Program-made: the position numbers and the translations under genes | Notes under the pieces: generated by a model | Database searches by the model: none | What the model saw: only the letters and a program-made list of their open reading frames with translations | Told to the model about the DNA's origin: nothing | Shown here: positions 1 to 64,000 of the stretch, in pieces | Position numbering within the stretch: the first letter of the stretch is position 1 | Layout: every line of letters starts with the position of its first letter | From: Apus apus | Taxonomy: Eukaryota > Chordata > Aves > Apodiformes > Apodidae | NCBI RefSeq assembly: GCF_020740795.1 | Contig: NC_067312.1 | Coordinates: 50,921,905 to 50,985,904 of the forward strand | Length of the DNA: 64,000 nucleotides | Reading direction: 5' to 3'

Positions 1-1917
1 GGGAGAGGCTGATGGTGATCTTCACCAACGTGGCTCTTCACAGACACAACGTGTGTGCTCCCTATTAGCAACAGGAAAATACACTTGTAAAGACACTTTA
101 CACCAGTACAAAATTAAGGAGTAAGCCATATCTCTGAATGCCAATAAAAAAAAAAAAAATCCCTGAAACTGCATCAGTCGAGTACATTGTCTGTTTTCAT
201 CCTCCTTTCTGCAGCAGCTGACATTAAATGTTTAACAGTCATCATGAGTGTCACTTGACTGTAACCATGGATAAAGTAGTGGTGTTTTCCATTCTGTTGT
301 ATCTCAGCAGAACTGAGCATACATTTTAGTATTGACATCAATATATTAATTCCTTTTTCAGCTGACAAAACAGCTGAAACTAATATATTAGAGATTTGTC
401 CAAAAAGATCAGATATTTACACATGATTACTGGTGACTTCAGCTATGGAAACCATAAATTCATTCTGACAGTTCTTTGCTATTTGTGCTTTTGAAAAAGA
501 AATACCCCAATGTCAGCGCTGTTATTTCCAAGACAGAAATGAAAATGCTTTAGGGAAAACTGAGAATAAAAAAGGTGACTGCAATTAAAAAGTTCAATTA
601 ATGATAGCTAGTATCATTTGCAGATGGCAGTACTTACGTGTTAACTTTTTCAACCACTCTGTTACAAAATAAAATAAAATAAAAACGAACCTTTACTTCC
701 ACTTAATTCCCCTGCTCACATACTGAAACATATATTGAAGTACATCATAGGTAAGTGTAACCTGATTTTGAGAGTGGTGTAACATTATTTCCTCACATAG
801 CAAAAGAATTTGAGAATCTTGAGTATATTTAAATTTGTAAGCCTACCCATATCCATCTGTTCAGGTATATCCCATGGATCAGTTATTTCTATATATTTAG
901 TTAGAAAGATTTTATTGTGTTCTGCAGATTTTTTAAAATATTAGGTTATTAAATTGCCCATTTGCAGTTTTTTATTTTTGTAAGATAAATGTTAGATAGA
1001 CACATTGTTTTTCTTTTAAAAATTGCCAAACCAATTTTGTGATAGTGTTAGAAATGTGGGTTTATAGGTGCTAAATTTGATGATGTGTACTAACTGAAAA
1101 ATAAGCTAGAAAGCTATTGACAAATTCCTTAGTCATGAATTTCCAGGACACATTTTAGCAAAGTATTAAGAATAGCAAATGTTTTCATCTACAGAAATAC
1201 CTGATCTCTCAAATAACTAACCTCACATTTTCGTTTCTCATATTTCAATGAACAAACTTACTTCAATGAGCTTTAACTCCTTTTTGTTATTAGAGGAAGC
1301 TGACCTTTTCAGAAAACAGTAAACCCTAGTGAGAAGCATCTAGCAGATGTACAGTTGGCATCTAAGCTTGGTGAGGCTGCCCTGAGAAAACATCACCATA
1401 TGGTGGAACACTGCTTAGCTGACCTATTGGATTTCACTCCTCTTGTGACGCACTGCATATGTCTTGATTTGTTGCCTGGGCAAATTTAGAGACTGGCATG
1501 CCTTCAGACATTTATCTGTAGTAATTTACCTAACCAACCCTACCAGATCATCTTTGGAAAGGGTATGGATTTTTATTATGATTGTTGCCATTACACTCAA
1601 TGGCAAACTAAAAGGTCTTTAAAGATAACTAGTTATTGGTATTGGCATAGCAATAATAATGGTAGCATGCATGCAAGGTTCCCTTCTTCTAAACTTGTCT
1701 TCACCCTCTATAGGTTTCCATCAGTTTAAGGCTCCTACTAGTACACCAGGTGTGACAGTTACCATTTACAAAAAAATATATAATACAATTCAGTTTATTT
1801 ATTTATGCTACTGAACAACCACTGTATATAACTCACTTTGGATGTTGACTTATAATCAGGGGCCTCTCAGGTTATGACTATTTACAAGGTTAGTACTGTC
1901 ATCTGTCCATCCTTTAA
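1..1917. other. AT-rich intergenic or intronic DNA, no gene seen
   Basis: I see no coding region longer than about 65 codons, no recognisable protein and no structured RNA. The stretch is AT-rich with a short A run near 148-160. It could be intergenic or part of a large intron; nothing in the sequence decides this. Confidence 0.6.
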
Positions 1918-3280
1918 CAGCAGCACAGGAAACTACATGCCTGTTAGTCTGACCTCAGTGCCACTAAGGGTTTGGAGATCATCTTGCTTTCCATCACACA
2001 GCAACTACAGGACAAGACAATCACACCTAGTCAGTATGGGTTCATGAAAGGCAGGCCCTGCTTGACTAACCTGATCTCCTTCTTTGACAAAGTGACACGC
2101 TCAGTGGATGAGGGAAAGGCTGTGGGTGTTGCTTACCTTGACTCCAGTAAAGCCTTTGACATTGTTTCTCACAAGATTCTCCTGGAGACACTGGCTGCTC
2201 GTGGCTTGGATGAGGGTACTTTTAAATGGGTAAAAAACTGGCTGGATGGCCCAAAGAGTTGTGCTGCACAGAGTTAAACCCAGCTGGCATCTGGTCACAA
2301 GTAGTGTTCCCAGGCTCAGTGTTGAGGGCAAATTTCTTTATTATCTTTATCAAAGATCTGGGTAAGGGGATTGAGTGCACGCTCAGAAAATTGGGAAACA
2401 CTGAGCTGGGCAGGACTGTTGATCTGCTTGAGGGTAGGAAGGCTCTACAGAGAGAACTGGACAGGCTGGATCAATGGGACAAAGTCAATTGCATGAAGTT
2501 CAACAAGGCCAAGTGCTGGGTCCTGCACTTGGGTCTCAACAACCCCAAGCACCGCTGCAGCCTTGGGGAAGAGTGGCTGGAGAGCTGCCCAGAGGAAAAG
2601 GACCAAGAGGTGTTGGCCAACAGCCAGCTGAATATGAGCCAGCAGTGTGCACAGGTGGCCAAGGAGGCCAACAGCATCCTGGCTTGTACCAGAAGCAGTG
2701 TGGCCAGCAGGACTAGGAAAGGGACTGTACGCCCCTGTACTTGGCATTGCTGAGGCTGCACCTCAAGTACTGTGTTAAGTTCTGGGCCTCTCACTACAAA
2801 AAGGACATTGAGGTGCTGGAGCATGTCCAGAGAAGGGGAACAAAGCTGGTGAAGGGTCAAGAGAACAAGTTTTATGAGAAGCAGCTGAGGGAGCTGGGGA
2901 TTTTTAGCCTGGTGAAAAGGAGGCTGAGGGGAGGCCTTACTGTCCTCTTCAACTGTTTGAAATGAGGCTGTAGCGAGGTGAGGGTCAGGTTCTTCTCCCA
3001 AGTAACAAGTGACAAGAGAGAAAACAGCCTCAATTTTCACCAGGGAAGGTTTAGATTAGATATTAGGAAAAATTCCTTCATTGAAAGGGGTATCAGGCTG
3101 GAACAGGCTGCCCAGGGAAGTGGTTGAGTCACCATCCATGGAGGTATTTAAAAGAAGTGTAGATGTGGTGCTTGGGGACATGGTTTAGTGGTGGATTTGG
3201 CAGTGCTGGGTTACCAGTTGGACTTGATGATCTTAAAGGTCTTTTTCAACAAAAACAGCTCTATGATTCTGTGATTCTAT
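1918..3280 (+). mobile_element. CR1 LINE copy 1, 5'-truncated, dead
   Basis: Conceptual translation shows the C-terminal half of a CR1 reverse transcriptase. At 1,972-2,277 the frame reads LTNLISFFDKVTR and later YLDSSKAFDIVSH, the motif that supplies the first catalytic aspartate. The frame then shifts near 2,270 and continues in other frames at 2,226-2,753 and 2,741-2,965, where the conserved tail ([20 protein letters not shown]) is readable. The region that should hold the F-A-D-D catalytic box is rearranged: after the ECTLRK residues the copy reads straight into a damaged DLLEGRKALQRELDRLDQW, so this copy cannot encode an active enzyme. The 3' end is the usual CR1 end, with TATGATTCTGTGATTCTAT at 3,262-3,280. 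Family assignment is firm; the subfamily was not resolved. Confidence 0.93.
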
Positions 3281-5319
3281 ATCTGACAGATGCAGTTCCT
3301 AAACTATGGGAGTGATTATGTTTACTTTAAAATCTTGTGCTATGAATAATGGTGTTTCAAGATCTGGCTGTTGAGAAACCGAGGTGTCTGAATAGCAGGG
3401 AGGAGTGGAGCACTTCATCAGACATCCCAAGTTAGACTTTAATTTCTTATTAGTTTGACCCTGCAGTCTTTGATTCAAACAGACAGTTAAAAATGAAAAT
3501 ATTTTAAGATTATTTAGAACCACTTACTCCCCCTATATCTTTGACTTTTTATTTAATTAAAACCAAGTAATTTTCCTTTTATAATTTTTTTCTGAAAATA
3601 AATTTTATTTTTCCAATAAACAAAACAAACCTCAATACACTTAAATAGAAATCATAGTTGCTAGCTGTGGCAATGCAATTTCTCATCTGTGAATCTCAAA
3701 ACACCTAGCAAACTGCATTTACTGACGGTATTGCTCCACCATTGTTATGCAGATGATTAATTGCTTACATTTACATATCTTATTTTAAAGCTAGAATTGG
3801 TCTTACTGTGCAGGAAATAAAAATAGGCTACATTTTTGTCACAATCCAACAAAAATAAGTATACCTGTGCTTCTCTTACCTGGAAATTTTTAGGCAAAAA
3901 GTCATGTGTCATCTCTGAGACTGATGAAAGAGTTAATCATGCTAAAGGATCTAATTCTACAGTACTCCAGTCCTGCAAAATCTGGGAATGCGGCAACATT
4001 GCAGCAAGAAGAGTCTTGCTGAGCAGCTAAGCACTGCTGATTGCATCATCAGGAGACTCTGTGAAAGTGGAGAAGCAAAATCAGCAGCCTGTAATGAAAC
4101 TTTTCATCTCCCTATAATCTAAAGTGCTACCGTAGCAGGCTTTGAACTCATCAAAAACTCACAGTATGCACTTGGAGCAGACCTTTTAAGATGGAGCCTA
4201 TTTTATCAGGACACTATACGTTTTCTGATCATAAGTACAGAGAGCTGTTTAAGAGATGCTAAATCTTTCTGTAGTTATGCATTCCCTTTTAGGCTTGACA
4301 TTTTATGCATTAAATATTGTTGGATCAGATAGGTTCTACCAAATGATTAAGGATTCATTTACACTCACAGTGAAGAATAAAATATTTTCCCTTGAGGAAG
4401 CTGGCAAGTTCTGAAAACATACTGAGCTTAATGGACATGACTGGTATCTTGTAACTGGCTCTTCCTATCAGTAACTGCTGAAGTGGGAAACAGTAGCAAG
4501 CTCCTCTGGATGCAGATTTAAGCGTTTCTTGGACACATCTTCTCTCTTAGTGGCTGACTGACTGACTGGTGTTTAGACATTTACTGTTCCTATCTGGAGT
4601 GGCACAAGCCTAACTCAGTGCTATTTTTTCAAGGATTAATACCCCAGCTTAAAATCTAGCTCTTTAGCCCAAGGGGTTCACTGTTTTAATTGTGTCTATG
4701 TCATGATCTCAACAGTATTTGTATAGATAAAAACTAGAAAAATAAAAGCAGTTAATTATCATAGTTTGGAATTTATGTTGAGTGCTTACACTCTAGTAGA
4801 ACTGTAATCCCCTTTGCCTCTGCATGGTAAGTAACTTCATTTGGAAATAAATGTCATCATTCTCATAAAGTATATGACATTTAAAACATTAAGCTACTTA
4901 TTTGGTTTTTCCTTCATATCTTTAGAACTGCTTGGAATTCAAAGGCTGACAACAGTGTCATGTGAAGAACAAGGAATATTTTTGCCCTCAGAAGAACATT
5001 AATACACTGAATGATGATCAAAAAGTCAGTAATGTTAATGAAACCATATTACAGTACATTGCATTAACCATTGAACAGCCATTTATTTCATAAGACTGTT
5101 ATGTGCTTATATTGAATATAGTCTCATTTCAGTCCCGTTTGGAATAATCACACGCATGTCATCTTAGAACCATTTCACTGCATGGTTGTCACCCACACAT
5201 AACTCAATAAATCTAAAGTACGTAATTACTATGAGATTTCCAGACAGGGCCACAATGCACAGTCATCCCCGTACTTGCCTCATCAATTTCTAGACTGAAA
5301 ATCTATCTCTAAATCATGT
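3281..5319. other. AT-rich spacer between CR1 copies, nothing recognised
   Basis: This stretch lies between CR1 copies 1 and 2. Short open frames occur (for example 64 codons at 3,836-4,030) but none resembles a known protein or has convincing splice context. A short GACT repeat lies near 4,556-4,570. Confidence 0.6.
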
Positions 5320-6495
5320 GTGTGACTATATCAGTCAACGAGGGAAAAGTAGTGGATGTCATCTATCTGGACTTCTGCGAGGCCTTTGACATGGTCCCCC
5401 ACAACATTCTTCTTTCTAAACTGGAGAGATAAGGGTTTGATGGGTGGACTGTTCAGTGCATAAGGAACTGCCTAGAGGGTGGCATCCAGAGGGTAGTGGT
5501 CAATGGCACTGAGTCCAGATGGAAAACAGTGACAAGTGATGTCCCTCAGGGGTCAGTGTTGAGTCCAGTGCTGTTTAATATCTTCATTAATGGTATCAAC
5601 AGTGGCACTGAGAGCAAGTTTGCTGATGATACCAAGCTGGGTGGTGCAGTTAATATGCCAGAGGGACAGGATACCAGAGGGACGTGGACAATCTGGAGAA
5701 CTGGGCCCACGTGAACCTCGTGAGGTTCAACAAGGCTAAGTGCAGGGTCCTGCACCTCAGCCAAGGTAACCCAAGATACGAATACAGACTGGGGAAAGAC
5801 ATGCTAGAGAGCAGCCCTGTGGAGAACGACCTGGGGATACTAGTGAATGAAAAGCTGGACATGAGCCACCAATGTCCAATTGCAGCTCAGAGGGCCAACC
5901 GCATCCCAGGCTGTATGAAGTGTGACCAGCAGATCGAGAGAGGTGGTTCTGCCCCTCTACTGTGCTCTGGTGAGACCTCACCTGGAGTACTGCGTCCAGC
6001 TCTGGAGCCCCCAGCACAAGAAGGATGTGGACCTGTTGGAGCACATCCAGAGGAGGGCAACAAAAATGATCCAAGAACTGGAGCACCTCTCTCATGAAGA
6101 CAGGCTGAGGGAGTTGGGGTTGTTCAGTCTGGAGAAGAGAAGGCTCTGGCTCATAGCAGCCTTCCAGTACCTGAAGGGGGCCTACAGCAAAGCTGGGGAG
6201 GGACTTGTTACAAGGCCTTGTAGTGAGAGGACAAGGGGTAATGATTTTAAACTGAAAGAAGAGAGATTTAGATTAGAGATCAGGAGAAAGTTCTTTAGTG
6301 TGAGGGTGGTGAGACACTGGAACAGAACATCCAGGAAGCCGTGGAAGCTCCATCCCTGGAAGCATTCAAGGCCAGCTTGGATGGGGCTCTGAGCAGCCTG
6401 ACCTAGGGGGAGGAGTCCCTGCCCATGCAGGGAGGTTGGAATGCGATGATCTTCTAGGTCCCTTCCAACTCTAATCATTCTATGATTCTATGATT
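5320..6495 (+). mobile_element. CR1 LINE copy 2, 5'-truncated, FADD box kept
   Basis: The copy begins inside the reverse transcriptase domain ([18 protein letters not shown] around 5,349-5,403) and runs to the CR1 3' tail (ATTCTATGATTCTATGATT at 6,477-6,495). The frame at 5,496-5,714 carries [17 protein letters not shown] and then F-A-D-D at 5,619-5,630 followed by TKLGG, so the catalytic box is intact. The element is still broken: an in-frame stop near 5,430, and frame changes near 5,680 and 5,930, split the protein into at least three frames. The tail region at 5,922-6,392 reads [20 protein letters not shown] and ends with the HWNRTSRK segment typical of the C terminus. It is a non-autonomous fossil. 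Confidence 0.94.
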
Positions 6496-7111
6496 TACTA
6501 CTGTATAGAACCAGTATTTACTGTTCCAAACTTGCCTGGGTTTACAGTTTACTGTAAATAGTTTGTTCACAGTACTGGTACATTTAACTGGTTCATTTCA
6601 TTTCTATTTTATACCATAAATGACATAGTGACTGCTGCCTAAGGGCTGCCATGCACTGCTGTGCCTGCAGTTCACGTGGGGCAGCTCACTTCAGCTGTAC
6701 ACATCCTTGGATCCATTTCAAACATAGCAGTAACAACCAAGTACAAATTTTCCTTTCCCTACTTTATAAGTTTCCTGAGATATGGTAATACTTGGGGTAG
6801 ACTGTGGTGGAACTGGTGGAACATGCAAAAAATTCCTCCTCACTTCCCCAATTCACTGGGAAAATCATCTGAGTCAAATGCCTTGCAGCTCATGTGGCTG
6901 TTTGCAGGGCCAGTCAGGCATGCAGTTTCTCTCTTCCTCACTATCTGTTCTCCAGAAAAGTATTTTTTATTCAGACCTACTCACTGCACCAAATGTTTTG
7001 CATCACAAGGTGCTGAGCAGTTTATGATCCCAGTAAGAAAGGCACCCAGGCTCTGTAAAGTATCATTTAAAATGCTACTTATTAGAAGTAACACAAAAAA
7101 GGGGAATAGTA
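6496..7111. other. Spacer between CR1 copies 2 and 3
   Basis: An open frame runs through this stretch into CR1 copy 3 (6,661-7,728). Its first 140 or so residues have no recognisable similarity, and its second half is CR1 reverse transcriptase, so the long frame is a chance fusion of flank and retrotransposon. Confidence 0.55.
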
Positions 7112-8249
7112 TAGACCATGTTATGTCTTGCACTGGCCCACACAACATCCTTGTCTCTAAATTGGAAAGACATGGATTTGACAGATGGACCACTCCGTGG
7201 ATAAGGAATCGGCTGGATGGCTGCACTCAAATTGTGGCTGTCAACAACTCATTGTCCAAGTGGAGATCAGTGATGAGTGAAATTCCTCAGAGGTCAGTTC
7301 TGGGACCAATGCTGTTTAACATCTTTGTCAGCAACATGGACAGTGGGATTGAATGTATCCTCAGCAAATCTGCTGAAGACACCAAGATGTGTGGTGTGAT
7401 TGACACACTGGAGGGAAGGGATGCCATCCAGAGGGACCTTGATAGGCTGGAGAGGTGGGCCCATGCCAACCTCATGAAGTTCAAGGCCAAGTGCAAGGTT
7501 CTTCACTTGGATCAAGGCAATCCCAAGAACAGATACAGGCTGTGGGGAGAATGGATTGTGAGCAGTCCTGAGGAGAAGGACTTGGGGGTGGTAGTAGATG
7601 AGAAGCTTGACATGAGCTGCCAGTGTGAGCTGGAGCCCAGAGAGCCAATTGTGTCCTGGGCTGCATCAAAAGAAGTGTGGCCAGCAGGGCCAGGGAGGGG
7701 ATTCTGCCCCTCTGCTCCGCTCTGGTGAGACTCCACCTGGAGCACTGTGTACAGTTCTGGTGCCCTTAGCACAGGAAGAACGTGGACCTGTTGAAGCAAG
7801 TCCAGAAGATGGCCATGAAGATAATCAGAGTGCTGGAGCACCTTTCCAGTGAAGACAGGCTGAGAGATTTGGGCTTGTTCAGCCTGGGGAAGATAAGGCT
7901 CTGGGCAGATTTTATAGTGGTCTTTCAGTACCTGAAGGGGCTACAGGAAAGATGTGGAGATACTTTTTATGAGGACATGGACTGATAGGATGAGGGTAAT
8001 GGTTTTAAGCTGGAAGTGGGTACATTACACTAGATATTTAGGAAGAAATTATTGACTGTCAGGGTGGTGAAACACTGGCACAGATTGTCAGGGAAGCTGT
8101 GGATGCCCCATGCCTGGAAGTGCTCAAGGTCATGTTGGATGGGGCTCTGAGCAACCTTATCTAGTGGAAGGTGCCCCTGCCCATACAGGGGGGTTGGAAC
8201 TAGATGATCTTTAAGGTCCCTTCTAACCCAAATCATTCTGTGATTCTGT
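7112..8249 (+). mobile_element. CR1 LINE copy 3, 5'-truncated, catalytic box mutated
   Basis: The copy starts in the reverse transcriptase (the [20 protein letters not shown] region) and reads through [34 protein letters not shown] and [16 protein letters not shown]. It then loses frame near 7,620 and resumes in other frames to 7,985. The catalytic box is changed: at 7,369-7,380 the codons give S-A-E-D in place of F-A-D-D. The 3' end has the CR1 octamer tail ATTCTGTGATTCTG at about 8,235-8,248. It lies in the same orientation as copies 1 and 2 but is a separate insertion, since each has its own 3' tail. Confidence 0.93.
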
Positions 8250-8776
8250 TCTCCCACACAGGATCACCACAGCTGGTTACTACTTTTAAACAGTCATGAC
8301 AAACTAATGCTTGTCTCTTGACAGCTGGGTGGACTGCTTTTAGAACAGGGCATAGACATTCATGCAAAAGGTTAATGCCTTCAACCTTATTTATCTATCA
8401 GAAAATAGAGGCTGTCTTCCTTAAAACTCTCACAGGTACAAAATGATCAGCTATAAATTTGAACCTTATATTAACTACAAATTAATTAGTCTAGTTATTC
8501 AGAAAGGTAATGATATGAAGGCTTTCTTGATTATGGTAGTTTCTAGGAAGACTGCAGATAACCCTTGTATAAGCAAATTGTCTGCAAGATTTTTCATTAC
8601 CATTTGTATCTGTTCTGTAAATAAGAAGTACCAGTCAGGAGACATTAACTAGATTTAGGAGTAGATGGGTCAAGAAATCAGTGGTGTGATGCATATGCAT
8701 CCATCAGCTGAAAGTATTCCCCAACTTCTTCTATAAAACTATTAATATAGTCATAACAGTTTTATTGTTTCCTTAG

Positions 8777-8998
8777 TTGGAGGAGTATCTCTTGGCTGCA
8801 ATTTTCAGAGACACAGAACCACAGATGGCACATAATGTTCAGTGCTTCATGCAGAAGCTCTTACAAATACTGAGTCTACCAGCAAATGTTGTTGCTGGTG
8901 GCCTGAGCTTCATGGGTCATATTATTAACAGAAAAACTGAAAAACGCTGGTTTCTGTCTATCCTCCTTTTGATTTCTGTATTAGTATTCTCAGGATAG
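8777..8998 (+). other. Possible coding exon (weak candidate)
   Basis: A 73-codon open frame follows a good splice-acceptor-like tract (TTTTATTGTTTCCTTAG, ending at about 8,776). The translation begins EEYLLAAIFRDTEPQ and contains QCFMQKLLQILSLPANVV. Its composition is protein-like rather than the low-complexity output usual for AT-rich intergenic DNA. It ends at a TAG at 8,996-8,998, so if real it would be a last coding exon or a decayed exon. A second acceptor-like tract (TTTCCCTCCTTTGCAG) lies just downstream, ending near 9,024. I do not recognise the protein and there is no supporting second exon, so chance is the main alternative. Confidence 0.15.
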
Positions 8999-10678
8999 AC
9001 AATATGGTTTCCCTCCTTTGCAGATATCCATTCAGGTGGGGACATGGAAACAAGCAGTTGTTGTAATGTGTGACATATATTGTCTCTGTAATTTTTGGCA
9101 CATCGTTTAACATCCTTAGTTTGGGTTCTGCCTTAGCAAATTAATTGTTGCCACTTCAGTAAATTATGTGATACAATGATAAAAGAATAAAACAAGTTAT
9201 TTCCATTACTGTATCAGCAACTTCTTTCATAGATCTATGGTAGACAATTTGATTAGTAAACTGTTTGTTTCAAACTGTAACATAATGATACTAGAATGAA
9301 TGCATAGAAGTAGAACAAAAATGCTGAAGAAAGCACACTAACTCTAACAGTATCTCACATTAAAACATTTTGTGTTTTAGAGAGCAGTATACCACGGGAA
9401 TGCCAATTCTGAGAATTTAAAACTCAAAACCCAGTCCCCAAAAAACGTAACACTGGTTTTGACATATATATATTAATTCTTTCCTTCTTTACCTTTCAGA
9501 CCACACTAAAATAAGTCTTCAACAAAATCAAAGCATTTGTTCTTATGAGAATGAAATCTAAGGGGGAAAAACGGGTCTGTCAAAATAGCAGTTAGAAGAG
9601 ATAACACTGAAAACAGTGAATTATTCCAGCAAGCAAGAAAAACCAGGAAGTTTACTATAAGACTTGAATGGCTGTATCAGAAGCTTCTTACTGCTCTAAA
9701 AACCAAAAAATAATAACATTGATTGAACTGACAGAAATCAATAACACATTGCTAGGGTATGGTACAAGATAAAGGGTGGCACATGTAGGGACAAATTAGA
9801 AATTAGGAGTATTCAATGGCTCATCTTTTCATTTAAAACAAAAAGTATTCTGACACAACTTTTCATACTTATAAAGCTTAATAACAAGGTAGTAGAAAAA
9901 CATCTTTCAGAAGAGGAAATCAGGAAGCTAAAGGATGTTTCTATGAAAATTTTAAGGTGTTTTAAATGTGCAAGTAATTGAAATCAACAGGAGTTGATGA
10001 TCACCACCCTGAAGCAATGGTTCTCTGTTGAATATTCAGGTTCAACATCTGATCACAATTTTTCTCACAAGACTAAGATAATTTTAAAAGAATCTTACTA
10101 TTTCATTTTCTTAAAGAGAGAAAAAGAAGAGATTGAGGAATAACTATGGAATTTGTCATATATATAGGAAATACCCTTAATACTATATGGTCAAAGCAGC
10201 CTTAAATCTATTATGCAAGCACCTCACAATATTAAAAAGTTTGTACAGTGCTTTGACAAAAGCTGTCTTCTTGACAATTCTCCTCCAATAGCAGCTAAGT
10301 AAAATACATGCCACATTATTTGTCCTTTAGCATTTCTAAAATATTTTTTTCCTACAAAATCTTATTTTAATATTGTAATTTGAGGGAGTATCAAACAATA
10401 TTACCACACAAAGCATTTAAGAAAAACCATAGGAAGTATTTTTCATACTATAAATATTAAACTGTAGAATTTGTTAATACAGAATGTTATGGACATAAAA
10501 AATATAAATGCTTAAAGACCAGTTGGACAAATGCATGGAAGAAAAAGTCTGACATGTAGTTACAAGGCTCAGAAGTCTTGTAGGTCACAACTGTTAAATC
10601 CCTATACTGGGATATAGGGAGGAATATCCCTATATAATTATTTCCGTCTTGAAAATCAGTGGTTGCCTTTTTGAAAAA

Positions 10679-10718
10679 AAACCAAACAAACAAACAAAAA
10701 ACAAACAAACAAAACCCC
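10679..10718. repeat. CAAA-type simple repeat
   Basis: The tract is made of AAACCAAACAAACAAA-type units followed by more CAAA units and ends in ACCCC. It is a short imperfect microsatellite. Confidence 0.8.
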
Positions 10719-11851
10719 ACTTGTCAAATTTTTAATTTATTTCATTCTCAAATAAGGTGAAAAACATTGTTTTCTAATCTGGCACAGGCAAGCAGCAGCC
10801 AGATATGACACATAATTTATGCCTGTTGAGTCATTCTTCAAATCCTGAGTGTTTTCATACAGAGGTAAAATTTTCATTTTTTTAAGAAAGGTATCTCTAC
10901 AGATACAGTAAACTCTAAAATACTCTGCCAAAAAATAATATAGATTTAACACTTAATATAATGAATTTTGCTTAAGTCACCACATAGCATGTAGCTGTAC
11001 AACCCAGAAGTGGCTATAGCACTTGAAATATTAAATATGAGAGAGCTGTCTGTCAGTCTTGGCCTGTGGGGAAAATTAATTTTTATCCAAAGCAAAAAAT
11101 GCAACATAGATTAGCATGAGAGAGTAATAGACAAGACCCCGTAGCACTTGAGACAGGGATGTAAAGAAACAAGACAAGACAAGCAAGTAAAATTTTAAAT
11201 ATTTTTAAAAAAATAATAGGTTTTGCTGTTTTTTAAAGTTAATAAACCTTCTGTGTACTTGGAATAATAATGCAACTTTGCAGCACTCATAGTGTCAGGA
11301 TGTCGTCTGGAACCCTGGATTCCCTCAAGGGAGCTGAGGTACTGTTTCATTACACATTCATCATACAATTTCCAATTAACCCACTTCAGCCACCTAGAAG
11401 TACCTTTTGAGTGTTCTAGCATTACCACCTCTGCCAGCTTAACCTCAAAACTGCACTGATCACAATTATGTGACTGCTTGGCCAAACAGGTAGAAAGAGC
11501 TTGTACTTGTGCTGAATGTCATGCATATGTATTCTTCATAGCCTAGTGATTAGTTCTCTTACCTTATTCACCCAAGGCTGTTTGTGTGTTTTGTGATGAA
11601 CACTCCCTCAGCAAAAAAACAGAAATAATCCCCACAGGAGGTTCAGAATAGATGATCACAGTGAACCTCTCTGGCCACTCAAACTATTCGCTCATACGTC
11701 TGCAGCAAGACATTGAAAATTTTTGTAATAGTAATTTGTCTTACAAAGAATTGAATCTATGACCAAAGCTCTGCCACTGCAAGTAAACAACATCAGGGCT
11801 CCTCAGCTGAGGCTCTTCCTTTGCTGTGACCACTATAGATGTCTATGAAAT

Positions 11852-11955
11852 AACATTTTTTTGGGGCTATTTTTTGGCTATTTGGTAAATTTTTAACAAT
11901 TTTTTTTTGGCTATTCATAAATGCCATTTATGGCTAGAATATTTTTTTAGCTAAA
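11852..11955. repeat. Degenerate TTTTGGCTATTT-type local repeat
   Basis: The motif T(n)GGCTAT recurs about four times within 100 bp, separated by T-rich spacers, with the last copies reading TTGGCTATTCATAAATGCC and TATGGCTAGAATATTTTTTT. This looks like local slippage-type duplication in AT-rich DNA, with no known element attached. Confidence 0.5.
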
Positions 11956-13964
11956 ACATTTCAAATGCTCTCATGCTGCAAATAAGATGGCTTCAGTCTT
12001 GACCTTATTATTTTTCCATTTGATAGTCATGTCCCTGACAGATCAACCTAGCTAAAAGCTGTGGGTAAAATATTGCTGTCAGCAAGTTATGTATTATATT
12101 TTTTAACCTTGAAAATAAATACAAATCTTTTTTAAGCAAGTAATTCAGAAAGTTAATATTTATTATTTTTTTAAAGTTTTCCCTAGCTAATCAGCTCTGA
12201 TTAGAAACTGCAGGAATACCTAAGGTTGAATTAAACAAGTGAACAGCAAGTATTATGATGACAGTCTCCACATGAAGTTTAACTTTTGTAATTCTGAGGC
12301 ATATATAAAATATAATATTTCTAGCATGATGTAGCATCATCTTCCCATTAAAAGACAGATGAATGATTTCTAGACTACAGAGAGCAGTAACATTCCCCTT
12401 TTCAACACCTTGAAAATGCCTCTATTGAAGACAAAACTCCCAGATAGATATATCTCAAAAGACATACATTAAAGCAATGAAGGCCTTGTCACTCTTTCTC
12501 TTCATTCACTGACTGAGTAAAATAATTTCCCTCATAATGCAGCTCTGTTTGTCTCCTATTTTACTTTCCTTTTCTCTTGTAAGTTAGCCAAGTTCAATTC
12601 TTTATTTTTGGAAACTACAGAATACCAATGACACAAGTGAAATATGATGATTGTGCCAATATGCAGGGACTGACAGAATAATGCAAGATAAAGAAATGCT
12701 CCCTTCATGCCTTCATTTTCAATATACAGGTTTCCTTACTTTTATTTCTTTCTCTCTTTCCTTAGGTTATGTTTTCCCTTTCTTCAGTCCATTCTTCATC
12801 CTTTTAATTTACCTAACCTCCCTCTTATTGTTTTTCCATTGAAAATGACATTCAAACTTCTGGGTTTCCTCATCAACTCCAGTAAGAGGATATAACAAAA
12901 AATCCCTACACTTCCTTTGGGAAATGACTAGTCACAAGGGATGGATCTTCAAAATTTTCAACTCTAATATGAACAAACGGGGAAAAAATTGCCTCTGCCT
13001 CCTAGTGAGAGTGTTCAGGCTGCTCATGTTACAAATGTGGCTCTAAGAGTGGTTCAGCCCCTGTACTGCTGCTCTACTTGTGAACATTAAGGTGAGGTGG
13101 AAGCACTCATTTAGCAGAGCTTTGGCCTTTTTTCCTTCAACAGTCCTCCACACCAGTCCACAGAGACAGCTGGCTGTATAGTAAGAAGCAGACTGAAATT
13201 GCATCCAGAACAGAATGTGCACAGGAAGCATCTATTAAGATGCAAACTGCTAAGTGAAAATATTTAAGAATCCTGTAGCAGCTGTGACAGTGCCAGAGGT
13301 AATTAAACTGAGGTTCCAAAAATAATGTAAAAAGTGCATGGTGATGCATCCTGTATTTGATTTTTTTTTTCCAGCTACTAATTATGCAAATTCTTCCTGA
13401 TAATTGTTACTGAGACTAGAATCTTCCTATTACATATTCGTATCGATAACAAAGATTAAGTCAACAAACCTGTGTTTTGCTTCTGTCCAGGATTTTATAC
13501 ACAGTTAAGCTTCTGACAACTTGGGCTTCAGCTGCTGTACTGGTTTCATAATGGTGTTACAAACTAGATAATGCCAAGGATGTCAACAGTCAGTCACTCA
13601 AGGAGGAGAAGCAAATTCTCTTGCTCATGTTACCTCTGTGGGTTAACAGGCTCTTGGTTTCTATTTGGTTTTATATATTCAAAATCTTCATTCGAGATAG
13701 GAGACACTGCTTGCCCTGTAATGTGTACTTTTTAGGTAACCTGAACACACAGAGGTACAGGCATGTGTGTCAGTATTTTGGAGGTACTTCTCATAGAAGT
13801 TTCAAGCTATAATCCCAGAGAGATTTAAAACTCACTTTTACCAGACAATACACTTTCTGTTCCATTTGTAAATAACAATCCTAATGTTATAGTTAGATCC
13901 CAGTTAATTCAATTTACTCTCTTTTTTTTTTGTAATTGCTTAAAAAATAGTATAGTATTGGACT

Positions 13965-14100
13965 GCAGGCTGCACCTGGCTGCTCCCTGGACCACCCTAC
14001 TGCCCTGGCTAGCAATGCTCCTGCTTCAGCGGTCTGGGGGTCTCCCTCAGCCCCCATGGAGCAGCTGACCCCCCCCAGTTCCCTGACTACACCTGGTATT
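13965..14100. other. GC-rich patch in AT-rich DNA
   Basis: This 135-bp segment is much richer in G and C than its flanks (CTGCACCTGGCTGCTCCCTG, then runs of C near 14,070-14,078) and it has sharp edges. It has few CpGs, so it is not a CpG island. It could be an old repeat fragment, an exon or a conserved noncoding element; I cannot tell which. Confidence 0.4.
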
Positions 14101-16605
14101 TCAGCTGCTATGTGAACTGTAGTAAGTCAGCATTTCTCTTTTCAGAGTTTCAAACAATGCTGCGATACAATGAGCAGATCGATGATAATTAGATAGACTC
14201 TGCTTCCTAATACACTCCTCCATGACAAATGTCCGCTGTAAATTACTGATTACTAGATGAACTCCAGTAAATTGATCATGTAAATGAATGATGCTTGGAT
14301 ACTAGACAAAATCAACCTGTCACCAGGCTTTCAAAGAGGCATCTTTACCCTCCAACTATTTTTTTCCTCAAAATTTGCCATTTGTATCAGTGATGTATTA
14401 TATTCATGAGGTTTTAATTTAGACAGCCTTCAAAGAATTTTCCAGAATACTGTATGGACAGAGATACTATGGTTATCTTGAACATAAGCACATAAGCACT
14501 GCAAATATACTGTAGCTCTCAGTGAACTATTATTATTTTACCTAATATAGAGCAGGTCATGAGTGTAGCCATTTGATCTCACACATACTGACACATTAAT
14601 TTAAAATGAGTTATATCTGACCTAGATCTGGTAATTCAGGCCCTAGAGGGGTTTTTTTGGGGAAAGAGCAGCAGTATTTCACATAAAGTGAGACTTAGGA
14701 ATAGACCAATTAAAGTAACAATTAAAAATGTCAAAAATTCAAATTTCAAAATTTACATATTTTAAACAAATAATCTCTGTGTGTTGATCATTACAGAGCT
14801 TGCTAAAAGTGCATTATTTGCATAAATTTATTGGATTATTGTATCTTATTATGTATTGAGTTATGAGACAAGATTAATATTTTTTCACTTAAGAATATAA
14901 ATGCTAGACATTTAAGTCTAAATTGGTCCCTTTAGACTCATTTATAATCAGCAGACAGAATCAGGTAAGTCTAGCAGGTAATTTATCTTGAACGTCTCAA
15001 ATAAGTTAGATTAATAGCCATGTGGTATCTTCAATGCAATTTCAGATGCCTGAGAGGAATCTTACATACAATGTTCAAATTCATGCCCTATCCAAACAGT
15101 ACACTGTATTATCTGCCATATTTACTTGAATTTCACAGAAATTAAGGCTTAATATGGAAATAATTGTTTTAATATGTACTGAAGCATAAGCATGCTGAAC
15201 TGAAGTATAAAGACTTTCATGTAAAATGTCATATTCTGGAGAACAGTGATACGTACTGCCCCATTTCCCTCCAACAATTTCTAACTCTTTCCTCTGAAAA
15301 ACCTGCAAGTTCTGGTACCAGAGGGTTTAGTTCACTTATTCTACATAACAAACAATTGAGAAGAAAAATATGATGAGCCCACATTTTTGAATAGTTGCTT
15401 CCCTGATAAAGAACTCTGCCAGAAGCTAATCTGACCATGAGAAAAATTGAGGAAGAGAACAGAGATTCACTTCATTTGGAAGAATCCGTAAACATGTCTT
15501 CAGTAACAATGCTAATTCTATTGGGTTTAGAGATCACTTGAAATCCATACTATTCTTGCTGTTTGCAGCAGTATTACTCCTACACACAAAAAAGGGACAG
15601 ATTTAACATGATTACATTAGAAAAGTCATACTCATTTATTTTATAAGGTCATTTTTTTCTTCTTCCCTGTGTAAACTCTTTACCATTACCATTTGTTCTG
15701 TGCTGAAATATTAGTATGCAGATGACTGCTTGTCTTTACTCACAATACATTTTTTGTTACCATGCTTATAGCAGCTTGGAGTACAATGTGTAATTCTTCT
15801 GTTGATAACAGGCAATGTTTTAGATGTAATGATTGGATTCATATTTCCTTAAATATTCTACCACTGGTGTCCTGACCTTTGGTAGCAGACTTTTATCTAA
15901 TGTCTCCTCAAGAACTTCCTTTGCCCAGCTGTTAGTTACCAGCTTCTCTATTTTTTCAGGTTTTTTGAGTAATTCAGGAAATTTCTAACTCTGCTTGCCT
16001 GTTGACCTCTTATTGCAAAGCAAAAACTATTTAGAAATCTTCTAGGCTTAATATCCTTCAGTAGATAAAGCATATGAACTGAATTTGGTCTTTAGGATCT
16101 CTCTGACCTTTCTGTCTCTCAAGGGAGGTAACAGTGTTATTAAAGACACAGACACCTGACTTTCACAAAAACCTCTTATTTTAGAAAGCTGAAGATTTAG
16201 GGTGCAAGTCCAGACCTCTTATCACGTCTAGACTTGAGCATAACTCAAAATGACTCATTCTCTGGACTAAACTCAAAGACATTTTTCATGAATATTCAAG
16301 ACTCTCATATCTCATTTTCCTTCCCACTTCAATTCAAGCACAGGAAACTAGGACGTAGTCCATGTAACTATCACTTCCCTTTAGACTGACAGGATAAAAT
16401 TAACTAAAATTATGTAGCTTTAAGGGTCAACTCTATTTTAAATTCTGTAGCTGTGAGATGGGATTTCTTTTCTGGCACTACTGCCTGGAGTTTTTTTTTC
16501 ACTTGCTTTTCTTTAGAAGTGTGAACCTTAATGTGAACCAGACAACACACAAGTGATACATAACATGCTTTATTGCTCCAAGTTAGTTGAGGGATGATAC
16601 TTAAC

Positions 16606-16630
16606 TAAAATATATACATATATATATAAA
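16606..16630. repeat. TA/CA microsatellite
   Basis: A short alternating ATATATACATATATATAT tract is visible directly in the sequence. Confidence 0.8.
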
Positions 16631-18540
16631 AATTAAAAAATAACAAGCTTTACAATTCCATCTATACCTTTATGATTCTGGGGTTACAGAATATTCAAGC
16701 TTAGCAATGCTCCTCCTAAAAAGCATTTTTTTCCCCTTTGTTATATTTTCAACTCCTAGGCATAAAAGTGTTGTGGGTTCTTGCTTTCCTGTTCTTTCTG
16801 CTGATTGATCTACCTCTATCTACTGCTGTCTAGCACAAGACTAGGTACCTTAATGACTGATATTTTAATATTAAACTAGTAATTGTTCAAAACAAACATA
16901 AAAAAGGGAATTAATTCCTATTAATGGTCATTTGTCTTTGTGAATGGCAATCCTTAAATAGAAAAGGCTAGTCTCTCAATAGCAGACATCTGCTGTCTAA
17001 ATGGTTCTCTGTATAGTTTTGCTTACTGAAGGTCCTTGGAATTGGCCTTTGTCCTGAACAGTAAATTTCGTTCAAAAGGTTCCTACAAAATGCTTTTTAA
17101 ATCCACAGCACTGCCAACTGCCAAATGTGAGAAATGCTTTCCTCTTCATGGTGTGGAGAATATGAGTCTGCTTAGAAATATAGTTAACAATGCTGACACA
17201 TAATTTATTTTTCATGCATTTACTTGGGGCAACATAAAAGCTTTTCACAGTGAACTGTTGAAGTGCCCCTACAAAAGCACTTCTGAAAATGGTCCATCTT
17301 ACAATGAACATCTGAGAACATGGACCAATGACTAAATAACTTTTTTTTGGTGGGTGAATCTCCCTTAGAACAGGCTGTAACTTTTCAGAATGTATCTTCA
17401 GTATGATCACCTTGTTCATTTGCCAGACTCTTGAATTAGACCTGCTGATTTTTTATGGCTCCATACAGTTTTTTGGTGTCTTTCTGGCATACGAACTAAC
17501 GTTTCCTGATTGAAGGCCAAAAGTGATTTGTGTACGTGTGTCAAACATTCAGTACTATGGAGTAATAGTCTGATGATCATCCGAACCGGCTCTCAAAAAC
17601 TAAACTCCAAATATAATCCTCAGATGAGTGACTGGCCAGCAGGCTGAAAAGACGAGAAAGCAGATTATTTCAAAGGCTAAATTAAGAAACATAATCTAAT
17701 CCACTACTTTCATGCTACCACAGTATGCCATTCACCCTTTTTCAGTGAACTCCCCTTCAGGCACACAGGTAAATCCCCCTGTTCACTTCTGAAAAGGGTA
17801 GTTGCAGCAGCACAAGATGCAATAGAATGGAAAGAAAAGGTCATAGCTACGGCAAATTTCTGCTCATGTCTAAACAGCAAATGCTTCCTCATGTCACAAT
17901 TCAGAGCAGGTACAGCCAGGTCTCTGAAGAGCCATAACTAATTTTGCTTTCCTCTTTTATCTCCATATCCTGTACAAGGCAATTAGCTCTAGAGTCTGAT
18001 ACCATGGCTTGTTTTGCCTTTCATGGAGACAAATGGTGTATAAGCCGAAGTTTCCTTCTCTGCTAGCAGTGCCACAGGTGTTCAGCCACAGGGGCCAGGG
18101 AGGAGCAACAGCTGCAAAAGCGGCACAGCCGCTGCTTGCAGTGCTCTCAGCATACCTCTGAGCTGGTCAGGCTCACACTGGGCAGATACACTCCCCACTT
18201 TTGTTCTGTGGAGATAGTCCTGATTGCAGCACTTCAGCACAAAGGTGCAGCTATTAGTCAAACACATATATTCATTTTGTTACCTCAAGGAACCACAGGA
18301 CTGTGACTGGTATATGATGACCGATGTTGTTTTATTTTCTTCAAGTTGTTTTGATTTGGCTGTTTATGATTTCTTCAACAGAGATGCCATAGGAAACCCT
18401 GAGTAAAAAAATATAAACAAAGAGTTGCTACCTCATACTGTTCTTCTGTTTTCAGTCTTCTTGAATGAGATGCACTGTATGATTTATTAGCTTTAAACTT
18501 TGGTTGTTTTATTGTTAAAACTCTGCACCTGACACAAATG

Positions 18541-18883
18541 AATCATGGAATCACAGAATTATTTGGGTTGGGAGGGATCTTTAAAGATTATCTACTCCAA
18601 CCTCCCTGCCATAGTCAGGGCCATCTTCTACTAGATCAGGTGGCTGAAAGCCACATCCAGCCTGGCCTTGAACACTCCAGGGAGCTTCTCTGAACAGCCT
18701 GTTCCAGGGTCTCACAACCCTCATAATAAAAAAAGTCTTCCCTTATTTCCTGTCTAAAACTACCCTCTTTCAGTTGAAAACTGTTGCATTTTGTTCTGTA
18801 ACTACAGGCATTCATAAAAAGCGTCTCTACATCTTTCTTAAAAGCAAGCTGCCTTTAAGTGTTGAAAAGCCAAAAAAGGTCCC
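18541..18883 (-). mobile_element. CR1 LINE copy 4, antisense, interrupted by the tandem array
   Basis: The sequence begins with the reverse complement of the CR1 tail (ATCATGGAATCACAGAATT) and continues through the usual 3' region: CTCCAACCTCCCTGCCA, GCCTGTTCCAGGGTCTCACA, then CTACATCTTTCTTAAAAGC and GTGTTGAAAAGCC. The similarity stops in mid-element at about 18,883, where the first CAGCACACCCG unit of the array begins. The array edge therefore lies at a CR1 breakpoint, either the element's own 5' truncation point or a break made when the array formed. Confidence 0.9.
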
Positions 18884-20900
18884 AGCACACCCGCAGCACA
18901 GCACACCCGCAGGACAGCACAGCTGCAGCACACCCGCAGGACCCGCAGCACACCCGCAGCACACCCGCAGGACAGCACACCCGCAGGACAGCACACCCGC
19001 AGGACCCGCAGCACACCCGCAGCACACCCGCAGCACACCCGCAGGACCTGCAGCACACCCACAGCACACCCGCAGGACCCGCAGCACACCCGCAGCACAC
19101 CCGCAGCACAGAACACCCGCAGGACCCGCAGCACACCCGCAGCACACCCGCAGCGAACACGCAAGATATCTGCAGCACACCCGCAGCACACCCGCAGGAC
19201 AACGCACCCGCAGGACCCGCAGCACACCTGCAGCCCACCTGCAGGACAGCAAACCCGCAGGACAGCACACCCGCAGGACACCCGCAGGACCCGCAGCACA
19301 CCCGCAGCACACCCGCAGCACACCCGCAGCACACCCGCAGGACAGAACACCCGCAGGACCCACAGCACACCTGCAGCACACCCGCAGCACACCCTCAGCA
19401 CAACCACAGGATAGCACACCCGCAGGACCCGCAGAACACCCGCAGCACACCCGCAGGACAGAACACCCGCAGTACCCGCAGCACACCCGCAGCGCACCCG
19501 CAGGACAGCACACCCACAGCACACCCGCAGAACACCCGCAGCACACCCGCAGGACACGCAGCACACCCGCAGCACACCCGCAGGACAGAACACCCGCAGG
19601 ACCCGCAGCACACCCACAGCAGACCCGCAGCGGACACGCAAGACATCCGCAGCACACCCGCAGCACAGGCGCAGGACAACACACCCGCATAACAACGCAC
19701 ACCCGCAGGACCCGCAGCACACCCGCAGCACACCCGCAGGACAGCACACCCGCAGGACAGCACACCCGCAGCACACCCGCAGGATAGCACACCCTCAGGA
19801 CCCGCAGCACACCCACAGCACACCCACAGCACACCCACAGCACACCCGCAGCACACCTGCAGGACAGAACACCCGCAGGACCCGCAGCACACCCGCAGCA
19901 CACCCTCAGCACACCCGCAGGATAGCACACCCGCAGGACCCGCAGAACACGCACAGCACACCTGCAGGACCCGCAGCACACCCGCAGCACACCCGCACCA
20001 CACCCGCAGGACAGAACACCCGCAGGACCCGCAGCACACCCGCAGGACAGCACACCTGCAGCACAACCGCAGCACACCCGCAGCACACCCGCAGGACAGC
20101 ACATCCGCAGGACAGCACACCCGCAGCACACCTTCAGCACAGCACACCCGCAGCACACCCGCAGGACCCGCAGCACACCGGCAGCACACCCGCAGGACAG
20201 CACACCCGCAGGACAGCACACCCGCAGTACACCCGCAGCACAACTGCAGGACCCGCAGCACACCCGCAGCACACCCGCAGTACATCACACCCGCAGGACA
20301 GCACACCTGCAGCATACCCGCAGCACACCCGCAGGACAGCACATCCGCAGCACCCCCAGCACACCCGCAGCACACCACACCCGCAGGACCTGCAGCACAC
20401 CCGCAGCACACCCGCAGCGCCAGCACACCCACAGCACACCTGCAGCACACCCGCAGCACAGCACACCCGCAGCACACCCGCAGGACAGCACACCCGCGGC
20501 ACACCCGCAGAAGGGGAGCACACCCTCAGGACAGTACACCCGCAGCACACCGGCAGCACAGCACACCCGCAGCACACCCGCAGCACAGCACACCCGCAGC
20601 ACAGCACACCCGCAGCACACCCGCAGCACAGCACATCCGCAGCACCCGCAGCACACCTGCAGGACAGCACACTCGCAGCACACCCGCAGGACAGCACACC
20701 TGCAGCACACCCACAACACAAACGCAGCACCCACAGCACACCCGCAGCACACCCGCAGCACCTGCAGCACACCCACAGCACACCCGCAGCACACCCGCAG
20801 CACAAACGCAGCACCCACAGCACACCCGCAGCACACCCGCAGCACACCCGCAGCACCTGCAGCACACCCACAGCACACCCGCAGCCCACTCGTAGGACAG
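18884..20900. repeat. Array left zone: irregular 9/11/16-mer mixture
   Basis: Units are mixed without an obvious long period. Variants private to this zone occur, such as GCAGCGAACACGCAAGATA at about 19,150 and the related GCAGCGGACACGCAAGACA near 19,629, which suggest an older local duplication of about 480 bp. The 9-mer CAGGACCCG is common here. This is the more diverged edge of the array. Confidence 0.7.
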
Positions 20901-21679
20901 CACACCCGCAGCACACCTGAAGCACACCCGCAGGACAGCACACCCGCAGCACACCCGTAGGACCCGCAGCACACCCGCAGGAGAGCACACCCTCAGCACC
21001 CACAGCACACCCGCAGCACAGCACACCCGCAGCACACCCGCAGGACCCGCAGCACACCCGCAGCACAGCACACCCGCAGCACACCCGCAGGACAGCACAC
21101 CCGCAACATACCTGCAGCACACCTGCAGGACCCGCAGCACACCCGCAGGACAAAACACCTGGAGGACCCACAGCACACCCGCAGGACAGCACACCCGCAG
21201 GACAGCACACCCGCAGCACACCCGCAGGACAGCACACCCACAGCACACCCGCAGGACCCACAGCACACCCGCAGCGCACCCGTAGGACCCGCAGCACACC
21301 CGCAGGAGACCAAACCCGCAGCACCTGCAGCACACCCGCAGCACAGCACACCCGCAGCACACCCGCAGGACCTGCAGCACACAGGTAGCACACCCGCAGG
21401 ACAGCACACCTGCAGCACACCCACAGGACAGCACACCCGCAGCACACCTGCAGGACAGCACACCCGCAACACACCTGCAGCACACCTGCAGGACCCGCAG
21501 CACACCCGCAGGACAAAACACCCGGAGGACCCGCAGCACACCCGCAGGACAGCACACCCGCAGCATACCCGCAGCACACCTGCAGCACACCCACAGCACC
21601 CGCAGCACACCCGTAGGACAGTACACCCGCAGCACCTCTGCAGCACGCCCGCACGACCCGCAGCACACCCGCAGCACAC

Positions 21680-23800
21680 ATGAAGGAGCCGCAGCACACC
21701 CACAGCACACTCACAGCACACCCACAGCACACCCGCAGGACACTAGCAGCACACCCACAGGACAGCACACCCGCAGGACACCCGCAGCACACCCACAGCA
21801 GACCCGCAGCACACCCGCAGCACACCCGCAGGACAGCACACCCGCAGGACAGCACACCCGCAGCACACCCGCAAGACCCGCAGCACACCCGCAGGACAGC
21901 ACACCCGCAGCACACCCGCAGCACAGCACACCCGCAGCACACCCGCAGGACAGCACACCCGCAGGACAGCACACTCGCAGGACAGCACACTCGCAGGATA
22001 GCACACCCGCAGTACACCCGCAGTACACCCGCAGGACAGCACACCCGCAGGACAGCACACCGGCAGCACACCCGCAGGACAGCACACCGGCAGCACACCC
22101 GCAGGACAGCACACCCGCAGGACAGCACACTTGCAGGATAGCACACCCGCAGTACACCCGCAGCACACCCGCAGGACAGCACACCCGCAGGACAGCACAC
22201 CGGCAGCACACCCGCAGCACACTCACAGCACACCCACAGCACACCCGCAGGACACTCACAGCACACCCACAGCACACCCGCAGGACACTAGCAGCACACC
22301 CACAGCACAGCACATCCGCAGCACCCGCAGCACACCTGCAGGACAGCACACTCGCAGCACACCCGCAGGACAGCACACCTGCAGCACAACCGCAGCACAC
22401 CCGCAGCACACCCACAACACAAACGCAGCACCCACAGCACACCCGCAGCACACCCGCAGCACACCCGCAGCACCCACAGCACACCCGCAGCACCCACAGC
22501 ACACCCGCAGCACACCCACAGCACACCTGAAGCACACCCGCAGGACAGTACACCCGCAGCACACCCGTAGGACCCGCAGCACACCCGCAGGAGAGCACAC
22601 CCTCAGCACCCGCAGCACACCCGCAGCACAGCACACCCGCAGCACACCCGCAGGACCCGCAGCACACCCGCAGCACACCCACAGGACAGCACACCCGCAG
22701 CACACCCGCAGGACAGCACACCCGCAACATACCTGCAGCACACCTGCAGGACCCGCAGCACACCCGCAGGACAAAACACCTGGAGGACCCACAGCACACC
22801 CGCAGGACAGCACACCCGCAGGACAGCACACCCGCAGCACACCCGCAGGACAGCACACCCACAGCACACCCGCAGGACCCACAGCACACCCGCAGCACAC
22901 CCACAACACAAACGCAGCACCCACAGCACACCCGCAGCACACCCGCAGCACACCCGCAGCACACCCGCAGCACCCACAGCACACCCGCAGCACCCACAGC
23001 ACACCCGCAGCACACCCACAGCACACCTGAAGCACACCCGCAGGACAGTACACCCGCAGCACACCCGTAGGACCCGCAGCACACCCGCAGGAGAGCACAC
23101 CCTCAGCACCCGCAGCACACCCGCAGCACAGCACACCCGCAGCACACCCGCAGGACCCGCAGCACACCCGCAGCACACCCACAGGACAGCACACCCGCAG
23201 CACACCCGCAGGACAGCACACCCGCAACATACCTGCAGCACACCTGCAGGACCCGCAGCACACCCGCAGGACAAAACACCTGGAGGACCCACAGCACACC
23301 CGCAGGACAGCACACCCGCAGGACAGCACACCCGCAGCACACCCGCAGGACAGCACACCCACAGCACACCCGCAGGACCCACAGCACACCCGCAGCACAC
23401 CCACAGCACACCCGCAGCACAGCACACCCGCAGCACACCCGTAGGACCCGCAGCACACCCGCAGGAGACCAAACCCGCAGCACCTGCAGCACACCCGCAG
23501 CGCAGCACACCCGCAGGACCCGCAGCACACAGGTAGCACACCCGCAGGACAGCACACCTGCAGCACACCCACAGGACAGCACACCCGCAACACACCTGCA
23601 GCACACCTGCAGGACCCGCAGCACACCTGCAGGACAAAACACCTGGAGGACCCGCAGCACACCCACAGGACAGCACACCCGCAGCATACCCGCAGCACAC
23701 CTGCAGCACACCCACAGCACCCGCAGCACACCCGTAGGACAGTACACCCGCAGCACACCCGCAGCACGCCCGCACGACCCGCAGCACACCCGCAGCACAC
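21680..23800. repeat. Higher-order block 1 (2,121 bp)
   Basis: The block is bounded by the rare landmark ATGAAGGAGCC at 21,680 and 23,801. It contains a doubled segment: the landmark GGAGAGCACACCCTCAGCAC occurs twice, about 501 bp apart (near 22,591 and 23,092). Its length differs from the following 2.45-kb blocks, which indicates unequal exchange. Confidence 0.8.
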
Positions 23801-26256
23801 ATGAAGGAGCCGCAGCACACCCACAGCACACTCACAGCACACCCACAGCACACCCGCAGGACACTAGCAGCACACCCACAGGACAGCACACCCGCAGGAC
23901 ACCCGCAGGACAGCACACCCGCAGCACACCCGCAGGACAGCACACCCGCAGGACAGCACACCCGCAGGACAGCACACCGGCAGCACACCCGCAGGACAGC
24001 ACACCCGCAGCACACCCGCAGGACAGCACACCCGCAAGACAGCACACCCGCAGGATAGCACACCCGCAGTACACCCGCAGCACACCCGCAGGACAGCACA
24101 CCCGCAGGACAGCACACCGGCAGCACACCGGCAGCACACCCGCAGGACAGCACACCCGCAGCACACCCGCAGCACACCCGCAGGACAGCACACCCTCAGG
24201 ACAGCACACCCGCAGCACACCCGCAAGACCCGCAGCACACCCGCAGGACAGCACACCCGCAGCACACCCGCAGGACAGCACACCCGCAGCACACCCGCAG
24301 CACAGCCGCAGCACACCCGCAGGACAGCACACCCGCAGGACAGCACACTCGCAGGATAGCACACCCGCAGTACACCCGCAGTACACCCGCAGTACACCCG
24401 CAGGACAGCACACCCGCAGCACACCCGCAGGACAGCACAGCCGCAGGACAGCACAGCCGCAGGATAGCACACCCGCAGTACACCCGCAGCACACCCGCAG
24501 GACAGCACACCCGCAGGACAGCACACCAGCAGCACACCGGCAGCACACCCGCAGGACAGCACACCCGCAGCACACCCGCAGCACACCCGCAGGACAGCAC
24601 ACCCGCAGGACAGCACACCGGCAGCACACCCGCAGGACAGCACACCGGCAGGACAGCACACCCGCAGCACACCCGCAGCACACCCGCAGGACAGCACACC
24701 CTCAGGACAGCACACCCGCAGCACACCCGCAAGACCCGCAGCACACCCGCAGGACAGCACACCCGCAGCACACCCGCAGGACAGCACACCCGCAGCACAC
24801 CCGCAGCACACCCGCAGGACAGCACACCCGCAGGACAGCACACCCGCAGGACAGCACACCCGCAGTACACCCGCAGCACACCCGCAGGACAGCACACCCG
24901 CAGGACAGCACACCGGCAGCACACCGGCAGCACACCCGCAGGACAGCACACCCGCAGCACACCCGCAGCACACCCGCAGGACAGCACACCCGCAGGACAG
25001 CACACCGGCAGCACACCCGCAGGACAGCACACCGGCAGCACACCCGCAGGACAGCACACCCGCAGGACAGCACACTTGCAGGATAGCACACCCGCAGTAC
25101 ACCCGCAGCACACCCGCAGGACAGCACACCCGCAGGACAGCACACCGGCAGCACACCCGCAGCACACTCACAGTACACCCACAGCACACCCGCAGGACAC
25201 TCACAGCACACCCACAGCACACCCGCAGGACACTAGCAGCACACCCACAGCACAGCACATCCGCAGCACCCGCAGCACACCTGCAGGACAGCACACTCGC
25301 AGCACACCCGCAGGACAGCACACCTGCAGCACAACCGCAGCACACCCGCAGCACACCCACAACACAAACGCAGCACCCACAGCACACCCGCAGCACACCC
25401 GCAGCACACCCGCAGCACACCCGCAGCACCCACAGCACACCCGCAGCACCCACAGCACACCCGCAGCACACCCACAGCACACCTGAAGCACACCCGCAGG
25501 ACAGTACACCCGCAGCACACCCGTAGGACCCGCAGCACACCCGCAGGAGAGCACACCCTCAGCACCCGCAGCACACCCGCAGCACAGCACACCCGCAGCA
25601 CACCCGCAGGACCCGCAGCACACCCGCAGCACACCCGCAGGACAGCACACCCGCAGCACACCCGCAGGACAGCACACCCGCAACATACCTGCAGCACACC
25701 TGCAGGACCCGCAGCACACCCGCAGGACAAAACACCTGGAGGACCCACAGCACACCCGCAGGACAGCACACCCGCAGGACAGCACACCCGCAGCACACCC
25801 GCAGGACAGCACACCCACAGCACACCCGCAGGACCCACAGCACACCCGCAGCACACCCACAGCACACCCGCAGCACAGCACACCCGCAGCACACCCGTAG
25901 GACCCGCAGCACACCCGCAGGAGACCAAACCCGCAGCACCTGCAGCACACCCGCAGCGCAGCACACCCGCAGGACCCGCAGCACACAGGTAGCACACCCG
26001 CAGGACAGCACACCTGCAGCACACCCACAGGACAGCACACCCGCAACACACCTGCAGCACACCTGCAGGACCCGCAGCACACCTGCAGGACAAAACACCT
26101 GGAGGACCCGCAGCACACCCACAGGACAGCACACCCGCAGCATACCCGCAGCACACCTGCAGCACACCCACAGCACCCGCAGCACACCCGTAGGACAGTA
26201 CACCCGCAGCACACCCGCAGCACGCCCGCACGACCCGCAGCACACCCGCAGCACAC
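23801..26256. repeat. Higher-order block 2 (2,456 bp)
   Basis: The block is bounded by ATGAAGGAGCC at 23,801 and 26,257. Its first 1.4 kb is dominated by the 16-mer. Its last 1.05 kb is a mixture of 9- and 11-mers carrying the landmarks GGAGAGCACACCCTCAGCAC (near 25,547) and GGAGACCAAACCCGCAG (near 25,919). Block 4 repeats it almost exactly. Confidence 0.9.
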
Positions 26257-27752
26257 ATGAAGGAGCCGCAGCACACCCACAGCACACTCACAGCACACCC
26301 ACAGCACACCCGCAGGACACTAGCAGCACACCCACAGGACAGCACACCCGCAGGACACCCGCAGGACAGCACACCCGCAGCACACCCGCAGGACAGCACA
26401 CCCGCAGGACAGCACACCCGCAGGACAGCACACCGGCAGCACACCCGCAGGACAGCACACCCGCAGCACACCCGCAGGACAGCACACCCGCAGGACAGCA
26501 CACCCGCAGGATAGCACACCCGCAGTACACCCGCAGCACACCCGCAGGACAGCACACCCACAGCACACCCGCAGGACCCACAGCACACCCGCAGCACACC
26601 CGCAGGACCCGCAGCACACCCGCAGCACACCCACAGGACAGCACACCCGCAGCACACCCGCAGGACAGCACACCCGCAACATACCTGCAGCACACCTGCA
26701 GGACCCGCAGCACACCCGCAGGACAAAACACCTGGAGGACCCACAGCACACCCGCAGGACAGCACACCCGCAGGACAGCACACCCGCAGCACACCCGCAG
26801 GACAGCACACCCACAGCACACCCGCAGGACCCACAGCACACCCGCAGCACACCCACAACACAAACGCAGCACCCACAGCACACCCGCAGCACACCCGCAG
26901 CACACCCGCAGCACACCCGCAGCACCCACAGCACACCCGCAGCACCCACAGCACACCCGCAGCACACCCACAGCACACCTGAAGCACACCCGCAGGACAG
27001 TACACCCGCAGCACACCCGTAGGACCCGCAGCACACCCGCAGGAGAGCACACCCTCAGCACCCGCAGCACACCCGCAGCACAGCACACCCGCAGCACACC
27101 CGCAGGACCCGCAGCACACCCGCAGCACACCCACAGGACAGCACACCCGCAGCACACCCGCAGGACAGCACACCCGCAACATACCTGCAGCACACCTGCA
27201 GGACCCGCAGCACACCCGCAGGACAAAACACCTGGAGGACCCACAGCACACCCGCAGGACAGCACACCCGCAGGACAGCACACCCGCAGCACACCCGCAG
27301 GACAGCACACCCACAGCACACCCGCAGGACCCACAGCACACCCGCAGCACACCCACAGCACACCCGCAGCACAGCACACCCGCAGCACACCCGTAGGACC
27401 CGCAGCACACCCGCAGGAGACCAAACCCGCAGCACCTGCAGCACACCCGCAGCGCAGCACACCCGCAGGACCCGCAGCACACAGGTAGCACACCCGCAGG
27501 ACAGCACACCTGCAGCACACCCACAGGACAGCACACCCGCAACACACCTGCAGCACACCTGCAGGACCCGCAGCACACCTGCAGGACAAAACACCTGGAG
27601 GACCCGCAGCACACCCACAGGACAGCACACCCGCAGCATACCCGCAGCACACCTGCAGCACACCCACAGCACCCGCAGCACACCCGTAGGACAGTACACC
27701 CGCAGCACACCCGCAGCACGCCCGCACGACCCGCAGCACACCCGCAGCACAC
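26257..27752. repeat. Higher-order block 3, shortened (1,496 bp)
   Basis: The block has the same boundaries as blocks 2 and 4 (ATGAAGGAGCC at 26,257 and 27,753), but most of the 16-mer-rich part is missing. Only about 300 bp of it remain before the mixed 9/11-mer part starts. This fits an internal deletion or unequal crossover. Confidence 0.88.
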
Positions 27753-30203
27753 ATGAAGGAGCCGCAGCACACCCACAGCACACTCACAGCACACCCACAG
27801 CACACCCGCAGGACACTAGCAGCACACCCACAGGACAGCACACCCGCAGGACACCCGCAGGACAGCACACCCGCAGCACACCCGCAGGACAGCACACCCG
27901 CAGGACAGCACACCCGCAGGACAGCACACCGGCAGCACACCCGCAGGACAGCACACCCGCAGCACACCCGCAGGACAGCACACCCGCAGGACAGCACACC
28001 CGCAGGATAGCACACCCGCAGTACACCCGCAGCACACCCGCAGGACAGCACACCCGCAGGACAGCACACCGGCAGCACACCGGCAGCACACCCGCAGGAC
28101 AGCACACCCGCAGCACACCCGCAGCACACCCGCAGGACAGCACACCCTCAGGACAGCACACCCGCAGCACACCCGCAAGACCCGCAGCACACCCGCAGGA
28201 CAGCACACCCGCAGCACACCCGCAGGACAGCACACCCGCAGCACACCCGCAGCACAGCCGCAGCACACCCGCAGGACAGCACACCCGCAGGACAGCACAC
28301 TCGCAGGATAGCACACCCGCAGTACACCCGCAGTACACCCGCAGTACACCCGCAGGACAGCACACCCGCAGCACACCCGCAGGACAGCACAGCCGCAGGA
28401 CAGCACAGCCGCAGGATAGCACACCCGCAGTACACCCGCAGCACACCCGCAGGACAGCACACCCGCAGGACAGCACACCAGCAGCACACCGGCAGCACAC
28501 CCGCAGGACAGCACACCCGCAGCACACCCGCAGCACACCCGCAGGACAGCACACCCGCAGGACAGCACACCGGCAGCACACCCGCAGGACAGCACACCGG
28601 CAGGACAGCACACCCGCAGCACACCCGCAGCACACCCGCAGGACAGCACACCCTCAGGACAGCACACCCGCAGCACACCCGCAAGACCCGCAGCACACCC
28701 GCAGGACAGCACACCCGCAGCACACCCGCAGGACAGCACACCCGCAGCACACCCGCAGCACACCCGCAGCACACCCGCAGGACAGCACACCCGCAGGACA
28801 GCACACCCGCAGTACACCCGCAGCACACCCGCAGGACAGCACACCCGCAGGACAGCACACCGGCAGCACACCGGCAGCACACCCGCAGGACAGCACACCC
28901 GCAGCACACCCGCAGCACACCCGCAGGACAGCACACCCGCAGGACAGCACACCGGCAGCACACCCGCAGGACAGCACACCGGCAGCACACCCGCAGGACA
29001 GCACACCCGCAGGACAGCACACTTGCAGGATAGCACACCCGCAGTACACCCGCAGCACACCCGCAGGACAGCACACCCGCAGGACAGCACACCGGCAGCA
29101 CACCCGCAGCACACTCACAGTACACCCACAGCACACCCGCAGGACACTCACAGCACACCCACAGCACACCCGCAGGACACTAGCAGCACACCCACAGCAC
29201 AGCACATCCGCAGCACCCGCAGCACACCTGCAGGACAGCACACTCGCAGCACACCCGCAGGACAGCACACCTGCAGCACAACCGCAGCACACCCGCAGCA
29301 CACCCACAACACAAACGCAGCACCCACAGCACACCCGCAGCACACCCGCAGCACACCCGCAGCACACCCGCAGCACCCACAGCACACCCGCAGCACCCAC
29401 AGCACACCCGCAGCACACCCACAGCACACCTGAAGCACACCCGCAGGACAGTACACCCGCAGCACACCCGTAGGACCCGCAGCACACCCGCAGGAGAGCA
29501 CACCCTCAGCACCCGCAGCACACCCGCAGCACAGCACACCCGCAGCACACCCGCAGGACCCGCAGCACACCCGCAGCACACCCGCAGGACAGCACACCCG
29601 CAGCACACCCGCAGGACAGCACACCCGCAACATACCTGCAGCACACCTGCAGGACCCGCAGCACACCCGCAGGACAAAACACCTGGAGGACCCACAGCAC
29701 ACCCGCAGGACAGCACACCCGCAGGACAGCACACCCGCAGCACACCCGCAGGACAGCACACCCACAGCACACCCGCAGGACCCACAGCACACCCGCAGCA
29801 CACCCACAGCACACCCGCAGCACAGCACACCCGCAGCACACCCGTAGGACCCGCAGCACACCCGCAGGAGACCAAACCCGCAGCACCTGCAGCACACCCG
29901 CAGCGCAGCACACCCGCAGGACCCGCAGCACACAGGTAGCACACCCGCAGGACAGCACACCTGCAGCACACCCACAGGACAGCACACCCGCAACACACCT
30001 GCAGCACACCTGCAGGACCCGCAGCACACCTGCAGGACAAAACACCTGGAGGACCCGCAGCACACCCACAGGACAGCACACCCGCAGCATACCCGCAGCA
30101 CACCTGCAGCACACCCACAGCACCCGCAGCACACCCGTAGGACAGTACACCCGCAGCACACCCGCAGCACGCCCGCACGACCCGCAGCACACCCGCAGCA
30201 CAC
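27753..30203. repeat. Higher-order block 4 (2,451 bp), near copy of block 2
   Basis: The block starts at ATGAAGGAGCC at 27,753 and ends before the copy at 30,204. Landmarks fall 3,952 to 3,947 bp after their partners in block 2. The minus-strand translation of the last 729 bp (29,506-30,234) equals those at 23,103, 25,559 and 27,055. The block 2 plus block 3 pair is thus the ancestor or product of a composite repeat of about 3.95 kb. Confidence 0.9.
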
Positions 30204-31199
30204 ATGAAGGAGCCGCAGCACACCCACAGCACACTCACAGCACACCCACAGCACACCCGCAGGACACTAGCAGCACACCCACAGGACAGCACACCCGCAG
30301 GACACCCGCAGGACAGCACACCCGCAGCACACCCGCAGGACAGCACACCCGCAGGACAGCACACCCGCAGGACAGCACACCGGCAGCACACCCGCAGGAC
30401 AGCACACCCGCAGCACACCCGCAGGACAGCACACCCGCAGGACAGCACACCCGCAGGATAGCACACCCGCAGTACACCCGCAGCACACCCGCAGGACAGC
30501 ACACCCGCAGGACAGCACACCGGCAGCACACCGGCAGCACACCCGCAGGACAGCACACCCGCAGCACACCCGCAGCACACCCGCAGGACAGCACACCCTC
30601 AGGACAGCACACCCGCAGCACACCCGCAAGACCCGCAGCACACCCGCAGGACAGCACACCCGCAGCACACCCGCAGGACAGCACACCCGCAGCACACCCG
30701 CAGCACAGCCGCAGCACAGCCGCAGGACAGCACACCCGCAGGACAGCACACCCGCAGGACAGCACACTCGCAGGATAGCACACCCGCAGTACACCCGCAG
30801 TACACCCGCAGTACACCCGCAGGACAGCACACCCGCAGCACACCCGCAGGACAGCACAGCCGCAGGACAGCACAGCCGCAGGATAGCACACCCGCAGTAC
30901 ACCCGCAGCACACCCGCAGGACAGCACACCCGCAGGACAGCACACCAGCAGCACACCGGCAGCACACCCGCAGGACAGCACACCCGCAGCACACCCGCAG
31001 CACACCCGCAGGACAGCACACCCGCAGGACAGCACACCGGCAGCACACCCGCAGGACAGCACACCGGCAGGACAGCACACCCGCAGCACACCCGCAGCAC
31101 ACCCGCAGGACAGCACACCCTCAGGACAGCACACCCGCAGCACACCCGCAAGACCCGCAGCACACCCGCAGGACAGCACACCCGCAGCACACCCGCAGG

Positions 31200-33480
31200 A
31201 CAGCACACCCGCAGCACACCCGCAGCACACCCGCAGGACAGCACACCCGCAGGACAGCACACTCGCAGGACAGCACACTCGCAGGATAGCACACCCGCAG
31301 TACACCCGCAGGACAGCACACCCGCAGGACAGCACACCCGCAGGACAGCACACCCGCAGGACACCCGCAGGACAGCACACCCGCAGGACACCCGCAGGAC
31401 AGCACACCCACAGGACAGCACAGCCGCAGGATAGCACACCTGCAGTACACCCGCAGCACACCCGCAGGACAGCACACCCGCAGGACAGCACACCGGCAGC
31501 ACACCGGCAGCACACCCGCAGGACAGCACACCCGCAGCACACCCGCAGCACACCCGCAGGACAGCACACCCGCAGCACACCCGCAGCACACCCGCAGGAC
31601 AGCACACCCGCAGGACAGCACACCCGCAGCACACCCGCAGGACAGCACACCGGCAGCACACCCGCAGGACAGCACACCGGCAGGACAGCACACCCGCAGT
31701 ACACCCGCAGTACACCCGCAGGACAGCACACCCGCAGGACAGCACACCCGCAGGACAGCACACCCGCAGCACACCCGCAGGACAGCACACCCGCAGGACA
31801 GCACACTCGCAGGATAGCACACCCGCAGTACACCCGCAGCACACCTGCAGGACAGCACACCCGCAGGACAGCACACCCGCAGGACACCCGCAGGACAGCA
31901 CACCCGCAGCACACCCGCAGGACAGCACACCCACAGGACAGCACAGCCGCAGGATAGCACACCTGCAGTACACCCGCAGCACACCCGCAGGACAGCACAC
32001 CCGCAGGACAGCACACCCGCAGCACACCCGCAGGACAGCACACCCACAGGACAGCACAGCCGCAGGATAGCACACCTGCAGTACACCCGCAGCACACCCG
32101 CAGGACAGCACACCCGCAGGACAGCACACCCGCAGGACAGCACACCGGCAGCACACCGGCAGCACACCCGCAGGACAGCACACCCGCAGCACACCCGCAG
32201 CACACCCGCAGGACAGCACACCCGCAGCACACCCGCAGCACACCCGCAGGACAGCACACCCGCAGGACAGCACACCGGCAGCACACCCGCAGGACAGCAC
32301 ACCCGCAGCACACCCGCAGGACAGCACACCGGCAGCACACCCGCAGGACAGCACACCGGCAGGACAGCACACCCGCAGTACACCCGCAGTACACCCGCAG
32401 GACAGCACACCCGCAGGACAGCACACCCGCAGGACAGCACACCCGCAGCACACCCGCAGGACAGCACACCCGCAGGACAGCACACTCGCAGGATAGCACA
32501 CCCGCAGTACACCCGCAGCACACCTGCAGGACAGCACACCCGCAGGACAGCACACCCGCAGGACACCCGCAGGACAGCACACCCGCAGCACACCCGCAGG
32601 ACAGCACACCCACAGGACAGCACAGCCGCAGGATAGCACACCTGCAGTACACCCGCAGCACACCCGCAGGACAGCACACCCGCAGGACAGCACACCCGCA
32701 GCACACCCGCAGGACAGCACACCCACAGGACAGCACAGCCGCAGGATAGCACACCTGCAGTACACCCGCAGCACACCCGCAGGACAGCACACCCGCAGGA
32801 CAGCACACCCGCAGGACAGCACACCGGCAGCACACCGGCAGCACACCCGCAGGACAGCACACCCGCAGCACACCCGCAGCACACCCGCAGGACAGCACAC
32901 CCGCAGCACACCCGCAGCACACCCGCAGGACAGCACACCCGCAGGACAGCACACCCGCAGCACACCCGCAGGACAGCACACCGGCAGCACACCCGCAGGA
33001 CAGCACACCGGCAGGACAGCACACCCGCAGTACACCCGCAGTACACCCGCAGTACAGCACACCCGCAGGACAGCACACCCGCAGCACACCCGCAGGACAG
33101 CACACCCGCAGGACAGCACACTCGCAGGATAGCACACCCGCAGTACACCCGCAGCACACCCGCAGGACAGCACACCCGCAGGACAGCACACCCGCAGGAC
33201 AGCACACCGGCAGCACACCCGCAGGACAGCACACCCGCAGGACAGCACACCCGCAGGACAGCACACCCGCAGCACACCCGCAGCACACCCGCAGGTCAGC
33301 ACACCCGCAGCACACCCGCAGCACACCCGCAGGACAGCACACCCGCAGCACACCCGCAGGACAGCACACCCGCAGCACACCCGCAGCACACCCGCAGGAC
33401 AGCACACCCGCAGCACACCCGCAGGACAGCACACCCGCAGCACACCCGCAGCACACCCGCAGGACAGCACACCCGCAGCA
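31200..33480. repeat. Array right zone: 16-mer-rich, few CpG-decay variants
   Basis: CAGGACAGCACACCCG dominates. A local tandem duplication of about 0.68 kb is visible: the variant CACACTCGCAGGATAGCAC followed by a CACCTGCAGG unit occurs at 31,802 and again at 32,481. The phrase CACCCACAGGACAGCACAGC recurs near 31,406, 31,927, 32,041, 32,618 and 32,721. The last 480 bp have essentially none of the CACCTGCAG or CACCCACAG variants common further left. Confidence 0.8.
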
Positions 33481-33564
33481 CCCCCGCCCCGCCGGGGCCC
33501 CCGCGCGGGCCGCCCCCCCGCAGCAGGTGCGCGCCCCACGGGGGGCGGGGCACCACCCGCCCTC

Positions 33565-33574
33565 GCGCATGCGC
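33565..33574. promoter_or_regulatory. NRF1 binding site (palindrome)
   Basis: GCGCATGCGC is the core NRF1 palindrome and lies about 60 bp upstream of the predicted start site, the usual position for this factor in CpG-island promoters. Binding itself is inferred. Confidence 0.75.
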
Positions 33575-33619
33575 GGCGCCGCCGCTGCGGCCGCCACCGC
33601 CCGGGCTGCGCCTGCGCCC

Positions 33620-33630
33620 TCCCCTTTCCC
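33620..33630 (+). promoter_or_regulatory. Predicted polypyrimidine (TCT-like) initiator
   Basis: TCCCCTTTCCC fits the YC-TTTYY pattern, which would place the start site at a C near 33,624. The YY1 element then falls about 14 bp downstream, where such elements are typically found. Such initiators are typical of translation-related genes, but this alone does not identify the gene. Confidence 0.45.
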
Positions 33631-33637
33631 CTCGGGC

Positions 33638-33648
33638 AAGATGGCGGC
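33638..33648 (+). promoter_or_regulatory. YY1 element
   Basis: AAGATGGCGGC matches the YY1 consensus in the orientation normally found just downstream of start sites, so it supports a + strand transcript beginning about 10-20 bp upstream. The ATG inside it can also act as an upstream start codon. Confidence 0.75.
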
Positions 33649-33676
33649 GGGGAGAGCGGTGCGGGGCCGGGAGTGA
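33641..33676 (+). CDS. Upstream open reading frame, 11 codons
   Basis: The ATG inside the YY1 element opens a frame of 11 codons (MAAGRAVRGRE) ending in TGA at 33,674-33,676. The context is GGCAAGATGG, with A at -3 and G at +4, which is strong. If the start site is at about 33,624 the leader before this ATG is only about 17 nt, so leaky scanning is likely. It is listed as a possible regulatory frame, not as a functional peptide. Confidence 0.35.
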   Translation: MAAGRAVRGRE

Positions 33677-34034
33677 GCGGGGCTGCTGAGATCCCGGCTG
33701 GCGCGGGGAGGGCCCCGGCGCCGCGGCTGAGGCGCCCCTGAGGGCGGCGGCTGCCGGGCAGGGGCCCGGCCCGCGTGCCAGCTGGTGAGGAGGGCAGGGC
33801 TGCCCCGGAGCCCGCCGTCAGGATGAGGCGCTGGGGGGACGGGGCAGGGACCGGCCCTCGCCGGTGAGGAGCGGGCGGCTGTCCCCGTGTGCGCACCCAC
33901 CGGCTGCCCCGTCACACCGCCCCGTCCGGGCGGCGCAGCCCTTGGCTCCGCGGGTCCGTGCGGGCGGCGGCAGCGGCCGGAGGCGTCGGAGAAGTCGCGG
34001 CGGCTCTGCCGGGCGGGAGGAGGAAGGCAGGCAG

Positions 34035-36574
34035 GTGAGTGAGTGAGTGGGTGCCAGGCGGCCCGGAGCGCTTCACCGGGCCCTTCGCCGCCGCTTCCTC
34101 GGGCAGCCCGCGAGTAGCCGTGAGCAGGCGTCCTTCTGGCCGGTGTGCTCCTCTTCCTCGGGGCGCCCGCGGCCCTGGCACCGGGGCCGCCGCGCTGGGA
34201 CAGGGCTGAGTCCCGCAGGTGCTTCCTCCCCCGGCGGAAGCAGCCTGTTCTGGTGGCTGTTACTCAAAGCCAGTAGTGGCGCTTTTAAATCTCATTTATT
34301 TGTTTATTTATTTATTCCAATTTGACTTCATTTAGTGGTTTTGTTCATCCAAGTCTGCCAGGAAGTATTCACACACCCAGTAGGTGAAATATCACTGGGA
34401 TATGAAGATAAAAAGGCAACCTAGGTGCTAAGAAGAGCTCAGCTACTGTCTTCTATGAGAAAAAAAAAAAAAATTTAAATCTCTTGACCTGCAAAAAACT
34501 TTTCTTTGATTGTTAGATGAGTCTTTAACATCAATCCTCAGAATTCACAGGGCTCATTTCTTCAGTTAAGTGTTCTCTATGACCTCTTGTGATGAGGGAT
34601 GGATCTGTGCAGTTGTCTGTGACTGCAGCCTCAGTTTCTGAAATCATGCTAGTCTCAGAGGCCATTCATAGGTTCTGAAGTGATTGAATATAAAGCAATT
34701 CTGTTTTCATTAAATGTTAGCTTTCTTAAGAAACTGCAGAGTAATGTGTACTAAACTGTATAACTGATTTGTGTCATTGACCAGCCCCTCTTCATAATAA
34801 CTAAACAATATGATGGTAGTGGTCTGTAGAACTAGGAAGAATAGCCTTCTGGTAAAGGTGTCATAAAAGCTTTTTCTGGAAAATAAAATAAGGTTCTACA
34901 GAAACTGCTTTCATGTACTTGCTTCTATGAACTACTGATTGAAAAGGGGAGCTTTTTCTGTATACTAGCGAAGAACCACAGAGTTGAAAGCTTTGCTTCA
35001 GGAATATTGCTAACATTTTGGTAAGTTAAGGCTGCAGCAAGAGTTAAGGAAGGTTAGGTCACTAGTTGAACTGCAGAGAAACGAAACCTTTTTCCTGTTC
35101 AGGTATTGCAACCTTATATTTTTAAACTGTGTTTGCAAAAAATTGTGTGCCAGATGGATTCATCCAATCCTAAGAACTTAAGAAACATTAGTCTTGAAGT
35201 GAATGTGAGGAGATCATTGTTATGGCTTCAGCTGCAACTTCCTTGATGTGTTTTTTTTCCTTTACTTATGGTGAAAGCTATTTATAGAACAGTTCAGCAC
35301 AGTGAGAAACCTTACAAATACTTGCTCTCCTTGGATGCTTTTTGTTGAAAAAAAAAATATGGTAAAAGGTATTTATTCCTAGTGGTATAAAGGAAAAGAA
35401 AACCACCAACAAACCAAAACCAAAATGAAACTGTGGAAATACAAATGGTGACCTAGTAGATGAAATATTTTTTTATTTACACATAATGCAATAGGAAACA
35501 CTATTGAACGTAAGAACATACCTTACTATGTGTCTTATTTCCGTGCAGTGAAGTCCATGCTCTAGTATGCCAAGTTTTAATACCTTAGCATCTGTTCAAC
35601 AAAATGTACATCAAGTAATTAACTTCTCAACTCAGTTTCTGTAGAATGTACAATGGCTATTATCAACAGTGTGCTGTGCTGTTGTATGCAGAGGGTTTCC
35701 AATACTGTTTTGGTCTGTATTAACCCTAAACTGGTAACTGTTGGCCCCATCAAATTCCTGCATTTTGTATTTACTGTGTGTATTTTGTGTTTACTTGTGT
35801 ATGCTTTCAAAAATATATATATTTGTGTGTGTCTATACTCTGCATATAGATTTCTAGATTATTTCTACAATCTTCTTATATCTATCTATTCTCTTGAGTA
35901 AGAGAGTTACAGCCTTTTATGATTGTATTTAAAGCTAAATAGCACAGTTAACACTAGAACTTCCTTAATCCTGTAATGATCAAGAAAGAAAATTTTTATT
36001 TGTCTAACTTTATTTTAGCTAGACTCTGAAAATTCTTTCTTTGAGTAACAGCAGAATGTTTTTGGTTGTGTTATTTTAGTTAACTTGTGAAGTCTTTGTT
36101 GTATGTTTAAAAATGCAGCATGGAGCTACTAAATGAATTTATATCGATTGTGCTGGGAAGTGGAATCCAGTACCTGTAACTGATCTTCAGATGGATCTTT
36201 TAGTTGCTTGCTGTTCAAGTTCATATTATTTTCATCACTCACTGCCAGTATTAGTAAAGCAAAAAACACTTCTACTGTGTAGTCTTAGATTTGACTCCTC
36301 CAGGTTCACATACCAGACTTCTAATGTTTTAATATTTAATTCCCCACACTTGGGATTTTGGTCCTAAAACCCTTGAATTATGACTACAAGTGTGACTTTG
36401 TTAAAACGGTGTTAAATTAACCTGTTACAGTGATTTCAATGGCAAGTCATGCTGTGCTGTTGTAGAACTTGAGTTTTTGGGTTATTGCCATTCAGGTCTC
36501 ATTGGAAGTTTGCATCTATTAAGGCTGGATGATAAAGCTACTAGGCAGCAAGCATATGCACAGAATGCACCTGC
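34035..36574 (+). other. Probable first intron of transcript A, proximal part
   Basis: After the donor at 34,035 the sequence stays CpG-rich to about 34,260 and then becomes AT-rich. No recognisable exon is seen. Simple tracts include an A run near 34,460 and a TA/TG microsatellite near 35,811-35,831. Confidence 0.5.
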
Positions 36575-37073
36575 TCAGTTCTAGGCTCCCCAGTTAAAGA
36601 GGGACAAGGATTTACTTGAGAGAGTCCAACGGAGGGCTACGAGGATGATTAAGGGACTGGAACACCTGTCTTATGAGGAAAGGCTAAGCAAGAGACCTGG
36701 GGCTTTTCAGTCTAGAGAGAAGAGTGAGGGGGGATCTAATTAATGTATATACATATCTGAAGGGTGGGTCTGAAGAAGGAAAGGCCAGTGCTTTTTCAGT
36801 TGTGCTCTGTGGTAGGACAAGGGGCAATGGATGTGAACTAGAACACAGGAAGTTCCATCTCAACCTGAGGAAAAACTTCGCTGTGAGGGTAAAGAGGGAG
36901 CACTGGAACAGACTGCCCAGACAGTTTGTGGAGTCTCCTTCTCTGGAGACTTTCCAGACCCATCTGGTTGCGTTTCTATGTGACCTGCACTAGGTGGTCC
37001 TGCTCTGGCAGTGGGGTTGGACTAGATGATCTCCAGAGGTCCCTTCTAACCCCTAACACTCTGTGATTCTGTG
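36575..37073 (+). mobile_element. CR1 LINE copy 5, 3' fragment
   Basis: The fragment covers the C-terminal coding end and the 3' UTR. Translation shows RVQRRATRMIKGLEHLSYEE-like residues at the start, then a frame at 36,724-36,993 with RTRGNGCELEHRKFHLNLRK and [20 protein letters not shown]. The 3' end has CACTCTGTGATTCTGTGA at 37,057-37,074. It is severely 5'-truncated. Confidence 0.92.
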
Positions 37074-40000
37074 AAAATATCAGAGGTCTATATTCGGCAG
37101 GGATGGTATGTTTCAGAGGAGGTTATGGGAGAGGTAGCTAGGTGGCAAAAAGGGTTAAAAAGAGTAATGCTTGTTTGTTACCTCCAAGCACTATTGTAAC
37201 AGTACCTCTTGTACCACTAGCTAGTCATGGTCACAAGGCTAGTATATGCTAATTTGCGTTGACTTCCAAAGATCAGTTAGGTTGTGTGTGTTTGTGTCTT
37301 TATTAGAGCATGATTGTGTTAATGTTAGTCATCGCTGGTGGAAATAAGATCTTGAAAAAACTGATTAATTCTGAGATCAGAGTGAGTCAATTTTGCTATT
37401 ACTTTGATGTGGATTTTCAGGATGTGAGAAATAAAATTCAGTGGACAGCAATATATTTGAATTAGTAAATGCAGTTGCATTAGAGTACAAGTAGTTTGAT
37501 TTCTCTGTGGAAATGGTAAATTAAAATGTTGAAGTTTGAGGTTCAGTATAATTTTGAGGTATCTTTCATAAGTGAAGTGTTACTCTTCATGCATACGTTT
37601 TAACCACCATTTGATAGAATATTAATTTCTAATTGAAGAAGAGACCTAACTCACATAGACTTTATAGTTCAAAATAAAAGTAATTTAGGCTTGTGTGAAA
37701 TAGTATAATGGTGCCTCTCAATGCTGTATTTTATTTAATATACAAACTTTTTATTCTTGCCCTATAATAGAACTCTGGTGACACAGGCATCACTTAAGTC
37801 TTAGCTTTTAGTACATAGATTTAATTATTTGGGTGAAAATTGTGTATTTTTTTCTGGAAATCAAATATCAATTAAAAACCTTCTTTATGCAATTAATGAT
37901 ATGAGTGTTGGTTGTTTTAAATAGACTCTGGAAGGTGCTGAGTTTCACAAAACCAAATTTGACTGTTAGTAGATTGGCCTTTTTGTAGTAACTGATATGT
38001 GGAAGGAACTGAAAAGAAACTAGGACTTCTCATTGTTGTGTAACAAGTGTGCAAAGAAATCATGAAAGCGTAAATTGTGTGAGTTGGCTCTCCTTTTATT
38101 AATGGAAAAGGATTTTCAGAATCACATGAGCTTTTTTTTTTCTCTCTGAAACCCCTGCTATGGAGATCCCACTGCTGCTGTTCTTCCATTTAAAGGGCTC
38201 CAGCCAGGAATCTTTTTAGAACTAAGCAATGATTTTTCTTATATAATAGTGTAAAAAATTTCAGTTTAACACACAAATTTTATACAGACACTTAGTTATA
38301 TTACTCAAACATGCCTACTTTGTCTCATCGTTCTTCACTTTAAGCTGATTGAGTCATATATTGAGCATTATTACTTGGTTGTGCTTTGCTGCTCTTTCTC
38401 AGAGTAAGAATTCCACATTTTTTACATAGTACAGATTGAAATTCAGTTAATAAATGAGAACCATTTCCCTCCATCCCCCTCTGGCTTGTTTTGTTACAGG
38501 CTCTACTGGAGTTTGCAGTACGTTTGCAGACTCCCTGATTAGAGAGTAGGGTGATTCTGGCTAATAAAGTCATTTGAATGCCTAAGTGTGTCAGGATAGA
38601 ATTTACAGCTGTCACTGTATATGTTGAAGTCGATTCCTGCTCCTTATTTTGATTTGTCTCCTGATGTGTGATGTGTTTGGTTATTCCTTTTTTAATTGTT
38701 GTTTTGGGGGTGGAGGAGGTTGTTGTGCAGGGGTGTTTTTCTTAACTGATTTTTGGGAGTAGGTAAAGTAAGTATTAGTGTGGCTTAGATGGAGGCTCTG
38801 GTTATATAAAAAAGAAATTAAGTTAAAATGTGGTGGAAATTTAAAGTAGTATAATATTAATAAGGATCAGGACAAGCTATTTTTTTTTCCATAGATCATG
38901 TGCTATTTTTAATGTACAAACTAATTGTATGCTAAAATACATTCTAGAAGGTTCTCCTATGTATTAATGTACCTTTCTTTGGGTATGTTTGAGAGCATAT
39001 GATGGACATCTTGGGAAATAAGTTTGCCATGTTGATACCTACTTCCTGGCATTGGAATGTTACGTTTCAGAGATTAGACTCTTTCCGTTCCTTATGTTTT
39101 AAAAAGTGTTATTTCAGATATGGTAGCAGCCTCATTCTGGAATATAGTAACTCTAGGGATTAAGCTTTTCATGGGGCTGTAGTATAAAAATTTGAACAGA
39201 TATGTTGTACAAAAAGCGGTTATGCTACATGATATCCTAATAGGTGCTTTAATGTTCAAGGCTTCATCTGTGTGATATAACAGCAGTTTTTATTTTTATG
39301 TGAATGAAAATGCATACATTGAAACATTCAATTATCATTGATAATTCAAGCATTTAAAATGTTTCTGTATTAAAAAAAAATACTGGCGTAAAAAATGCCT
39401 AGTTTATCTGATTTATTTTAGTAATGCAATCCATTTCTTGCTGACTGAAGCCAGCTGAAAAGAGGATGTTAGCAAGTGCAGCAGTTGTGGGGTTTTTTAA
39501 TGGCAGCAGTATTAATTGTCACTTTAGTCACTAACAGTTAGCTCCATCCTTTGGAATAGGCTAAGATGCATTAAACTATGAAACAAGACAATCCTTTTGG
39601 AAATGGAGCAAAATGGTTTAATCCAACAATTTCATAATCTAGGTTGTATTTTGTGTACAGTATCTGAAAAAAACGTTGAGTTCCTCAGTTCTTCCTCTTG
39701 GAGGCAGGTCATAGAAGGGCTCTTGTTACAGATTTAAATTTCGTTGTCTTGCAGAGAACTTCCCCTTTGCCTCAAGTTGCTGACATTTTAGTGTAATACT
39801 GCTGTCAGTTTGTCTTGGTCTGTGCTACTCAGATTAAATATATTTTGTTTTCAAAATACCATGCTAATATCAGATGCATTTTTAAAAAATAATATATGTT
39901 TTCTCATGGTGAAGCCTTTTGGTACTTGTATTCATCTTGGTGATTGGTCACTTTGGTCTTTACTATTCAGTAAAAATTAAATGCAGTTTAGTGAAACTCT

Positions 40001-40339
40001 GGAACTCTGGAAGCTTGTTCCTAAAACCAGCAATTTAGCATGCCTTAATTTGTGAACTTTTTCATGCAATTAGATGCCGATTTCTAGTTCCCAAGTGTTT
40101 GAAACAGTGTCAGAAGTCTGCTTAGTGCTTTTTAAGGGCCTAAGGGAGTGACCTTCACACAACTCTTGTCTACTTAGTGGAAAATACTTTTTGTATAGCT
40201 GATTCAGTGCCTGTCTTGAAATTCTAGTATAATGTTGCAGCCTGCTTAGTTCAGTGAAAATGCAATCCATTTTATAATTTTTCTGTTTAGTAAAAGCTTC
40301 AGATACGTAGGTAGGCAGGCACTTCATTTTCATGACAAA
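37074..40339. other. AT-rich, intron-like DNA, nothing recognised
   Basis: Short open frames only (about 90 codons at most, on the minus strand at 37,917-38,189 and 38,340-38,615), none with a recognisable product. T and A homopolymers are common. Confidence 0.55.
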
Positions 40340-41311
40340 GAGAAAGCAGAAGTCCAGATGGAGACTGGTGACAAGTGGTATCCCTCTGAGGTCTGTATTG
40401 GGATGAGTGCTGTTCAATATCCTTATTAATGACATGGACAGTGCAGATGTCACTAAGCTGGATGGTGTGTTTGGCACACGGGAGGGATGGAATGCCATCC
40501 AGAGGGACTGGGCAAGCCTGAGAAGTGGGCCAGTGTAAAACTTACGAGGTTCGGCAAGGCCAAGTGCAAGGTCCTGCTCCTGGATTGGGCAATCTCTGGT
40601 ATCAATAGAGGCTGGGGATGAAGGGATTGAGAGCAGCCTTGAGGAGAAGGACTTGGGGGTGCTGGTGCATGAAAAGCTCAACATGAGCTGGCAATGTGCA
40701 CTTGCAGCCCAGAAGGCCAACCACATCCTGGGCTGCATCAAAAGAAGCATGGCCAACAGGTCAGGGGAGGTGTTTCTCCCCCTCTACTTTGCTCTCATGA
40801 GACCCCACCTAAAGATCTGTGTCCCCAAAAAAGGAAGGACATGGAGCTGTTGGAGTTAGTATACAGGAGAGCCATGAAAATGGTCACAGGGCTGGAGCAC
40901 CTCTTCTATGAAGACAGGCTGAGAGAGTTGGGGCTGTTCAGCCTGGACAAGAGAAGGCTATGGAGACCTTACAGCAGCTTTTCTACCCTTAAAGGGTGCC
41001 TGTAAGAAAGTGGAGACAAACTTTTTAGCAGTGCCTGTAGCAATAGAAAAAGGGGTAATGGTTTTAAAGTAAAAAAGGATATAGTTAAACTAGATGTAAG
41101 GAAGAAGGGTTTTATAATGAGGATGGTGAACTGCTGGAACAGGTTGCCCAGAGACAGGTTAGAAACCCTGTCCCTGGAAAACTTTGAAGATCAGGTTGGA
41201 CAGGGCACTGAGCAACCTGATCTAATTGAAGTTGTCCCCTGTTTATTGCATGGGGTTTTGAAGGAGGAGGTCTTAAAAGGTCCCTTGCAACTCAGATTAT
41301 TTATAATTCAG
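40340..41311 (+). mobile_element. CR1 LINE copy 6, internally damaged
   Basis: The copy begins with the segment equivalent to SRWRLVTSGIPL and continues through a shortened region where the catalytic F-A-D-D box is lost: the sequence passes from MDSADV directly to TKLDGVFGTREG. It then reads [20 protein letters not shown] and KKHGQQ to the C-terminal CWNRLPRDRLE segment. The tail is degraded (CTCAGATTATTTATAATTC), so it is older than copies 5 and 7. Confidence 0.9.
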
Positions 41312-44300
41312 AAATAAAAGTTTGTATTTTATCAGTCCTGTTGTAGTGTCCTTCCAGTGTCACTTCCTTGTGTTGAGGAGTTCTTCAAATAGTAAATTTC
41401 CATTTATGATGTGCAAAGCTAGTAGGTTATAAAGGGCTGCATAGCTGTGCTTCTTTTACTGCAGGAGAAAGAACACAAGGCTGAAGTTGTTTTGAAGACA
41501 GAGCTGTGTTTGGTTGGTTGGTTGGTTTTGTGTTTGTTTTTTTTTTGTGAGTTTTGTTTTATTGCTTGGGTTTTTTTAGAATTCAAGTGTATTCTTTGGT
41601 TCAGGGAAAAAGAAAGATTTAGATACTTGAATTAGGCATTCCACGAAGGAAACACTGTTGAGCAAACTTGCTGTCTGTCAGCAAGCGCTCTACACCACTC
41701 TAGACCAAAAATATGCTGATTATGTTAGAATTTACTTACTTAGTTAGTTTAGGCATCAAAAGCTTCCTGGTCAGCAGTTTTGGAGTAAAAGCTTCAGTAC
41801 TGGTAAACTTGACACTGTATTTGTCACCTATCAAAGGCACTGTCAGCTGGCAACACTGAGATACGTGAGATTCCAGGTTAGCAGAATCTAATATATGACC
41901 GTATTCCTTCCACATTGTTGCCTTTTAATACAAAGCTAAACCATTTATTTCATAACACAGTGTAACAAAAATTTCCATTGTAAATGTTACATTGTAATGT
42001 AACAAAAAGTCTACAGACTTTGTCAATACCAGGATCAAGCACTAGTCTGAATACTTCCCAATTTCCTTACACATCTATTTCTTTACTCGTTACCCGCCTT
42101 ATTCCTCCCCCCTATTTCAGCAGAATGACACTACTGGAATTTTGTTCCCTGGTATTCAAATTGTTCAACTACAAGCCTTTCATTGTATAGGACTCTAATT
42201 TTAGCCCAGTCTACTGGAATGGTGACTCAAACTTCCGTAAAATTCTGTTTCCACAGGAGCAGACAAAAAACCCACAAGGTTCCTGCCATTTGCCCTTGCA
42301 TTTTTCTACATTTTGGCTTTTCTTGTTATTTCAGAGGAAACCCCACAGCTTGGAAATGCAAACTGGAAAATGGCATTAGCTAATATGTTTTTTCTTCTTT
42401 GGTTCCAAACATAGCTTAGTTTTTCACGTGTATGACTTTTTAAAATTCTGTGTAGACTCAGGGTAGAAACGTCAACATACAATAATGGTACTTAATTCAC
42501 AAGTGTAAGTCTCTAAATACAGTTCAGAATGAACTCCAGAAAAGTTTAGGCTTGGAACTCGACTTGGAACCAATGAAACAATTAAAATTTGATCAGATAT
42601 TTTCATTTTCTTTCACCTGGATGTCATTATAATTGCATCCAGCCTACCAGAAAGCACAGAGTATGCCTGACTACCAGCTTATAAGCAAATGTGGTTATTA
42701 AATTTGTCTATAAAATATCCTTTCTAGTTTAATGTGTGTATACTGTAAATCTGGGTCCTTGCATTCAGTTAGACTTATGCCACTGCTGTGTTAATGCATG
42801 CCAGTGCAATCAAGTAGCCAGAATATTATGAGGCTACTCATTAGTTAATATAAGGCTAATGGGATGTTTGAATTGGCAAGGAATTAGGTCTCTGACAAAA
42901 GGTTTAGATGCCAGTCCAAGTGATGGCTTGCTAATTAAATGTCTAAATGTCTTTGTTAAGACCTTGAGAACTAGACTTGATTCATAAAGCTTTTTCCAAA
43001 AAATGTTTCAAGTGCTGGAAGCTGGAAAGAATGAATTCAATGGAGAAAAAGAGCTTGTCTTCCTCTAAAACCAGTGGATTTGTATATTGCTTTATTTGCA
43101 TGAAAAAGTAGTTGTCTGTACATTACTGTCTTTATACTGTTCCAAATCTTTCTCTTAGTTTTACTTGTGACCAAGATGTCCAGATCTTTTATTTTTTTGA
43201 CAAGTGAAGTAGTGGCTGGAATGATGTAAACTTGCTGAAGAATTTATGTGACAGTCTAGTAGGCATGCCAGAAGACCTGAAATTGATTATAATGACAAAA
43301 CCTGGGTGTAATTCACTGTTTATAAGTCTCAGGTGTTTTAGAATATTTTATCTTGTTTAGAGAATAGTGGGAAAATTTCTGCCTTCAACATTCCAGGGTT
43401 ACCATGGCTAAATGTGACATTTCGTCTTCTCCAGTATGTTAATTATTTTAATTAAAGTCAACTGCTCTGAATATAGATAATGTAGGAGTGTATGGTTACT
43501 TGTTCAACCAGGGTTATTGCTCAAAAATTTTGTGCCTTGTGATTTAAAAGTGATGGGGTTCTTTACAAAGCCAAGTAATTTTTCATCTGAGCAGTTTGCC
43601 ACCTAACTTGCTGTTTGAAGGAGAATTGTCTATTTTATTCAATTAATGTTCTTTTAAGTTTATTGCACCATTTGTAAACATGCTGGCCAGGTGTCTGGGG
43701 GGGTTGTGTTGCCTGGGAACACAAGTCCCTGTGCAAGAGTGCTGCCTGTCCCATAGCAGCTCATCTCTGAATGCACAGAAATCCCATAGAGAAGTTCTAC
43801 ATCAGTCCTTAGAAAAGAGCTGGAGAATTTTCTTAACCCTCATAAGCAGTCATCTAAATGTCAGTAGTGTGATACTTGATTATAATTGGTGCAACACATT
43901 GAGTGTGCACATATTGCAAAGAATTAAATTCCTGCAGGATCAAATGAATTGTGAACTTTCATGCACTTGAAGCCCAGAGTGGATTCCAGCACTGTTCAGT
44001 ATGATCTTAACATTAGAAGCTGCAGAACACTAAAACTCTGTATTTCTTAAAGTAGTATCTTGTCTCACCTTGTGGGCTCAGTACCTACTGAACTTTTGTG
44101 ATTTGATTAACCACACTGGTGTTAGGCAATTGAATTCCAGTTAATCCAGTTGATGGATCTCTTTAAATTTGGAACAAACTTGGAAATACCTTCATTATAC
44201 AGTAATGAAAAACAACCTACTTTTAGAAAAAACAGCTAAGTTGTACTTTTTAATCCATACAACGTGAATTTTCCTTAACAAACCAAAAATGAAATGTGGA

Positions 44301-47300
44301 TTTTTTTTGAGATATTTAAAGAGAGGTATATATGTCCTTAGACTCTTTGTCAACACTTTGTCTTGTAGAGGACAGTTTTTCTAGGTAGATTTGTTATGGT
44401 TGTCATGTTATAGCTAAGACCTTCTGAGGCTCAGGTCTCAGTTTAAGTGTTTAAAAGATTATAATTATGGTGAGAGAACTCTCAGCCACAACATAGCAAG
44501 ATCTTGTCACAGCCTTTCTTAAGAAACTTAAATATAGCTGGAACCTCTTTTCCTTAACAGAATTGGAGAATATTGATGATTAACATACATTTTTGTGAAA
44601 GGTTTTTTGCTATCAGGATTCCATAAAAATTGACCTCCTTTTCAATATCCTGGGGAAAAAAAAAGTTGACGACCTTAAGCTACATAGATTTTTAGCTGGT
44701 TTATTACTACTAAAATGTCAGAATGCTTACAAGAAATCAAGTCTTGCATTATGAACATCTGTTTCAAACCAAACAAAGGGAAGACTGAAATGAAGATTGT
44801 GAAGAAAAAGGTAAATACTCCACTGAGGTAATAGAACTTCCATTTGTCAGAATGGTGTGGAATTCTTTGAGGCCTCTGGGTTCACTGTAAAGCTTATATA
44901 ACCATGTAGCATCCGTTTTGACCTCTGTAGGCCACATGTCAAGAAAATGAATCTTACTATCCACTTACATGTTCAGTCATCCATTTGTCATGTACAAGTG
45001 TGAATACTGCAACTTCTTATGGCTGATGCTAAATATTAAGGAGCAGCAATACAGGACTTTGTCTTGTACCTCAGACCACTGCAAGTATTGTGGGTGTGTG
45101 CTCAGCTTCTTCTACTGGGTCTGACCCTTAATCAGTCTCTGAGCAGTTGATGGATGTGCAGCCATGGGTAAAAAGGTACGTCAGAGCTAAGACCTGTGCA
45201 ACAGCTAAGGACAAAGTATTCTAAAACCAAGTATTTCCATTACAATAGACACCTCTAGTTGGAGACCAGGCATATCCCTAGCCTGGCACTCTCTGAGAAA
45301 CACTATAAACCATCTAATTCTTGATCTTTCTCTAAACATTTAGTATGTTTCTACTCTACAGCCCAAGTGAGGAAAAGAGGATAAATCTATGAATGAACAA
45401 AGTCCTCTGGGAAGAGCTTTTCCTCTGAAAAATTTTCCCCAGACAATCCCTGAAATACACCAGGCAAGGGTTTTTGTGTGGAAGATGCTCAGCACTATGG
45501 ATGTTCAGCGTTCAATATTGTTAACAGATTACTGAAATAGAATTAAAGATGGATTGGAAGGTGCAATTACAGGTTTCCAAAAGTGCTGAATAAGCTTTGC
45601 ATTTGCTGGAGGTTTGGAATGAGTGGGTAGACACAATCATGAATCAGTGGAGTAAACTAAACTACACTTGAAAGTTAACTGTTTAGTTTTTCTGGTCGAT
45701 GTGGACTTACTTTCTGCACATTATAGATAAATGGTAAGTTTCCTAGCTCTCGTCTTTAAAGTTGGCTTTTCAAATATCTGTAAAAACACACCAATTCAGT
45801 GGATTGAATGAGCACCATCCATTTCTATTTTCTGTCTTTTTATCTTTTTTATCATCCTTTTGCAGTGTTGCAACAGAGCTTTTTGGATAGAAATGGTTTT
45901 CTATTTAAAAACCATACATCTGTATGAAAATTAATGCTAATTAATATTAATATCGGGTGATATGAAGATATCTGCAGTTAGCTGGGGAAAACCAAGAGCT
46001 GATATAGGTATGTACTGAACTTCTCTGTCGCCTGTCATCTGAGGTACTGCATGCACAGCATTGCCCTGACTTGCCACCTCCTGACAGTCCTTCTACAGAT
46101 GAGGCCCAGATTAAGTAACAAGCCAGTTTGTTGAAACTTGAACAGAAATATTTCTGGTAAAGACTTGTACTCTAAATTAAATTCCATTAGAAATGAGGGC
46201 TAACAACTGTCATGTTTCGCCATGGTGTCAAAAAGAGGTGGAAAAGAAAGGAAGGCTGAAAATATAATGCTCAGCTTGTTGAAAGAAAACACAAAGCATG
46301 GCTGAAATAAGAAGTGGTAATTATAGTACACAGATATAGTAAACTACCTAGCAAACCTGAAAGAGCTACAGAAGAGGAAACAGTACTGAGATACTGTGAT
46401 GTTCTTGATTAGAGGTTGAAGAAACTATAAGTAATATAACAAAGTTATGTCAGGTGAGGTATATTGTATAGGTCACATAGAAGAACCGGTAAAAGGATGG
46501 TAAAGTTTACTGGACTAATGATTTGCTATGCAAATTCTTTTCATTACTGTTGTACTGGTTCTGGAACATACAAGGCTAATGTTACATATCGGGCCATGGC
46601 TCCATACTAGATCAAACAGATTTGAGGGAGGACATGGTCCTCACTGAATCTTCATTTCTTTAAGGTGCATCAAGAAACCTGCATGCAGGTGGAAAAAGTG
46701 AGAGGGAAGAAGGCATGAGTGGGACGTGCCCCAGGGATCACAGCACTTCCAGACAAAACTAAGAAATTGGAAAACAATAGAGAGTATCAGATAGCAAAGG
46801 ATTTAAAGAGCGGGTGATAGCTTTCTGTACTTCTGACTTATTTATTAAAAAATTAAACAGCATACATTTTCTGCCTCTCATTTAGCTTGTGTTATGTGTC
46901 TGCTCTATGGAAAAATCTTCTCAGTTTCAGGAACTTGTAGCACAGTCTTCTGAAAAACAAACTAAAAAAAAAGTAGTTATATTTTAGTACATTAGTAGAA
47001 TCAAATATCTTAAAAGAACAACTTTACTTCTGATTCTCTAGTCTCAGTACAGAAATTTCCTGTTTATTTTTGTAGGACTAGTACTACAACTAGTGTAGAA
47101 GAGTTGAGTGCATGTGTCCTGGACGATGTATTAGGAACACTGATATGGAGTTCTTTACTCAATTCTTTCTGCATCTGCATGAGAAATGTGGTCCTTCAGT
47201 TTCTTGATTGTCAGAAAAAGCAGTTTCTTGAGGATCTTTCTAATATTCATAGTTGGAGGTAATCTCTATGGGGAAGTACTGTGCAATATTTCTGAGAGAA

Positions 47301-50300
47301 TACTGATAGACAAACTATGAATACAGCATTCCATGATCAAAACACTGATACTAATGCTGATGGGAGCAGGTTATGAATATCCCTGATATGTGTGTATACA
47401 AACTATCACGGATCCTAGTCACATCGTAAGGACAAGACTTGAAGAGAACAGTACATATCTGTGTGTGGTAGTAAGAAAGGTAAAAGGAACTTCACAGTTT
47501 TCAAGGAAGTGAGAAGCAGGGAGCATGTTCAGCTTCATTGGTTCTAATAAAGTTGAAATGCAGGAGTTAATGTTTGGTTATAGCAGCAGCTAAAATATTT
47601 TATCAAGTCCTGTGTTAAGATGAAATTTGCATCTGCGTAAAACATGGGAAATCTTTTCAGTTTATTTCATTAATATAATGTGTTTAGACCACCTTTCTAA
47701 ACCATACAGCCTGATGTAATTCAATGTGTACGGTTTGTATTAGTAAGTGAACTTCTGAAGGGAAGATCTCATAAGTTGGCAACACTATTTCACATTTGTG
47801 AGTAACAGGAGCCATAGCATTTGACAACAGAGAGGGGGAATTTAACTCATTATCCAACCCACTCACTGTGCCCAGAGTCTCTGACTTAGGTAGTACTGTG
47901 CATATGCAATGAGTATTAATGAAATACAAATAACTTTAAATATATTAAATAGAAAAAGCTTCTAGGGAGAGGGGTACTGCTGCAGAGGGTGAGGCTGTAG
48001 AAGTACAGAGAACTGTCCCATTTATGAGCCAGTTATCTAAACAGAGAAAACCTCTTGCATTTTCTATTGTAATAGTATTGATTTTATGAAGCAAATATGT
48101 ATTTTTGAGAATGTCCTTCAGGTTTTTAACAATGTGGATCTTTATCTGCAGGGAACTGCTCTTTAGCTTTTCTTAGTAGTGTGGGGGAAGTGGTGTTATG
48201 ACAGTTTTATTTGGTCTCAGACTGAATTTCTGTAAATGCAGTAAGAAGCTATGAAATACTTAGTGTATGGATCACTTCAAATATTCTATGAAAAGATTGC
48301 CAGTTCTTTTTTTGGAGTCAAATCCCCATCTGACTGTTTGAAAATGCTGTGCTGGGTAGACTGCAGGGATCTTTTCAAAAATAATACAAGTAATTCTATT
48401 TTGAATGCTGAGGTGGAGTTGGTATTTTTTAATACTGTAATTTTGTCCCTGGGATTTGATAGCTTACATGCAGAGATTTCATTCTTTTAATAGATTTAAA
48501 AGTAGGTTTTTAATGTAATACATAGCAGGTATTGCTAGATACGTCTTTGTAGTGGTATTTTTCAGAGAACAAAAAAAATTATCTTGTTCCTTTTGCCAGA
48601 TAGAGTATTTTTTGTTAGTTATTTTCTAAGTCTAAACAAGTCTTTTCTCTGTACAATTTCTGTGTTTTATTTTTTCCTGAGAACTTGGCCTTTTTCATTC
48701 AACTACTTGTCACATTACCTGACACATTTGCTTATGGTCAAAATACAATCTACTTACCTGTTTGGCAGAATGTATTAGAGAATGTGTGCTGCTGCTTATG
48801 CAGTTTGGAAAGAACTAGCACTGAATTTACTCAAACTTAAGCTGCTTGTGACTGCCAGGCTCTGAAAGGACTAACCAGTGCTAGGACTAGCAAGAATCTT
48901 TTTCACAGAGCAAGAACTATAGTTAGTCAGAGTTTCAGAGAATGTAGTAAGATATGTGTAAACATATCTTACATATTGAGTACATGATATACCCTTCAAT
49001 CTTTGACATTTCCATTTGGGATTCCAGAAAATTAAGTGTACTTCTCAAGCTCTGTTTTTCATAAAGCATGCTATTTACTTTCAAGGTATATAAGATTTCA
49101 GTTTCTCTGGCATTTTATTTGACAGCAGTTCTCTAGTATTTTCTTTGCATGTTTAAAGTAGTCATTCCAGACTGCATTGCGCTTGAAACTTCTGAACATC
49201 ATTTAAAAACATTACTGAGCCAACCTGATTGGTATATAAGCTGCAGCTCATACTGCAACAGCTTGCCAGCTGATAACATCCATGTTGAGCTATGACTGTA
49301 CTTATTTGTGTATATACTTACGCTAATGTAAATAATTTGAGGGTAGAGGGAGCTGCACAATAGCAACTGGGAGCATTTTGATTTGTTTTTCTGAGGGAAG
49401 GAACAGTGACATATAGATCAGTAATACATCAGTAGGAAGTGCATCAAAAACCAAGGATGTCAACTATTGCTGTAATTAGTAGAAGCTTTGTAGCAAAAAA
49501 GTCGTATGACCTGAAGCACATAGCCTGGAATACTGGCCCACTTAGCTGTTGTTAAGTGTTCTTTACTGCAACAGCTTAAGTGACAGGACTTCTACAGTTG
49601 TCTATACTGATGAGATCGGGGAGGATTTTGTGTGATACTGTGCTAAAGGTAACAGGTGACATAATGTTACACACTTTAATCATGAGGATGTTTGATGAAA
49701 GGTTATCTGGTAAAGAGCATCTCATCTATGAGTGGAGTATTGCCTGCTATGACCCATGGAAAAAGGACCCATGAGAAAACAGCTGAAATTATAGCGGTAG
49801 TATTTAAGTATCTGTGGTGCAACTGCTCACATGCGTACATGGACCTGTAACTGCCTTTAATTTCATCTGTTCCCAACCATAAGGTGTCACAAGCCTACTT
49901 CTATCATACAAATAGGATAAAAGTCTATAGGAAGAATGAAGTTTCCTCAGGCATGTAAGGATATTTGTTTTTAATGAACTATTTACGCATATGTCCGCTT
50001 GTATAAGCATATAGAATTCCATCATTTATGTGAAGTGCCATGGGGAAGGGCATTCATTTGCTCTAGCTTAGAAACCATTGCACTTTTTCATGTGTCCTTC
50101 TGTCACACGCTATTCTTTTGAGATGGACTGCACTGCCCATAGGTTTATCCTTGAATTCTTCTTCTAGAGGATTAAAAAGACTTAATGTTGTGCTGTTTCT
50201 ACAAAGCTGCCATTAGTATTAGAGCTGAATTTTCTTTAAATAACGTCCCCACAGTACCTGTTATCTATACAGCTTTTTTATTTTATTATTTTTTTTAAGT

Positions 50301-51080
50301 GGAGACACAGGCTACACACTCCAACAGCTGAAATACATCTTAAGTTCTGCTGTCGCTTGTATTCAGTAGTGTGCTTCTCTGGGGTTTTAAGTTGTCCTCA
50401 TGAATACTTTGTTACGTTCTTGCTCTTTGAGAGAGGTCAGTTCGGGAAGGAGATCCTAGAATAGTTTCATGGATTGTTTTGTTTATTCATCTGTCTGACA
50501 TTTTTTCCAAACAACCGCTAAACTGGTACTTATTGTTCTAGTTTGCTGTAGCTTAAAGGAATATATATTTGATCAGTTGTTAAACTACAAAGTAGTAGTA
50601 ACAATTTGTATCTGAAAACAGTATTTTACTGAACTGCAAATGAGATTCCTTGAAGGGTACGCTTGCTGTTGCCATTTTAATAAGCAGTGTCTCTGTGTAT
50701 TTCTTTAAAAAATAGATTAACCATATTAGCTTTGATTCTAGAACATTGCTTCATTTTTTAAAAAGAGCAAACTGTTTGCCTTTATATAAATGCAAAAGAT
50801 CGTAGTCTCACATGGTATTTAGTCCTTGTGTATTTTTGTTGAAAGTGTAACGAATGATAAGCATCACAGCTGAGGTGATACAGATGCTCGTGAGCCAATT
50901 TCTGCAGCGTGTTAAGTCTCTTGCCCGTGGCGATGCAGAGTGGTGCTCGAACTGGGGGAGGGTGTGTGCTTCTGCATCGAAAACAAGGTCCTGCCTGCCT
51001 TTTCAGCAGTATAAAACCTCCCCAACAGCTGGCGCGTAAGCCTGTGTGCATTAACTGGGATCATATTCTGTCTTCTTAAC
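41312..51080. other. 9.8-kb AT-rich, intron-like DNA, no gene recognised
   Basis: I see no open frame longer than about 100 codons and no recognisable protein, RNA or transposon. A GGTT microsatellite lies at about 41,508-41,526 inside a longer T/G-rich tract. The region lies between the two CpG islands, so if promoter A makes a spliced transcript its next exons should be here or beyond the second island. Confidence 0.5.
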
Positions 51081-51391
51081 GTCATGTGTGCGCACTAGGT
51101 GGGAACAGATTTTGGATGGCTCAGGCTTTCAGCTGTGTGGGCCAGCGGGGCCGACGGCAGCGCCGCGCCGGGGAAGGCAGGCCGGCGTCCTCGCAGGGAG
51201 CTGCGCCTGAGCCTTCCTTGTCTCCTTCCATTACCTTCCCGGAGGGGCGTGTCTTGCTTCCCGGCTCCCAGCCCTGGGCCGCGGCTGGCGCCGGGAGAGC
51301 GGCGGCTGCTTCCGGGCGGCGGTGGGGTGCGGGGCAGCCCGGCGCTGGACCCGCGGGACCGACCCACCGCGCCCCCCGGGGCCGTGCGCGG

Positions 51392-51409
51392 CCCCCCCCC
51401 CCCCCCCCC
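51392..51409. repeat. C18 homopolymer in the promoter
   Basis: Eighteen consecutive C residues lie within the island, followed by GGGGCGG. Such runs are error-prone in sequencing and length-variable in populations. Confidence 0.9.
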
Positions 51410-51467
51410 GGGGCGGTGCGGGGCTCCCGGCCTGGCTGCGGCGGCTCCTCCCGCGGCCTCGGCGTGC

Positions 51468-51487
51468 GGGGCGGGGCGGGGCGGGCG
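51468..51487. promoter_or_regulatory. GC-box cluster (Sp1/KLF type)
   Basis: GGGGCGGGGCGGGGCGGGCG contains four overlapping GC boxes about 150 bp upstream of the candidate start codon. Confidence 0.75.
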
Positions 51488-51535
51488 CAGCTGTTCCCGC
51501 GGCGGGGCGGGCGCGGTCGCCGCCACCCGCGCCCC

Positions 51536-51585
51536 ATTGGCTGCGGCGCCGCGCCGGCCGCACGTGACCGGCGGGGCCGCATTGG
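51536..51585. promoter_or_regulatory. CCAAT / E-box / CCAAT cluster
   Basis: ATTGG (inverted CCAAT, the NF-Y site) lies at 51,536-51,540 and again at 51,581-51,585, 45 bp apart. CACGTGAC at 51,561-51,568 lies between them. CACGTGAC is an E-box of the USF/MiT type, similar to the sites found in lysosomal and autophagy gene promoters. The close packing is typical of a core promoter, with the start site expected within about 60 bp to the right. Confidence 0.7.
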
Positions 51586-51647
51586 CCGCGGCGCTGGCGC
51601 AGCCGGTGGGTGCGGGCGGGGCCGGCGGGCCGGGCTGCGGCGGCGGG

Positions 51648-51669
51648 ATGGAGGCAGAGCGGCCATGGG
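51648..51669 (+). CDS. Predicted first coding exon of gene B (partial CDS)
   Basis: An ATG in strong context (GGCGGGATGG, G at -3 and +4) opens a frame reading MEAERPW, with one extra base of the next codon before a consensus donor (TGGG then GTGAGTGC at 51,670). The exon thus contributes 22 coding bases and splices in phase 1. It lies 63 bp downstream of the nearer CCAAT box, so the 5' UTR would be short. The rest of the gene would lie to the right; no acceptor exon was recognised before 64,000, so the first intron may exceed 12 kb. I do not recognise the gene from seven residues. Alternatives are that translation starts elsewhere or that the exon reads through the donor into a GC-rich frame, which seems less likely. 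Confidence 0.5.
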
Positions 51670-52994
51670 GTGAGTGCGGCGGCGGCGCCCGGGGCCGCGG
51701 CGGCCGCGCTGGGCAGGCTGGGGCGGCTCCCTGCGCCTGTGACAGGGAGACGGCGGCGCCGCCGGGGAGGGGGAGGAAAGCGGCTTTTGTGGCTGAAAAA
51801 AGAAAAAACGGGGCTGCGGAAAAAGGCGCGGGGGAGGAAAACCCCGCGCCCGGGGAGGCGGCCGGCCGTGCGCGGCGGGGAGCGGGGCCGAGCCCCAAGC
51901 CCTCCCCGCCGGCCAGGGGCGCAGAGCCCCGCACCGCGGGCTGCAGGGCTGGGAGAGCCCTGCCCGGCGTGCCGAGGTGCCCTCCCGCGGCGGCGGGGCC
52001 GCCCGGCGGCGGGGCGCTGCCCGCGGTGGCACCGGCCCCGCTTTGTTGGTGCGGGGGGCGGCGGGGGCTGCGCTGCCGCAGCGCGTCTGGCCGCGAAGGG
52101 CGGGCGGGGAGCGGGGGCCGTGGTGCGCCCGCGGCTCGGCCGGCTCCTTACACATGGATTTAACATGACAAAGAGATGGTTGGGTCCGCGGCTTAACCTG
52201 AATCCTGTGGGGAATCATAATGCATTATGTATGAAGCAGTGGGTCCTTTCTTTCCCTTTGTCAGATGCGCAGCTTTTATTCTAGTAATTAGGTCATTGCC
52301 AGCAGAGCCCTCCTTGGTTTTTGCAAAAACGCCTAGAGATTTTTTGGAAGGCACATATGCTGCCGAATTATTTCGTCCCATTCGTTGTTCGACTCAAGAC
52401 CTAAAATTCTACCCGTTGTCTTACATGGAGGACCCTGGCTATGAGCTGTAAGGAGCATTTTTCATTTGGGAGGATTTTCTTCAGGGGATTGGTGGAGCCC
52501 GGTTTTGACTTGATTTGGGTTGTCATTCACTGAAAGATGGTTTCTAAGGACGTAGCAAGAAATAGGCAGCTGCTTGGTTTGCCTGCAAGTCTTTTCAATA
52601 AATTACTGTGCATACATCAGCCATACCGTTTAGATCAATCTCAGCTTTTAAATATTTATCCTTTGCTATTCTGTTGAAATAACTTCTTTCTTGTTACTGT
52701 TTAGTCAGTTTTTCTGTTACTTCAGTTAATAGATTTATGAATGTTTTGTCAAAATTAAGAGTTCTTTGAAAGTCAATGTAAACATACGTACTGAAAGTAG
52801 TTTCCTGGAACCTGACTCTTGTGTATTTTTAAGGACATTCACAGTAACTGGTAAAATATTTATTTCTCCTTCTCAGTTCTGTAAAATACGGTGATGCACA
52901 AAAGGTTTGATGAAGACAAATCTAATAACTTACTGAATTTAAATTTCTGCTTTATAGTAAACATCCCCTCAAAACATTTTTTTTTTTTTTAATA
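51670..52994 (+). other. Probable start of intron 1 of gene B
   Basis: The donor is followed by about 500 bp of CpG-rich sequence and then AT-rich DNA. An open frame at 52,227-52,451 follows an acceptor-like tract (CTTTCTTTCCCTTTGTCAG ending at 52,264) and is moderately protein-like. Joining it to the MEAERPW exon gives a stop within a few codons, so it is not the next exon in that frame. No other exon is recognised. Confidence 0.45.
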
Positions 52995-53436
52995 TCATAG
53001 AATCATAGAATCATAGAATCTTAGGGGTTGGAAGGGACCTCGAAAGATCATCTAGTCCAACCCCCCCTGCTAGAGCAGGGTCACCTAGAGCACATCACAC
53101 AAGAACGCATCCAGGTGGGTTTTGAATGTCTCCAGTGAAGGAGACTCCACAACCTCCCTGGGCAGCCTGTTCCAGTGCTCTGTCACTCTCACAGTAAAAA
53201 AATTTATTCGTATATTCACCTTGAACCTCCTATGCTCCAATTTCCACCCATTACCCCTTGTCCTATCACTGGTCATCACTGAGAAAAGCCTAACTCCATC
53301 TCCCTGACACTCACCCCTTACGTATGTAAACATTGATGAGGTCACCCCTCAGTCTCCTTTTCTCCAAGCTAAAGAGACCCAGCTCCCTCAGCCTCTCCTC
53401 ATAAGGGAGATGTTCTACTCTCCTACCATTATTTTT
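52995..53436 (-). mobile_element. CR1 LINE copy 7, antisense 3' fragment
   Basis: The fragment begins with three copies of an ATCATAGA-type unit, the reverse-complement CR1 tail (52,995-53,020), then GGGGTTGGAAGGGACCTCGA and TAGTCCAACCCCCC. The minus-strand frame at 53,085-53,345 reads [20 protein letters not shown] and [20 protein letters not shown], an intact C-terminal segment. It is one of the better-preserved copies, so relatively young. It sits beside a T run at 52,978-52,990. Confidence 0.94.
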
Positions 53437-54874
53437 AGAATCACAGATTTCCTGTCTATCAGGAAGAGAGGCTTTTGATTATGTTAAATTTTAAAACATA
53501 GGTTGAGGACTTAACCATTTGGAGTAATTGATTTCAAAAGGTAAATTGCTGATACTCGATGTTGCTTCTGTCATGTTTTGAATGTTCATTTCAGCTTCCT
53601 AAATGTTGAAAGATAAAACAGATGCAGAGGTGCTTTCACCACTATTACCTGGAAGAAGAGAGGGTGACAAAAGCACAGCAGTGATTTTGATTATGTTTAT
53701 GCATCTTCCTGTACCTTTGTAAGTCTTACAAAGGAACAGTCTTAGTGTTGTGTAACAAGCAGAGCGGTTCCTGCAAGAAGCAGGAGTCACGCTCTTGAAA
53801 ATGACAGCTTGAATAAAAGGTCACCTTTAAATATAATGCTTTATTTATGAATGCAGACCTTAACGTCATCCCTTAAATGCCATCATGATACTTCCTGAAA
53901 CATTATACAAAATATTTGGTTATGATAGAGTTTCTGATAGATGTTGTCAGAGTACACAGTGTATCACCAGCATGGAATAATACATCATAAGTTAGAAATG
54001 CATATGGCTCAAAATCTGTTCCTTTGGTCCCTAAATTCTTAAGTTGGATTTCAATATGTGTCTCAGTTAAGTTGTTAAAAGTATTATGTTGATAAGACAT
54101 ACATGATTCATTATTTTTTCATCAATGTAATCCGGTTTAAAATGGGATATACTACTAATTTTATGCTGTGACAGTAAACAAAGACCAAAACTCCACTGTT
54201 GGTTTTCCAAAATTCGTGCAGGATAGCATTAACAGATGTTGATACATTTCCTGCAAGACAGATGGTCTTCTGTTTCCTACAGGTGCTGAAGGGAGCCCTT
54301 AAGATGACCCTGATTGGTCATCCAATCTGGGAAAGCATCTATTATAAAATAATAATTATTAATTATTTATTAAAAAGAAAATAAAAGCTGATCTATTTAA
54401 TGTTAGTGGTTTTGGGTTTACTTTGTGTTTTCAGTTAAAATTGGAGAACAAAAGCCTATCTCAGACATTTTAGAAGCTTACACTTTATAGAGTTGAATCC
54501 TTGAAAGATTATGTAAAATCTAAAAGTAAGCAGGAGCAAGTCATATGCAGTGAGGACATACACAATTAGCCATGAATAATAAAGATTAAGATGGTCATCA
54601 TCATCAGGATGAGTGTTCAGGCTTGTGAATCATCCCTGGTCCAATGTAAGTTATGATTCAAATGATGTCTGGACTGCTTTTTGTTCAATATAGTATTTAA
54701 ATGCAAATCATGTTTTGTATTTTCACACTTGTATTCTGAATGCAGCATGACTAACCAGCTGAGGAACTTCCCAACCCAGAATTATAAAGGAAGAAGTGGG
54801 TCTTTTCCCTTGGCAGTGTATTAAAAGCTGAGCTTGACTGTTCATAGCCTGAAATGTATGACTTCTTGGTTTCA

Positions 54875-54877
<3 letters not shown>

Positions 54878-54903
<26 letters not shown>
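54878..54903. repeat. T26 homopolymer
   Basis: Twenty-six consecutive T residues follow TTTCACTC. No retrotransposon body is attached on either side, so it is not obviously a poly(A) tail of an antisense insertion. Confidence 0.9.
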
Positions 54904-54908
<5 letters not shown>

Positions 54909-56077
54909 TAATGGGAATGTTTTCTGGATTGCTAGCATTCTTCAGTAAAATTCTAAACATGGGGTAATTTCTATTTCTCACTTGACTCCCATCATACAGG
55001 ATGTGTAATGAGGAACGCAAGCCAAGGGTTCAGACCATCATCTCTTCCTGGTCTTTTAAGGAATGCATAGAACACACATCACTTTTTATTGTGAACCTTC
55101 ATCAGCTAAGTTTTGTTTTGATTAGGGAAAATGAATGATGATTCTGCTTACAATTGAGGAGTACAGGCCAAGTATTGAACTTAAGGAAGTATCCCAAAAT
55201 ATATCAGTGGATTGAAAGCTTTTGCAAAGTTATGAACTAATTTATCAAAGAACAAAGCCAAAAAAAGCCCTCTCTATCCTACTCCCCTAGCTGAAAAGAT
55301 TTAGGAAAGTCAGGTTCAGAGTTTCAGTCTGCTGTAGACAATGATAACTTTCATGCAGAAGTGGATAGAAAAACTAAGAAGAAAATCCTCTCAATACAGC
55401 TGAGGTTTAGAGAAAATGGTGTAGTCTCTTTTAAAGGGACTTACTCTTTCACAAATTGTGTTCAAATAGCTGATAATGGCTTTTCATATGACCCTTGTTT
55501 TTTCTACAGGACTAGAAATCCAGGAGTATATAATTTGGTATAGCTGTAAATTTTTGTCAAGGTAATCTTTTTCAAATTTATTAAAAGGATTTGTGTTACA
55601 CAACTTGCAGTTTGCTGATATCAAAGCCGTTACAGCTAAAACTAGCTGTTGAAGAGCAGCTTTCTGTGATGGCTGTATTCTGCTTCTTCCTGCACCTCTG
55701 TGATGACATGAGCATGCTAATAACAACGCCAAACAAATGAGCACATGAACAGAAAGTACCAGATCTGCTGTTCCACTTACAGGCAATTCTTATTCTGTGT
55801 TGAGTATTTTCTTAATTCTCTTTAACCCCACCCAAAGCCTTACAGGGCTTTCAGATTCCTCATTACATTTGTGTGCCCACATAGGCACAGATGAGGAGAA
55901 AACAAAGTAGTCTGCCTGCTAGCTGCTACTGACTGAAAGTTTTGGAGTTTTAAGTGCAGGTAGGGATAGGAAGATTAAATATGCTGACAACAAAAGCCAG
56001 TTTAATAAAGCGTAGCCTTATTATGGGGTGGAAATAACATAGTTGTTCAGTGTAATGCTAGAGAAGGAAAAAATGCA

Positions 56078-56094
56078 GATTTTTTTTTTTTTTT
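56078..56094. repeat. T-rich homopolymer
   Basis: A run of about sixteen T residues is seen directly in the sequence. Confidence 0.8.
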
Positions 56095-57463
56095 CTTCTC
56101 TGTCTGGAATGAATTGGCGTAATGGGCTTTTAAGACCTGAGGCTGATGGAATATTTTTTAGTCAGTAGGAAAGGTAAATATTCAACAATGCCTGTAAAGG
56201 ATAAACATTTTTAAATCAGCAAGCCTCAAAAGCTTGCCGTGATCTGAAACGCTCAAGACAGTCCCTGGCCTACTGATAACTAATTTTTTATAAGTTCTTA
56301 AATGCAACACTTAGAGTGCTTGTATTTTGCCCTGGTTGAAAAAGGACAAGCAAAAGGATATTGCATACAAATGACTTAACCTGAAGACAAGCTTCAAACA
56401 GAATAAAGGGAATTCCAATACAGGAATTGAAAAAATGCATATTGGCATGGTTTATTTAATAATAAGAACAGCCAGAAAACCCCTCTTTTTTCTCTTGAGT
56501 GTATTGATAAAGCCAACTGTATGAAAATGGTGCACTTACGGCTGAAATTAGCAAGTGAGACTGGCTTACCTTGGAGCAGCTGTGCTGGATTTTTTCCCCA
56601 GTCTATCAGCCTTGTCCCTCTTTTGAATAGCTGTGCAACAGCTGCTGAATCATTGTGGTTAATGGCCCAGCACAGTAAATTAAACCGACACCTATTTCAG
56701 ATTACCTTGGCAGTCAGGCAGTAATCTGCAGCGGTTTAGGCAGCTGCCACTTGAGCAGCTGAGCCCATCTCTCTTCCCTGGGTGGGAACCTTGCAGCCAT
56801 GGGTAGGGCAGACAGCTGGGGGCAGGCACTGGTGCAGCCCCCACAGCCATGGTACTAACTGCTTCTGAGTCAGAACCCTAGGGTAGTGCTTAAAAAGATC
56901 TGTTTTAAAATGTATTTAAGATAAAATAATTGGAAAAATCCAGTGACAGTATGACTGTACCCTGAATTCAGAGTGATATCCCCTCAAAGAGACAACTCCC
57001 CATTAGTCGCATGGAAATGAATGACAAAACTGAAAGACAAGATATTTGGTGCAGCACTGAAGAGTTGAATAGAACTTGTGGATGTGAGAAAAATCAGAAT
57101 TGATGGTCCTTTCCAAGCTTAGTAAATTGTGATCAGGACTTTAATGAACTTCAGATACAATAATGGCAAGTTATTACATTAAGAAGATAAACTGCACTGT
57201 GAAAAATCTTCACTTAAGAGCACAGGAGCACATGTACGTACTGGTGGTGGTAGTAGAATGCTAAATTCTGTTTGCTTGTTGTTTGAACATTTGATTTACT
57301 ACCCTGCTCTCAACAAAGTTCATAATCCAAAATCAGTTACACAACTAGGAGCCTTGGTTGACCTTGGTGCATTTTGGATTGGGCATTATTGAAGTCAGAA
57401 GTTTGCCTTTTTTTCATTGATTTTGAGGCCTGAAGTACCCATACAGCTTATTTGCCAAACATT

Positions 57464-57498
57464 TAAAAAAAAAAAAAAAAAGAGAGAGAAAAAATAAA
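57464..57498. repeat. A-rich / GA-rich tract
   Basis: A run of about seventeen A residues is followed by GAGAGAGAAAAAATAAAA. Confidence 0.8.
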
Positions 57499-57805
57499 AG
57501 CACCTCAGGCAATTACTGGGGGAGGGAAAGAATAATTATCCTCTTTAAGATTTCTAAAATTGAAACAGGTTATAGTTGTCTAAAAACGTTATCTAGCTTT
57601 ATGGATAGGCAATGTCAGGTTTTGGTATTTATTGTTGAAAAATCACCTGGAAGGATTTTGTATTTTACATTGTTCTTAGTCTACAGACTAATCTGTTTTA
57701 TGAAAGTTGCTTCATAAAAATAGGATGCTCTGGTAACAGAGGTAGCTTTAATGGATGAAAAAATAGAAATGAGAGTCTGAAATATTTTCATAAGGAGATT
57801 TAATT

Positions 57806-58092
57806 AATCGTGGAATCGCAGAATTGTTGGAGTTGGAAGGGAGCTCTACAGATCATCCAGGCAACTCCCATGCTCAAGCAGGATCCCCTAGAGCACCTTA
57901 CTCAGGACTGCATCCAGGTGGGTTCTGAATATCTCCAGAGAATGACACTCCACAGCCTCCCTGGGAAGCCTGTCCCAGTGCTCTGTCACCCTCACCATAA
58001 AGAAGTATTTCCTCATATTTAAATGGAGCTTCCTGTGTTCCAGCTTGTGTTTGTTGCCCCTGGTCCTGTCACTGGGAAGCAGAACCTTTTTA
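57806..58092 (-). mobile_element. CR1 LINE copy 8, antisense 3' fragment
   Basis: The fragment begins AATCGTGGAATCGCAGAATTG and runs through GGAGTTGGAAGGGAGCTCTA, CTGCATCCAGGTGGGTTCTG, CCCTGGGAAGCCTGTCCCAG and TTGCCCCTGGTCCTGTCACT. It is 5'-truncated after about 285 bp. Several substitutions place it as older than copy 7. Confidence 0.92.
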
Positions 58093-58488
58093 GGGCATTT
58101 TGAGTATATACGGTTACTGATTTCAAATAAAAGGCTCTCTGATCAATAAAAAATTCTGAGATTTCAGGGAATATTGTGGGATTCAAAATTAAAAAGAGCG
58201 CACCTAGATTCCTGATTTCTGTGCAGTTACTGGTGTAGTTTTCTTAATGTAGAAAAATGTATATCTAAATTTTAACAGTATGTTTGCATAAATTTAGCCT
58301 TATTGTTTTTAATTCTAGTGTGTAAAGGAGTTACATTCAGCTTGAAATTCTTCGATATGTATATTCATGCAAAGTGCTGATTCAGTAAACCATTACATTT
58401 CTTGTCATAATTTCACCTTATTTTGATAGGAGATGGAGAGTACACCTCTTGATGATGAGAAGTATGGGTCAGGGAAGTAGAAGACCAA

Positions 58489-58661
58489 GATTACCCATGG
58501 AAGTTGTGGATGCCCCCTCCTTGGAAACGTTCAAGGCCAGGTTGTGTGGGGCCCTGAGCAACCTGATCTAGTGAGAGGTGTCCCTGCCCATGCAGGGGCA
58601 TTGGTACTAAATTATCTTTAAGATCCCTTCCAACTCAAACCATTCTATGATTCTGTGATTT
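58489..58661 (+). mobile_element. CR1 LINE copy 9, short 3' fragment
   Basis: Only the last 170 bp of a CR1 remain: GTGGATGCCCCCTCCTTGGA, GTTCAAGGCCAGGTTGTGTG, then CATTCTATGATTCTGTGATT at the end. It lies 400 bp from antisense copy 8, in the opposite orientation. Confidence 0.92.
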
Positions 58662-59068
58662 TAGGTGCAAAGGGAGGTGCAAAAGGGAGCTTGGCTGAAG
58701 CATAATAGTGAATTTTGCAAAAGTGTTCCTTGCTTTCCCTTCAACTGGTTACTTCTGCTGTGACTGAGGTGATACATGGTTGTGAACCCCATCTGACCAA
58801 GAGGGTCCAGAGTATGAATCTTTCCCCAGGTCAAGAGTTTTGACCATTGAGAACTCAAAAGAAGGGGATACTTTTTAAAATATTTTTTTGTACACAACTA
58901 ATTTGGAGCATAAAGCCAAGGATTAGTTTTGGGACCTGAACTCTGATCTGTTGTGTCTAGTTTGAGGCTGCTCCTGAAACCTATTTCCAAAAGAGAGGCA
59001 GATTTTCATTTTGGCAGTCTTGGCTCAGTATACATGGAATGGTTTGTGTGTAAGGAAGCCTTGTAATT
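58662..59068. other. Spacer between CR1 copies 9 and 10
   Basis: No gene or repeat is recognised in these 400 bp. Confidence 0.6.
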
Positions 59069-59312
59069 TCACAGAATCACAGAATCGTTCTGGTTGGAAA
59101 AGACCTTTAAGATCATTGAGTCCAACCATAACCTAACTCTACCAACTTCAGTGCTTAAACCATGTTCCTCAGAACCAAATCTATACACGTGCAGGGATGG
59201 TGATTCAGTGACTTCCCTGGGCAGCCTATTCCAGTGTTTAATTACCCTTTCAATGAAGAAGATTCATTGTAATATCTAATCTAAACCTCCCCTGGCACAA
59301 CCTGAAAAAAGT
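59069..59312 (-). mobile_element. CR1 LINE copy 10, antisense 3' fragment
   Basis: The fragment begins TCACAGAATCACAGAATCG, then TCTGGTTGGAAAAGACCTTT and ACCATAACCTAACTCTACCA. The AACCTAACTCTACCAA segment and the TTAAACCATGTTCCTCAG stretch mark a CR1 subfamily different from copies 7 and 8 but shared with copy 11. Confidence 0.9.
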
Positions 59313-60317
59313 TGACTGTACCATTCACAGTGTTCAGCATCAGAAAGCCTAAGCTGCTTTGTGGTCTTGCATTGCCTGTGTCCGTTTCCCCTATTTTAAA
59401 ATTAAATAATGGTGTCTTTTCTGAAATGCTTTGGAATTTCATTATTTCAGGAGGAAAAGATACTAATATCTTGTAGACATGAAAATAAGTACAATATTAT
59501 TCTGTGGTGAAGTTTAGGATTACAAGGTTGGATTTCTGAACTGCTAAGTCCAGTTCCTTCCTGTGCAGTTGGCTAGGCAAGGATGTTGCTGCATTTACAA
59601 CTTCTAATGGATGTTGCCAACCTGTGCTGACAAATGACTGATTTGTACTCATTTGTTCTGAGTCAGTATTGTTTTTTAACACAAATATTTTTCTCCTGTT
59701 TGAGTGTTTTCCCTTCCCTAATGACAAAACTGTAGCTGTGTCATCCCAGTCTTTGTTGTGTTGAGGCAGCAAAGGCTTGCTTGTCAAGTCTCGTATGAGA
59801 GACTCCCTAGTACTCCAACTACTTAGCATCTTTATCAGCACCCACTTAAATTAACTTTTCTTACCTGTGTCTTTGTAAAATCACTTGATAACTCCAGGGA
59901 TTGCATTTGCTTTCCTCGTGCCAGTCTCATGTTGGCAGGGCGCAGGTGCTCTGCAGGCCAGGTCATCTGCAGGCCAGGTGCTCTGCCGAGAGGCTCAAGT
60001 TGCTTCTCTCCACCCACTGCTGCCAAGTGATAAGATGCTGCCTACATGACTGGCCTTACGTTATTACGCCATTTAATTTCACTCTGTTTCTACTGCTCCA
60101 TTTCTCAGTTCAGTAAGTTCCTTGTGTATCACGTGTTGTCCTTTGACCATGTGAAGTCAATGTTGAGTTTATGAGAGCAAGCTTTGATGCCACTTCTTGT
60201 GCCAAGGTCCGTAATGAAACATTTAAAAATACATGTCACAGACTAGTTTGGGGGGAACTTTGCTGACTTTCCTCCATCCCAACAATTTGGCTTTCAGCAC
60301 TACCCAGTGTCATCTTC
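59313..60317. other. Intron-like DNA between CR1 copies 10 and 11
   Basis: No recognised gene. A minus-strand open frame of 114 codons (59,497-59,841) has no recognisable product. A short direct repeat (CTCTGCAGGCCAGGT, then TCTGCAGGCCAGGTGCTCTG) lies near 59,948-59,982. Confidence 0.5.
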
Positions 60318-60984
60318 ATGGAATCTCAGAATCTTTCTGGTTGGAGATGACCTTTAAGATCATGAAGTTCAACCATTAACCTAATTACACTGAGTCCAGT
60401 ACTAAAACCATGTTCCTGAGCACCACATCTACACGTCTTTTAAACACCTCCAGGAATGGTGAGTCATCCACCTTCCTGGGCAGCTTGTTACAATGCTTGA
60501 CAAGCCTTTTTGGTGAAGAAAATTTTCCTAATATCTAAACTTCCCTTGGTGCAACTGAAGACCATTTGCTTTTGTCCTGTTGATTGTTACTGGGGAGAAG
60601 AAACTAACCTCCACCTCACTACGCCCTCCTTTCAGGTAGTTGTAGAGGTCTCACCTCAGCCTCTTCTCTAGGCTAAACAACCCCAGTTCCCTTAGCTGCT
60701 CCTCATAAGACCTGTTCTCCAGACACTTCACCAGCTTTGTTGCTCTTCTCCTGACACACTCCAGCAACTCAATGTCCTTTTTGGAGTGAAGGGCCCAAAA
60801 CTGACCCAGGATTCAAGGTGGGGCCTCACCAGTGCTGGGTACAGGGGGACAATCCCGTTCCTAGTCCTGCTGGCCATGCTATTTCTGATACAAGCCAGGA
60901 TGCTGTTGGCCTTCTTGGCCACCTGGGCACACTGTTAGCTCATATTCAAGCAGCTGTTCACCAGAAAGCACCTCCAGGTCCTTT
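60318..60984 (-). mobile_element. CR1 LINE copy 11, antisense, about 670 bp
   Basis: The copy begins TGGAATCTCAGAATC and runs through AAGTTCAACCATTAACCTAA, the C-terminal coding region (reverse complement of [20 protein letters not shown] at 60,728-60,922) and on to the CACCTCCAGGTCCTTTTC segment near 60,970. Frames are broken. It belongs to the same subfamily as copy 10. Confidence 0.92.
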
Positions 60985-62323
60985 TCATATGACCCTGTAT
61001 TGAATGCCTTGGTATAGTTGGGGTAGGTGAGATCTGCAGTTTCTAAAAGGAAGTTTATGCTTCTCCTCCAATACATAGTAGTCCTTCCTTTACAGGTAGG
61101 AAAAAGGAGAATTATGTTGGAGGGATAGGGATGTAGGTATACATATGTCTGCCTGGAGAAGTCCAGATGCCTCAGCCAGTGAGTGGCAGGCATTGCTGGA
61201 GGCAGATTCCTGTGTGGTTCACAATGTAGTGCTAACATGCAGCTGGCTGCTTTCTGTCCACTTTGTAGTGTGGATGTACTGACTGCAAAAACATTTTGCC
61301 CAAACCTTGCTATGTTCCTGAAAGGTATGGTGTACACTTCCCACTCCCTGTTGAAAATTCTTGCTGAATCCTGAGGGGCCGATGCAAATACCCTGGAAGG
61401 AGGAAGCAGCTGCCAGGCATTGCACATTTCTGCCATTCCTGCTGGTGCAGGCACCTTTTTGGCACAGGCCTTGGCAGCCAGCAGAGCTGCAGTCAGGCAG
61501 GGTAGCTCCTGTCAGATGCCAAACTGGCAGGAGTGAGCTTCTGCCTGTGGCAGTGTCACTTATTGCCCATTTGGGCATCTAGTTAACAAAAAAATGAAGA
61601 TGTTTTGGACTACCTAGCTTGTAATTGGATTTTTTTTTTTTTTTTTAAATCTGAAAACCCACAGAGCAAGGTTTAACATTTGAATAAATCAGGAAGTGAG
61701 TCTTAATCTGAGGCAGAATGCTGTCTCCTGATGGTAATGTCCTACTTCCATGTCATGAACATAAAATACACAAAAGGAAGATTAAGGATTTGGATCAGGA
61801 GGGGGAGAAGATGAAGCAACCAAACCTCCCTTTCAGAAACTGTAACCTTACTCTTTTAACATAAGTATATATAAGCTTATTTTGCATTTAAAAATATCAA
61901 AGCTATGCAGTTGCTGTCTTTCTGTTGTAGCTCCTCCCCTTGTTCAGTTTTCTCCATTTTCTTCATTGTATATATGTGCCTTGTTAATGTGGCTAATTGC
62001 TTTAAATTCCAAATTTGTGATAATTCCCCAGTGTGGACAGAAAATGGAAAAACTTGATTACCTGTCTTTTCCTACTAATAATGAATTAAAATATTAGAAG
62101 AAAAAGATACCCTAGCTAGAATCAAAATGCACATCAAATACATGGCACACAGCAGTTTCTGTAAACTAGGTATCAGTGAATAAATTTATGATACACTTGA
62201 GTTGAAGCCAACAGATTCTGTCAATATTACAATACAATACTAATTTATGACAACTAATGTGAACATTTTTCAGCTTCTATCTGCCTTTCCTTGGGATCGT
62301 GCAGACTTTTCCGTGCAGTATAT
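60985..62323. other. Intron-like DNA, nothing firmly recognised
   Basis: A minus-strand frame covers 60,879-61,454 but its C-terminal part is CR1 copy 11 read out of frame, and its N-terminal part is not recognisable. A T run of about seventeen lies at 61,630-61,646. Base composition is moderately higher in G and C at 61,380-61,570. Confidence 0.5.
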
Positions 62324-62545
62324 AGTTAAAATGGGAGTATTTCTTTCTCCCTTGTGATGGCAGAATACTTGTGATGGATTTCTAGAAATGTGTTACAGTA
62401 TCACCCAATATAATATGGGTTGTCTTGATATCAAGAATAGCCTTTTGTATTTTTACTCTACTGTGCAATATGACCACTCCTGGTGTTGGAATTTTTCAAA
62501 TATATTTGTTTTAATCATGCCTTGGAAAGTAATTTTACAACATTC
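62324..62545 (+). repeat. Direct duplication, copy 1 (about 220 bp)
   Basis: This segment is repeated, with scattered substitutions and small indels, at 63,481-63,706. Shared exact stretches include TTCTAGAAATGTGTTACAGT (62,381 and 63,541), TGTCTTGATATCAAGAATAG and AAATATATTTGTTTTAATCA. I do not recognise it as a named repeat. Confidence 0.85.
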
Positions 62546-63480
62546 TGAAATGTGAACTATAGCTGTTGGTTTTATTAATAAGATTGGAAACTATTAATTA
62601 TTAAAGAAAAAGATAAACTAAATGAAACTGAAGCAGGATACCCTTGTTTAATTGCGGGGGAGGGGGAGCATGGGTTGGTTGGTTGTTTTGTTTAGTTACA
62701 ACTCTCTTAGACAGCTCTTCACCTTTTAGGTGAAACAGCCTGATGGTAAAAGCACAGAATTCACAACAGATATTTTAGATTGCCTTAGTTTATCTAAAAA
62801 TTGTGTCTCCAGCAAAGCATGACCGAATTTTGAAAAAGGACTTTTTTACGGTTTGGGTTTTTTTGTTCAGTTTATTAGTAAAGTCATGGAAGTTGCAATT
62901 CCATAAGTGGCAGGCCTCTTCCTTCTCCCCATCCTTAATGTTAAGATATTAATTAATTTATTTGTTTATTAGTTTAAATTTAGAAAGATTAAAGACAAAT
63001 TTTTAAATCTGCATTTGGGAACTAAAACCTTTTTGAATAATTTAACCTATTTTTTAGTAGGCTGGATAAGATTTTTCTGGAAGAGCAAGTTGATTACATA
63101 AGGAGTTACGCAAGCACTAAGGTTTAGTGAAAAGGTACAAAGAAAATGCTAAATAAGAGGTTTTATTTGTTTCATCTTTTCCAAAATACTGCGGTAAAGA
63201 TGAAAAGTAATATTGTCCTGTGAGTTTTTTATATTTTTTAGCTTGAGTTACAGGCCACATATTTAGGAAATTCCTGTGATGACATTGGAAGGGTAACTTG
63301 TACTTAAAAGAAGTGCTAGGCTTCCTTTTACTCTCTTGAATGGCTCATGAGTAGGAAACTGATAGCTTCAACTGTAAAGAGGTTCAAATGTTGTTAGCCA
63401 TGTTTTAGTTAATTTACATTGTTAGATTAAAAACTTCAGTGGTTTTTGGTTTGGAAAGTGGGGGACAATGTGTATTTTAT
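62546..63480. other. Unique DNA between the two duplicated copies
   Basis: AT-rich with no gene recognised. It is not itself repeated elsewhere in the window as far as I can see. Confidence 0.55.
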
Positions 63481-63706
63481 AGTTAATATTGGAGTATTTG
63501 TTTCTTTCTTCTTTGTAATGGCTGAATAATTGTGTTGGATTTCTAGAAATGTGTTACAGTATCACCAAAATAATACAGAATGTCTTGATATCAAGAATAG
63601 CCTTTTCTATTTTTGCTCTACTGTGCAATACTACCACTTCTGGTGTTGGAATTTTGCAAATATATTTGTTTTAATCATGATGTCTGCAAGGAATTTTTAC
63701 AAAATA
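63481..63706 (+). repeat. Direct duplication, copy 2
   Basis: This is the partner of 62,324-62,545, offset by about 1,157-1,160 bp in the same orientation. Similarity starts near the AGTTAA at the left edge and fades after TTTTACAA at the right edge. No target-site duplication or terminal repeat is evident. Confidence 0.85.
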
Positions 63707-64000
63707 TTTTATTTCTACTACACTTTTTTTTCCCAGTTAAAATTCCTCACTGTTTACTGTTTGTCTTTCATGCAACATGTCCTTTACTGTGTGGCACTCC
63801 TAGGAATTCTGAACATCTGCGACTACATTTCATTTCATAAACTTGAGTATGCAGTCAGTGTCTTTCAGATGATACTTGCTGTCTATCAAAATATGTTTAA
63901 ATGTGGTCTGTTACCTGCATAGTTTCTAAGCGTTAGAAATTAAATGCAAGTAGTAGGGATGCTTTTGTATGATGCTGTGATTTTCTTTCATGTATTCTGG
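63707..64000. other. AT-rich window edge, no gene seen
   Basis: The open frame at 63,530-63,922 overlaps the duplicated segment and has a composition typical of random AT-rich DNA. No exon is supported. Confidence 0.55.

Follow-up and report, generated by a model that had tools for sequence, protein, structure and literature searches.

A GC-rich minisatellite array adjoins the likely promoter 1B of Z-linked APC in Apus apus

Described minisatellites and the human APC promoter

Among the described systems, the VNTR of the insulin gene (INS VNTR) resembles the array analyzed here in that tandem GC-rich repeats with a comparable unit length (14 bp) lie directly upstream of a promoter and in that its C-rich strand also bears ACACCCC. 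It is much shorter than the array and, unlike the latter, whose predicted quadruplex potential is low, it makes G-quadruplexes and i-motifs. Furthermore, regulation of transcription has been reported for the INS VNTR, whereas for the array it would be a hypothesis. The dodecamer repeat of the CSTB promoter (EPM1) is another GC-rich unit, of 12 bp, that lies in a promoter/5'UTR and expands; 2–3 units are normal and 30–75 or more are found in disease (PMC11006399), compared with about 1,100 in the reference genome examined here. Hypervariable human minisatellites such as MS32 and CEB1 share with the array interspersed unit variants, internal duplications and ends of differing age, but their germline mutation has been measured and their coincidence with hotspots reported (PMC2599865), whereas we infer these from a single allele.

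The human APC gene has the same order of promoter 1B, promoter 1A and start-codon exon as the putative arrangement in the bird, with shared YY1 letters at -195, -192 and -191, and single-base changes in the YY1 site of human promoter 1B lead to GAPPS, a stomach polyposis and cancer syndrome (PMC12975475, PMC11078748). The spacing between 1B and 1A is about 17.9 kb in the bird (YY1-type site to CACGTGAC) vs 30.4 kb in human (PMC8103321), and no array of this kind is mentioned for human promoter 1B in the available excerpts of PMC12975475, PMC8103321 and PMC11078748. Among the matches listed, no published title describes an array at an avian APC gene, which does not prove absence.

Structure and growth of the array

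The array occupies positions 18,884–33,481 (14,598 bp, no strand assigned) of the window, i.e., the whole stretch of 64,000 nucleotides that was analyzed, and was delineated by Tandem Repeats Finder, base composition and unit counts. Tandem Repeats Finder called a single array (start about 18,883–18,884, end 33,481), and the lag-11 self-match of 0.636 is far above that of 200 first-order Markov control sequences (mean 0.352, sd 0.005, maximum 0.364), so that the 14.6-kb array noted in the preliminary description is real. When the array was split at every CAG, with short CAGGA-type pieces merged into the following piece, 1,102 units were obtained, and the previously proposed sizes fit 998 of these: 555 of 11 bp (main unit CAGCACACCCG), 350 of 16 bp (CAGGACAGCACACCCG), which are 5+11 composites, and 93 of 9 bp (CAGGACCCG), together spanning 12,542 of the 14,598 bp. 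The array had also been described as uninterrupted and as carrying nearly always one CpG per unit; the former holds at the unit scale, apart from the 104 units of other lengths, including single pieces of 25–34 bp, and the latter is somewhat generous, with exactly one CpG in 844 units, at least two in 35 and none in 223. The plus strand is C/A-rich and the minus strand G/T-rich (plus strand: A 0.302, C 0.463, G 0.215, T 0.020). Because one strand has almost no T and the other almost no A, both contain long open reading stretches, of up to 1,342 aa; a coding repeat was rejected as a gene, given that the 11- and 16-bp units shift the frame. None of 4,227 Rfam families matched the 64-kb window at the gathering score, a quadruplex model is weak (mean G4Hunter score 0.58), and strand folding of four sequences (two stretches, both strands) yielded no clear structure.

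All 41 matches of an exact 41-bp probe in the 1.10-Gb genome fall inside the array, in one orientation, and the reversed probe gave none; although an exact probe of this length would overlook diverged units elsewhere, this identifies the array as a single-locus minisatellite. Dispersed satellite DNA with many loci was rejected on the same grounds. Tandem units within roughly 10–60 bp (93 units being just 9 bp) at one locus, interspersed unit variants and internal duplications are all present; thus, the array is a repeat of a known kind, a minisatellite, in an unusual place, beside the likely APC promoter. In a general DNA search, which ignores words that are very common, 95 bp of unit sequence did not retrieve the array itself and found one other place, with three matches (L001). 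This is one of three short arrays of a related motif (with L032 and L047) that abut or sit inside CpG islands of the same genome. The related-motif probe matched 13 places, of which 10 were read; seven of the 10 lack an array of at least 100 bp of the motif, and among these, four matches fell outside CpG islands. Since the probe contains CpG, the search is biased towards CpG islands. The location of the three related arrays counts in favor of recombination as the source of such repeats, and if several bird promoters bear such arrays, these would preserve in the DNA a history of PRDM9-independent recombination at CpG islands.

Self-comparison revealed two copies of a 3.95-kb block (22,627–26,559 and 26,579–30,506, no strand assigned; offset 3,952, then 3,947) with one mismatch in 3,931 aligned bp and a single 5-bp step. 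Near the promoter, a duplication with an offset of 679 extends over 31,600–33,014 (31,600–32,335 vs 32,279–33,014, likewise unstranded), with two mismatches in 736 bp. The array has thus grown by repeated tandem duplication. The promoter-distal end (18,884–21,000, about 2.1 kb, unstranded) is diverged: none of its windows (100 bp, sampled every 50 bp) is matched without gaps at full identity anywhere else in the array, and mean nearest-copy identity is 0.862 and 0.867 in this part, 0.960 at 21.0–22.4 kb and 0.985–0.999 in five further bins. Nearest-copy identity thus climbs towards the promoter (Spearman -0.51 with distance, the windows not being independent). Unit entropy shows no steady trend across 12 bins (far end, 3.58; 23.7 kb, 2.66; 25.0 kb, 3.81; promoter end, 2.33), and the largest recent duplication (22.6–30.5 kb) lies mid-array, away from the promoter end, which counts against a recombination-driven origin; the polarity is therefore coarse. 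Replication slippage by itself could yield the same array structure, which likewise counts against such an origin. The length instability anticipated in the preliminary description receives indirect support from the near-identical internal duplications, seen within one assembly, and the array is probably unstable at present.

The adjoining promoter and CpG content

The gene downstream of the array is APC, as shown by its exons and the Pfam APC domains. The contig is the Z chromosome, so APC is Z-linked, and a search of this genome for a W copy found none. Two CpG islands precede the APC start codon, and the array adjoins the upstream one (33,482–34,260, edges approximate, plus strand). Beyond the array end, GCGCATGCGC, which we take to be an NRF1-type motif, is located at 33,565–33,574 (plus strand, 84 bp past the end) and a YY1-type site, AAGATGGCGGC, at 33,638–33,648 (plus strand, 157 bp past the end), distances that agree with those given previously for the NRF1 site and for a predicted start site. 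The AAGAT of the YY1-type site matches c.-195A, c.-192A and c.-191T of human promoter 1B, all positions of reported variants (PMC12975475, PMC11078748). A non-coding first exon is predicted at about 33,626–34,034 (plus strand), with the donor GTGAGT at 34,035, and a splice acceptor lies directly ahead of the APC start-codon exon. The second island (51,100–52,200, edges approximate, plus strand) is a candidate promoter 1A by its motifs, CACGTGAC at 51,561 being flanked by two inverted CCAAT boxes (ATTGG at 51,536 and 51,581); USF1/2 and the CCAAT-binding factor are reported for human APC (PMC8103321). The upstream island, which has a YY1-type site and precedes both 1A and the start-codon exon, is most likely APC promoter 1B, as judged by order, spacing, exon content and motifs. 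The claim that the array adjoins a real promoter is thereby supported and sharpened to a likely APC promoter 1B.

With a GC content of 0.678, a CpG observed/expected ratio of 0.64 and 929 CpGs, the array as a whole exceeds the CpG island thresholds (GC >0.55, observed/expected >0.6), although several 500-bp windows drop to 0.56–0.57. In the distal array, 35 CpG transitions (2 sites) vs 16 non-CpG C-to-T changes (4 sites) were counted; per site, C-to-T and G-to-A changes at CpG are about 4.4 times as frequent as C-to-T changes outside CpG, which suggests germline methylation of this part and weakens the idea that array and island form a single large CpG domain. At less than 2.2 kb from the promoter, a CpG-specific deficit (distinct contexts 3:18 vs 34:38; Fisher p 0.010, with the bins set post hoc) hints at a methylation boundary that might lie inside the array. 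The locus combines the likely APC promoter 1B with a CpG-rich, 14.6-kb and probably unstable neighbor.

Origin of the array and competing explanations

Birds are not known to have PRDM9, and avian recombination tends towards CpG islands. In zebra finch, CpG islands are enriched for crossovers and non-crossovers (PMC12047795), and recombination hotspots have been found to coincide with the mutation-prone ends of some human minisatellites (PMC2599865). We consider it somewhat better than an even chance that the array is a GC-rich single-locus minisatellite, tandemly duplicated and homogenized beside the Z-linked APC promoter 1B and fed by recombination. What is observed is an array at one locus, on the Z and next to the island, with recent duplications and a diverged distal end; the driver would be recombination or the repair of breaks at the CpG island. 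Breaks close to the island would be mended from sister or homologous arrays, adding and homogenizing units, and the far end would be left behind as an old remnant, such that the array would have arisen largely as a side effect of the promoter instead of regulating it.

Alternatively, slippage or unequal sister exchange might have built the array from a GC-rich seed that lay by coincidence beside the promoter, with no causal link. This is a minority possibility that deserves attention: seed-like words occur within the promoter flank (CCCGCAGCAGG at 33,517), and MSY1, a constitutively haploid minisatellite, keeps its diversity without interallelic exchange (PMC2599865). However, the diverged end is the distal one and the homogenized side is that of the promoter, and three further related-motif arrays are located at CpG islands. 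It is very unlikely that the length is in part an assembly artefact, above all the doubled 3.95-kb block, for which the one mismatch in 3,931 bp between copies would speak.

By analogy with the INS VNTR, the output of promoter 1B might depend on how long the array is, on its CpG methylation or on its hundreds of CACCC-type sites, which we regard as unlikely. The array lies less than 1 kb upstream of the predicted start site and 84 bp from the NRF1-type site, and contains 722 words of CACACCC, presumably a KLF/SP-like core; the human insulin VNTR, 363 bp upstream of the start site, regulates transcription (PMC11336075), and GC-rich CSTB expansions seem to reduce transcription without hypermethylation (PMC11006399). 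Against this, quadruplex-forming units were not found by prediction: the mean G4Hunter score is well below that of the insulin unit (2.29), only 0.5% of 25-nt windows reach at least 1.2, and there are no four-run matches with loops of 1–7 nt (169 with loops of 1–15 nt). In single-stranded folding of two stretches, the C-rich strand is poorer than shuffles (z 1.75 and 3.35) and the G-rich strand weakly better (z -1.17 and -1.50). A broader proposal, in our view quite unlikely, is that CpG-island promoters of birds breed minisatellites via recombination, and that the APC array contains a germline methylation boundary some 2 kb from its promoter end and adjusts the dosage of Z-linked APC, a tumor suppressor; with no W copy, every length allele would then be exposed in females. 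With the array about 85 bp from the promoter core and one copy in females, the locus offers a natural test of the limit of harmless proximity.

Finally, a divergent, G-rich antisense promoter RNA that would run through the array and lack polyadenylation signals might form long R-loops that lead to breaks and expansion, a rather unlikely scenario. The GC skew of about -0.37 on the plus strand across the 14.6 kb would make a leftward RNA G-rich; on the minus strand from 33,480, the first AATAAA is 14,967 nt away and the first ATTAAA 16,611 nt away, although this scarcity follows from array composition. By our reading, the same outward G-rich orientation is found in two of the three related arrays (L001 and L047), whereas L032 is oriented oppositely towards its nearest island. 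The minus strand also carries 11 donor-like GTGAGT words, so antisense splicing would be possible.

A single-locus minisatellite

The tandem array detected by TRF occupies 18,884–33,481 (14,598 bp), has a lag-11 match of 0.636 vs. a maximum of 0.364 over 200 Markov controls, and ends 84 bp from an NRF1-type site, which confirms the preliminary description of a CpG-dense tandem array adjoining a predicted promoter. Unit length is 9, 11 or 16 bp in 998 of the 1,102 tiled units; exactly one CpG is present in 844 units, none in 223, and two or more in 35. The array is a single locus: in the genome searched (1.10 Gb in 110 contigs, including 77.8 Mb of C36, the contig that carries the array), an exact 41-bp array probe, which would miss diverged units elsewhere and for which match counts are lower bounds, produced at least 41 matches, 41 of 41 inside the array and in a single orientation, and its reversed control produced none in the same search.

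The + strand of the array consists of 46% C, 30% A, 22% G and 2% T. Such a composition leaves few stop codons and thereby produces long open frames on both strands (up to 1,342 aa, 18884–34263), with the risk that gene predictors report spurious repeat proteins in this interval.

Directly adjoining the left array edge is a 3' end fragment (18540–18880) which we assume to be CR1-like. Reverse transcriptase pieces in the window (RVT_1 in one of the two window ORFs scanned) presumably resemble CR1 as well and, together with the sex-chromosome genes on the contigs, point to an avian genome.

APC, its putative promoters and the Z chromosome

Judging by its coding sequence, the + strand gene downstream of the array is APC. 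Its start-codon exon (64,268–64,402, +) is identical to a human N-terminal probe in 45 of 45 residues, and an open exon of 2,240 aa (118,700–125,419, +), ending in SGSYLVTSV, contains 11 Pfam families in 1,766 of its residues, including APC_r, SAMP, Arm_APC_u3 and APC_basic. REEP5 follows on the opposite strand, an arrangement that we take to match the human one.

With the array excluded, two CpG islands are present in the window upstream of the APC start codon, at 33.5–34.3 kb and 51.1–52.2 kb. In human APC, promoter 1B is followed by 1A about 30.4 kb downstream (PMC8103321), and the variants c.-195A>C, c.-192A>G and c.-191T>C, which cause the GAPPS syndrome, hit the YY1 element of promoter 1B (PMC11078748; a comparable list is given in PMC12975475). 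In the first swift island, a motif match at 33,638, 157 bp from the array end, corresponds to a YY1-type site, AAGATGGCGGC, within which AAGAT agrees with the letters at human positions -195, -192 and -191. The second island contains CACGTGAC between two inverted CCAAT boxes, in agreement with USF1/2 and the CCAAT-binding factor at human APC (PMC8103321, in part from its reference titles). This good, albeit indirect, evidence points to the first island as putative promoter 1B and the second as putative 1A. A run of 18 C (51392–51409) lies inside the latter island.

Of the five DM-domain matches, three (one partial) are clustered at 28.37–28.46 Mb of C36 and two are on contig C8; the trio fits the bird Z, which carries a DMRT1-3-2 cluster. 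For Spindlin, C36 and C33 give equally scored matches (three each), and CHD1-type matches occur on both of these contigs, as well as on C11 and C19; therefore, C33 is probably the W. Among the matches listed, the APC probe hits C36 (100%) and a relative on C25 (51%), probably APC2, with no third match. With C36 being the Z, APC is therefore Z-linked, and this probe revealed no W copy of the gene in this assembly. Since the assembly includes a probable W, the Z sequence probably comes from a female and is hemizygous, which argues against false duplication from two alleles.

Internal duplications and CpG transitions

Two neighboring blocks of ~3.95 kb (22,627–26,559 and 26,579–30,506) agree at all but one of 3,931 aligned bases, apart from a single 5-bp step. 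Closer to the promoter, a 736-bp stretch recurs at offset 679 with two mismatches. The array has a diverged distal end: when 100-bp windows are compared with their nearest copy without gaps, mean identity amounts to 0.862 and 0.867 for the two bins that end at or before 21.0 kb, rises to 0.960 at 21.0–22.4 kb, and reaches 0.985–0.999 in the five bins toward the promoter (Spearman -0.51 with distance from the promoter; the windows overlap, so that no simple p value applies). A smooth gradient is opposed by the location of the largest recent doubling in mid-array and by unit entropy, which rises and falls across 12 bins; for these reasons, the label "active end" was rejected as too strong.

In the distal part (18,884–22,430), single unit changes include 35 CpG transitions at two sites and 16 non-CpG C>T changes at four sites, a 4.4-fold excess of CpG transitions per site, which may be a trace of methylation. 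In summed bins, CpG transitions affect 7 of 150 units in the 2.2 kb nearest the promoter, compared with 35 of 196 at distances above 11 kb, and other single changes 41 of 150 and 39 of 196, respectively; these bins were set after the distal result was known, and amplified variants inflate the "other" class. On distinct 58-bp contexts, which are partly dependent, CpG transitions relate to other changes as 3:18 close to the promoter and as 34:38 far from it (Fisher p 0.010). This hints that the germline-unmethylated zone of the promoter extends into the array; recent amplification is another possible cause of the deficit near the promoter.

Related arrays and the growth of the minisatellite

A 23-bp probe (two 12-bp units) with up to two mismatches gave 29 matches in 13 places, and its reversed control gave none. 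Among the 10 places read, three contain arrays of at least 100 bp of related motif: 314 bp inside a CpG island on the same Z contig, 8.3 Mb from the main array (L001:1501–1814, C36 about 59.28 Mb), and two arrays of GC-rich units with an adjacent island, 544 bp on C13 (L047:1422–1965) and 159 bp on C19 (L032:1368–1526). The L001 unit, CGGGGTGTGCTG, is nearly identical to CGGGTGTGCTG of the main array, a likeness that may reflect descent, conversion or convergence. An island contains or adjoins (within about 25 bp) all three arrays, and at the remaining seven places the match is inside an island in three cases and outside in four; this association is suggestive only, given that the probe itself contains CpG. 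The G-rich strand is directed away from the island in L001, L047 and the main array, and toward the nearest island in L032. TRF detects five arrays of at least 80 bp in the surrounding 264 kb. Two of them are GC-rich, the main array and a 507-bp GGGCA array (139,092–139,598, outside the window), and both are at CpG islands, although an array rich in GC may of itself lead to an island call. The GGGCA array is inside a CpG island of the APC-REEP5 interval, perhaps, we assume from gene order, the SRP19 promoter.

The array is a known kind of repeat in a notable place, and the simplest joint reading is that break repair at the CpG island of the promoter would feed minisatellite growth. PRDM9 is absent from birds, 23.7% of zebra finch crossovers lie no more than 100 bp from a CpG island vs. 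17.5% expected (PMC12047795), and a recombination hotspot coincides with the active end of some human minisatellites (PMC2599865). This mechanism of growth is inferred.

It is possible that the array regulates the APC promoter, with the insulin VNTR (PMC11336075) or the CSTB dodecamer (PMC11006399) as a model; however, the swift array is predicted to lack the quadruplex property of the insulin repeat. As a rival mechanism of growth, a leftward G-rich RNA through the array could form an R-loop that causes breaks and expansion, as would fit the GC skew of the array and the position of the first leftward AATAAA, reached only after 14,967 nt, whereas 11 donor-like words on the same strand argue against unspliced read-through.
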